A stretch of DNA of 64,000 bases. Origin: Arabidopsis thaliana (Eukaryota > Streptophyta > Magnoliopsida > Brassicales > Brassicaceae). The notes under the pieces were generated by a model that saw only the letters and a list, made by a program, of their open reading frames with translations, searched no databases and was not told where the DNA came from. This document shows positions 1 through 64,000 of the stretch, piece after piece (the stretch's first letter is position 1; every line of letters starts with the position of its first letter). The position numbers and the translations under genes were made by a program. Location of the stretch: positions 7,502,101 through 7,566,100 of the forward strand of contig NC_003074.8 of the NCBI RefSeq assembly GCF_000001735.4. The letters are read 5' to 3'.

Positions 1-215
1 CTTGAGCCCACTAGTTTCATTTAGTGTGAGTCTTTGGGGCCCTTTGCAAGATTTTAGACATCTTACTTGGAGACAGTGGTGAAGCAACGTGACCAGTGAC
101 CGTGTGAGACTGTGAGTCATCTCATTGATGACAACTGAAAATTACTTTCGTGATTAAAGGTTTTTATTTATTTATTTAATGATATGTAATATAATGTTTG
201 TGAATTGTGATAATA

Positions 216-470
216 TAACATTGCTTATATTTTTGTAACAAGAGAAATGAACTAAGTCAATAGTATACAATGATAAGTTTAATTACAACAACTTCTTGAT
301 GAGTTTGTTTTGCTTTGTGATAACTTCTATCATTTTAAGCTTTTTCTTCTACTTTGTAAAGTATTCATTAGAGTTGACCGTTTAACGCGTTCAACTAGAG
401 ATAAAATTACGGAAGTTGTTTTGTTTAAAGAATATAAAACAAAACTTCCGAATTAGGTTACTAATAAAAA
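216..470. repeat. 255-bp tandem repeat, copy 1
   Basis: The segment starting TAACATTGCTTATATTTTTG is followed head-to-tail by a second copy at 471-725. The two are the same length and differ at only a handful of bases. Each copy contains GTTTAACGCGTTCAAC and ends in ACTAATAAAAA. No coding content is visible. Confidence 0.9.
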
Positions 471-725
471 TAACATTGCTTATATTTTTGTAACAATAGA
501 AATTAACTAAGTCAATAGTATACAATGATAAGTTTAATTACAACAACTTCTTGATGAGTTTGTTTTACTTTGTGATAACTTCTATCATTTTAAGCTTTTT
601 ATTCTACCTCGTAAATTATTCATTAGAGTTGACTGTTTAACGCGTTCAACTATAGATAAAATTACGAAAGTTTTTTTGTTAAAAGAATATAAAACAAAAC
701 TTCCGAATTAGGTTACTAATAAAAA
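471..725. repeat. 255-bp tandem repeat, copy 2
   Basis: Second head-to-tail copy of the unit at 216-470. The junction is exact and the length equal, with only scattered substitutions and no indels large enough to shift the register. This points to a recent local duplication. Confidence 0.9.
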
Positions 726-1268
726 TAATATGAAATTTTCTTTTATTAAGCAAAATTTTAAAAAAATATTTCTGTTAATACAATGAAAAGATATAGTCAA
801 ACTTAATATTGCAGATCACGCTAGCACATTGAGACTTCAAACACAATAAATAAAAATGTGAGAAATAAACTAAATTTAGTATGGGTTTATATACTAAAAT
901 TATTTTCTTAAATTTCAATTCGTATGGATTTAGAATTCTGATTCTTTTAAAATGTAACCTAACCGGATTTTTGTTATAGATATAATGTGGAGCTACAAGC
1001 CTACACGTATGAAAATTTTGTATATGAATGTGTTTGTCAAGGTACAAATATGATCGAAGCTCGTTTCCTTGTCAACATTCATTTATTCTTACAGGATAAT
1101 ATTTAACTTCATTAACGGGGTGATGTTACAATACACAAGAGGAAAGAAAAAAGTTAAAAACAAAAACAAAAACGAAAAAAAAGTTTTAGATCCTCTTTAA
1201 CCAAAAAAAAAGAAAGAAAAGAAAAGAACTTCTGTGAGTCCCCACAATATGACGCCATGCTGATTTCC

Positions 1269-1346
1269 CACGTGGGACTACTATCCTCCAAGATCACAAC
1301 CAATTACGAAGAGCCACGTGCTTATGGAGAACGTTGTGTTCACGTG
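1269..1346. promoter_or_regulatory. Cluster of three G-boxes (CACGTG)
   Basis: CACGTG occurs at 1269-1274, 1315-1320 and 1341-1346. The first sits in a longer palindrome, CCCACGTGGG, and the third in TTCACGTGTGAA. G-boxes bind bHLH (PIF-type) and bZIP factors. The served gene is unclear: bHLH87 starts 4.3 kb to the right, so a gene left of the window on the minus strand is also possible. Confidence 0.5.
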
Positions 1347-4300
1347 TGAACCATTCAATAATGGAAGGGAGAGAGCAAGAGCCAAGAAGAGTGAAGAAGA
1401 GTCAGATAGCTTAGATTACTGTACAGCTCCGGTCTGGACCATTTAAACCGTACCGAGCCAAAGTATCTGAAAGAGAAAGAATGTTATCGGTTTCTAAAAA
1501 TGTCGTCGTCTTGCTCTTTAACTCCTAGAAATTTTGTTTCATGTTTTGTTTTGACATGTATATGTGATAATGGACCACTTTCATCTCTTAATCATGGGTG
1601 CAGAATCATGGACATACCCCCGACAAATCCTTTATTTCTATTTATACACTATAATCTCTTTATGCTATTCATAAAGAAACATTAAGAGATCTAAACTTAT
1701 CGTTTATTCTATAAACCCTAGCTAGAATCTACATGCAAATTCCATTGGGGTAAGTTAAGTACGTACGTTTCAGTCTACGCGTTAATTTTTTTTGTAGTGT
1801 TTATCACAATTAGACTCGAGTTGACTTATTAAACCGACATGGTCGGTTTCTTTCAATTTTGGTACATTGGATCGGTCCATGACCGTGGGAAGTCAAATTC
1901 GTCAATTAATTTGAGAAGTTGTTCTCGACCGACATTTTTGGTTCCCGATTGAGGTGTGAGAATTAGTTAATACTGATTTGAGAATTTTTGTTTTTTATGG
2001 GTCTCCCAATTAATATACGTTTTGGTATTATTCAAAAAAAAAAATTGGAGTTCACATATATGGACAAAATAAGGTCTCTTTCGTTGTGAGTATCCTAAGG
2101 ATGTCAACAACTGTGAATGTGATGTTGATCTTCATTTACCCATTTTCTTCTACATAGACCATTAATTATGGTTATATGATTTAATGCAAAATGAATCCCA
2201 TTATGCTATCCTTAAGTATTTCTATATATATATATATATATGATTTACATATTAATTTGACATTTTTAGAATAATTATTCTGAAATGAAGATATATACAT
2301 TTCTATTAAAATGTTAAATATTGTAGAACACTAGGTACGTAGATTGGTATTACACATTTTAAGTCTCAACATTGGACTAACGAGTTTGATCATCTAATCT
2401 ATATTTACAAAGTGTATACAAGTAGAAATTCAATAAAAATGGTGAGGTCGGTAGATTGGTAGTATGAGGAGATTAAATTAGGTAATTGACTATGTATTTT
2501 TTTCTTTTCTTTTTGCAAATAAAAAAGTTTTGAAAATTAAAAATAGATTGTTATTCTTCTAATTATTCTTGCCATATATTTAGTGCATTATTCATATACT
2601 CTAAAAACTAGTAATTAAGACTGTAGTGGAGATTTCTGTTGGTAATGATTTAAAGTGCTTTTACAGTTGTTATTTAGGGTTTTAGAATTTTATAGCTACA
2701 AGTATTTCATCTATAACATGTTATTACATTTTTTTTTAATAATCTGTATGTTCTTGTTCTTCAGTGAATATTGTTTATAGAATTATTTTGGTTAATTCGT
2801 TATAAAGTTTATGGATTGATTGGTGATTACAGAGCTCAGTTGTATGACCTAGCCACTATGATAAATCCACCAACATTCGAAAGTAGAACGTAGAAGGTAA
2901 GTGAAAATCATGATATAAATTACAAAGTTGACAATTATAAAAGAAAAATAAAAATTGAATGAGCTGTGGGATTATGGTAGACATGTGGTTGGGCAGAGAG
3001 GTCATGTCGCCTTCTTTGCTCTCTCTTTCTCTCCGTTCTACCGATTGCGATGTTTTGTATAATTACCCTCAAACCAAAGCTCTTCTTTTATTCCCGCACT
3101 GATGTTGCTATATTTTCATAGCCCCACAAAATTTCCATATAATTTTGGTCTCAATTAATGATAGAAAATCCTTAAGTTTTATTTTTTCTTTCTTTCATGA
3201 GATCATAAAATAAACAAACTACAGTATTGTCAAACATCATTTACGAAGAAAAACTAGTTAATAATTACCAACAAATTTGTAGTAACTATAACCGATTAAT
3301 TTGACATTGCCAAACATCAAAAAAAAAAAATTGTTAACTTTAAGATGATCTTTTACTATTATAGACGGATCACCGACTTATGTGACGGTTAAACTACTAA
3401 TGGATTAGTGTGGATTAGTGACGACTTTGAATAAAAATAGGAACTAGAAAGTTATCAATATTGTAAAAGAATGTTCAAAATTTACAATTAGTATCTCAAA
3501 TTATAAATACTACTACAAATTGTTCTTACATAGTAAAGATATAAGTTCATACAAATATACAATAAAACTATATTGGCGTTATTGGTTTAGGTTCTCGAAT
3601 GTTGGTTATTTCAAGCCTAAGGAGGAACGACTTGGGAAATAAGAAGCGACTAATAATGTACTTCTCTACTGGTATATGGAAATTACAAAGTTTTCGAAAA
3701 CTACTCCAAAAAGTGTTCCACATCGATTATATATGATATCATGATTATATATAATCAAATAAATCCACAAAAAGAGTGTTTGGTATTTTTATATAACACG
3801 TTCTAGCCAAAAGAAATGAAGATAAACTATACAAGAAAGTGTTGCTAGATAGATCGAGATGAGGATATTGATCATTATTGACTGATGATGATAGCGAAAA
3901 GGTAAATTAAACAAACACATAGAAAAGAATAAGAAAATGGTATAGATAATAGAATCATGAATTACTTTTACAGCTTGATCATTTTTAAAATAAAATATAC
4001 AATCAACATTAATCTGTTATTCACCAAAAAATAAAAGATCCAAAACCTAAAACTTTCTTTCGATCTCTCCCTTAAAGTTTTCAGTTCGCACGACGCTAAA
4101 AGGATTGTCAGTCCTTTTTCTCTGCTCAAGCACTCGTAGATTTTTAATTACATATCCCTTTTCAGTATTCATCAAGTGCATAATCATATAGTCTATGATT
4201 TTTATCAAGTATTATATCTATTTTCTAGGGTTTCAAAAAAAGATGCTCTTCGATTGCAGAAACTATTATGCACACCAACCTCATTTAAATAAATATATAA

Positions 4301-5619
4301 TTCAATCGTCTAGATTATTTTCTATATTTTAATACAAATCATTCGGTTAGCTTTAGGTTAATGAATCAGTGATCTCACTTTTCTCTTTGCGCGTGTGACA
4401 TTATTTTTGACCATGAAAAATTAAATAATTTTGGATTAAGAAATTATTAAATAATCCGGTTTAGGAGATGTTTTAAGTTTAGATTCGGGAGTGTTGTAAA
4501 CTCTAACGTTTAGTTTCGGTGACAACTTTTAAATTCAATTTTGATAGTCGTGTATCTATTATCCAACAAAATCTCACTTAGAGATATCAGATATATCGCA
4601 AAATTAATCGAGATCAACTTCAATAGTTTCATCTTCTACGAAAGTAAAGTTGTCGCCGCCGGCGTCTTCAATTTAACGTGTCGATAACGTTCCATATTCG
4701 AGTTTGCATATGCATGTCACTGGAAATAATAGTTAAATCATCTAAATCGCATCCATTAATGATTTGATCATCATAAAATTTGGTAAAAAAATTACCTAAC
4801 TCAAAAGTAAAATATAAAAATTAATCGTTTGAGTAGTTAATTAGTTTACCGGTATACTAGTTAAAAGTTTTTTTCCTTTGACGGCGCTCATATATATGTT
4901 TTAAAGTATATCAAAATAGGGATTTAATTCTTAAAGTTACACTAATCCTAATTCTTAAAGTTAACCATCCATACCAATTTACAGAAGTACAGAACTAGTG
5001 CTTGATACAGAGGAACAATTGATCTCATCGAAAGTTGGGACCTTTTTAAAAATAATACTATTATATATATATAATAAATATACAAATATATTTAATATTT
5101 ATTCTATATATAAATATGTGCATAATAACAAATCTGAGTATGAATAGTAGGAGGGGTGTATAGGGCTTTCAAGTCTTTTCTTACAGAAACTATCTATAAC
5201 TCTAGCAGAGAGCTCATTATAGAACAGAACAGAAACAGAGCTTTCTAAGTCTACAGCACAGAAATAAACCTCATTTACAGACTGTTTTACTTTCTTTCCT
5301 TTTTGAGCATTTCTTCTTTCTGTTTCTTTCCTCTGTTTTCTCTTTCTTTCCCTTTTTGGGTGTCATCTCTTTAAGACAGAAGAAACGTTTCTCAGAGTTT
5401 CCTGTGAACTCATCTGTTTGTTCTCTTCTTCCGGTTTCACTTTTTCATGTCCTGCCGTTATTACAACGAGGTTGGTTTAAAGATCAGCTTTTATCATTTT
5501 TCCCTGCATGTAACAAGAAATATTTAGGTTTCATGTCTGTTTACAAATATGCTCTGTTTCTAAGTATGCCTCTCACATTTGTCTTTGTTTTGGGTGTTTT
5601 TAGGATTGTGTTTGATCCG

Positions 5620-6741
5620 ATGGAAGGATTGGAATCTGTGTACGCTCAAGCTATGTATGGAATGACACGAGAGAGCAAAATCATGGAGCATCAAGGATCA
5701 GATTTGATTTGGGGAGGAAATGAGCTAATGGCTCGAGAACTCTGTTCTTCTTCTTCTTATCACCACCAACTCATTAATCCGAATCTTAGCAGCTGTTTCA
5801 TGTCTGATCTTGGAGTCTTAGGTGAGATTCAACAGCAGCAACATGTTGGCAACAGAGCTAGCTCGATAGATCCATCATCACTCGATTGTTTGTTATCTGC
5901 GACGTCGAATAGCAACAACACCTCGACGGAGGACGATGAAGGAATATCTGTGCTTTTCTCAGATTGTCAGACTCTTTGGAGCTTTGGTGGAGTCTCATCT
6001 GCAGAGTCTGAGAACAGAGAGATCACTACTGAGACGACAACAACGATAAAGCCTAAGCCTTTGAAGAGAAACAGAGGAGGAGATGGAGGAACTACTGAGA
6101 CTACAACAACAACAACAAAACCTAAGTCTTTGAAGAGAAACAGAGGAGACGAGACAGGAAGTCACTTTAGTCTTGTTCATCCTCAAGATGATTCGGAGAA
6201 AGGAGGTTTCAAGCTTATATACGATGAGAATCAATCGAAATCAAAGAAACCAAGAACAGAGAAAGAACGAGGCGGTTCTTCGAACATTAGTTTCCAACAT
6301 TCAACTTGTTTGTCTGACAATGTCGAGCCCGATGCTGAGGCGATTGCACAAATGAAGGAGATGATATACAGAGCGGCTGCATTTAGACCGGTGAATTTCG
6401 GGTTAGAGATTGTGGAGAAGCCTAAGAGGAAGAACGTCAAGATATCGACGGATCCTCAAACGGTTGCAGCGAGACAGAGAAGGGAGAGGATAAGTGAGAA
6501 GATTAGGGTTTTACAAACATTGGTTCCAGGTGGGACGAAGATGGATACTGCATCAATGCTTGATGAAGCTGCTAATTATCTCAAGTTCCTTAGAGCACAA
6601 GTAAAAGCTTTAGAAAACTTGAGACCCAAGCTTGACCAAACCAATCTCTCTTTCTCTTCTGCTCCTACATCGTTTCCATTATTCCACCCATCTTTTCTTC
6701 CATTGCAAAATCCTAATCAAATCCATCATCCAGAGTGTTGA
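5620..6741 (+). CDS. BHLH87: bHLH transcription factor of the HECATE/INDEHISCENT group (bHLH87)
   Basis: Single coding exon, 373 aa, nuclear DNA-binding regulator. The start is the ATG of MEGLESVY; the open frame extends further upstream but that part reads as leader (likely spliced, acceptor at 5603). Order: acidic and Ser/Gln/Asn-rich N-terminal half, an internal repeat of Thr runs plus KPK-x-LKRNRG (about residues 137-154 and 159-177, probable nuclear-localisation signals), then the bHLH at about 278-335. The basic region reads [13 protein letters not shown] and the loop/helix [15 protein letters not shown], which is diagnostic for class VIIIb with HEC1-3 and IND. As in that class the canonical H-E-R basic positions are changed (Q and A in place of H and E). 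The class acts in fruit and gynoecium patterning; the role of this member is inferred from family. Confidence 0.93.
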
Positions 6742-9700
6742 CAGATTATAAACTTTTGAGTTTCATCATCATCAACAGAATCATGGCGTCTTGATTGTTT
6801 TAGCAGTTCTCAAGAAAGGCAACTTCTGTGACAAGGGTGGTGTCGGGCAGTGTTGTTTACACTTTCCAGTCTTTGTTTTGCATTTCTTTTTATATAAAGT
6901 TTGTATTTTATATAGAATCTGTGGAATTCGAGGGTTGAAATATTGTGAAAAACAGAGCCGCAAGAGGTTAATTACAGTCTCTGCAATATTTTCAACCTTT
7001 TATTACTTTATTAGAGTAAAGATAGCGTAAGATAATTGCAATTATGAAGCGATGATTATCAACAAAAGTGTTTAGAAAGTGCCTCCATCTCTCTCTACTT
7101 AAAAAAGTTTAGCTTTACTTGAAGAACTCTTTTGGAGTACTAAAATATAAAATTAATATTCATCCTCTTTTTTTGGTACTCAATAAACTCTGTCTGTCTC
7201 TGTAAAATATGTATAAATTTCGTATATCTATAATGCAAGGTTATTTAATTTGTGTTACTTATCCATATAAAAAAACGATTTTAGTGGAAGAACTTATTAT
7301 TGTCTTATAATTTTATTTTCACATAAGTGTTTTTTTGTCTGGCTCAAATACAAAACATAGTTTGGATGGAGTTTAGTAAGAGTTAAGAATGTTGAAGGCG
7401 TGCACCTTGAGAATATAACTTCACCTGACTCGTACACCCTAAAATGCTCACCACATGCTTCTCTATCTCACTCTCCATCTTTTTATTCTTCTTTTTTGTC
7501 TTTTGGTTTTTGTCTTATTTCGTCCCTAAATCTCCTTAATCACATTCTCTTTCGTTTAATAGTATTTTATGAAGTTCTTTTGATGGATGTGTTTTTTTGA
7601 CTTGGGTACATTGACTATCAACTTTTTATTTATTCGCAATAACACTTACTTAATTGCTATTTTCAAAATAACATGCTATTTTGTTCTAAGCTTGGTTTAC
7701 ATTAAGAAAGTAACATGCTCTTGAGCTGGCTTGTTAATTATCCGCGTATTTCACCAAACCCAATTAAATGAATGTTCAAAACATAAAACATGTTATTTGA
7801 ATATGAAAATGTGAACATTGGTACTCTATACAAGGAACTATATTTTTGTAATGTGTTTAATTCCGTATTTTAAAATGTTTGTGCCTATTGCGTCGCCAAA
7901 AGAACACACAAACATATAACAATTTTAATTTTGTTTTCCGCATGTAAGTATATAGGGCAGGAATGGTTTTTCTTGGAGCATGCCTATATTTCTGTTTTAT
8001 TATTTGATTGTCTATGAAAATCTTTGTAGAACGTGAACTCCATAGAAGAGAAGAAAACGGTTTAATTAAACTAAACCAAGTTTCCATTTGGAAGAGTCTC
8101 ATAAGGCCTATTGCAACCAGCTATTGGAAAGAATTAAAATCCATCTTGTAATATAATACCATAGTAGTCATTTTTTGTGTTCTTAAAATTAAATTAGTTA
8201 TCAACCCAATGAAGCAATCGAAGATGCAACCGACTAGGTCTGGACGTTTGGTAGTTTCTTATGAAAAGAAAGGTAACAATGTCGACTAACAACATTTGAA
8301 GTCAAAATGATTAAGTAGATAAAATATAATTCCGTTATTTAATATCATAAAATCATATATTCAAGTTGACTCCAAATTACAAACAGAAAACTCTAAAAAG
8401 CAATTATGTAGTATGTAAAAGTTTAGTATATAATAATCAAAAGAAAAAGTCAGGATTCGATGGGTGTTGCAAGCTGGGGAGATAAGAGAGATTGATCATT
8501 CATGTTGACTTTTTTAATTGAACGGTTATGGCCTTTTGTTTGTTTCCATGTAACATTTTAGACAAAGATGTCCCTTCGAAGCAACCTATTTTTAGAAAGT
8601 TTTGACATAACCTAAATCACTCTTTATATCACAATAAATCCGACGTTTTTGGTCCTACTAATCATAAGAGAAATCCTCCAAAGTTCTAATATGGTCCGCA
8701 AATCAAACCAACAACCTTATTAGCACACACATGTCCATTTATTAAACACATATAATCAAGAAAAAGTATCTTCTCAAATCAGAGGATAATACATTTTGGT
8801 GACGAAAGCTGGATATTTTTGATTTCATCAACTTGGCAACTTCTTCACTTATATTGGAAAAAACAACATCCAGTTGTCCACAATCATCAAATGATATGGT
8901 ATACCTCTCTAGTCTCTATTATCATCCTCATTTGACTTTATTATTCATCAACTTGTTCTTCCTTCAGAAAATGAAATCCATTTCAACTTTTTTTTTTACT
9001 TTAAAAAAAATATATTTTTTCTTTCTCTTTAATTATTCCACATACAACAATACACTGATAATCTTTACGTTAAATTTATTATGCACTAAATTAGAATGCT
9101 ACTAGATATCAACTTTGACTACATCGTAAATTTTGGTGGACAAATATGATATATAGTTAAAATAAACTAAAAATGGAAGTTGTTGTATAAAATGTACGTG
9201 TATAAATCATTTGTAATGTCTTATTTTGGAACTATCATATTACAAATAAATAACTGAGTCAGTTAGAAAAACCATACAGAGCAATAGGCCCAGGATGAGT
9301 CAAATATGATTTAACGTACAGAACAAGTCACTTTTATATCAAACAATGACGTGAACTGAGATAGAAGATGGTCGTAGCGAGCAATTGGCAGGTGCGCGCT
9401 TCTTCCCCTCGATCATATTTGAGTCATCCCGGGCCTATTGCTATATATCTAGAGCTTCGAAACTTTGATCACAAGAAACGTATAAACATGTCTCATCATT
9501 TGCTTTGTTTATTCCACTAAGATTACATCCATTTCTACTACGTTTTCATTCTGCAAAATAAATTAAAGAGAGTTATGATTGGACTTTATCCTCTTTTTTT
9601 AACCGTAGATCGAGTCTATGCTGCTAATCTTGATTCCAATAAATCACATTCATTAATGACATAAATTCATTACAAAACTTTTAAAATTTTCCTTTGAAAA

Positions 9701-9747
9701 TAACAAAAATCCACTCAAGAAAACAAAGATAAAATGACTCTTGCAGT
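6742..9747. other. Intergenic region between bHLH87 and the LRR-RLK
   Basis: The first ~300 bases are the probable bHLH87 3' UTR. The rest is AT-rich with no gene I can support; short open frames such as the one near 7400-7600 are single-frame accidents. A long imperfect hairpin (9279-9442) is the only structured element seen. The last ~200 bases are the probable 3' UTR of the minus-strand receptor kinase. Confidence 0.55.
9279..9442. other. Long imperfect hairpin (possible young MIRNA-type foldback)
   Basis: The 31-base arm starting AGCAATAGGCCC (9280-9310) is the reverse complement of 9412-9442 except for two positions, giving 29 of 31 pairs, separated by a 101-base spacer with little further pairing. 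No target-site duplication is evident at the outer ends. I did not recognise a known Arabidopsis miRNA in either arm. Could be a MIRNA precursor, a hairpin siRNA source or a remnant inverted duplication. Confidence 0.6.
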
Positions 9748-12700
9748 CTAACGAGCATCAGGGGTAGCTCCAATATCAAAGTTCATGCTGACTTCTATTG
9801 AACTCTCTGAGTTCATGTTTTGACTCGTTCCTCCTCTTGCGTTTTCATATGACAAACATTCGTTTAATTCGATAACAACTTGAGACATTGTTGGTCTTCT
9901 AGCTGAAGAAGGATTTAGACATGACATTGCTAGTTCAACTGCTCTCCAGACAGAACCAGAGTCATAATCACCATAAAGTTTTGGATCCATAATGTTTTGA
10001 ATGTCTCCTTTTGTAAGCATTAACCCCACCCATTCTGCTATATGTGGTTTTTCACGACTTTGATTGATCACAAGTTGGTTTGTGATGATCTCTAATAGTA
10101 CAATTCCAAAGCTATAAACATCACTTTTCTCGTTCAACCAATTTGTTCGGTAATATCTGCAAAATCAATATTTATCCTATTAAAAATAAAAAATATATAT
10201 GATATCCTATCAAGTGATGATACTCATGATAGATGAAAACTAGCAATTACCCTTAAAATAAAATTTAAAAGAAAATCATTGCCCAACAATTATGAAACTT
10301 ACTCTGGATCAAGGTATCCAGGAGTTCCAGCAACAACTGTTGACACATGAGTTTCTCCTTCAATTGGAAAAGATCTCGAAAGCCCAAAATCAGCTAGCTT
10401 AGCATGGAGGTGTTCATTCAACAATATATTTGTGGTTTTAACATCCCTATGAACCATTGGTGGTTTGCATCCATTATGCAAGTATTCCAAACCTATGCAA
10501 CAAATTTCATTTTCATCAAGGGTTAAGCAAATGAATAGAGGATACAAGCAAAAATTATATTAAAACTCATATCAAACCTTGGGCAGACTCGACAACTATT
10601 TTTAGTCTAGTTTCCCAATTTAGAATAGATCCACCTCGCTTTCCTACATTTGAATCAACATATAAATATGTGAAAACACCACAACAAATATGTATTTGTA
10701 GCAACTATAAATACTTACCTGACATATGTTCTCTCAAGTCTCCGTTAGCCATGTACTCGTAGATAAGAGCCAAGTTTTCTCCTTCATCACAATATCCAAC
10801 GAGGCCAACCAAATTTTTGTGGTGAACTCTGAGAAGAAGTTCCACCTAGAGGAGTGGAAGAGCAATACATCAAAATTTGACATGTTACTCTAATAAAACG
10901 ATAGTGTTTCTACAAACGTTTCTTAATAACCTTGCTAAAACTTACCTCTGCTTTGAATTCTTTATATCCTTGAGAAGATGAGTGTGAAAGCATTTTAACG
11001 GCTACTTGTTCAGTATTATTTACAGTTCCATGATAAACCATTCCAAATCCTCCTTTACCAAGAACTCTTTCAAAGTTATTTGTCATTGTTACAACCTCCG
11101 AATATGTAAATCTTCTGTTCTTAGTCATTATTGCCGACTCTGAAGATCTGATTGTTCTAACTTCTGATACTTGAGTATATGAAGATGGACCTAAATCTAA
11201 TGTTACAATGCAACAGTATAATGAGACTTTTTATACATAGTGAACATATGTATTGCAGTATTCAAGGCAATTTAAAGGTTCTTTTTGTGTATACCTTGAC
11301 TGTTTGATGTCTTTTTCTTTTTGAAAATAAAAAAGAACGCCAATGCAGATCCAAGAACAACCACAAACGCAACTGATGCAACAATCGGTATTACAACATT
11401 CATTTTCTTGGCACCACCATTGCCAGCTTTGTTTACACATAATCCATCCGGACAAATCAGATTGGCGTTTCCTTCAAGACTATGAGTTACCAATGTTGAG
11501 GAAAAAAAGAAATTTACCAGTCATTTAGGAGACTTGAGCACAAATTTTATATAGTCATGAAAATATTATATGAGAAAAGCTTACATTAGCTTTAGTCCTT
11601 TCTTCTGTAAAAGGATTTGAGGAATAGAGCCATTAAAATTGTTCCCACTTAAATTTCTGTTAAGATAGACACAATGTTAGAAACATAGGCAATCTTGTAG
11701 TGCGAAGAGGCTAATAGATTATAAAAAATTGTCTTGTTTAAAACGACTCACATTACTAAGAGTGATTTTATGTCAGCAAGAAATTCGGGTATTCCTCCCG
11801 TCAAATTGTTATTTGACAAGTCTCTACATAAGCATTTGTAAGTACAAAAATATGTTATAAACAAGATACAATTAAGGTGAACAAATAGTTTTCATTATGC
11901 TCAGTTTTGAAATACGAAATACTTACAGTTCTTGTAGGTGTGTCAGATTCTGAATGCCTTGCGCGATGATCCCCGTTAAATGACTTGACGATAAGTTTCT
12001 AAAGACATATTTATGCATGCACACATTTCATTTACAGATGATAAAATCATGTGACATAACTAATACAATAATTTAAGATTGATCTTACAAGGAAGTGACA
12101 ATAGGCGGCGTGGAGTTATCTAGATTATTGCAGTTTAAACCCTCCCACAAAAACTGTTTAGGAACGCATGGATCTCCTTGCCAGCTGATTTTACTTAATC
12201 CATAAGTGCTTTGGATACTCTTGATAGCAGCAACTAGAATAAAGTTATTGTTGCATCAAAAAACAACCCATGAAATTATATTTATAGAGGAAATTGATTG
12301 AAACATATAGACTTACCATCATCTGGATTTGTTTCCATCTGTGGAAAATCGATCACGGTGAAAACCTCAAGAGCGTTCATGAGAGGAGGAAGAGTAGACT
12401 TAGGTGTTTTCGTCAACTCCAAGAGGCATGTCCCATCTTCACATTGTTGTGGTGTCGAATAGAAAATGGTTTCGGTGGCTAACGTTTTAGGGCTGTAGCG
12501 TTCATAAGCAAGTTTTCCATTCAACGTCACTTTGAATTCTCGGGTATCGAGGGACCGTAGAGTTTGAATCTCGGCAAAATGCATGTACACATAAAATTGG
12601 GTTGTGGAAGATGGCAATAACCATGAGAAGTTCCATGTTCCAAAAGTACTTATAGGCGTTGAGGCTGACGCCATCACAACTTCTGGTGGTGCATAACCAT

Positions 12701-13837
12701 TAGAACTGTTTATATTCAGATTGGTTGTTAACTCTGTCCACTCTTTTGCATCAAAGAATGGATACCATTTACGATCATTGACATCATCAGGGTACCTATC
12801 AAAAATATTTTTGTCATGTATTAAAGACTAACATTTTACTTAAAAACAAACTTACTGAAACAAATCAAAATCCATATTAATAAACCAAGATGCTAGAAAA
12901 ATGTCTATACCAAATGAACCCAATCCGAGTTTTGTGCAACCAAAAACCTAATAAGTAATTATAATCTTTAAACTTCAATATATACACTAAATTTATTAAA
13001 GGTTTAAAACAAATAATCTTCGTTAAAAAGTTTATCCTAAACGGATCAAACAGAACCAGAAACCAAATTTTGTTCATGATTAAGTGAAAGGGCGTGATTC
13101 ATACCGTATGTTTTGGCCTGAACCGCTGAAATAATATCGGAAGAAATACTTCAGAGAGCCACTCTGAGTATTGTAAGTATTGTTTTTAAGTGGTCGTAGC
13201 TCTAACGTATTAATCATAGGTGAGCTTGTTCCTGTCTTAACAAGACAGACCTGGAGAGACTTAGATATGGTCTTGTGGATAATCTCCTGGATAGTACCAT
13301 TGGTCCGTCCATTCATATCAACCGTTACCCATAGATTCGGACCAAGGTAAAGATCGAAACTCGGGGGATTGTTAAGACCATCGTAGTTACCATACACAAA
13401 TACAGCTTTGATCAGATAGTTTGTGTCTTGCGTGACATTCAAGGTATAGCAGTTTCGGAATCCGTCCGGGAAGTATCTAAGCTTCAAAGACGGTTTACTG
13501 AAGATCGACTCGAACGCTTTCTGGATTCTTCCAGTTTTGCCACTCTGCACGAAACCATCGTCCGTCGAGTATGTTAATCCGGTTGAAGGATCGTTGTAAG
13601 GAGGCTCATTTGGCAATGACCCGCAATCCAAACTAATGAATCCTAGTAACACAAGCGAACAAAATGTATCAGAAAACTAAGTAAGAACATAATTTCGACG
13701 AAACATTATCAAAAACAACAAAGAAATGTGTATATGTATATACCTTTTTGGTCTTGTGCTTCAACGAGGTGTAAAAGAGCATAGAAAGAGATGAAGATCA
13801 ACGCACATAACCTAATTGCTTGAGGATGGTACTCCAT
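9748..13837 (-). CDS. Malectin-like LRR receptor kinase (LRR-I subfamily)
   Basis: Thirteen coding exons give about 897 aa: 13837-13744, 13642-13105, 12795-12317, 12233-12089, 11998-11927, 11823-11752, 11656-11585, 11479-11295, 11190-10946, 10845-10719, 10643-10578, 10492-10303, 10156-9748. Order: signal peptide (about 1-27), malectin-like ectodomain starting FISLDCG, the GDPCVP hinge near 390, three LRRs each encoded by a 72-base exon, a transmembrane helix (about 518-541) with a KKKK stop-transfer, and a Ser/Thr kinase. The kinase keeps GKGGFG (597-602), the VAVK lysine (618), HRD (Asp715) and DFG (Asp733), so it should be active. This is a plasma-membrane receptor of the MLD-LRR-RLK type; the ligand is unknown. 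All exon joins keep frame. I recall the locus as At3g21340. Confidence 0.92.
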
Positions 13838-15005
13838 TATTCTTCTATGAAACAAAAGAGAGAGACATTTACAAAAAGAAAAAGCAGAGGTTTGAGATAT
13901 CTAGGCAATAATGGAAATTATTGAAAACTAATAAGCACGACGTTATTTTTGTAGGTCAACTTATGAAAAAAAATATGTATACAAGAGTCGGTTGTCTCGA
14001 ACCTAAATAAAACTAAACTAATATGTTTGATTTGATTAACATTCTATAAAGATTTAAAAATTAACGATCCAATAATCTTCCAATGCCGTTTAGTTGATGT
14101 CAATGTCCTGTTTTTTAACGTTGTATTCGTACGTATGCATAATGCACTAATATATCTTATTTTCGACTAAATAAATCAAATTGAAGTAAATAATATAACT
14201 TGGTTTTTGCTTTTTGTATTCAATTCAGTTTTGGTTAGGCGCGTTTGTTAGGTTTTTGATTTTTTTTTCTTTTCTTTTAGTTTATATACATAGAATCCAT
14301 ATTGAACAATATCTTGGTTTGGTTTGGTTCGACACACTTTAGTTTTAATTTGAATTCCAATTTCCAGAAACTGCCATCCATATTCCATGGTAAGAAACAA
14401 AAAAAAAAAAAATCCAATTCAATGGCAAATGAATAGCCAAATAGGTAAGCTACAACGTGGAAGACTAATTTTACATTGTTTAAAAAGAAGCAAAGATTGT
14501 GAGGATCAAAATGGTTCCAAAGGCCCAACAATCACAACAAACTTTGATAAAAAAAAGAAGTAAACGTAGCAATTGGCTTCGCTAGCTGGAAGCTGGTCCA
14601 GGGAGGATACGTGCATGGAACACACAACAAAACCTTCTTATGATTTAAATGGTCGTTGACTTTTGACCCTTGTGGTTTTTTGGACAAAACCCTGTGTTTT
14701 TATTTCATTTCTATAAAAAAGATTTATCTGCCTTTGTTATGTTTTCTTCTTATTAATTAAGTTATCATCGGACAAAGTTCAATTACTAGTTATTAAAAAA
14801 AAAGGTTCTATAGTTATTATAAGTTTGTAACAAAAAAAAAAATGTTGTCAGAATCAGTTGATAACACATTTGTCTAATTCCTTCAATTTTGGGCCAATGA
14901 AATTCGAAAGCCCAAATTACATAATGGGCCGAACCATATTATTCTCTCTCTCGCTCTCTTTCTTTCTCTGTGCTCTTCTCCTTCACGGCGAAGTGACTCA
15001 CTTCC
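13838..15005. other. Divergent intergenic region between LRR-RLK and MED6
   Basis: About 1.2 kb, AT-rich with no gene of its own. The left part is the receptor-kinase promoter, the right ~120 bases the MED6 core promoter with site II elements. A short minus-strand open frame at 14277-14531 has no domain and is disregarded. Confidence 0.6.
14890..14930 (+). promoter_or_regulatory. Three site II (TGGGCC/T) elements before MED6
   Basis: TGGGCC at 14890-14895, AGCCCA (reverse of TGGGCT) at 14909-14914 and TGGGCC at 14925-14930, all 75-116 bases upstream of the MED6 ATG. Site II motifs bind TCP factors and are typical of housekeeping and proliferation-linked plant genes, which fits a Mediator subunit. 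A pyrimidine-rich TCTCTC stretch follows, as expected near a TATA-less start. Confidence 0.6.
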
Positions 15006-16487
15006 ATGGATTCCTCTCTGCTCTCGGCGGCTACGGCCGATACCTTCAACGGCAATGCGGCGGATCAAATTCCTCCTCCGTTACAGCCTCCGGGAACGGA
15101 TATGACTGGAATTTCCTTCAGGGATCAGCTCTGGATCAATTCATACCCTCTTGATCGTAACTACATCTTCGATTACTTCGCTTTGTCTCCTTTCTACGAT
15201 ACAACTTGCAACAATGAGATTCTTCGGAGAAGATCCATTCACCCTCTCGATCTCTCTCACCTCTCGTAAGCTCCTCCTCACTGCTCTACAGATAGGGTTA
15301 TGTTGAAACTCATAAAGGTTTCAACTTTAGGTCGAATTAGGGTTTGGTCTCACCTGGGATACTGTTAGAGAAATGGAGATAGATTTAGGTGGAGAATTTA
15401 GTGACAATGTTTGATTGAAACCATTGTGATTATATTATGTAGGAAGATGACAGGTCTAGAATATATGTTAACTGATGCTACTGAACCAAACCTGTTCGTC
15501 TTTCGTAAGCAAAAGAGAGATGGTCCTGAGAAAGTCACACCGATGCTAACATATTATATCTTGGATGGTTCTATTTACCAAGCTCCTCAGCTTTGTAGTG
15601 TCTTCGCAGCTCGAGTTGTAAGTTTCTTCCTCTTTTGATTTGTGTGTTGCTGATGATAGTTGTCTGTTTTAGTTTCTGAAACGTTTTGTTTTCTTCTCTT
15701 TCTCATTTTGTATGTTTGAATCAGAGTCGGACTATTTATAATATATCCAAGGCTTTCACTGATGCTGCATCGAAATTGGAGACCATTAGACAAGGTAAGG
15801 TTTCGTTCTCTTCCAAAAGATCGATGGCTTTGTATGAAACTGGACGAAATATATATGTTGTTTGTATGAACTATTTGTAGACTTGCAAGTGTGCTTAGTT
15901 GCAATAGTCTTAAGTTTATCAGTTAACTTAGGAAGCTACTTTTTGTTGATTTTCAAGCTCATGGCCAATGGTGAACAAGTTTATGGCTTTAACAAGTTCT
16001 TGTGTAACAGTTGCCCTTTGCTGCAACTTGAGGTAGATAAATTACTTCATCAGTATTGTGATTTTTTATCTATATGTTCTAGTTGATACTGAAAACCAGA
16101 ACGAACCTGCTGAGTCGAAGCCTGCTAGTGAGACAGTTGATCTAAAGGAAATGAAGCGAGTCGATGTCATTCTTACCTCATTATATCGCAAGGTACATTT
16201 GTATTTGTGAAAAAATCTACTTACTGTATCACTAAAGATCTCTTGTTGGCATGACGAATGTTACTGACTCTACTTCTTATACTTCTCTTCTGATTGTGAG
16301 ACTTGCTTTTTTGTGTTGCGTTGTGCAGTTAGCGCCACCACCTCCACCCCCACCCTTTCCTGAAGGTTATGTTAGCCAAGAAGCATTAGGAGAAAAGGAA
16401 GAGCTTGGAACACAGGGAGGAGAGTCACAACCGCCTCAAGTTGATCCAATTATCGATCAAGGTCCTGCTAAAAGAATGAAGTTCTAA
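15006..16487 (+). CDS. MED6: Mediator head-module subunit 6
   Basis: Five coding exons (15006-15265, 15443-15617, 15725-15794, 16083-16192, 16329-16487) encode 257 aa. MED6 is a head-module subunit of the Mediator complex that bridges transcription factors and RNA polymerase II in the nucleus. The conserved core is visible: [24 protein letters not shown], then a hydrophobic stretch with [14 protein letters not shown] and a helix ending [10 protein letters not shown] run of prolines starts the last exon ([14 protein letters not shown]) and a basic AKRMKF ends the protein. The ATG chosen is the first in a short pyrimidine-rich leader and gives the conserved N-terminus. The 3' flank directly after the stop was copied in the adjacent duplication. 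Confidence 0.95.
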
Positions 16488-16655
16488 GCTCATCAAAATT
16501 GTTTCTTCATCTATGCATGTATAGAATTTTTAGGTACTAGCAAAGGCTCTTCTACTTTTTCGCATTGTTTAATCTGAACTCCTTACACAATTGTTGACAT
16601 GATTACTTCTCATAAAGTTTCGCATATGAAAGTCATCTCACCGCAACTACCTCAA

Positions 16656-16795
16656 GGTCAACTAAGCAATAATTGCAGCATGTATTTATTTCAGTATCTA
16701 TCATGTAGATGGCTTATTTTGGTCAACGGTAACTAGATTTGATCTTCTTGGCCAACTTGTTCAGTTTACTTCCTCTCTCTTCCCCGGCTATATAG
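16656..16795 (+). promoter_or_regulatory. Core promoter of peptide gene 1: W-boxes and TATA
   Basis: GGTCAA (reverse of the W-box TTGACC) at 16656-16661 and 16721-16726, and a TATA element CTATATAG at about 16788-16795, roughly 90 bases before the ATG. The same W-box positions are kept in the duplicate copy (17631-17636, 17769-17774). W-boxes bind WRKY factors, suggesting stress or immune induction; that is inference. Confidence 0.55.
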
Positions 16796-16883
16796 TCATC
16801 TTCACACCATGGTTTCAAGTTTCAACAGCAGCTAATCGGTTTCGTTCACTCACATTTTCATATTCATACATCTTAAAGCTGCG

Positions 16884-17200
16884 ATGAAAACCGGGTCAGC
16901 AAGGTCTACCATCCTCCTATATGTTTTATTTCTCGCACTGGTCTTGTCTCCAACACTTCCATGTCAAGCAGCTAGTGTCCCTCTAGGAGGTAAGCTAATT
17001 AATCTCTGAAATTTCTCCCATCTACTATCACTCTCTCTGTTTTGGTTTTTCATAGGGAGAAATTGATTTATTAATGGAAAAGTGAAGGGCGTAAGATGAT
17101 GGCGCCACCACCACCTATTCTCATGTGTACACAGTGTGCATGTTGTGCACCGGCTCCACCCGGTTCTTGCTGCCGTTGTGGCTGTTCTGGTGGTCCCTGA
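16884..17200 (+). CDS. Small secreted Cys-rich peptide precursor, copy 1
   Basis: Two coding exons (16884-16989, 17088-17200), 72 aa. Exon 1 is a clear signal peptide: charged MKTGSARS, a hydrophobic core and a likely cut near CQAASV. Exon 2 encodes a short mature region with a C-x2-C-x-CC-x7-CC-x-C-x-C pattern (Cys at about 49, 52, 54, 55, 63, 64, 66, 68) and a PAPPGS spacer. The intron 3' splice site must be the AG at 17086-17087: the AG five bases earlier (17081-17082), which corresponds to the one usable in the duplicate, would hit a TGA after five codons. I do not recognise the family; a secreted signalling or antimicrobial peptide is possible. I recall the locus as At3g21351. Confidence 0.8.
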
Positions 17201-17630
17201 AGACTCTGACTTATGCTATCCAATGTGCTATCCAAGGTCCTTAATTCCTTATAATATGTATGAACACGTAAACAAAAAGTGTATTCTGTGTTTTGAATAA
17301 TAAAACCTTTGGGTTCTGCTCAGTACTTATATGTTTATAAGTTAGTTTTGATGTCCTCCTTGGAGAGTTGATGAACTACTGTAAAAAATTAAAAATGTCG
17401 AAATCCTAGAGTTCACAACAATGTCGAAGTTAATCTTTCGGGTTATGAATGTAAAACCATGTTTACAATACATGCATCTTTGTTTGAAGTTTATAAAAGT
17501 CAGCTAAAAATGGTACAAGGTTATTTCTTCATCTATGCTTGTACAGAATTTTTAGGTGCTAGCAAAGGCTCTTCTATCATCGTTTAATATGAACTCGTTA
17601 CACAAAGTCATCTCATGCAAACTACCTCAA

Positions 17631-17850
17631 GGTCAACTAATCGCAATAGTTGCAACATGTATTTATTGCAATATCTATCAGGTAGATGGTGATATCAGAA
17701 GATAGTGTATATCAATTACCGTGTGAAATCAAAATATAGCTGCATCATCAAAACTAATGGCTTATTTTGGTCAATAGTAACTAGATTTAATCTCTTAAAT
17801 ATTTTATTGCTAAGTCCTCTTCTTGACCAAACGTCCCGGCTATATAATCA
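17631..17850 (+). promoter_or_regulatory. Core promoter of peptide gene 2: W-boxes and TATA
   Basis: GGTCAA at 17631-17636 and 17769-17774, an opposite-strand TTGACC at 17823-17828, and TATA (CTATATAATC) near 17840-17849, about 85 bases before the ATG. Two of the three W-boxes are retained from the ancestral promoter shared with copy 1; in copy 1 the third site has become TTGGCC. Confidence 0.55.
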
Positions 17851-17932
17851 TCCTCTCACCATGGTTCCAAGTTTCAACAGCAAATTGGTTTAGTTCAATA
17901 AGATTTTCACATTCACACATCTTAAAGCTGCA

Positions 17933-18260
17933 ATGAAAACCGGGTCAGCAAAATCCAACATCCTCCTATATGTTTTTGTTCTCTCACTTGTCTTGTCTCC
18001 AATACTTCCATGTCAAGCCGCTAGTGTGCTTCTAGGAGGTAAGCTAGTTATCTATGAATATCCTCCACTATACTGTATGTATGACTCTCTCTCTCTTTCA
18101 GTTTTTTAGAGGGATTAATGATTTTATTTTTCACTGAAAAGGTGGAGGGCGTAAGCTGATGGCGCCGTCACCACCAATTCGCATGTGTCCACAGTGTGTA
18201 TGTTGTGCACCGGCTCCACCTGATTCTTGCTGCCCATGTCGTTGTCCAGGCGGCGCCTGA
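17933..18260 (+). CDS. Small secreted Cys-rich peptide precursor, copy 2
   Basis: Two coding exons (17933-18038, 18142-18260), 74 aa, paralogue of the gene at 16884-17200. Signal peptide MKTGSAKSNILLY... ends near CQAASV; the mature part contains GGGRKLMAPSPP and then CPQCVCC, PAPPDSCCPCRC and a GGA end, keeping all eight cysteines of copy 1. The 3' splice site at 18140-18141 is in frame; a second AG six bases later is also in frame, so two products differing by two residues are possible. Function unknown. I recall the locus as At3g21352. Confidence 0.8.
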
Positions 18261-19870
18261 AGACTGACGTTTGCTCTCAATCAAATGGGTTATTTTGATG
18301 TGTTAAATATGTGTAATCTTTATAATATGTATATATAAGTAAATAAAAAGTGTAATCTTTGTATTGTGAATAAAATAACCTTGGGTTATGTTGAATAGTT
18401 TTACTATAAGCTAGTTTTGATAGTAACACACTTTTATACATTGTTTTCTTAGTTGGTGATAATGGGATCACAAAAGATTTGATATTATTTGGAAAGAATG
18501 TTTGACAAAAAATATTAAGAATAAATGATTCTTGTTTTTAGAAAATCGTGTGAAAAACCCTCTTCATTATCCCATAACCGATACGTATCATTTCAATCTT
18601 CATCTTCGTCACTTACTTACGAAATCTCAAATGACCTTTTCCCATTATTTTATGTTTTAATTGATTTGCATATTTGTTGTGTTGTGCATGTATATATAGA
18701 CTTGACTATAAGCATTTGAATGTAATAACCAATACTCACTTGTACATGAATTTTTTTTTATAGTTCTTCAAGATGACGAGTAAACATGTTTATTTTTGTA
18801 AAAGTCCACTTTGTACAGTAACACGCAGCCAAACAGCGCATGAGAAAAAAGAAGTAAAAATGTATTTTCCATCGTTCATAGTTCAAAGTAGAGTGTAGAG
18901 ATGTGCCTCTTCCGGTCCTATCACTGGTTTTGAAGCTACAAGTAAGAGATAACAAACTTTCATGAGTGTTACTACAGCGCCGTCATTCATCCGAAACTGA
19001 GATGTGAGTGACAAATAAGATTGATGAAACCACCAAAGTGGTGTCGTGGAGGAAGGTCTTAGCTCTACCACTAAGCCAAGCAAGATAGTCGAAACTTCAC
19101 ATAAACGAGTTAATCCGGTTGCGATGACACTTTTTTCTAAGAGAATTTGCTAAAACTCAAAGTATTACTGCAATTAATTGTCTTCTACACTACAAGACTA
19201 TATGAAGTGTAAAGTCTCTTGATTGAGTGAAAAAGTTAAAACTTGAAAAATTAAATTTTTCTTCGGACCAATCCTGAAAACGTGTTTGCGAAATGTTAAT
19301 ACATACGTGAGATCACACCTAGTTTTGTAGAAAATATATCAACTATATTTTTTCTGTGACAAAAAGTTTTATATTATATTAATTTGGATTTCCAAGTAGA
19401 TATGCAACTTTGACTAAAAAAAAATATAATTTGATTAAGAATATAATTTGCAACTCGAATATGCATTATTATAAAGAGTTCCTATTATCAACAATTGGAA
19501 AAATTCGCTATGAGTCACATGACAAGATCACAAGATAGCATACTTCGAGCCTTCAATTACTACAGACAAAAGTATTTAATAGTATCGTACCTTTGACTTT
19601 AAACATCCTTTGTATGTTAACAATATTACTGACGTCTTAAGATAATTCAAGAGTGGCAAAAAATCCATGCACAAAAGCTTTAACTACATTATCTCAAATT
19701 AAAAACAGGATTCAAACAACAACAAAAGTTGAACAAAAAGAGTAAAAGACCATGGGAAAATGTATTATTTTCGTCAATTCTTATCTCCTTATTTTATCTA
19801 CTAACATTCTATAAATACACACTTAGACATATAAGCTTATAGAAACCAAAAACCATACTCAAGACTCATT
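18261..19870. other. Spacer between peptide genes 2 and 3
   Basis: AT-rich spacer holding the exon-like relic at 18883-19149 on the minus strand. The right end is the promoter of peptide gene 3: TTGACT (W-box core) at 19593-19598 and a TATA element CTATAAATAC at about 19809-19818. Nothing else recognised. Confidence 0.55.
18883..19149 (-). pseudogene. Exon-like relic, possibly C-terminal fragment of an unidentified protein
   Basis: After an acceptor-like TTTTAG, an 88-codon frame on the minus strand stays open to a TGA at 18885-18883. Its composition is protein-like and GC-richer than the surroundings: GLVVELRPSS, TTPLWWFHQSYLS, ASKPVIGPEEAHLYTLL. No start codon or companion exon is seen next to it, and upstream in-frame stops occur before the putative acceptor. 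I cannot name the parent protein. Most likely a captured or decayed gene fragment; an unannotated exon is possible. A TGGCTTAGTGG sequence resembling a tRNA A-box lies within it but has no good B-box. Confidence 0.35.
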
Positions 19871-20288
19871 ATGACTAGCTCTATGAAGAAAATGATTCTT
19901 ATCATTTTCATCACAACCATGGTTTTATCTCCGACAAGTTTTATCTCTTGTCTCGCAGGTAAGTAAACTGCTTAGTTAACTGATTTAATTTGAGAATTTA
20001 CCTATCAATTTAGAGTTTTTTTTATGTATCTCTATTCGCATATGAAGATGTTCATGCTACTGAAAGTCCCACCGAACCAGCAGGCAAGAACATTGACAAA
20101 CCTCATCACTAAATAATCAGAACATTAATGAGAGCATTTTCAATATTAATTTATCTTATTTGTAAACATTTTTTAATGATTATTTTGTAGCCTCTCACGT
20201 TACTGGAGGTGATAAAGTAGCATGTCCTGCTTGCCGCTGCTGTGAAGGCCCAAAACCTCCACCGGGAACTTGTTGCCGTTGTTGTTAA
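19871..20288 (+). CDS. Small secreted Cys-rich peptide precursor, third member
   Basis: Three coding exons (19871-19958, 20048-20083, 20191-20288), 73 aa. Signal peptide starts MTSSMKKMILII and ends near ISCLA; a short Ser/Thr/Pro linker (DVHATESPTEPA) follows, then CPACRCCEG, PKPPPG and TCCRCC, the same C-x2-C-x-CC...CC-x-C layout as the two paralogues upstream. The second intron must start with GC (CAG|GCAAGAA) and end TTTTGTAG. If it is retained, translation reads GKNIDKPHH and stops, deleting the whole cysteine domain. Same strand and orientation as the other two, so the three form a small local family. Function unknown. Confidence 0.7.
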
Positions 20289-20764
20289 ATGTTAATTAAG
20301 CTCAAAAATCAACTTCCTCGTAAACTTTAGTTAAGCCTCTTAATTACTATTAGGGTTCAATATCTACTTATGTTGTTGTAGTGTTGTGTATTCGTACTTG
20401 TCTTGACCAAATAAAAGTGTAGCTAGCCGCTTAAATCCATCCGTTGTTAGGATGGTGCTTTGGCCAAAGTGATTCGAATATACCTTTTATACACAAATAC
20501 ATGTTTAGAATGATGTGTTATTGTGTTACACTTTTAATTGGTCTTTAATTTTCACACAAACATGCATGAATAAATATTCTAACATATCATAGAGAGTGTT
20601 CCACATCAAAACCAATTTATAGTGGTTCATGGTAAAAAAAAATCATGAGTCTGGTATAAAAAAAACTTACCATAACATCATGAGTATGTTGTGTGATAGT
20701 GACATCAAAGAGATTGTGAAAATACTAAGATTAGAAAATAATTTGAGAAAACATCAGAAAAAAA
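20289..20764. other. Spacer between peptide gene 3 and the 2OG oxygenase
   Basis: 3' UTR of peptide gene 3 (AATAAAAG near 20410) followed by AT-rich sequence and the oxygenase leader. An open frame from 20629 overlaps the start of the oxygenase in another frame and is a shadow. Confidence 0.5.
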
Positions 20765-21936
20765 ATGGCGGAACTGTTGTTGGTGGAAACTCCAATCCCA
20801 CAGCAAAAGCACTACGAATCCAAACCATTCCCGGCGGTGATATCACCACCGTCTGCTTCGATTCCAATTCCTGCTCTGTCTCTCCCACTATTCACTCAAA
20901 CTATCAAAACTCAGAAACACTATCTCGATTCTCTCTTGCACGAATCCGGAGCAGTGCTATTCAGAGGTTTTCCGGTGAATTCCGCCGATGATTTCAACGA
21001 CGTCGTTGAAGCTTTCGGTTTCGATGAGCTTCCTTACGTCGGAGGCGCTGCTCCTCGCACTAGCGTCGTCGGTCGTGTCTTCACTGCTAATGAATCTCCT
21101 CCTGATCAGAAGATTCCTTTTCACCACGAGATGGCTCAGGTATTGATCAAAATCAGATTTGGGTTTATGTGAATTTGATTTTTTACATCTAAAGTTTTGA
21201 GCTTTATTGAATTTGATTGATGGTGTTTGTTAGGTTCGTGAGTTTCCATCAAAGTTGTTCTTTTACTGTGAGATTGAGCCTAAGTGTGGTGGAGAGACTC
21301 CAATTGTGTTGAGTCATGTTGTGTATGAGAGAATGAAAGATAAACATCCAGAGTTTGTTCAGAGATTAGAGGAACATGGTTTGCTTTATGTTAGGGTTTT
21401 AGGTGAAGATGATGATCCTTCATCTCCCATTGGACGTGGTTGGAAATCTACATTCTTAACCCATGACAAGAACCTTGCTGAGCAAAGGTACTTCATCATC
21501 ACTTGTAGATTCTCACAGTGTATGTTCGTTGAGGGGGCTTCTTGATAACATTGATGAAACTTGCTTTGATAGGGCGGTTGATTTGGGAATGAAACTGGAA
21601 TGGACAGAGGATGGTGGAGCCAAGACGGTAATGGGTCCGATTCCGGCTATCAAATATGACGAGTCGAGAAACCGTAAAGTATGGTTTAACAGCATGGTAG
21701 CTGCTTATACGGGATGGGAGGATAAGCGGAATGATCCAAGAAAGGCTGTGACTTTTGGGGATGGAAAGCCTTTACCTGCGGATATAGTCCATGATTGTCT
21801 TAGGATTCTTGAAGAGGAATGTGTTGCTGTTCCGTGGCAGAGAGGAGATGTTTTGCTTATAGATAACTGGGCGGTTCTTCATTCTCGAAGACCGTTTGAT
21901 CCTCCTCGTCGAGTTCTTGCATCACTCTGCAAATAG
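20765..21936 (+). CDS. Clavaminate synthase-like (TauD-type) 2OG-Fe(II) oxygenase
   Basis: Three coding exons (20765-21139, 21234-21487, 21573-21936), 330 aa. Member of the TauD/clavaminate-synthase fold of 2-oxoglutarate- and Fe(II)-dependent dioxygenases. Iron ligands are visible as HHEMAQ (His120, Glu122) and the distal VLHSRRPF (His313); the RRVL arginine following is placed to bind 2-oxoglutarate. GAVLFRGFP and WFNSMV are family hallmarks. No signal peptide, so probably cytosolic. Natural substrate unknown. I recall this as At3g21360, a structural-genomics target of known structure. An alternative frame from 20629 was rejected because it lacks the motifs. Confidence 0.93.
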
Positions 21937-22185
21937 ATTATGTTGTCTTTCATGCATAAATCAAAGCTTTGGATTTCGAATTTAGAGGCAACAACAACAC
22001 TGTACATATTTTGGATACATATATGTGGGTACATAGTAACCCATTTCCTTATTCTAAACATGTCTTAACTACACTGCAGCAGAAACTATACAACATAAGA
22101 AGAAACCAAAGACAAACTCGTCGTCCTTCTTTTATTGTCCGCGGGATTGAAGCTTTTGCTTTAAGATCTTGCAAAGAAACTCGAC

Positions 22186-25479
<3,294 letters not shown>

Positions 25480-26377
25480 TGTTGATTTTTTTTTATAAGC
25501 TCACGAGTGTGTTTTTGGTCAAAAAGTTCAAAACAAAGTGGAAGACTATGTTGATTTGAAAGGAGAAATATCGTTATATATTTATAGATATATACATGCA
25601 TATATGCATGTACGTGACACCGATCAGGTGATGAATTTCAAAGCCCAAATTGTATTTGGAGGCCGCCAAGTGTATTTACACTATTACATGCAGATTGATC
25701 AGTTCTTGAAGGCCAAGTGTCTTTTTGTCACTCTCACTATTGCATGCACATTGTCAATTTTCTGTTATAGTCTCCTCGTTTTAAGGCGTGATATTCGCAT
25801 GTGTTTGTAATATTCGCATGTGTTACACATTATGTGTACGTCAAATAAATCTCACATCTGGATGTTAAGATTGAGTGTACGATTCTGTAGAAGCACAAGT
25901 GGATATTGAGACCAAGTGTTTGATATTTGAAGGGTCATAAGCGGATTAGAATTTTAATAAGTGGAACAATTATCATATAGAGTAACGTGTGATCTTTAGA
26001 TCCACAAGTTTGGGTTTGAGTCAGTCGCTATCTAAATAAGTCTCCATGTCTATATAAAAACGCACTTGCATGCATCAGTCATCACCACACCAACTCTCTC
26101 ATCTCTTTTTGTCAACAAAAAAAAAACACAGAAGTACGTACGTAGCCTCTCTTTCTTAATGGTTCACTTCATTATTTGCATTTATTATAGCGTTACAAGA
26201 AGTTACAACTACAAAAGGAAAACTTAATTCTCTTCACCCTTTTGTATATATTATTTTTCAGTTATCTTACAAGTATAATGAAAATGTTATAAATTTATCT
26301 GAAAAATGAAAAATGCATAGCCGTTTTTGTTTTTTTTAATGAAAAGTTTAACAACCGGTAAGATATGATCAGATACA
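25480..26377. promoter_or_regulatory. Shared divergent promoter region BGLU19/jacalin lectin with RY and ACGT motifs
   Basis: A perfect 20-base palindrome at 25593-25612 contains two RY elements (CATGCA at 25595-25600 and its reverse at 25605-25610) and abuts ACGTG at 25612-25616. Further CATGCA motifs occur at 25687-25692 and 25743-25748, and TGCATGCA at 26067-26074. A TATA element (TATATAAAA, about 26051-26059) serves the lectin gene. RY motifs bind B3 factors (ABI3, FUS3, LEC2) and with ACGT boxes define seed-maturation promoters. A 15-base direct repeat sits at 25791-25805 and 25810-25824. Confidence 0.6.
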
Positions 26378-28357
26378 ATGGCGGCCGCAACGATGTCTTG
26401 GGACGACGGGAAGCACATGAAGGTGAAGAGGGTGCAGATTACATATGAAGATGTTATCAACTCCATAGAGGCTGAATACGACGGAGACACTCATAACCCT
26501 CACCATCACGGCACTCCTGGCAAGAAATCTGACGGCGTAAGGGTTTAACAATGTTGTAAAACCTAACTTTTCACATAAAAGATATTTACATGAGTAGCAA
26601 AAAAAATAATCTGACGGCGTTAGCTAGTACTCTTCACGACCTTCTCCATATATACTACATCTTTCAATTTATGGATGTTGCAATGGGTTTAGTTTGGTCG
26701 GTCTCGGTCTTGTGGTCTTGACTCTTGACGGGTTGCCTTAGTTTGATTAACTGACACTTAATTACTAAATGAAAAGAAAAAATGATGGGTCCTGCTAGGT
26801 CTAATAATAGCATATAAAAATGAATTAGGGCTAGGAAAATTTTGGTCTACTATATTTTTGTTTATAATGATTTATTTATTGTATACTTTGATCGAACTAA
26901 TGTAATATATTTGTTTTTGTAGGTGAGCTTGAGCCCAGACGAGTACATAACAGATGTTACTGGCTACTACAAAACTACAGGGGCTGAAGATGCTATAGCA
27001 GCATTGGCTTTTAAGACCAACAAAACTGAATATGGTCCTTACGGAAACAAAACAAGGAACCAATTCTCCATTCATGCTCCTAAAGATAATCAGATAGCTG
27101 GTTTCCAAGGAATTAGCAGCAATGTTCTCAACTCTATTGACGTCCACTTTGCTCCCTTACCTTCCTCTTCGTCGTCATCGTCCAGTTTGAGTCAAGCCAA
27201 CAAAGTTGATGCTCAAGGTGGGAAAGGAGGAACATCATGGGACGATGGTGCTCATGATCATGTAAGACGAGTGTACATTGGACAAGGTGATTCTGGTGTC
27301 ACTTATGTCAAGTTCGAGTACGAGAAGGACGATAAGAAGGAATCACGCGAACACGGAAAGAAGACCCTTCTAGGAGCAGAAGTGGTGAGTATGTTTAGTT
27401 CCTTTCCTATATTATAACTAGAAAGTTCAAATCCGTTGTACTTTAGTTATATTATGACCGATCTTGCCAAAGAATTAACTTATTTGAAATCTCTGTATAG
27501 TTTGAGGTTGATCCAGACGACTACATCACATCAGTGGAAGTGCAATCTGACAGGATATTTGGGCAAGACACGGAAGTTATCACCTCCTTAATCTTCAAAA
27601 CATCCAAAGGGAAATTCTCACCGCCCTTTGGACTCGAGGGTTCACAGAAATATGAACTCAAGGACAAGAATGGTGGTAAACTCGTTGGGTTCCATGGGCG
27701 AGTAGGCGGCGAACTTCTTAATGCTCTGGGAGCTTATTTCGCTCCTTCATCCGGTCGTGGTACCCCTTCAGCCACTCAGCCACCTGGATCAGCTCAACCA
27801 ACTGGATCAGCTGGTGCTAAGAAACTAGAAGCAAAAGGTGGTAACGTGGGAAATCCATGGGACGATGGTCCTCATGAAGGTGTGAGGAAAGTGTATATAG
27901 GTCAGGGTGATTCTGGTGTATCATACGTCAAGTTTGTCTACGACAAGGACTCTAAGGAGGTCCCCGGAAATGATCATGGGAAAAGAACACTACTTGCACC
28001 TGAAGAGGTCAAATATGTATACACATAGAAGAACCAGCATATAACCTCATTTCTAAATTATTGTTTCATATTAGATTTTTTTTTTGTTTTTTTTTTTTGC
28101 AGTTCCTTCTTGAATATCCAAACGAATATATAACATCGGTGGAGCTTAACTATGACAAAATATTTGGAACTGAAGGTGAAATCATAACGATGCTTAGGTT
28201 CACAACGAACAAGCGAACCTCTCCACCTTTTGGACTTGAAGGTGCCAAAAGCGTCCTACTCAAAGAAGACGGCCACAAGATAGTTGGCTTCCATGGCAAA
28301 GCGGGTGCTGACATAATTCACCAAGTTGGAGTCCATGTCAAGCCTATTTCCAAGTGA
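26378..28357 (+). CDS. Jacalin-related lectin with three jacalin domains
   Basis: Four coding exons (26378-26536, 26923-27384, 27501-28007, 28103-28357), all joined in phase 0, 460 aa. Three mannose-type jacalin domains: the first begins abruptly at [10 protein letters not shown], lacking the usual leading KVEAQGG strand; the second at [16 protein letters not shown]; the third at [16 protein letters not shown]. Linkers are a serine run ([13 protein letters not shown]) and a Thr/Pro/Gly-rich segment. GFHG motifs mark the domain ends. No signal peptide, so cytosolic, as for PYK10-binding lectins. The ATG at 26378 is the first in frame; an upstream leader exon is likely. I recall the locus as At3g21380. 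Confidence 0.92.
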
Positions 28358-29870
28358 AGTTTGTAATATTTTCTCAAGTCCCGGTCTAATAAAAATGAGC
28401 TATCAAAAAATCTCTGTTCTAGAAATTGTCATTGTACTTGTGTAAATGGTAATAAGGTCTTTGACAATATGCTACTTGTGTGTTTGTTTGTGTTTCAATG
28501 TCTCCTTATACTGTACTGGATTGGAGTCTGTAACACTGTTTCAACGGTTTCTAAGACGTATATATAAAATCTTGGTTACGTTGATTCATATAATCATATA
28601 TCTAATTTGCAAAGTGGACAGTTGTGGGTTGTGGCAAACGTGGTTGTGGCGGTCGACGAATCATCCATTGGAGAAGACTAGTGGCATAACACATCACTAA
28701 TTCTCTCTTTCTTATCCATGGTTATTACTTTCGCTCTACTTTTAAAAACTATATGATCCAAAAGATCATATATGATTTGTTACCCTGCAATTTAATTTGA
28801 AAACCTTTTATCTAAAAAAGAGATTTATTTCTTATAATATGATTCTGTTTTGGCATGAAATGGATCAAAATTAAAATAACGCATACAAATTTCATTTTCT
28901 TATTATTGAAAATTAATGGATAAGAATCTTCATAAATTTTAAATAATTTCATTTTATAATATTTATAAAAAAATATTCTAATGGTTTGATGCATAATGGA
29001 TTAAAATATTCCATTTATCCTATTTTATAAAATTGGTTAAAATCATATATTAAGAAATAAGAAATATTTTTCATTTATGAATATTCAGTCAATAAAAGAA
29101 AAAGAATACTGCCCAATTCATCATAAACTATTAAATTAACATAAATTATGTATAAAACTAGAGAAAACCTTATGAAATAGAATAAAAATAAAAGCCTAAA
29201 ACATCTTATATATTATAAAAGCCTTAAGTATAAAGCTAAAGAGAAACTGCAAATTTGAGGTCAATACTTTTACAACCTTTTTGTGTAGAACCACAAATTT
29301 TAAAGTTTTTGTTTTTATAGTGTTATTGCTTTCTTATTAGACCTTTTTTTTTCTTTGTTACGGATTGTTCTTCTTCTTCAGAGCACACAAGCTCTGAGAT
29401 CCCATCAATAAATGGCGGTAACAGAGTCCTCTGTTTATTTACTCTAACAAGTCCTTTAAGGTTTTAATAACCCAGTTTCATGGGGGTTACTTCCTTGTAT
29501 CTAGCCCTGTACGTTCCTCTTCTTTCATTTACTTATCTAATCACGACGAACACTTTCCCCAATTTCCCAAAAATCTCATCTTTTACAATCGATTTCTCTA
29601 CATTGTAATTCTTCCACATAGTTTCTCTGGATAGTTTCATTAAAGTTTGAGTTTTTATTGTTTTTCAATTAGTTTATCTGTGACATTTATTCTTCTTGCG
29701 AGCAACATCGACTGATTCTTACCTGTATGTTTCGATTTCACATAGACACACGAGAGAACGCTAATTTCTAGTCCTCTGTTTTCGTGGATCAGTCTGTTTT
29801 TTCTATGCAATTGTGTGTTCTTGATGTTGTTGACACAATGATTTCAGGTTATAGCAAGGAGCTCGTGATC
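28358..29870. other. Intergenic region and leader before the mitochondrial carrier
   Basis: Lectin 3' UTR with AATAAAAAT near 28388, then strongly AT-rich spacer to about 29340. From about 29340 the sequence is pyrimidine-rich and reads as the carrier 5' leader, probably with an intron ending at TTTCAG (29842-29847). A small upstream frame ATGGCGGTAACAG (29412-29447, 11 codons) lies in that leader. No other gene seen. Confidence 0.5.
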
Positions 29871-32325
29871 ATGAGTGGTACAGAGTTAGATGAGCCTGGA
29901 AAGTTAAAACGTGCTGTCATTGATGCTTCTGCTGGTGGTGTTGCTGGTGCGATTTCACGTATGGTTACCTCTCCCCTTGATGTTATCAAGATTAGATTTC
30001 AGGTAAGTAAAGAGTCCTAGTTCATTGGTTTTTGTGGATTTGGATTATGCACATATGTGTTTGTGACTCAAGAAAATTTCTTGGCATGTTAAACATCTTT
30101 GCTTTGAGAAAGTAAGAGCAAAAGGAATGGTTATTGAAGTGAAAGTATTGAAATTTTCAGGTTCAGTTGGAGCCTACAGCTACATGGGCTCTGAAAGATT
30201 CTCAGCTGAAACCGAAGTACAATGGTTTGTTTCGAACAACGAAGGATATCTTTAGAGAGGAAGGTTTATCGGTAAGTCGTTGCCTAGATAATGTTCTTTT
30301 GAAGGTGTTAACTGTTGTATTTTGTTATGCTGAGTCATTTACCAATGTTGTCATCGATGCAAAGTGTTCACACCAATTCTTTTCTTGGCAAATGATTTTT
30401 CATCATCTCTAATGGTAAGCTTAGTTTTGTTGAGTTGGAATGTGAAGTGTTATAAATATCTTGATTACGATGCAGCCTCGTTGATTTAGACTTGTCTGAT
30501 GTTTGAGAATCTCCACGGTTATGATACATGATATTCAACTGCAGATTTTGAGCACTCATAGATAGCCTTTTTCTCTCTACAATTTTGTGGACACTGATAA
30601 CTCAATGAATGACCTTATTCTAGACTGCTTTAGGAATTGATTTCTTATGGCTAATAGACACTTTCTGAATTTTAAATCAAGTTGCTTATGGCAGGGTTTC
30701 TGGCGTGGAAATGTTCCAGCTTTACTTATGGTTGTGCCTTATACATCCATACAATTTGCAGTCTTACATAAGGTGAAGTCTTTTGCCGCTGGTTCATCAA
30801 AGGCCGGTACATCACTAACTTTGAATAAATCTGTTAGTGACATGTATTATATATCCAAGGTGTGATCTGTACACTTTAAAACGCTTAGGTTCATGTAAAT
30901 TTAACTCCTTTAAATGAGCTGTTTATGGCGACATGACTTGGCTTTATATAATTCATCTACATATCAAACCCCTTGAAAATTACACAAACCACAAAAGAGA
31001 GAACATTCCACAATGTTTCAGAAAGTTAAAAGATAGATTTTAGCATGTTGTTTTTGACAGGAATTCTGAATTCTGATCTTCTGCAGAAAATCATGCTCAA
31101 CTGAGCCCTTATCTTTCTTACATCAGTGGGGCACTAGCAGGGTGTGCAGCAACAGTTGGATCGTATCCGTTTGACCTATTGCGGACTGTATTGGCGTCCC
31201 AGGGTGAGCCAAAGGTACAATATTTCTTCAGTAAAAGAATGTGATGACATAGTTATGGGTTCTCTGTAACGTTTACTCCTGTAAAATCAACAATATAGTT
31301 TGAGAAAGAAAGGAAAAGGATAAAGTTTTGAGAATGCGTTGACATAAATAAAGTCATTTTTTGAGAAAGCGTGAAACCCATCTATGGAGTTCTCTGATAT
31401 TCATAGAAATTTTTATTATTTCACTGATGTCTTAGTTAACCATGAATTTATTATCAGCTATTGACGATTGATATATCGAAATTTTTGGGTTAGGTGTATC
31501 CAAATATGAGGTCAGCATTTCTGAGTATAGTGCAAACTCGTGGAATCAAAGGGTTGTATGCAGGATTGTCCCCTACTCTGATCGAGATCATTCCTTATGC
31601 TGGTCTGCAGTTTGGCACCTATGACACATTTAAACGCTGGAGTATGGTAAGCTATAGCTTCATGAATGTTCTCAATTTTTTTTTCCTTTGGAATATATAA
31701 CATAGATACACACCATTGCCTCCACCACAACTTTGTGTTCTAAGCAGCAGATTATCTTGAAGCGGTATCTGGAGTTCTCATCTCACTGTTGGTATACATT
31801 TTGCGCTAGGTATATAATAAGCGATACCGATCTTCTTCATCAAGCTCAACGAATCCAAGTGATAGTCTTTCTAGCTTTCAGCTTTTCCTTTGCGGTTTAG
31901 CTTCGGGCACTGTTTCTAAACTAGTCTGTCATCCGCTTGATGTTGTCAAGAAAAGATTCCAGGTTAGTTTTTTGCCATCTTGTGTTTTAGCTATGTGTTC
32001 TTAATGTTTTACCACCGAAGTCCATGTTACCAGAAGCCTAAAGTGATTTTACAAAGCATTTTAGATCAAACATCAAGGTTTGATACAAGAATGTTTGTCG
32101 CTGCAGGTCGAAGGTCTGCAACGTCACCCAAAATATGGAGCCCGAGTAGAGCTGAATGCTTACAAGAACATGTTTGACGGTTTAGGGCAGATATTAAGAT
32201 CTGAAGGTTGGCACGGGCTTTATAAAGGCATTGTTCCATCAACCATTAAAGCTGCACCTGCTGGTGCTGTAACATTTGTGGCCTATGAACTTGCATCCGA
32301 TTGGTTTGAGGCAAATTTGACCTGA
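29871..32325 (+). CDS. Mitochondrial thiamine diphosphate-type carrier
   Basis: Seven coding exons (29871-30002, 30161-30271, 30695-30806, 31087-31214, 31494-31646, 31810-31962, 32107-32325), 335 aa. Inner-membrane carrier of the MCF/SLC25 family with three repeats, each carrying Px[D/E]xx[K/R]: [23 protein letters not shown] and [11 protein letters not shown]. The sequence resembles the Arabidopsis thiamine diphosphate carriers (TPC1/TPC2), which import cytosolic ThDP into mitochondria; specificity is from family recall. A serine run ([13 protein letters not shown]) separates repeats two and three. Convergent with the neighbouring minus-strand gene, 398 bases between stops. Confidence 0.92.
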
Positions 32326-32723
32326 ACTTGTAAAATTCTTCAATTCTATTTGTAAATCTTATTCTATTTTGCTTTTGAGTAATAAGTAATATAAGATTCC
32401 ATCCTTCTCTGAACAGAGACCAATAATGCAAACTCTTTCTTACTAGGAACGGTAGATTTTCACTAAATCTATTCATTCATATCAGCAAAGTGTGTTACTG
32501 CTGCAGTTTTCAAAAAGAATCATGGCTTGGTTGAAAAAAGCTTTGTATTCTTAGCTACACAGTTTTACATTATTGCTCAGCGAAAACTAAAATTTAAAGT
32601 CAATGTCATCTTTGGTTCTGTGTTACTCATCGAGGCACAAAACTTTCTAAAAACTGGCAAGGACAAAAGAAACCAACCAGTTCTGATTACTTCTGAATAT
32701 GAACGAACAGAGCCTTTACTTTT

Positions 32724-34193
32724 TTATTCATATTGTTTCTTCTGCTTATCAGTAATCTCTTGAGGTAAAGACAGGAACTGAGTGATCTTCTGAACCTGAG
32801 AGACATCAATCCGGTATTTTTCAGCTATCTCGTTAACACCCATTGGACCATGGTGATCCTGAGATTTTCCCTGAAAGAGAAGCATGATGTGTCGCACTTG
32901 TGCTACGTTCAACGTTCCTTGAGGCACCGGGTTTTCCTCATATCTTGTTGATTCAGGAGTTGTGTTCCGGAGCTTTGGGAGTGGCCTTTTCGATGTCTCA
33001 ACTACTGATGCCTATATAAATCACAAGTCTTATCAGTTTAGTCAGATAGATATATGTCTTCATGGATTTATACACAGGAAAGACCAAAACCCGCAACTAT
33101 ATGGCCCTTTTGCATTATCTACATTTCTACATTTCATCTCTTATCCTAAACTTAATTTACACCATCAATCACTGTCAGCTTTAAGATTACCAGCAGAAGA
33201 ATGAGACAAAATCTGTTCACTTCTTAGTTATGCTAACTATTTCATTGGTGTGACACAAAACGCTATCAAAGGTTTTCTAATCTGGTTACGCTACATTAAA
33301 CAGTTACTCTAAAATGTGAACTTGTTCAGTCCAATATAAAATTCTAGATTGTTGCCAGAGACTCTGGGGCAAAAACCTTAACATATATTCCAGAGCAGAA
33401 TTAGAAAGCAACCCAGCATTGTTCATGAAACCTTTTGAACCCATCTTATCTCTAATACCTTAAAATCAACCAGTAACGAAACCTTTTGAACCCATCTTAT
33501 CTCTAATACCTTAAAATCAACCAGTAACGAAACCTTTACATGACTAATGACAAAAACTCCACAAGATGTGACTAAGAGGCAAGACAAAGGGTTCATATAC
33601 CATTCTCAACAGCTACATAACTAAGATAAGCACCAACTATCAATGCAGGTAATCAGGTGGATCTATATTAAACATCCAAAAGTCACATACTTGTCCTGAT
33701 GAGAGGACGAGAATCGAATCAATGCATCAAATCAAACAAGAGATAAACAAAGCTTAAGGAAACAACACTACAAACCTCTCCCATCTCAGCTTTGCCTCCA
33801 GGTTTAGCTTTTATTCTCCCAACCATTTGGTTCAACATTGTATCATACTTGGGGTCTCGTTCCTCTAAAACATTATCCTCACTGGTTCTTCGACCTTTAT
33901 CTAACAACAGATACATACCCAAATTCAGATCAAAAACGAACAAAAATTTGGAAACGGTTAAGAAGCAGCCCATCAATCTAAATGTTTATAACGGTGAAAA
34001 CTTTCGAATACCCAAATGCGAGAGATTTAGGGTTTATACCAGAAACTCCATCAACGGCGGCAGTAGACGGAGACGATTTCACGGCACTGAGCTCCTCCGT
34101 AGGAAGCGATCTCCGATCAATGGAGACTCTTGATGGTGATGATCTCTCAACTTCTTTGATTTTCCCAACAGCTCGACGCAATTGCTGACCCAT
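32724..34193 (-). CDS. NDUFAF4-like small protein (putative complex I assembly factor)
   Basis: Three coding exons (34193-34040, 33894-33776, 33011-32724), 186 aa. The N-terminus MGQQLRRAVGKIKE is basic and carries a potential N-myristoylation glycine; the middle is polar; the C-terminus has PQGTLNVAQVRHIMLLFQG, NEIAEKYRIDVSQVQKI and FLSLPQE. Both ends are reminiscent of animal NDUFAF4/HRPAP20 (MG start, and a helix-turn-helix-like end where a residue pattern GxLxV...LL...EKxxxxYxxxxxxVxxL recurs). That assignment is inference from remembered family patterns. Some annotations name this locus (At3g21400, recall) after dynein, which the sequence does not support. Confidence 0.75.
33427..33528. 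repeat. Perfect 51-bp tandem duplication in an intron
   Basis: A 51-base unit beginning GAAACCTTTTGAACCC occurs at 33427-33477 and again at 33478-33528 with no differences; a partial third start (GAAACCTTT) follows. It lies in the second intron of the NDUFAF4-like gene, so it has no coding effect. Confidence 0.95.
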
Positions 34194-34618
34194 CACCGCA
34201 AAAACACACACTCTCTTTCAGAAACAGAAAGAGTCCAATGGATTACGAAAAGAATCGAAATTTGTAGGTATTTTTCTGCTGCATCCGATGATTACAATGG
34301 GGGAGAATTCGAATTGGAATCAAAGGGTAGTGGAAGTAGCTTCATCAGCTGTGTTCTTCTTCATGTATTGAATGGGGCAGAGAGAAGAAGAACGTGTTCG
34401 TGTTGAAAGAGTTACACGCGCTCGCTTTGAGAGCTTGAAATAAGTGAATAATATTAAGTCAGTACTACGTCGTTTTGAATTACCAGATAGTACTATGTTG
34501 TTAACACATGGACCAAAAATCAAAACATTTCTTGAACTTTCGAACCGGAGGATCATAACATAGATTACATGACCTTTCACATGACTAATTAACAAAACGT
34601 TGAAAAAACTTTAAACTT

Positions 34619-35851
34619 TTATTCTGGTGTATTATCCTCCGATGATGGAACCGGAACAAGACTTGGAAGATATGTATAGCCGGAGATAAAAGGCCAACTA
34701 AAACCTAGTTGGTGTTGTTCTATCTCATCTTGGCTTTTGATCTCATCCTCTCCAATAACGTAGATGTTGACGGCTACGTTTCTTTTATCTGCCAATACTT
34801 CCTCACAACATACTACGATCCTATTATTCTTATCAATGAAATGCACCGGATAAGAAAGATTCTCAAAAGCCAGCAATACCGGGAGATCAGGTCTTGTCAC
34901 ACTAAATAACTTGGTCCATAAGATACTCACTCCGTTCTTAACCTTGTTAGTAACCCATACATCGATCTTTGATGTTTCTTTGCTTTGGTGTAACAAAGAA
35001 AGATTGTCTCCTTTGAAAGCTGATAAAGCTACAACATTATGTACATCATACCTAACGGGAAGAGAGCACAAGGGCTCAAATGTCTCTGTAGAGAAGTTAA
35101 AGCTTTGGATGAAGATGTCGGGTTTACGGTTCCATTTAGCAATCCAATACATGTTTCCTTTGAGTGACAAACCTTTACAACGCAAAACCACATGCCAATC
35201 CAAAGAAACTTTAAAAGTTTTCCAAGAATTAGACTTTAATTCATAAATATCAACCTCTGGTTTGTAAGAGCCCGTATTTGCATACTCGTTTTTGGTAAAA
35301 ACACCGTTTACGAACCTCAAGATTTTGTAGCTATCCCGAGATAAACCGTCATATCCAATGCCGTAGCAACTACAACCCCGGAAAGAAGGATTCAGGAGAA
35401 AGATCCATCTAACCTGGTTCAAACATGGGTTCCAAACTGCCATTGAACCTGTTTCGAAAATGCATAACAATAACCCGTCGCAGGGAACCATAGTATAAAT
35501 CTCACCTTTCACTTGAAACTTGTTAGGAAGTGAAAAAGATGAGCAAGCTCCAACTACCGGGTTGATGATCTTAACCATTTGATTGGTCCTTATGATATGT
35601 TCCCGAACAAGAGCTAAGTGCTTGTAAATGAATCTCTTGTCGTTGAAAAGAGCGAGCCATCGTTTGCACGTCAACTTGAGTCGTAAAAGAGATTTAGTTG
35701 GAACCCTACAAAGTATTTCTTCAAATAACTCAAAAGGCAACAATGAACATTCTTTGGAATCCATGGCCATGGAGAGGTATGGCTTCTGGATCTTTGTGAA
35801 TAGATTTATGCATGAAGCTATATATAATTTAACATGTTGGAACCACGCCAT
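34619..35851 (-). CDS. F-box protein with F-box-associated (FBA) domain
   Basis: Intronless, up to 410 aa. F-box at about residues 36-75 (LLPFELFEEILCRVPTKSLL, KLTCKRW), the SKP1-binding part of an SCF ubiquitin ligase, followed by an FBA_1-type region: CDGLLLCIF, VWNPCLNQVRWI, GIGYDGLSRDSYKILRF, and a beta-strand-rich end. The first in-frame ATG gives MAWFQHVKLY; an alternative at MAMDSKE (35770) would place the F-box close to the start as in most relatives, and I consider that start equally likely. The upstream frame has a hydrophobic flavour unusual for this family. Substrate unknown; the family is rapidly evolving in Arabidopsis. Confidence 0.88.
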   Translation of the reverse strand: MAWFQHVKLYIASCINLFTKIQKPYLSMAMDSKECSLLPFELFEEILCRVPTKSLLRLKLTCKRWLALFNDKRFIYKHLALVREHIIRTNQMVKIINPVVGACSSFSLPNKFQVKGEIYTMVPCDGLLLCIFETGSMAVWNPCLNQVRWIFLLNPSFRGCSCYGIGYDGLSRDSYKILRFVNGVFTKNEYANTGSYKPEVDIYELKSNSWKTFKVSLDWHVVLRCKGLSLKGNMYWIAKWNRKPDIFIQSFNFSTETFEPLCSLPVRYDVHNVVALSAFKGDNLSLLHQSKETSKIDVWVTNKVKNGVSILWTKLFSVTRPDLPVLLAFENLSYPVHFIDKNNRIVVCCEEVLADKRNVAVNIYVIGEDEIKSQDEIEQHQLGFSWPFISGYTYLPSLVPVPSSEDNTPE

Positions 35852-38800
35852 CTTATAAAGATTGTTTTAAAAGAGAATCTGATTCAAATATTTGGAAATA
35901 AAGATGGTGTGGCGTGGATCAACATTTGTCAACTTAATTATCTAATTTTACAAAACTAAAATAGATGGATAAAGCAATTAAAGTAAGTAAAATAAAGAAA
36001 AAATCTGAAATATATATTTTCCCTCAAAAGTTCCAGTCAATTTCCTATTGTTCCCTATGAGATTTTATTCCATATAAACTAATATTAGCATTTGGTGAAC
36101 TATAAATATGATTTGTTAAGATATTCTTAAATCAAAACTTTTTAAAAACTATATTATTATATAGTTATAGCAAAAGATTGCGTGGACCAGCATTCCAACT
36201 TGTCTAGTTAAGAAAACTTAAATATATATATATATATACCAATTAAAGCAAAATGAATTAGATTTTGTAATATATATATACCAATTAAAGCAAAATGAAT
36301 TAGATTTTGTAATATATATATATTCCCATAAAAGCTCCGGTCAAATTTCCTAGCGTTCAAATAAATTTTATTTTAATCTTTCATTTAACATAGTTATTTT
36401 GTGTTGCCCACAATAAGATGCCCCAAAAAGCCCAAATGAAACTAGTCAATAAGATACACCAAAAGGAAGAAGCCCAACACTAAGGCCATGATTGAAACAA
36501 CTAAAACTTGAATGAGTTAGCTTCCAATTTAAGGAGATGATGCGAATATCGTTGAAGAAGAGATATTACTACTTGTAGTTCATTTCCACTGATCGCAAGC
36601 CAAAAAAGTAGTTAGGTTCTGGTGGTGAGGAAAAGTGTAAAAATGATAAATAAGATTGAGAGGTTCTGCTTAGTTTAATTAAAGTAGCATTTCCAAAATA
36701 CTTTTTTTTTGCTCGAGTCAGTAGTAATAGTCTTTTGTGTTTTCTTCATTAGACATAATCATGATACCAAACCAAACACATTCCTCTTTCTTCGGAATAA
36801 CTATTATTTTCTATTTTATTTTTGTTTTTTTCTCCTCCCACAGATTGTAACCTTTATCGTCAAGTTGTAATTAAAAAGATTCCTCTAAACAATTCGTCAA
36901 AAAGCTGAAAAGATTCCTCTAAAAAAAATTTCACTACACTTCTAGATTGTCTTTAGACTAGTACAATCTCCTGTGTTGACCTAAATGCACAATAGATTGT
37001 TAATTTAAAATGAAGAAATGCGAAAACATTTTTAATCTAAGTTTGTGGTTGGTGAGTCGAATGTTATGAATAAAACTCATGACTTTTATGTTAAATACGT
37101 ATGAAAATTACTATGAAGAAAAGTAACAAGAAAAATAGTGAAAAGAAAGAAAAAGAGAAGAAGGCACAATGTGGGAAGGAAGTGCGACGAGAAGATCACT
37201 AGATTTGGTCGGCACATCACTTTCTCTCTTAAACTCATAAACACAAAGCATGGCCCCTACCTTAACGTACCCACTTTCTTCTTTTCAACCCCACAATTTC
37301 TAATATCCTCAAGCTCACCCTCTCCACATTTAGTGTGCTCTTTTTCTTTTTCTTGTTCTTTTACAAATAAATAAATAAATTATTCTAATTTATTTTGTAC
37401 TTTTGTTCCCCATTGGATTGCAAGTCTACTTAGATCTTCAATCTTCGTGGTCGAGAGGTTGAGAGAGAGAGAGAGACGTACAAGTTTCAAGTATGAGTAA
37501 AGACTTCCAAATTAAGACATTGGTTTGCAAGTTGAAATTCAGTCACCACTACTTCATCATATACTTTTTGTAACCCTTCTCTTTCAATACACGTATATAC
37601 TTGATCAGTCTGTTCTCATCAAAATATATACATTGATTACAAAAATAATTTCAATTGATGTGTTAATTTTTAGATATATTGGCCTTAATCGAACATGAAA
37701 AATGGACACTTTGAATACAGCCAAAGTTGTGTGTTGGTAATTGTAAGGAAACATCGATAGTGATTAACACTACCCTAAGACCGTTGAAAGAAATCAAAAG
37801 AATGAACCCTCTTTGAAAAATTTAGGAGACACTTTAGAGAACTTATGAATAGTTTAAAAAAAAAAAAACTCTATTATTCATTTGGTTCTACTTGTTCAAC
37901 TTGGTTAAAAATGGAGGAAAGATGAACTATGTATAGAATCCAAAACTACAAAATATCTAACAATATTTATCCTAATCTAGAAAACATTCAACCATAATAT
38001 CTAGATTTTTCTCTGCAAATATATCTAGATTTTTCGACATGTATATCAAGATAATCAAAGAATAGGATTCTTAAAACACTTAAAGAGGTGATGATATTTT
38101 ATGATGTTTCTAGAGAAGCTCTAGAATTTGAATTTGGTCCAATAAAGGATAATCGGATAATGAACCAATAATTAAGTTTGACTCAAAAATTAATTCAGTT
38201 TCAGTAACACTATTTGTTGTGGTCTTGTGGACACAAACAATGAGATCTATACAACTATGGGTGATATGAATCCCAAGTAACAAATAAAAAGGGCAATGAA
38301 CTGATAGTGATTTGAGTTGAAAATTCATAAAAGTTAATATGGTGATAGAAGTTAAACATACATTGGCCTTTACCGACTAACTCGAACTGAAATCAATCTA
38401 ACAAAAAATAGGTTCGATTGATTCGATTGGAATTTTGTCAAGAATAAGAACCATTATCTTGAATTTGTGTGTTAGCAATGCTACATCAAGAGTAAGATAG
38501 AAATTAGAGACTATGGATTCGAGTTAGATGTCAATAAACCTTAACAATATGGATTTTTTTCTCCGATTAATCTAACTAATTGGCACGTTAGGTGAATTTC
38601 AACTATAATTGGTCTCCGTTTGCTTTTGGGAAAGAGAGAAAAAAAAAAAAAAAAAAAAGGCAAACTTTAGGAAAACTGAATTTTCAAGAAACTTGACTTT
38701 TAATTTGTAAGCATTGTCTCGTTTCGTATACCGACCGTCAATAAAGTGTAACTTAACGAATCTCTTTTTGCTGGATTTTCCTAAAACACTGATCCTATGA

Positions 38801-39478
38801 CACTCTTACATATTATTTTATCTTTTAAATGTAATAAAAGCAAGAAAACATACATAATATTAATATATGTTCATACTATGGTTCATACAGGAAAATTCGT
38901 ATCATAACATTTTTTCATCATTTATTTGTTCCATAGAGAGGCTAAAGTAGGGATAAAACGTCACCTCTTATTCACTTTTCTTTTATTTCGTTTACCAATA
39001 AAAATAAATAATATATGAAAGTAACATGGTAGTATAATTGGAGTGAATATGTAAGAACATTAATTGGAATACAAATTTACTACACCAAAAACTATTTTTA
39101 ACCAAATATGTCACCAAATTCAATAGAATTTACACTAATTTTTATTGGGAACACATGTTCCCATCATGGCCTCTTTCCTCCTCCACTGGTTATTACTGAT
39201 AAAATAATAACATTAGACACTTAACAACGGTTGATTCTCTGGTATTAATGAAAAAAGAATTTCGAAAGTGCACAAAATGGACCCCAAACTCCACAAAACC
39301 TGCAACACACTCAATTATACGCACAACATGCAAACAATAATAAACATCACTGACCATCCAAGTATTTCTTCTATATATGTAGACTCTCACTCTTTTACGA
39401 CTCAAAGAGCAAAGAGCTAAAGTCCAAAACCAAACACAAAAACAAAAATCTAAATTTCTTTCTTGGTCTGCTTTCAAT
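35852..39478. other. 3.6-kb intergenic region F-box to LBO1
   Basis: AT-rich, no gene supported. It includes a diverged direct repeat (about 35907-36056 and 36177-36360), a 42-bp tandem unit with TA runs (36239-36322), a GA run near 37460, a long poly-A near 38639-38658 and a TATA element CTATATATG about 110 bases before LBO1. The small frames at 37138-37374 and 38110-38328 have no support. Confidence 0.55.
36239..36322. repeat. 42-bp tandem repeat with TA-rich ends
   Basis: The unit CCAATTAAAGCAAAATGAAT plus a TA-rich tail is at 36239-36280 and repeated at 36281-36322 without internal change. It lies inside a larger diverged duplication upstream of the F-box gene. Confidence 0.9.
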
Positions 39479-40834
39479 ATGGCTCCTCTACCTATTTCTT
39501 CGATTAGAGTTGGGAAAATAGATGATGTTCAAGAACTCATAAAATCCAAACCAAACAAAGTTCCAGAGAGATTCATTAGAGAAGAGTATGAGAGAGGAGT
39601 CGTTGTGTCGTCTCTTAAGACTCATCATCTTCATCATCAGATTCCTGTTATTGATCTCTCTAAGCTCTCTAAACCCGACAATGATGATTTTTTCTTTGAG
39701 ATTCTTAAGCTCTCACAAGCTTGTGAAGACTGGGGATTTTTCCAGGTATTATTATGTTATTTCAACTAGGAAATTTTCTTTTATCAAAGTAATATCTAAT
39801 AATCTAGTTTCGACATTGGACACTTCATATTTTCTTTTAATAGTTGGGTTCACTAGGCCATATAATAAATTTTAGAAAAATGAATCTCATGATTTGGTTG
39901 TTGACTGCAAGATAGGTTATAAATCATGGGATAGAAGTGGAGGTTGTGGAAGATATAGAGGAAGTGGCTTCAGAGTTCTTTGATATGCCATTGGAGGAGA
40001 AGAAGAAGTATCCAATGGAGCCAGGTACCGTACAAGGTTATGGTCAAGCTTTCATATTCTCCGAAGATCAGAAACTTGATTGGTGCAACATGTTTGCCCT
40101 TGGTGTTCATCCTCCACAAATTCGCAACCCCAAACTATGGCCCTCTAAACCGGCCCGGTTCAGGTCTTTTTTCTTTTCTTTCTAGACTTGTTTTGGTTAC
40201 TTCTTCATTTTAACTACTCTTTCTTAAGTGATCATATATATAGGAATAGTGTAGTTAATTTGCGAGCATATGACACGTAAATTCAAATAGTTTATACTAA
40301 TAAGTGTCATCTGCGTTCGAAATAAGGGTTCAAGTTTTAAAAAGCTTTAGTGGATGGATCATAGCTTAGATATATATATAATTTTTTCTGAACAACGTTT
40401 GAGTAAATTACTATTATTATTTTCTCTATCTATAGTGAAAGTCTTGAAGGTTACTCAAAAGAGATAAGGGAACTATGCAAAAGGTTGTTGAAGTATATAG
40501 CAATAAGCTTGGGTCTAAAAGAAGAGAGATTTGAGGAAATGTTTGGGGAGGCAGTGCAAGCAGTGAGGATGAATTATTACCCTCCATGTTCAAGTCCTGA
40601 TCTTGTCTTAGGACTTAGTCCACATTCTGATGGAAGTGCTCTCACTGTTCTTCAACAGAGCAAGAACAGTTGTGTTGGCCTTCAGATCCTCAAAGACAAC
40701 ACTTGGGTCCCTGTTAAACCTCTTCCCAATGCCCTTGTCATCAACATTGGTGATACCATTGAGGTATTAATTTTACCATATCAATTTCCTATAATTATTA
40801 TATCACAATTTAAATGAAGTATTTTAATTTGTGT

Positions 40835-40867
<33 letters not shown>

Positions 40868-41121
40868 AGGTGCTAAGTAATGGGAAATACAAGAGTGTAG
40901 AGCATAGGGCAGTAACAAACAGGGAAAAGGAGAGGCTTACAATAGTGACATTCTATGCACCAAACTATGAGGTTGAAATAGAACCAATGAGTGAGTTGGT
41001 TGATGATGAGACCAACCCATGCAAGTATAGAAGCTACAATCATGGTGACTATAGTTATCACTATGTCTCCAACAAGCTCCAAGGCAAGAAGTCCCTTGAT
41101 TTTGCCAAGATTCTCAATTAA
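39479..41121 (+). CDS. LBO1: Lateral branching oxidoreductase, 2OG-Fe(II) dioxygenase
   Basis: Four coding exons (39479-39745, 39916-40163, 40436-40763, 40870-41121), 364 aa. DOXC-class 2-oxoglutarate/Fe(II) dioxygenase; LBO acts late in strigolactone biosynthesis, oxidising methyl carlactonoate, and promotes shoot-branching control. Visible features: N-terminal DIOX_N region with IPVIDLSKL and WGFFQVINHG, MNYYPPC, the iron ligands His235, Asp237 (HSDGSALT) and His293 (EHRAV). The 2OG-binding position is RLT (303-305) where most relatives have RxS. No transit peptide. The last intron ends in a TA dinucleotide run right at the splice acceptor. Name from recall of At3g21420. Confidence 0.9.
40840..40866. 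repeat. TA microsatellite abutting a 3' splice site
   Basis: About 13 TA units run directly into TGTAG at the 3' end of the third LBO1 intron, replacing the usual polypyrimidine tract. Confidence 0.9.
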
Positions 41122-42699
41122 ACTATTATTAATTTCACCCCATCAAATCTCCATTAACTAGTTACCACTTAATTTGCTTTCTTTAATAAGAAAAATTATT
41201 TGTTGAACTTTTGTGTGTATAATGTATAGGAATGTTCCCCACCTAGGGTTTTTAATGTCATGATTAAATTCCCCAATGTGAATACAACTTGTAATATTTT
41301 ATATGTATGTGTGTGTGTGGGTGGAATTAGGTGTGTGTTTTATGTATATACCGAAAAGGAACAACAACAAAAAAAAAGATGAAAAAACTAACATTTCATC
41401 CAATTTTTTATGTTGATTATATTCTTGCATTTAGTTTCATTAATTTGTATCATTATAAAAATATTCCAAAGATTATCTTCTTAAGTCTCGAATCTCAATC
41501 TAAATAATTAGTCTCTAAGAGGGATATACTTAGGACTTGAGTGAAATCAAATCTTGGTCTTTTATTTTATCCTTCACGGGATGTGAAGTAGAATGCTCAA
41601 AGATTTATTTGGACAATTTGGATTTCGGAAGATAACATCATAAGAAAACAAGACAAAATAAAGAAAAAGGGTCCATTATTATTTTATTTGTTTTGCCAAA
41701 CGCCAAAAGGCTTCCATTACACGACAAAGAACAAAATATTAAACTCTTTTTGATTATTAGTTAATAATGCCCCCATTAATAGTTACATCAGAAATGCATT
41801 GTGGGTTCTTAATTATTTGTCCTCATTGTCCCAAATGCATTCACTAGGATGATGTGGTTACACGTCAGGTTAATGGTGGAACCATATACTATGATAGTAT
41901 GATATAACAAAATATCATATCAAAATGATTTAACCTAAGATTACGACTTAATCATTCTCGTATCGAATCAAATTGTTCACTTTGTTAGAAAAGCCACTTG
42001 TTCAGAAAATTTTGTTGCACATGCAGCCATTTTATTCTCACCACTTTAGGCTCTCCGTATATACGAATTACGAGTCACTTCAACGGTGGAAACTCTTTCG
42101 TTTTTCTAACTCTTTGTTGACGTGTTAATAAGGACAAAACCCCTAAGTCGACTTTATCTGACCCCAAAACAGGACCGGACCAATTTAGAGGGAGTCAGAC
42201 TGAGCCAAACCAAACATCTTCTATCCCGAAATGGGACATAAAGGGACCGGGCTGGACCAATCGACAAGTCTTATCCACTCAGGGCTCTGCTTGCAGTCCA
42301 AAACAAGAAATGTCTACATTACATATTGTTGAATTCAAGTCACTTTCAAGCAAAATATTTTCCTAATTATAAAAATCTAAACAAAACCAGAAACACTGGA
42401 AAGTTTTTGATTTGAAGACAACTATACATAATGAAAGCAAGAATGAAATTTATTCAAACACGATAAGGAATGGAACTAGTTAGTACCTAATAAGACAATG
42501 ACAATGGACCGTGACGCAGTCCCGTCTAACAAATGATGTGTTACATATAAATAAATGTGAAATCGAGAAACTGTTGTGAGTCACTCCAAATAAATGGGGT
42601 ATATAAAAGGATTTTCTATAAGGAGATATTGATTTTACAAAGAGAAACAAGCATTATGAAGAGACACAAAGGTTAAGTTATGGTTTTAGGATTCTTACT
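41122..42699. other. Convergent intergenic region LBO1 to ALY3
   Basis: 3' UTR of LBO1 on the left, then about 1.2 kb of AT-rich spacer with a somewhat GC-richer patch at 42150-42300, and the ALY3 3' UTR on the right. No coding, RNA or transposon feature recognised. Confidence 0.5.
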
Positions 42700-45600
42700 T
42701 TAGGAGGGTACGAGGGCTAGAATCTGGTTTCTTATGATTCCCATGCACTTCTGAATCTCTGTATAGATCGGAAGGTTCTGCGAGCAGCAAGGCTGTAAAC
42801 TCGCCACTGCCGAGTCTAGAACCTGGGCTACTTCACTTGGTGGGAATTGCCTCTCTGTACATTTCTGCATTGTGTTTTTATTCACAAAATTGCTGTGTTA
42901 GGATCACAAACTATGAACAAAAGAAGAACCCCAATACAAGATGACTAATGCAGCAACCACAGAGTGAGAGCATAAAGAACAGCAATAAGGGCTTAACTTT
43001 TTCTAATATCTAAATCTATGAAGAGAAAGGTAGAGCCTAATAATATAATTGGGCAGATGGCTCTCAGTACGAACATTACTGAGTGGGTTTAAGATTTTAA
43101 CCTGAATCATAAGCAATGTAGCGATACATCGGGACACAAGATCGGACGGGACTTGCAGGTCATTTTGATCGGGTTGGTTTAGGTGGGAATCATTGGCAGG
43201 AGTTGAGCTAGGTGGATTTGGTGTAGAGGGAAGACGCTGATCCTGGCCACCTTGTGTTTGCTGGACTGATGATCCTTCTGTTTGATCTATTGAGAGCTGA
43301 TTATTTACAAAATCAATGGCTTCTTCCATATTTACATTATTATTTTCGTCTTTTCTCAGTAACTCCAATGCCTGCACCAGAAACAGAGACAAAATCATTA
43401 CGTAGCCGAAACTGTTGAACTTAGACCTTGCGAAGCGCAACCAATGATGAGTAAATTATCCACTCAGAAGCTTTTTCATATGTGAATCCCAAACATAGAA
43501 ACAGGTGAACTCGTTATACACACACCTGTACAGCTCTGTATACCATTTTCCGTGCTTTTATTCTAGAACTTTCGACGATCTCAGACACATGGAATCCATT
43601 AGTGTCTGATGCATTATTGTCTTCGTATGTCAACTGACCATCAGGTTCCCCTGATTTACTCATGCGTCTTATTGATGAATATGGTACATTCTCCTGGTAA
43701 GTATTTCGTTGCCTCAAGCCAAGAAGTGCCAATGAAACCTGTGCATAGCAAGACACAAAATGCGATACATCAGAAGCTGTATGTAGTAAAGACAACAAGA
43801 TGACTCATATAGTTCCTTCATAAACTCATGCCTGCTCATTGATTTCGCTTAGCTGAAAGAGAACTGCTGCATATTGTTTCTTAAAAGATTCAGAATCCTT
43901 TAGGGCATTATTATGTCCATCTTTCTGACTTTCCACAACCTCGTCGTTCATGCATTTTAGCTCCCTCAAAACTAGCTCCTGTAGTGTTGTAGATCAACAA
44001 TTAGTTGAAATGGAAACCATAATGTCGAAAGAGCATGAAAAACATGGAAGACATGCATGAACGAGAAGGAAACTATATACAAATGGAGTGAATAAACATA
44101 CCGAACCTCAAAATTTTATGAGTCCATTAAAGCATTAGTAATATTTATGATTTCATATTTTCTTATTAGTCAATTAGAAACTTTTATTCTATTCAACCAC
44201 ATCCTAATGAAATCTCTACTATAATGTGAAGGAAACAAAAAAATTAACGATAGCACGCCTGTTATGAATATGGAAAGATATAAAATGCAACCCGGCCATA
44301 GAAAAAGAAAATATAAGAGAGTTAAAATTGTATAGAAGACTGAGAATTAAGAACGGAAACATATCACATATGTATAGACTGAGAATTAACTGGCCAAACC
44401 TTCTTGTCAAGCGCACGCGTTAGTTCAGAAAGAGCTTGGACATCAGCTTCTCTTGCCTGGATTTGTCCAATACTTGAGGGCTGAGAATTAAACAATTGTA
44501 AAGCAAGAGCCTCATCAACTCCGTCTTGAGCTTGTGGATTTGAACTTGAGATATCTACCTGCAAATTTAAGGAAAAGTTGTATATGATTGAAATATATCT
44601 AGCAAGATTTAATTTAGCTGTAGCTAAGATGACTGTAGTCAAATGCTAAACAAAGCATTACTAGAAAAATTGGACGCACGTCTCAGAAAGAACTGTAATA
44701 GAACATTCACATTGTATTTTGTATAAGATTAGTAAGAGACTTGAATTATCAAACTAGCTCTCTAGGTAAATCTCCCAGGGTAGACTGATGCTAGTTACAA
44801 TTATTGGTCCACAACTTCAGGCAGAGAAATTCCAAATATTGAATACCTTAGACGGAAATCCATCGATATTTAAGAAACTGGTAAACTAAGCCTAGTTCCT
44901 CCAGGTATGCAGAAAAATGAACTTCCATAAAGAATGTAGAATATAGAAAAGCTGAATATGAGGCATGGTATGATAGTCAGAAATACCAACCTTTTCCTGC
45001 TTTAGTGAATTGCTAATGTTATAATTTGGAGAGGACAAGAGATGGCCTGTCTCACACGAAAGTTTGGGATATCCTTCCAGCATGCTTTCCTTTGCCCGTT
45101 CATGCATTTTCTCCTCAATGGGATTCTGAATGTGATAATTTGAGAAAGCATAGTGCCTTGCCAGCGATGCTGGCATGTTTTCTAGAGGATTCAGTGGCAT
45201 GCATTCAGTATCCTTCACCAAAAGAGAGATTTAAATGTTATCTAAAGGTTATGAACATTCAAATTCGTTCTAATTTTCAAGTCATGAACTTTTAAATTGA
45301 TCAACTATCAAGTGCTCAATTACAGTTGTAGGAAATTCAGTAGCGATTCTATTCACCAAAACTATTCGAGACTTTGGTCAAATTCACAAATGTGCAGTGA
45401 ACTGCTACGATTAGTTATCCTTTCGTTTACTTTCGTTTTCAATAGTCACAGTAATTTTTCAGAAAACGTTTGAGTGTAAGGAAGAGTACCTTAACAAATT
45501 CTACCCCTAATTCAGGGTTGTCAAACTGAATCCGGTACCTACAGTGATCAACAGTTAGGACATTGCCGTCATGAATCTCTCTTGACTTTGGATGCAGGCA

Positions 45601-48600
45601 AATGACTCTCTGTGAAACATTTAGAGGCCGGGCCAAATCCATTGGAAGTCCTTCCCTCATGCCCGTGTTTAGTTCATCATAATGTTTTCTTACAGAGTCC
45701 CTGTATAGGTATAGCTTTTCTTTTTCCTCCTTCAAAAACTGTTCAGAAAATCGCCTTGGTTTCCCAAGAGAACTGCACCAACAAAGTATGATTAAGGGAA
45801 CATCCATATACACACGAAGAAAAGTAGAAAATTAACAGCATTTTAGTTAGTCATAACCTCCTTATGACACCCCATTCAACGCGAGTTAATCTAGGAACAT
45901 GACCCAACCCTACATGATCCAAATACTCAACAAACTCTTGTCTGGCAAACCATGGATAGTCAATTGCACTGTAGAACCACTCAAAAATACACCATCTCCG
46001 TGCTCGGAAACTAGAAATGCAATGCGAAAACTTCTCCTGCAGAATAATAGGATATGGTATAAATATAATCAGGGAACTCACAGACTAAATTCCATAGAAA
46101 TTAAAGATCTTAAGATTGAAAGATGTATCACTGCGGTTTCTTTATCATTTGGGAATAAAGTCTGAGTATCAGAAAGTTCACTCACTATAGTCTCAGAAAT
46201 TTTCCCGTCATCAATAGTTAGAGGTTTCTCAGTTACTATCTTTCTTCTGCTCCTAACTTTAGTTGGCAAGTTAACTTGTTTTTTAATGACTGCATTTGAT
46301 GGAGCTGACTCATCTTCTTCTACTATGTTGTTACTTGACGAAGTATGATCATGAGATTTGGCAGATTTCTTTTCATGTGAGTTTCGAATACTTGCGGACC
46401 GTTTACCTCTCCCAACAGGCTTATATTCCTCACCTATTCCCTACAACATCATAATCAGTCCTAAGATAAAAGCTACAAAAGGAAATCTTCGATGAAAAAA
46501 AGGGAAATAATCAAAAAATTTGGTTGCCAATGATATAATACATTCCAAAGAGGACGCCGATGGGTACTGTGTGGAATACTGTATAAATCATACGAGTTGT
46601 ATTGTACAAGAAGACACATACCTTGCTATTACAAGGCTCTATGACTTGTGAGCTTGCAGCAAGCTCATCTTTAAGAACCTGCAGGAAGAGAACAGCTTCA
46701 ACATGATCATGAATTCTGACAACAGAACAGTAATGGCAAGTCTGTCTTTGCTAAATATATACATTTTCTCTTACTTTAGCTGGTAATGCTTTCTGCCGTC
46801 TCTTTTGGATTAAAGAACTACTTGGACTTTTTCTCTCGAGTTCAGGGTTACAAAGGTCATTGCTGCCGTATCTTCTCTGTTTGGAGTTTCTAAGAGAACT
46901 ACTTTTAGACATGGATGCCGGATCAGTCCCTTTAAAATCTGAAACATAAGCTTCTCCAGCTTTCTTTTCCTCAGCTTGAACTGATGACTCTGAAATTAAA
47001 TCAAGATTAGATTGAGAAAGTAGATAACCAATATGAATTTTCATGAAAGTAAATCAGACTCTGAACTTAATTCCATATCAGTGTAATTATATGCTATGGC
47101 CAATAACATTAACAAGCTTAAGACACTCGTTCAAAATTATAAATGTGTATTGATTATAGGTCAAACATATGATCCCACCAGTATCAGTGGCAGTTTCAGG
47201 CATCATCAGCGATAGATCTGCCAGCGTATGGAGAGCATCACATGCTGTGTCTTCATCTGCAGAAAGCATTTAAAAAGAAAAAGAAGTTGAAGGGACGATA
47301 TAAATAGTAAAAAATGAAACATGGCAACACTACCATGAATACACGCAAAGAATGGCTACAATTATTAGTTCAAATGAATGTCATGAGTTGAATTCCAAAC
47401 AATCACAAAGGAGCTTCTATAGTTTGCCATCGCTAAGAAGATTCTTCAGGAAGAATGAAATCATAATCCATTAAGGATTTGGTTTATTTCAAAGCTCAGT
47501 AGCGAGCTCGTCTTAGATTAACAGAAACAGGCAGTAGTTACTCCCAAAGTTTATCAAGACCAAAAAACTGTCATGGAACAGAAATTTAAAGTTGACAAAC
47601 ACAAGACAGAGTGACCACCAAATACACTAGTAAGTCAAATTATGATTTTTCAATATACTTTATATAATAAGTGTATCAGCTAGTTGAGATGAAGTCTTAT
47701 TTCTTTAACTGGATAACTGGACTATAACTGATGTTTTCCTAAGTTTAGGCATGTCTTCATCTGCATTTCTAGGTGTGCTTTGAATAAAGGAATTGAAGTT
47801 TTTAGTAATTCCGTTTTCTCCTACTTGGATATGCATTGCAAATAGGTTTATTTAGACAGAGAAGTGAGAGACTAGAACACACCTGCAGTAAAAAGACTTT
47901 TTTTACTTTTTCTCCTTGAAACTTTATATGTGAATTTCAAAGCCTTCCCTTCCCTTTCTTGTTCAAATTTCTCATCGGGAGCGCCTAAGCTTGGTGCTTC
48001 ATCTGTACCACTGCAGGCTTCTTTTGCATCTTCTTCTTTAATGCCTACTCTCCTCCTATAGTATGTTCTTCCTTTTTGCTGCTTTTCCACGGCACTAGAA
48101 CCTTCTCCATGTGTCAAGTCATTTCTACCTCCAGAATAATCCGCATTATCAGCTTCAGTGCTTCCTAAGCTTGGTTCACAGCGGACATCTTCCATATCAG
48201 TGGCATGAAGCTTGGCAATCGCCAAGTCAATATCGGCACGCTGAATATCATAATCTATCAGTCCATATTACTATAAAACAGTTCCTACTTACGCAAAACG
48301 GTTTATTTCCTTCTACTTTGATTTTGCAATAGGCTATCATGTAGGGAAACCGAGATAAGTTTCCTTAAAATATCTTCCTATAGTGCAGACTAGCAGCACA
48401 CATTTTAATAATCACAAGCTTCATGAAGAGAGTACATGAATCATAATAAGTAATAGTAGAGGAGATTACCATTCTTTCACCCTTTTTATCAGGGGGGTAC
48501 ATCTTTGCTTTTCTATTTGGTGTGTGGGAGTTCTTTGTAGAGCCACCTCGTTGTGAAGCCTCAGCCAATGCTAATGCTATCTCATGTTCCATATCATCAT

Positions 48601-50741
48601 CAGTATCATCCCCCTTCTGATTTAAACCTCTCTTAACAGGTGATAAATATCTTTCCCTAGTATCCTTCTCAAGGGTGTATGAGATAGGAATTCTAGGAGT
48701 CCTTTTTCCAACAGCACGAGGCATAGTCTCTTGGCACATGCAAATTACGATTAATAGAAAAGTTAGCAACTATTAGATCGTTTCCATTAGACAGATAGTT
48801 AATGATCCAATAAAATTCCGGGAGGGAAGATCATTTTTATCCCACTATATACATTTAGGGAGGGTACTAACTTGAGTTGCATCATCTCAAGATACTGTTT
48901 TCAATAAATTTAGTGTACAAGATAGGTGCTAGTAAAATAAAGGAAAGAGCAGTTCTATCTAAGCTGATTCTGCAAGGCATCAACAACATGCAACACCAGC
49001 AAGACTGCAATAGTTGAGAAAAACAAAATTTGCACGAAGCAAAGACTCATGCATATATATAACTGTATGTGCTCACGCAACTCATGCTTGTGAAATGGGG
49101 AACAGATTTTGAGGCAAAGAGAAACAGAGAACACTACCAGTACGTCTCTTCTTCAGCGATGGCATGAAGCCTGAGGAGGACCTAAATTGTAAGCGGTCAG
49201 ACAGACCCTCTAGTCCTATAGAGGGATGATCTGAGGATTTTACTCTAGAGCGCTTAGGGGCTGACCTCGGAGTTTCAATGCCTTCATTATTTTCCTGCTC
49301 ACTGTCACTTCCTCCATGCTAGAGAAGAGATAGACTCGTTACATAATAATATGAAACCAAACCCCATACTACCAAATTATATTCCTTCGCAACAGAAATG
49401 GAAATACTTAACTAACAAGGCTCAACAACAATCAACGTCACTAACGTCCGCAAAAAATCACAAAGTTAGCTGGCCATGTTTCTAAGATATGCATAATGCT
49501 TAACAAAGAAACACTAAACCAAACGAATGTTAGAATTTATCTTTCCTGAGCTAAACTATATTTTCAAGTGAAAAAATCTGAACAAACAAGAGTGCTAAAC
49601 CCCTAGGTGGAACAAACTTAAGTTGGCAGATGTTCCATAGAAACGGGTGGAAGACATGTACAATTGTTTTGAGTTTCAAATGGAAGTAAGTATGCTGAAC
49701 TGGACCAAGTGCGTGTTAGTTATAACATATTTGAACGGTTTCAAACTTTTACCAGAACAGAGTAGTGATCCGTCATCATTGCAGTTAGGCCAACCACAGA
49801 TGCAGTGCCTTCCGGAAGAGACAAGTAAGCCTAAAGTACAGATGGCATAATATAAGTGGAAAATGTTTAGACAAAGATCACAATACAAATCAAGGAGGAG
49901 AACATGCTGACCTTATTCATAGTGTATAAGGCCTCTACCATTTCTGCAGAACGGCTATGTACAAATCCAGCAACCTACAACCATAGATGAAAAAACACCA
50001 TAAATATTGCTGGTTCTGCAAACCAAAGTGATTATAAAAATGACATTCCCATACCCATAACATTTGGCGGAAACTATGGCAGCAATTTATTACCCTTCTT
50101 TTGGAATAATGTAATGTTTTACTACAAATCATATACCAAATCGTAAATAATGTCTATTTTGCTAATTGAACTAACCTTTTTCCATTCTTTTCCGAATTTG
50201 CGGTATCCTTCATAAAAGCGCTCTAACTCTTCCTTGCTCCACTGAGGACCTAACATGTCCGACAACTTCCTCTTCTGCAAGTAAGGAGCACTATAAGATA
50301 TGCTTGGAGACCAGCTGATAAAATTGGTCGCAGAATAACAACAAACAAATTTGCTCGCACATTGGAGACAAGGGTAAAACAATGTCTCCTCCTTGAAATA
50401 GGAATTGAAACAAAAACAACAACTTAAACGTAGAAAATATTTGAGTAAATGTTGAAACAAGAACAAAGAAAGGTTATTACTTGGATCAATCAAGAAACAA
50501 AAAGTCTAGCAAATAACTAGGTATATCCTTCTACAGCGAAACTATGCTAAATTTCCCAATCAAATCTCAGGCTGAGCAATACATAACCCTACCTAAAGTT
50601 GAGGTCATCCAGTAAAACATTAGGAAAAAAGCTTACCCGTTGTTTAGTTTTGCTCATACTTTCTTCGTCTTTGTGAGGAGAAACAGCTTTAGCACGAGGC
50701 TTCTTCTTGTACTTAGATTTCTTTGATCTTGAGGGCGCCAT
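42700..50741 (-). CDS. ALY3: ALWAYS EARLY-type LIN9/LIN-9 homologue (SANT and DIRP domains)
   Basis: Nineteen coding exons, about 1128 aa: 50741-50637, 50274-50176, 49974-49912, 49830-49753, 49318-49138, 48729-48470, 48240-47883, 47256-47179, 46989-46775, 46678-46622, 46440-46186, 46036-45858, 45772-45490, 45212-44991, 44558-44400, 43978-43832, 43738-43526, 43371-43102, 42864-42700. All joins keep frame. N-terminal basic [14 protein letters not shown], a SANT/Myb-like domain (about 44-95, [17 protein letters not shown]), a long disordered basic region, the DIRP domain from about residue 585 ([39 protein letters not shown]) and a helical C-terminus. LIN9 proteins are core subunits of DREAM/MuvB cell-cycle repressor complexes. 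The intron after residue 913 needs a GC donor. A leader intron spans about 50763-51332. Confidence 0.93.
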
Positions 50742-50762
50742 AAGTTAAAGCTCTTCTGTTAC

Positions 50763-51540
50763 CTGAAACATTCCCAAAATTGAACCCAAGTTTAGATTTT
50801 ACCAAGATACAACAAACACAATAAATCATAAGCTCAATCCTTGATAGATACATCTATTTATCAGTTAATCATCTCCAAAGAAACTGACTACCAGTACTAA
50901 TGAAACTAAAGTCTACATGCAAAACCCACCTCATACCAAAAAAGTGTGCTCATTATCAGTATCAACCCTACTTTCGCTCAATAGAATATGAAACCCAGAG
51001 AAGTTTAAGAAACAACTTGTCCAAATTAGAAAATCAATCTCCTTAAGCAACTCCAGCTAGTGAAATTTATGCGAATTCAAATCACAAGACCTGACACCCA
51101 TCGATTTTGAGCTTCGAATTTCAAAATCCAAAGCTCAATAATCAGTGCGCAGATTCCCCAGAACCAAATTTTAAACTCACAAACTTCGCACCTAATCCAA
51201 AAAACTTTCCTACCGAATAAAAAACGAAAATTGCAGGACGAACGATTAAAAAAGCTCAAATTATTTGAAAATTCGATGAGAACAAATCAGAATTAAAAAA
51301 AAAAAAAAAAAGAGAAGATTGAAAGAGCTTACCTACACAAATCCAAAATCACTCGGAAGCCATCGCCGGGACTTGAAGAAGAAATTACAGAGAGAAATTA
51401 GAGAAATCCGGTAAGAGATCGGAATATGAACAGATCAGAGCTTCTTCGGGTTTTTTGAGCGATCGAAAGAGAGATTGAGGAAGATGAAGAAGCAGCAAAA
51501 ACAAGAGATTGAAACAATTTTTGGGGATATAACCGCGAAA
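50763..51540 (-). promoter_or_regulatory. ALY3 leader intron and promoter with E2F-like site
   Basis: Reading the minus strand, an untranslated exon ends at 51333 with GTGTAG|GTAAGC and joins at 50762 (TTTCAG|GTAACAG), 21 bases before the ATG. Upstream, TTTTCGCGG (plus strand 51533-51541) differs by one base from the E2F consensus TTTSSCGC. An A-rich tract at 51295-51310 is in the intron. Confidence 0.45.
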
Positions 51541-51864
51541 ACTTTAAAATAAAAAGAAAAATAAATATTAGAAGAATCCGATAAAATGTAATTTTTCGTT
51601 ATACAACTTTTGTTGCAGAGAGTCTCTCTATATAAATAATTTGCGAAGATTCAATCATTTTTTTAAAACAAACCTACAAATTAAATCCAATTCGGTTCGG
51701 TTCGCCTTTATAAATTGGATTTGGATTGGTTAAACCAAATTTAAACCACACAGTTCGAATCCAATGCGGTTTAATTCTGGTTTGTAATAGTCAAGTTGAA
51801 TTTTATTATAGTCCTTTATAGGGGTTTTCGAAATAGACTGAAGCAACAACACCATGTCTTTCGC

Positions 51865-53513
51865 TTACTCAATGGTTATGTTAAAAAGCTCACTTCCTAG
51901 AGAAACCTCATGGTTCTCACTGATGACATTAAGGTAAATCGTCTCAAGCTCGGTCACGACCACATCCATCTTTGGGCGATTTATCGGGGGATATTCCAAG
52001 CATTCCGACGTAATTATCAGATAAGCTTGGAACGATGGTCTCGTGAATGTTTCTGCAGGTATATTCTTATCCCAAAATGTGTTTGTAAAAAGTCTCGGAC
52101 TTATCTACAAATCACAAATAAATTTCCAAACAATATATTTTTAAGTACATACAATTAACAAACAAAAAAAAGTTGTAAATGGAGAAAGAGAGGGTTTTTT
52201 TTTCTATTACGTACCCATTGTAAAACTTCATAGTCTGATTGTAACAGTCCAGGGTTTTGACAGGTGATAAGCTCTAGAAGGAACAACCCGAAGCTATACA
52301 CATCAATTGTCTCCTCTGAACCACCTCTATAGAAAATATTCATAAGAACATATTTGTTAGGACTTTGAAGGAATGATGTAACTTATATGATCATAAGTGA
52401 ATTAATTAATACCTTGGATTAGCGAGATGAATATCACTTGCTTGAAGCAGTCCCAACATTGCCCCATCTGATACCTTGGCATTGAGGTTGGCATCGAGCA
52501 AAACTTTACTCGCCGTAAATCTCTTGTGTTGTACTGGAGGATCTAAGTTGTGCAAGTGTAGTAACCCTGAATTGAAAAACAGAGAGACTTTAATATTAGT
52601 TTTTAGAACAATCAATGTGAGTTTTGGATCATCCATTTTGATTTACCTTTGGCTGCATCAAGAGCTATAGATATTCTTTTCTTGAACGTTAAGTCGCTAG
52701 ACTCTACTCAATAACCAAAAAGAGAGATGATCACATAAAAATGATGTATGGATCAAATTTCAAGAGTTTACTATAATGCATTACTTACCACCTAGATAAT
52801 CTCGGACGCTACCGTTGACCATATACTCAAAGACGAGCGATTGGTTCTCGTCGTCGCAACAATAACCGAGCAGATTAACCAAATTTTTATGTTGGATGTA
52901 AGAAACCTGAGACACATACAACAATATGTCACAAATACATAAATTATTTTCAATGAAATCACCAATTTTTTGTTTGTGTGTACCTCATCCAAGAATCTAG
53001 GTTGGGGACTACACCACTCCCTTTTGATCACAACGGGCATGTCCTTGATCAGCCCAGTGTAAACTGTTCCGTGACTTCCATGCCCAATAGTATTATCCAT
53101 GTCAAAATTGTTCGTTGCTTGCCTTAATTCCTCCATCGAGTACTCGATCAGGCGTTGTGGCGTCACTTGTAGACGTGAATTACAAGAGCATCAAAAGATG
53201 TAATTACTTTCATGATCAGCACATTAACTAATATGTTTAAATTAAATAATAAACCCAATAAAACTTAATATTTGTATATAGAAAAGACACATTTAAAAGA
53301 CTTGTAAAAAACTTTTCTTTGTCTTTTTATTACATCAAATGTATTAAAAACACTAAGTGTGGTTATAATGTCAAGATTAGACTTACCGGTTGAACTCTTG
53401 AGGGAGTTTTTGCCACACAGTAATATGGAAATCCAGAAAAGAGCGATTAGAATCGCTATGATCGCAATTGGTGCAGCAATGTAAATAACCAACATTTTGT
53501 TATGCGTCAACAT
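51865..53513 (-). CDS. Membrane-anchored receptor-like pseudokinase
   Basis: Seven coding exons (53513-53387, 53165-52984, 52906-52789, 52703-52647, 52566-52413, 52326-52215, 52065-51865), 316 aa. A single transmembrane helix (about 8-33) right at the N-terminus, no ectodomain, then a kinase fold: glycine loop GHGSHG (70-75), VIK lysine (90), KNLVNLLGYCCDDE, SLVFEYM. The catalytic loop reads HKR (175-177) where active kinases have HRD, the Mg-binding Asn is Lys (182), and DFG is DGA (195-197); the activation loop is shortened. So it should be catalytically dead but fold-competent. The last exon acceptor chosen (GATAAG|AAT) is the only one keeping the NRPKMDVVVTELE helix in frame. I recall the locus as At3g21450. 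Confidence 0.85.
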
Positions 53514-55466
53514 CGAGGAGAATCTGTTGGTGTTTCCAGACCAAAAAAAAGAAAAAAGACAACATTATGAATATAAATGATCATTAAATTATGTTTGTTT
53601 CAGTGCAATCAATGTCGGAAACAACATAGATATTAGTCAGATAAAATCTGTAAGGTCAAAATCAAATCTAACAACCTTCCCAGTCATTTTCACTTGACAA
53701 TTAGAATTTTGTGGTGAAGCGAAGGTGACACTAGTGCGAAACTGAAAATCGCATTTGCATTCATTTGAAACTAAAATTCGTTGGTGAAACGACAGCTATA
53801 CTAGTGAGAAAATCACAGTCATATATTATCATCTACTCGTGAGAAAAAAAAAATCACATACCTTTTTCAATAGATTTGAAATCAAAAGCGTTGGTGATCC
53901 CGTTGTAGTATATCTCTTCGGATAAGATAATATATAGAGAACATAGATTCGATAATCGTTTGTCGTTCAATTTATATTCTATACATGTAATCTTATTTGG
54001 AAAAGTTGTTTAAATGGTAAAATCAAACTAACTAAGAAATGTTTGACGACATTGAAAAGTTATTGTTAGGAAAAATATCTGACCAACTGGACTATACCAA
54101 ATATCGAAAAAATCTCCAATATTAAATTGGTATTGGAAATAATCTTCACTACAAATTAGAACTGGTAATAGTGTGTTTAAACTGCTTCAATCCAGCTCAT
54201 TACAAACACATTGTTATAAAGGAAGGTTGGTACATGAACACCTCTTTATGGATTAATTTGTCTACCATATATGCTCTACCATTATTCAAACCTCAAGAGC
54301 TTGCAAAATTTTTTCAAATACTAAATTTAACTATTTGTAATATCTCAATTATCTATCCAGACATATATATATACAAAGTACAAACTTCTATTTTGCCATC
54401 TAAAATGATTAATATGGAGAATACAAGCTTACAAAGCCTTAACTAATTGGGCTTACCAAAAGAAAAACAGCCCAAGAATTTATAACATAGGATGTCACTA
54501 AGAAAGAGATGGAAAGAAACTATCTAGATCATATACATTTGTATTGAACCTTAACAAAAACTAAGACTCCGAATGGATTTCGAACCTCACAGTGTGGTGT
54601 GGTTCCAACAGTAACAAAAAAATATATATATATGTGTGTGTGTATGAATATATTTTGGTACTATTAGACCATCTTTATTGCACAAAAAACATAGTGTCTT
54701 TAAATTTTTTTTAAAAATGAAAAACTAAAATAAAATGTTATTTAATGCTTTTAGGAGGAAGACCCGTGTCTTCCATGTCTCTGCAAAGACATTTTCTTAC
54801 TTTTAAAGACATCACACTTGACTAATAAATGACTTAAAATTAAAATAATGTTAACTTTTACAATAAACTATAGTAAAGACATCTCTAAAAAGTCACCAAT
54901 GAGGATGCTCTTAGAACCGCTTCGAATTTTATCCGTAGTTGAATTGCACGTTTTCATTCATAACCTAGGTGTGCAACATGTGTTAGAGGAAAACAGTATG
55001 GGCTTCCATCAGTTATTACCGTCTAAGTACCTTAAATCTACAAATAGCCTTAAAATTGTAGATCAGTTAAAGCCAAGAGAAGAAATCGACAAATGAAAGA
55101 CAAACAAGTTATAAGAGACGGAAGATTAGCTGGAAAGTTGTCGCCAAGAACCTTCGCTTGTGGATTAAAATGGCATAAACTTGTTATGATCATGAGTTTG
55201 ATTCAATCGTTTGCAAAGAGGTATTTGGTCACTTAGAGAAAGTTGCATGTATTTTTGACTTGTGAATTAATTTGTAAGGAGTAGGAAATAAAACAGAGGT
55301 TTATGCGACCTCGCCCATAATGGGTTATAGTTAATCATTAAATCAACCTCCACATAGACATATTTAATTACTCTCAATACAAAGTAGTTCCTCTTCACAT
55401 ATGCTTTAATTAAACGTACATAAAGTGAAGAGACTTTCAAAGGTCAAAGTAAAGATCAAACGAGTG
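53514..55466. other. Intergenic region pseudokinase to GRXS10
   Basis: Contains the pseudokinase leader, a degenerate two-copy repeat around 53702-53820 (each copy with GGTGAA..CGA..ACTAGTG), and the MITE at 54667-54910. The frame 54848-55096 overlaps the MITE end and is not a gene. Confidence 0.5.
54667..54910. mobile_element. PIF/Harbinger-like MITE with TTA target-site duplication
   Basis: A 244-base AT-rich element without coding capacity, bounded by TTA on both sides (54664-54666 and 54911-54913). Its ends are inverted: GACCATCTTTATTG at the left against GAGCATCCTCATTG read inward from the right, 11 of 14 identical. A TTA/TWA duplication and GAGCATC-type ends are typical of Harbinger MITEs in Arabidopsis. 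Family name not assigned. Confidence 0.7.
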
Positions 55467-55775
55467 CTAAAGCCACAAAGCACCAGCCTCCTTGAGCAAT
55501 ATTTTCAATGATCCATTGAGATGAAGAGTCATGACAGTATTGGCCGTTCCTACGAATTTCCCTCCAACAAAAACCGCAGGAACCGTAGGGCTACAGCCTA
55601 ATCGGGCCAAGGCCCACTCGATATCTTTCCCATACATGTCTTGGTCGATCTCTACAATTGCCGGGCTCACACCTTGCTCGTAAAACAACCGTTTAATTGC
55701 ATGAGACATGCAACACGTACTCTTGCTGAATATCACCACCGCTCTTTGCGACGCTAATCTTGCTACCACATCCAT
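55467..55775 (-). CDS. GRXS10: CC-type (class III, ROXY) glutaredoxin
   Basis: Intronless, 102 aa, typical length. Plant-specific CC-type glutaredoxin with active site CCMS (residues 21-24) after VVIFSKST, the [13 protein letters not shown] cis-Pro/GSH-binding stretch and the C-terminal ALWL motif that in this class recruits TOPLESS-type co-repressors through TGA factors. Acts in nucleus and cytosol as a TGA partner rather than a general reductase. A TATA box (TATATATA, about 55881-55888) lies some 105 bases before the ATG on the minus strand. The symbol is recall for At3g21460; paralogues share nearly the same motif set, so the number is less certain than the class. Confidence 0.92.
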
Positions 55776-58127
55776 TTGTATAGTAATACTCTTTTGGTAT
55801 GTATATTATTTTCTTTGAAGTGATTGGAGATTTAATGTTGTTTTGATGAGTTTGTTTTGGAGAGGTGAGTCTTGGAACTCTATATATACACATATACTCG
55901 CATGTAATCTTTATGAATAGAGGTATCTTGGTATAATGATGGAGCAACGCTAAAGGGAGAATCTTATTTTGTGGGGAGATAGATTGTGGATAAGAGAAGC
56001 TGATGATATGATGCTCGAGAGTTGACAAATTGTGAGTAAGAGGATAGAGATTGATATGCATATAGTAGTAACTTGTGATCATGATGATGTATGAAGAGAA
56101 AAAATTCCAATATTTGGGGATCAATATTACGTGTTAAGGGAATGTCAACTTTGTTGATTCTCGTCGATCATCACTTTTCTTGCCGCAAGGGGATTTACGT
56201 TGCCATTTATGACAAGTACTGAACTAGACAGAAACTCAAATTCCAAAGTAGATTAAATGGATTGCTTCTTTTTATTAAGTTAAACCATAGTAGAGTTCTC
56301 ACACTCCATGCACGCTCTCAGTTTTGTAATTGCATTTTTTTTTCTTTGTTTTGGTTAAAGTTTTGTAATTGCATGTTGGGTTTACTATGTAAAACAGTTC
56401 ATATTCTTAGTATTTAAGATGATGGGACATAGAATTCGTAGTGACTCTTGAGATATCAAAGAAGCCATAATCCAAAAACAAAGAACCGTACGGCAATGCA
56501 AGTGGCGAGATGACCATTGTACTTAAGGCATAATTAACCACGTCATCAGCAAAATTCCTCAACTAGCTAGCTACTATTGGTTTAGTGTGTCATCGTCATT
56601 GTCGGTAAGATTTGGACTCATCATCATTAGTGATTTTAATCTCCTGTTGATATTGTTCGAAAGAATGTTTGATGTAATCACCAAATATAATATAACTGCA
56701 ACAATTGATGATTAATTGGCTAAAATATTATCTATTTGGCCATATGATGATCGACAAAAACGTTAGGAACCAATTAAGCACCTTAGCTACGACGGATTCT
56801 TCTGAATACGAAAGTGGTTTGCGCTATTAGTTTCGGACCCGTAGTTAGAAATCTTCCTTTCAAGTTGAAGTTCATTCACTTTCTTTTTTTTCAAATCTTT
56901 GGTTTTTTAATTACATTCATTATAAAACAGTTTTTTTTGGTGAATACAATTTTATATTTATACAAAAAAATTGGCTAAAAAATGGCTTGAAGGACAGAGA
57001 TCTCTGTCACAACGAGCAATCTAAGTATGCTTTGATGATTAAGTAAACACATGATTAGTTTTTATTTTATGTACTTAATTAGTTTTACCTTTTGTACTAC
57101 CATAGTTATTTTTGGAATTTGAAGTACTACACTGTTCTGACTTTGATTCTCGAAACGTGTAATCTGAATTTGATACCAACCTAGATGCAACGATATGTCT
57201 GTTGGTGATTAATTGGCTCAAAACACTATATACTTAATTCTCTTTACCATCCTAACTTTGAATCGAAACTAAAGCTGATGTAATCACAAAATCGGATGTA
57301 ACCGAAACCGTTGATGATTAGCAATATTCTAATAAGATCAGTCAGATAAATCACGCTATAATACTAGTGGACGATCTTTGGAATTGGACCTCCTGAAGCA
57401 TATATCGTCATATATATGAGCATTGGCGCATCTAGCTAGATATATAGATATATTCTTGATATACTATGTTCACCTACTAGAAAATTCTATATCCATTTCT
57501 CATATTTTTTTTGAAAACAAATTATAATTTTGGAGTTGACATTTTGCAATTTGAAATTCACTTGTTTGGGACCAATATTTTAAATATAAAATCTCCTGAA
57601 ATTTATTGTTTCTCCAACACCATAGATGTAAGATTCTTCATTATAACATAGGAAACAATGTTGTTAACATTGTCTTAACATCTTTAACATTCTTACACAA
57701 ATCCATATCATTGTCCTGAATAGCGCCAAAATGATGTATTAATATGGAAAAAAGTTGATGCATAATATGTATTATGTATGTATCGAGCTTTATTCATTTA
57801 ACTAAAAATAAAAATTATAAAAGATGTAATATATGCATGGAATAGGATCAAGGGAATATGATGACAGATTGAGAGTAACGTGATCATTCATGAATGGGCC
57901 TGTTGGATAAAGCTATCGATTCTCCCAAAGATAAACATATATCACCACTTGTTACAATCTCATTACCGACTTGCCGTCCCTAAAACCAAACCAATTAATA
58001 CGTGTCAATATCCTACTTACACCATTCTCATTCAACAATTTTTCTGTTTTTCATGGTCTGAAAAAAAACCTTAATACTAAATTTGAAGACACCTTAACAA
58101 ATGAGGATAAGAGCATATTCATCATGA
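55776..58127. other. Intergenic region GRXS10 to SINE
   Basis: GRXS10 promoter at the left, then AT-rich spacer without a gene. Weakly related segments around GATGATTAATTGGCT occur at about 56668-56726, 57183-57224 and 57275-57330 and may be remnants of one old repeat. The open frame 55693-56124 overlaps the GRXS10 promoter and is a shadow. Confidence 0.5.
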
Positions 58128-58326
58128 AAAATTCAAAAATTCTACCGAGCGTCGTTAGCTCAATTGGTAAAATTCCTAGACGAATCTTAGAGGTTGCCGG
58201 TTCGAGTGACGCTTGGGACGAAACTAATATTATATGCGGTGGTTTTGGGCCTGGAGGGATTACAAGATTCGGCCCAAAACCTCCTGATATTCAAAAAAAA
58301 AAAAAAAAAAAAAATTCAAAAGTTCT
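58128..58326 (+). mobile_element. tRNA-derived SINE with poly-A tail and target-site duplication
   Basis: Pol III promoter boxes: A-box TAGCTCAATTGG (58156-58167) and B-box GGTTCGAGTGA (58199-58209), 43 bases apart. The body carries an exact 11-base inverted repeat, GGTTTTGGGCC (58241-58251) and GGCCCAAAACC (58271-58281), and ends in a long A-run up to about 58310. Flanking direct repeats of 16 bases (58128-58143 and 58311-58326) differ at one base, the expected mark of LINE-mediated insertion. The tRNA 3' half is not intact, so it is not a tRNA gene. Resembles Brassicaceae SB/RathE-type SINEs; subfamily not assigned. Confidence 0.88.
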
Positions 58327-58409
58327 TTCAAACAAAAAAATTATTAGATGTTTTTGAATTTTATATAACTAAATTATAGTTATTAAAATAAAATCAAACC
58401 AATGTACAA

Positions 58410-58471
58410 GAGAAAAAAAAAGTGTGGTGTGGTGTATATGGTGGAGAGAAAAAAAAAGTGTGGTGTATATG
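58410..58471. repeat. Short tandem duplication, A-run plus GTGTGGTGTATATG
   Basis: GAGAAAAAAAAAGTGTGGTG...GTATATG at 58410-58440 recurs at 58444-58471 with loss of a few bases. It sits between the SINE and the next gene, probably in its promoter. Confidence 0.75.
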
Positions 58472-58649
58472 TCCAGCGAGAACTAACGGGGTCATTTATT
58501 GATGAATAACAAGTTTCTGGGGTGTTTTATGAAAATACTATTTTTTATGGGGCAAAATCCGTAAACCCTAAAAATACAGAGTTCTTGCGTCAAAGAGACT
58601 GATTTGTTCTTGTGACACTGAACCATTGGAGTTGACTGATCCCGATATC

Positions 58650-61102
58650 ATGCAATATCTATCGCACTCTCGTAGAATCGCTCGGGCTTTGAAACCACTA
58701 GCTCTCGTCGAGACCGATGTGAGATTTGTATCCAATGCTCCTTCTCATGTTGTTCATCGATCTCTTTCCCACTCTGTATTTCCAGGTACTATCTTCTTCA
58801 TTTTTCACACTTTGTTTGTTTCGTCGTTGAAGCTTTGAAAAATGGGAACTTTTTGGTTTATAGGAAAAATGGATACTTGTAATCAGTTATATGCTCAATC
58901 ACCTATGACGGGGTTGATGATGTTGAGAGCTAACTTCTCCTCTGAAGCAAAACATGTTGAGAATCCTACAGGTTGCTAAATTTTGACTCTTTAGTTAGAA
59001 ATGGAATGGCTTTTGACACTTAGTTAGAATGTTTCCTGATCGAATTTAGCTGTGTGTGTTGCAGAGGCTGTCAAGGAATTACATAGTAAAATACTTGATT
59101 CTGTGAATGTCAAGAGATCGATGCCTCCAAATGCTTGGTTGTGGTCATTGATTGACAACTGTCGGAACGAGGATGACATTAGTTTTCTGTTTGATGTTCT
59201 GCAGAATCTACGGAGATTTGTGAGTGCTTTATTTCTTCTCCCTTCTGTGTCCCTTGTTCTGTTAGAGAATTCTCACTACCGAGTCTGAGGTTTAGTTTCT
59301 AACTGACGCTTTTACATGTTGGATTGTAGAGATTGTCCAATCTTCGTATTCATGACAACTTTAATTGCAATCTATGCCAGCAAGTTGCTAAGACTTGTGT
59401 ACGTGTGGGGGCAATTAACCATGGTAATAATCCAAACCTTATAGTTTTAGGAGTTAGTTTTGCTTCACTTTTGTTCCCACAAACTGTCAAGGCTAATATA
59501 TTTTAATTTGGACCACAGGTAAAAGGGCTCTTTGGAAACATAACGTTCATGGTTTGACTCCTAGTGTTGCATCTGCACACCATTTACTGGTATTGCGAGC
59601 CATAAGTTGGTTGGTTTTTTCTTTGGTGCACAGATTTTTTAAGGTTGTTTGATGGTTCGTTGTAGTCATACGCATTAAAGCATAAGGACGCCAAACTGAT
59701 GGATGAAGTTATGAAACTCCTGAAGATGAATAACCTGCCTTTACAACCTGGGACAGCGGATTTAGTTTTCAGGTGTGTAGGAGATCAGTTTGTTGCTCAT
59801 TTTTCAGCAGATTTAGTGCTCTGATTTCCATGGCTTATTAATTCAAAGAGCTTTAGTATCATGCAATGAACTTCCACTGAATGTTTGCAGGATCTGTCAT
59901 GATACAGATAACTGGGATCTATTAGTTAAGTACTCGAAGAAATTCTGCAAAGCTGGAGTCAAGCTCAGGAAGACCACATTTGATGTCTGGATGGAATTTG
60001 CTGCCAAAAGAGGTACATTTTGTGTAGTTGGTTTCCTTAGTCTTACTTCCAACGATTCTTTGGTCGATAGAGGAGCTTGTTACAACCATTCCGTAATTTG
60101 AACTTGTGAAGTGGTCTTGAGATATGTCTACGTAAACATCAGACAAAGATATTAACCTATCATATCAAAACAGATATGCCAACATAACTGTTAGCAAAAC
60201 AGATCATTTTTGGTAGCCAATTTGGTAAAAGGGACCAGAAGTATGATTTTTTTTATTTTTCTTTTATGTAATCTCATGAATGACCTGACCACAAATCAGA
60301 TTTAGGCTCCGTTACTGTTAGAACAGGCAAAACTTTAGATGTGAGCAAGAGAATTAAATCAGAGCAGAACACAATTAGACTTGTAAAAAATTTCCTATAC
60401 AATTTGGATAATTGCTTACTGTCTCTGTCTTATTGTACTCTTGCTTTATCAGGAGACACAGAGTCGTTATGGAATGTTGATAAACTGAGATCTGAGACTT
60501 ACACTCAACACACCCTTTCCGGTGCTTTTTCATGTGCAAAGGTAAAACAGTTCTTTATGCTTCCTCATGTTATGGACAATAATCACTCCTGTTCATAATT
60601 TCTAGAACCAAATTTCGGATTGTTCTTGAAACTTTTGCTCTCTCTCTCTCTCGCAGGGTTTTCTGCTAGAACATAAACCTGAAGAAGCTGCTGCAGTCAT
60701 CCAAATTATCTGTCAGGTGTGAGCAAGAACCTGTTAAATATCTTTTTCTTTTTCCAGGATCAAAGAAGTTTCTTAAATACCTTGTGTATATCATTCACAG
60801 GCGTATCCTGATGAGAAGAAGTCAGCACTTGAGGCTGAATTCAAGAAGCTGGTAAACGAGTGGTCTGTTGACATTATCAAGCACCAAAATGAACAAGATA
60901 AGAAGGTAGAACTCACTCCTCTTTATGTTTACCTAAAACCAAAAAAGCTCGTAACCTAAACCATGTCTCCTTAAAAAAACAGGACGTAGCTGCATCACTG
61001 AAATCTGACATCCCTGCAATGGTCAATGCTTTGGTAAACTCTGGTTTGAGAGTAAGAGTGGATTTAAATGAGTTAAACAAGAATGAAGCTCTTCTTAGCT
61101 GA
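58650..61102 (+). CDS. Putative organellar helical-repeat protein (labelled adenylyl cyclase in some annotations)
   Basis: Eleven coding exons (58650-58785, 58864-58971, 59065-59219, 59330-59423, 59519-59589, 59666-59772, 59891-60012, 60453-60541, 60657-60716, 60801-60905, 60983-61102), 388 aa, all joins in frame. The first true ATG gives MQYLSHSRRIARALKP, Arg/Ser-rich and without acids for 20 residues, which looks like a mitochondrial presequence. The rest is helical with PPR-like spacing (PNAWLWSLIDNC, TPSVASAHHLL, TTFDVWMEFAAKRGD, SGAFSCAKGFLLE) and a charged C-terminus. I see no adenylyl-cyclase catalytic motif that would justify that label. Locus recall: At3g21465. Confidence 0.8.
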
Positions 61103-61402
61103 TGATTGGATTGATCCATTTTACCGCAACTAGAAGATCAGTTCAAGACAGAAACAAAACATTTCTGTTCAGTTCCGTGCATGCTACATTAGCTGTTTCC
61201 TCGTTCTTTTAGGGTTTGTCTTTAGGACACTCAAATAACCAAATTTGAAAAGAAGAAAAAAACAAGAATTTTGATTCTCAAAGAGACCTTTGTACTTTGA
61301 TCAACGAAGCAAACTCTCATTTCCTTGAAAGTGTACTTTTTTATAAGTCAATATTATTACAAGACTAGCGAAGAGTGTTTCTTTTTTTGGTCACAGTGAT
61401 TG
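61103..61402 (+). other. 300-bp spacer between the helical-repeat gene and the PPR gene
   Basis: 3' UTR of the upstream gene and a very short promoter/leader for the PPR gene, same strand. No TATA element is obvious. Confidence 0.5.
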
Positions 61403-62974
61403 ATGAATTTGGAGGAACATTTATCGTTAGGTGAGTTTCATGTGTCGAATCTTATAAAGAATCATATATCTAGAGGATCACCAATACAAGCTCTGGTTTT
61501 GTACGGAGGAATCCGCCGCAGAGGAGTGTATTTTCCGGGATGGGTTCCTTTGATTTTAAGGGCATGTGCTTGCGTTGTTCCACGTGTTGTTCTTGGGAAG
61601 CTGTTGCATTCTGAATCAATCAAGTTCGGTGTTTGTTCTGATGTTATGGTGGGAAGCTCTCTGATCAGTATGTATGGGAAATGTGGATGTGTAGTTTCTG
61701 CACGTAAGGTGTTTGACGAAATGCCTGAGAGAAACGTGGCTACTTGGAACGCTATGATTGGTGGGTATATGAGCAATGGTGATGCAGTTTTGGCTAGTGG
61801 ATTGTTTGAAGAGATATCGGTTTGTAGAAATACGGTGACTTGGATCGAGATGATTAAAGGGTATGGGAAGAGAATAGAGATTGAGAAAGCTAGAGAATTG
61901 TTTGAGAGAATGCCTTTCGAGTTAAAGAATGTGAAGGCTTGGTCTGTGATGCTTGGAGTTTACGTTAATAATCGAAAAATGGAGGATGCAAGGAAGTTTT
62001 TCGAGGATATACCGGAGAAGAACGCCTTTGTATGGTCATTGATGATGTCTGGGTATTTTAGGATAGGTGATGTGCATGAAGCTAGAGCTATTTTTTATCG
62101 AGTTTTTGCTCGTGATTTGGTGATTTGGAACACTTTGATTGCTGGTTATGCACAGAATGGGTATTCTGATGATGCTATTGATGCTTTCTTTAATATGCAA
62201 GGAGAAGGGTATGAACCGGATGCGGTAACGGTTTCTAGTATTTTATCTGCTTGTGCTCAATCTGGTCGTCTTGATGTTGGCAGAGAAGTTCACTCTCTGA
62301 TTAATCATAGAGGAATTGAGCTTAACCAGTTTGTTTCAAATGCTTTGATTGATATGTATGCGAAATGTGGGGATCTAGAGAATGCGACATCCGTGTTTGA
62401 GTCGATAAGTGTGAGAAGTGTAGCATGTTGTAACTCTATGATCTCGTGTCTAGCCATACATGGGAAAGGCAAAGAAGCTTTAGAGATGTTCAGCACGATG
62501 GAGAGCTTAGATTTAAAGCCTGACGAGATCACTTTTATAGCGGTTCTCACTGCTTGTGTCCATGGAGGCTTTCTAATGGAAGGTCTAAAGATATTCTCGG
62601 AGATGAAAACTCAAGACGTGAAACCGAATGTAAAGCATTTTGGATGTTTGATACATCTCTTGGGACGCTCCGGGAAATTGAAAGAAGCTTACAGATTGGT
62701 AAAAGAAATGCATGTGAAACCGAACGATACAGTATTGGGAGCTTTGCTTGGTGCATGTAAGGTTCATATGGATACAGAAATGGCTGAACAAGTGATGAAG
62801 ATCATCGAGACTGCTGGAAGCATCACTAACAGTTACAGCGAGAACCATCTTGCATCGATATCGAACTTGTATGCACACACCGAAAGATGGCAAACAGCTG
62901 AAGCGTTGAGAGTAGAAATGGAGAAAAGAGGTCTTGAGAAATCCCCAGGGCTTAGCTCACTAGTTTTGACCTGA
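61403..62974 (+). CDS. Pentatricopeptide repeat protein (PLS subfamily, E-type end)
   Basis: Intronless, 523 aa. The start is the ATG of MNLEEHLSLG; the codon before it is TTG, so the frame cannot begin earlier. A series of PPR motifs runs almost the whole length: VGSSLISMYGKCG, NVATWNAMIGGYMSNGD, NAFVWSLMMSGYFRIGD, LVIWNTLIAGYAQNGYSDDAI, NALIDMYAKCGDLENA, KPDEITFIAVLTACVHGG, followed by E-motif-like ALLGACKVHMDTEMAEQV and a last helix pair ending SLVLT. PLS/E PPR proteins bind organellar RNA, most acting in C-to-U editing or processing; there is no DYW domain. The N-terminus is not a strong transit peptide. Locus recall: At3g21470. Confidence 0.93.
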   Translation: MNLEEHLSLGEFHVSNLIKNHISRGSPIQALVLYGGIRRRGVYFPGWVPLILRACACVVPRVVLGKLLHSESIKFGVCSDVMVGSSLISMYGKCGCVVSARKVFDEMPERNVATWNAMIGGYMSNGDAVLASGLFEEISVCRNTVTWIEMIKGYGKRIEIEKARELFERMPFELKNVKAWSVMLGVYVNNRKMEDARKFFEDIPEKNAFVWSLMMSGYFRIGDVHEARAIFYRVFARDLVIWNTLIAGYAQNGYSDDAIDAFFNMQGEGYEPDAVTVSSILSACAQSGRLDVGREVHSLINHRGIELNQFVSNALIDMYAKCGDLENATSVFESISVRSVACCNSMISCLAIHGKGKEALEMFSTMESLDLKPDEITFIAVLTACVHGGFLMEGLKIFSEMKTQDVKPNVKHFGCLIHLLGRSGKLKEAYRLVKEMHVKPNDTVLGALLGACKVHMDTEMAEQVMKIIETAGSITNSYSENHLASISNLYAHTERWQTAEALRVEMEKRGLEKSPGLSSLVLT

Positions 62975-63420
62975 GTCTATACCACTTAGCTTTATTTGAA
63001 GAAGTAAAATACTTAGTGATTATGAAATTGCCTTTATAAACAGTGTTTATACAAAAAATCCTAAAATGGGATTTGATGATTGTTATCTGCTTGATATTGC
63101 AAAGTGCAGACATATTCCCATTAGTGGTTGGAGAAAAGGCAAAAAAATATGGTCATCTCAAGATTCGAACTTGTTGGTACCCATTTCAACCTATACAAAT
63201 TACATACCACTGGACCAAACGCAAACTTATTAAAAGTTTCATTTCTGCTTCTACCTCTAGTTGGTATCTTTTTCACGGCTTTGTTCATGTGGTCTCCATT
63301 CTAGTTGTGTTCTACTCTTAGGTGCTATGTCCTTATATAAAATCTATGTGTTCACAAGCGATCATCTTGGTGTCAGTCCTGTCAAAATTGTTGATAATTT
63401 TGTGGTCCACAGATAAAACT

Positions 63421-63493
63421 AGGAATACCTTACTATCTAGCTATATCTTAAGATTTTATGATCACAGGAATACCTTACTATCTAGCTATATCT
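63421..63493. repeat. 28-bp exact direct repeat, 45-bp period
   Basis: AGGAATACCTTACTATCTAG plus CTATATCT is found at 63421-63448 and again at 63466-63493, separated by 17 unique bases. No coding content. Confidence 0.9.
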
Positions 63494-63814
63494 AGGCATA
63501 TATTTCTTACTAGAACCATATTTGTTAAAGAATAAATATTCTTTGTTTTTATATATCATTTGTTGATTTTTTTTAAAAAAAATTTACCACATGATCCGTT
63601 AGATTGATATTCACTAAATAAGATGTTGGAGAAAAAATTATTTCTACTGAAAAGTAAAACAATCTATACATTTAAATTAGGGTCAATTTAACTTTTAGGC
63701 ACAATTTGGTAAGAATATTTTTTTTTTGTTTGACCTATAAATAGAATAGACTCGACAATCGATATTGTTTCGACGACAAAGGTTTTGCACTATAAACATC
63801 AAATTCACTTTGGA

Positions 63815-64000
63815 ATGTGTCGTTCAACCTATCATTCCTCCCATTCTAGGAGGTGGTATCAACATCGTGATTCCTCCGAATGTAGATATAGACCTGAGTG
63901 TAACTACGGTGGACAAAGAAAACGCGTATTGGGATTTCAACTTGGTTTGATAAGACCGGGAAAAACCTTTGTCAAAGTTGTTATAGAAGTTGGAAAAGAA
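63815..64000 (+). CDS. Unidentified open frame, truncated by the window edge
   Basis: From the ATG at 63815 a frame stays open for 62 codons to the end (MCRSTYHSSHSRRWY..., then LGLIRPGKTFVKVVIEVGKE). A second frame over the same bases, without an ATG, reads QPIIPPILGGGINIVIPPNV and DLSVTTVDKENAYWDFNLV before a stop, and looks more protein-like in its first part. A TATA-like element lies about 75 bases upstream of the ATG. The two frames together suggest either one real gene continuing to the right or a frameshifted relic. Family not recognised. Confidence 0.25.
   Translation, partial: MCRSTYHSSHSRRWYQHRDSSECRYRPECNYGGQRKRVLGFQLGLIRPGKTFVKVVIEVGKE

Follow-up and report, generated by a model that had tools for sequence, protein, structure and literature searches.

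The three tandem genes described here from the window (the whole 64,000-nucleotide stretch of DNA analysed, part of Arabidopsis thaliana chromosome 3) and three further genes of the same layout on chromosome 1 make up a family of at least six genes in two clusters, which encode small, cysteine-rich and probably secreted peptides. We favor the possibility, at a probability of roughly 45%, that the six genes encode pathogen-inducible defence peptides of the apoplast with a cysteine framework of their own. In this scenario, the signal peptide in exon 1 would direct the precursor into the secretory pathway, WRKY factors acting at their sites would switch the genes on near attacked cells, and the precursor, subject to processing, would carry a fast-changing linker ahead of a C-terminal core of 19-21 residues that holds eight cysteines, presumably disulfide-bonded, in a fixed framework. 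The mature peptides, mostly cationic, would then serve as defence effectors in the apoplast and may act on microbes directly. They might work in the manner of defensins without being defensins, with the cysteine scaffold showing variable residues to a changing partner.

These are genes of the best-studied plant genome, they carry marks of immune regulation and one of them has been published under an ill-fitting label. With six genes in two clusters, the family is also small enough for a full knock-out. Among the literature matches listed, which give parts of the published texts, we found neither a description of the six genes as one family nor an antimicrobial assay, peptide detection or structure for it.

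Six genes in two clusters

The first-pass annotation had placed three same-strand genes in the window, and open frames together with splice models bear this out, from the first ATG at 16884 to the last stop at 20288 on the plus strand (Table 1). Gene 1 has 72 codons. Gene 2 has 72, or 74 if an upstream AG acceptor at 18141 is used, which adds two residues. Gene 3 has 73 codons in three exons and its second intron is of the GC-AG type; alternative last-exon acceptors give products of 67 or 64 residues, and skipping the middle exon keeps the frame and gives 61 residues with the same last exon. Genes 1 and 2 lie in a tandem duplication that matches in two pieces (69 and 76% identity) and takes in the 3'-flanking sequence of the gene ahead of them.

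Table 1. Features of the chromosome 3 peptide cluster, in window coordinates
Feature	Position	Strand	Remark
Tandem duplication unit with gene 1	16499-17352	+	matches 17521-18421 (gene 2)
Gene 1 W-box	16656-16661		second W-box
Gene 1 W-box	16721-16726	-	at -163
Gene 1 TATA-like element	16789-16796	+	at -95
Gene 1 exon 1	16884-16989	+	signal-peptide-type, ends in phase 1; hydrophobic 15-mer, mean KD 2.45
Gene 1 exon 2	17088-17200	+	eight-Cys core and stop; sole open acceptor among 5 tried
Gene 2 W-box	17631-17636	-	
Gene 2 W-box	17769-17774	-	at -164
Gene 2 W-box	17823-17828	+	
Gene 2 TATA-like element	17841		at -92
Gene 2 exon 1	17933-18038	+	signal-peptide-type, phase 1
Gene 2 exon 2	18148-18260	+	eight-Cys core and stop; 2 of 6 acceptors tried open
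Gene 3 W-box	19410-19415		
Gene 3 W-box	19593-19598	+	at -278
Gene 3 TATA-like element	19810		at -61
Gene 3 exon 1	19871-19958	+	signal-peptide-type, phase 1
Gene 3 exon 2	20048-20083	+	36 nt, symmetrical, then GC donor; may be skipped
Gene 3 exon 3	20191-20288	+	eight-Cys core and stop

Genome searches with single proteins revealed the chromosome 1 genes and brought the family to at least six. All of them share an eight-cysteine core and an intron in phase 1 behind the signal exon. Both blocks follow the order receptor kinase, peptides, jacalins; the receptor-kinase genes that precede the peptides are malectin-like, as judged by Pfam in the window and by similarity on chromosome 1. A profile built from the six cores matched its 6 training members and nothing else at E<3 among the 6095 stop-to-stop frames of the window and 129 kb of chromosome 1, and when each member was left out in turn, five of the six were recovered at E 1.3e-6 or better. 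The repetition of the same anatomy in three chromosome 1 genes, together with the specificity of this profile, argues that the three-gene pattern is more than chance.

Gene 3 is the weakest member. When left out of the profile it was the best match outside the training set, yet at E=0.97; as a query in genome searches it found no paralogue, and searches with the other members did not find it. By sequence its membership is weak. We dropped the possibility that it is unrelated to the family and retained it as a weak member because of its tandem position, the phase-1 intron that follows its signal exon and its eight-cysteine pattern.

A family of small, probably secreted, cysteine-rich peptides had been proposed earlier, and this holds, the three window proteins being without a Pfam match. 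The earlier description of it as local has to be given up, as the six genes fall into two clusters that have neighbours in common and a Brassica rapa counterpart of At1g51915 (Bra030409, or BrAGP42) appears in excerpts of a published study (PMC5372829). That the family could not be named is mostly right, though one paralogue had already been published as AtAGP42.

The cysteine framework and selection on it

The core pattern C-x2-C-x-CC-x7/9-CC-x-C-x0/1-C is present in all six members. In each window gene, exon 1 is hydrophobic and of the signal type and the last exon is rich in cysteine, as the first-pass annotation describes; the final motif is not just CC-x-C, as had been stated, but CC-x-C-x-C in genes 1 and 2 and CC-x-CC in gene 3. 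Each mature peptide therefore has eight cysteines, an even number, and this count applies to 6/6 members. Each precursor has a hydrophobic 15-mer (mean KD 2.13-2.90) that starts at residue 8-10, and the peptides of all six genes are probably secreted. With a cleavage site assumed by eye, K+R exceed D+E by 3 to 5 in five of the six mature peptides, the value for gene 3 being -1. Two features count against a role as defence effectors: gene 3 is not cationic, and non-cysteine positions occupied by Pro, Ala, Pro and Gly are kept in at least five of the six cores, as they would be in a ligand motif.

Over the 15 pairs formed by the six paralogues, the core cysteines show 0 amino-acid changes versus 36 synonymous differences at 40 synonymous sites, the cysteine columns resting on an alignment in which gene 3 and the chromosome 1 gene c1c are gapped; this is constraint between paralogues, measured on 19-20 core codons per pair and on pairs that overlap in ancestry. 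For the other core residues, omega was 0.67 over the 15 pairs, 0.89 over three disjoint pairs and 0.96 over the two tandem pairs, and in the loop between the cysteines it was 0.74-1.12. Cysteine and non-cysteine positions differed in their rate of change (Fisher test, p=2.5e-7 for the three disjoint pairs and p=0.001 for the two tandem pairs). Omega was 0.45 to 1.43 in the linker versus 0.08-0.45 in the core, where computable; the contrast in nonsynonymous change between linker and core was not significant in the two tandem pairs alone (p=0.12). These values lean towards a fixed cysteine scaffold around which the rest of the core can vary with little restraint.

Plant defensins and defensin-like (DEFL) proteins are secreted and small, have eight cysteines, stand in tandem clusters and keep their cysteines while the loops change, and in all of this the family, probably secreted as well, resembles them. 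Defensins have CS-alpha-beta spacing over about 45-50 residues, whereas here all eight cysteines, with doublets, fall within 19-21 residues and CS-alpha-beta spacing is absent from 6/6; the first-pass annotation had likewise called the layout unlike that of defensins. CYSTM proteins, likewise of ~70 residues with a cysteine-rich C-terminus, carry a C-terminal membrane module, whereas the 6/6 peptides studied here have their hydrophobic stretch at the N-terminus and end too weakly hydrophobic for a membrane span. A Pfam scan of the three window proteins, run to E=10, found 0 families, bearing in mind that HMMER filters drop most weak matches. On this basis we rejected membership of the defensins, metallothioneins and CYSTM proteins. 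A profile search of solved structures with a five-sequence alignment gave one match, a zinc-finger protein at E=1.9, which we take as chance.

Promoters and reported expression

The six 500-base upstream stretches contain 12 W-boxes versus 3.2 expected, a nearly fourfold excess that was reached in 0 of 200 shuffles, although counts from tandem copies are not independent; the window average is 0.59 per 500 bases. Among the seven promoter patterns counted, TTGAC and TATA-like strings were also above the shuffles and the other four were not. The TATA-like excess is mainly due to an AT repeat upstream of one chromosome 1 gene (30 of 41).

AT3G21352 is presumably one of the window's three genes, and IOS1 (At1g51800) we take to be a gene of the chromosome 1 receptor-kinase array. 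The published reports, seen as excerpts and each covering single family members, describe one chromosome 1 paralogue as induced at infection sites and also place At1g51920 in a nitrogen-transport co-expression list. In the downy-mildew data set concerned, IOS1 was likewise up-regulated, according to such an excerpt. AT3G21352, measured by RNA-seq and RT-qPCR, was picked, in the part available of another study, as one of the genes whose expression changed most on MYB25 overexpression, with a log2 change of 2.9 in roots (PMC8417012).

Alternative roles for the peptides

A bolder reading, in which a Brassicaceae family of defence-induced apoplastic peptides has a new fold, its eight cysteines in ~20 residues forming a disulfide knot rich in doublets or else a metal-thiolate cluster that is secreted, and its genes staying close to malectin-like receptor kinases in each copy of the duplicated block, is tentative and on balance somewhat unlikely. 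Also unlikely, though a serious candidate, is that the peptides are ligands of the phytocytokine type, their C-terminal core being set free and recognised by a receptor at the cell surface, perhaps one of the malectin-like receptor kinases adjoining both clusters. Our reasoning for considering this is that (i) the linker is variable and the C-terminal core conserved; (ii) the promoters carry W-boxes; (iii) malectin-like receptor kinases stand ahead of the peptides in both blocks and (iv) IOS1, the presumed array gene, is up-regulated with downy mildew. Precursors of the SCOOP type have a variable linker and a conserved C-terminal part, and SCOOPs are not built on eight cysteines. According to published abstracts, SCOOP and similar Brassicaceae phytocytokine precursors form small multigene families and are secreted and defence-linked, as the family here appears to be, and SCOOPs are serine-rich, unlike the eight-cysteine peptides. 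Tandem copies show almost no constraint on their non-cysteine core residues, which is not what one would usually see in a motif that a receptor binds, and lying next to a receptor array counts for little in a genome for which one partly available source gives at least 223 LRR-RLKs.

The density of the cysteines suggests another role, that of secreted metal-thiolate peptides, akin to metallothioneins of the apoplast, which would bind the Zn or Cu that is set free or kept back when the plant is infected. Metallothioneins have a comparable cysteine density and motif set (Cys-x-Cys, Cys-Cys), and the family resembles them in its CxxC, CxC and CC motifs and in having ~40% cysteine in the core. The core packs its eight cysteines into 19-21 residues, in CxxC, CxCC and CCxC(x)C motifs, and its many vicinal pairs would be awkward for four ordinary disulfides. 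We consider this role distinctly unlikely, as the oxidising secretory route favours disulfides, plant metallothioneins are cytosolic and none of the three window proteins matched a Pfam profile. The peptides also differ from metallothioneins in their signal-type N-terminus and Pro spacer. Given so unusual a framework, mass spectrometry would quickly tell a disulfide knot from a metal-thiolate peptide at infection sites.

It is improbable that the genes encode short arabinogalactan (AG) or cell-wall glycopeptides whose APAP spacer would be subject to hydroxylation and glycosylation. APAP occurs in four of the six cores, AP dipeptides number 2-3 in five of the six proteins, and PAST residues make up 31-40% of the whole proteins. 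Measured against a criterion for AG-peptides of 50-90 residues and at least 35% PAST, quoted in an excerpt (PMC5372829), the length is within range in 6/6 and PAST reaches 35% in 5/6. Parts of two studies name At1g51915 as AtAGP42 (PMC7769824, PMC5372829), and its position on chromosome 1 suggests that it is a family member, most likely the 67-residue gene c1b. In the portion available of a third study, AtAGP42 still stands among the Arabidopsis AG-peptides of a tree, whereas BrAGP42 was excluded for its low PAST content and absence of AG glycomodules (PMC8658186); the B. rapa protein has 30% PAST and no GPI signal, as excerpted (PMC5372829). A strongly hydrophobic C-terminus of the GPI type is absent from 6/6 (maximum Kyte-Doolittle mean over 15 residues after residue 32, 0.47-1.29), although some of the peptides filed as AG-peptides also lack a GPI-anchor signal according to passages in two of these papers (PMC7769824, PMC5372829). 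AtAGP42 and BrAGP42 are like the family in their putative signal peptide, short length and APAP between cysteine groups; they were filed by amino-acid composition, whereas the feature common to the family is the eight cysteines and not the AP dipeptides, of which gene 3 has none. It is the cysteines that selection keeps, the loop between them being under little constraint, and the AG-peptide label of AtAGP42 suits the family poorly.

Finally, it is very improbable that the reading frame of one or more of the three window genes, with gene 3 the first suspect, is spurious or in decay: gene 3 does need either a GC-AG intron or a skipped exon and is a weak family match, but all three genes have open frames, TATA-like elements and the eight-cysteine core, no copy has lost a core cysteine, and transcripts of AT3G21352, by our assumption a window gene, are among those measured in the published work, as far as it is excerpted.

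Gene models and family membership

All three peptide genes placed by the first-pass annotation were recovered when splicing choices were enumerated. For gene 1, 72 residues is the sole open solution among five acceptors tried; two of six leave gene 2 open (72 or 74 residues), and gene 3 yields 73 residues from three exons with a GC-AG second intron, or 67 and 64 residues with other acceptors. Its 36-nt middle exon can be skipped in frame, giving 61 residues at the cost of 12 from the linker (the stretch between signal region and core). All of the models have exon 1 ending in phase 1, directly past the signal-like hydrophobic stretch. The mature part, as defined by an assumed cleavage site, carries eight cysteines, arranged as C-x2-C-x-CC, a Pro-rich spacer of 7 or 9 residues and CC-x-C-x-C or CC-x-CC; the motif first described, ending in CC-x-C, is present but overlooked the eighth cysteine.

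Single-protein searches of the whole genome (119.66 Mb, seven contigs) revealed three more family genes on chromosome 1 (c1a, c1b and c1c), with the exon layout of the window genes. The window itself covers 7502101-7566100 of what we take to be A. thaliana chromosome 3. We presume that the locus names are AT3G21351, AT3G21352 and AT3G21355 in the window and At1g51913, At1g51915 and At1g51920 on chromosome 1, the pairing of name to gene also being presumed. A profile of the six cores (the C-terminal 19-21 residues), run on 6095 stop-to-stop frames from the window and 129 kb of chromosome 1, scored its own six training sequences between E 1.1e-9 and E 2.3e-5, while no other frame came below E=3. 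On leave-one-out, genes 1 and 2, c1a, c1b and c1c were regained at E 1.3e-6 or better and gene 3 at just E=0.97, so anatomy and position carry the membership of gene 3 more than sequence does.

Features of the window and of chromosome 1
Feature	Location	Strand	Remark
Receptor-kinase gene	window 9751-13676	minus	malectin-like and kinase Pfam matches
Tandem duplication	window 16499-17352 and 17521-18421		match in two pieces
Gene 1	window 16884-16989, 17088-17200	plus	
Copied 3' flank of gene ending at 16487	window 17521-17689		upstream of gene 2; tandem-duplication relic
Gene 2	window 17933-18038, 18148-18260	plus	
Gene 3	window 19871-19958, 20048-20083, 20191-20288	plus	
Second intron of gene 3	window 20083-20191	plus	GC donor (AG|GCAAG)
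Jacalin-domain gene	window 26290-28354	plus	domain match from one exon
Copies similar to window receptor kinase	chromosome 1, 19237410-19288230 (19.237-19.288 Mb)	minus	at least eight
c1a, c1b, c1c	chromosome 1, 19.293-19.295 Mb	plus	77, 67, 78 aa
Similar jacalin genes	chromosome 1, 19333355-19360170 (19.333-19.360 Mb)	minus	
Small RING-finger-like gene	L015 (chromosome-1 sequence) 838-1293	minus	beyond the peptides; translation judged by eye
Receptor-like kinase, presumably LYK3	L015 2092-3520	minus	beyond the peptides; translation judged by eye

A probably duplicated neighbourhood

Genes 1 and 2 are tandem duplicates, and the duplicated unit takes in the 3' flank of the gene before gene 1, which we take to be MED6. 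On a larger scale, comparison of the window with 129 kb of chromosome 1 places the peptide genes after receptor kinases in both, at about 3 kb in the window (one other gene between) and about 5 kb on chromosome 1, with jacalin genes following. The two neighbourhoods look like one duplicated block, probably from a whole-genome duplication common to the Brassicaceae. Because the jacalin genes lie on opposite strands, an inversion in one block is suggested. Brassica rapa Bra030409 (77 aa, signal peptide, without GPI signal) is given as the At1g51915 counterpart (PMC5372829), which makes it likely that the family predates A. thaliana.

Constraint on the cysteines and a proposed role

The most likely reading, which we propose at a probability of about 0.45, is that these are WRKY-controlled apoplastic defence peptides: all six genes would be under WRKY control, and the peptides would act in the apoplast, in defence, on a cysteine scaffold bearing variable loops.

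By Nei-Gojobori counting, the core cysteines show no change in 15 pairs, with 36 synonymous differences at 40 sites in their codons, which is near saturation. Columns were those with Cys in all six sequences, in an alignment gapped in gene 3 and c1c; each mature peptide has exactly eight cysteines, so none lies outside them. Omega at non-Cys core codons was 0.67 (15 pairs), 0.89 (three disjoint pairs) and 0.96 (two tandem pairs, neighbours within one cluster), as against 0.45-1.43 for the linker, where computable, and 0.08-0.45 for the whole core; the numbers are small and compare paralogues, not orthologues. Nonsynonymous change differed between Cys and non-Cys codons (Fisher, rounded counts) at p 2.5e-7 in the disjoint pairs, which include c1c and gene 3, paired without a demonstrated sister relation, and at p 0.001 in the tandem pairs. 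Judged from the codons, the pattern is that of a structural cysteine scaffold. That the peptides are ligands is a possible, if doubtful, alternative, and metal-thiolate peptides are less probable again.

A Pfam scan of the three window proteins gave no family, and a search of solved structures gave no relative. That the peptides are glycopeptides we consider quite improbable. PAST does reach at least 35% in five of the six proteins, but the gene 3 protein has no AP dipeptide, and a strongly hydrophobic C-terminus was found in none of the six. The AtAGP42 label is composition-based; in a later study, the B. rapa counterpart was taken out of the AG-peptides and AtAGP42 retained in the tree (PMC8658186). 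A partial pseudogene reading seems scarcely credible beside the unchanged core cysteines.

As to the proposed WRKY control, 12 W-boxes lie in the 500-base stretches upstream of the six genes, where 3.2 would be expected, and none of 200 dinucleotide shuffles reached 12; the stretches of tandem copies are non-independent, and those of gene 1, c1b and c1c run into the preceding gene's coding sequence. The window-wide average is 0.59 per bin (128 non-overlapping 500-base bins), and GGTCAA stands at -139 to -164 in four of the six genes. Published expression concerns single members. At1g51915 is among 56 genes induced at downy-mildew sites, with negligible distal response at 7 days (PMC4498041). 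At1g51920 appears in the co-expression row of a thaumatin-like gene labelled abiotic/biotic (PMC3725900) and also in a nitrogen-transporter co-expression table (PMC5550703), which is a non-defence context. AT3G21352 changed by log2 2.9 in roots of a MYB25-overexpressor and was followed up by RT-qPCR (PMC8417012).
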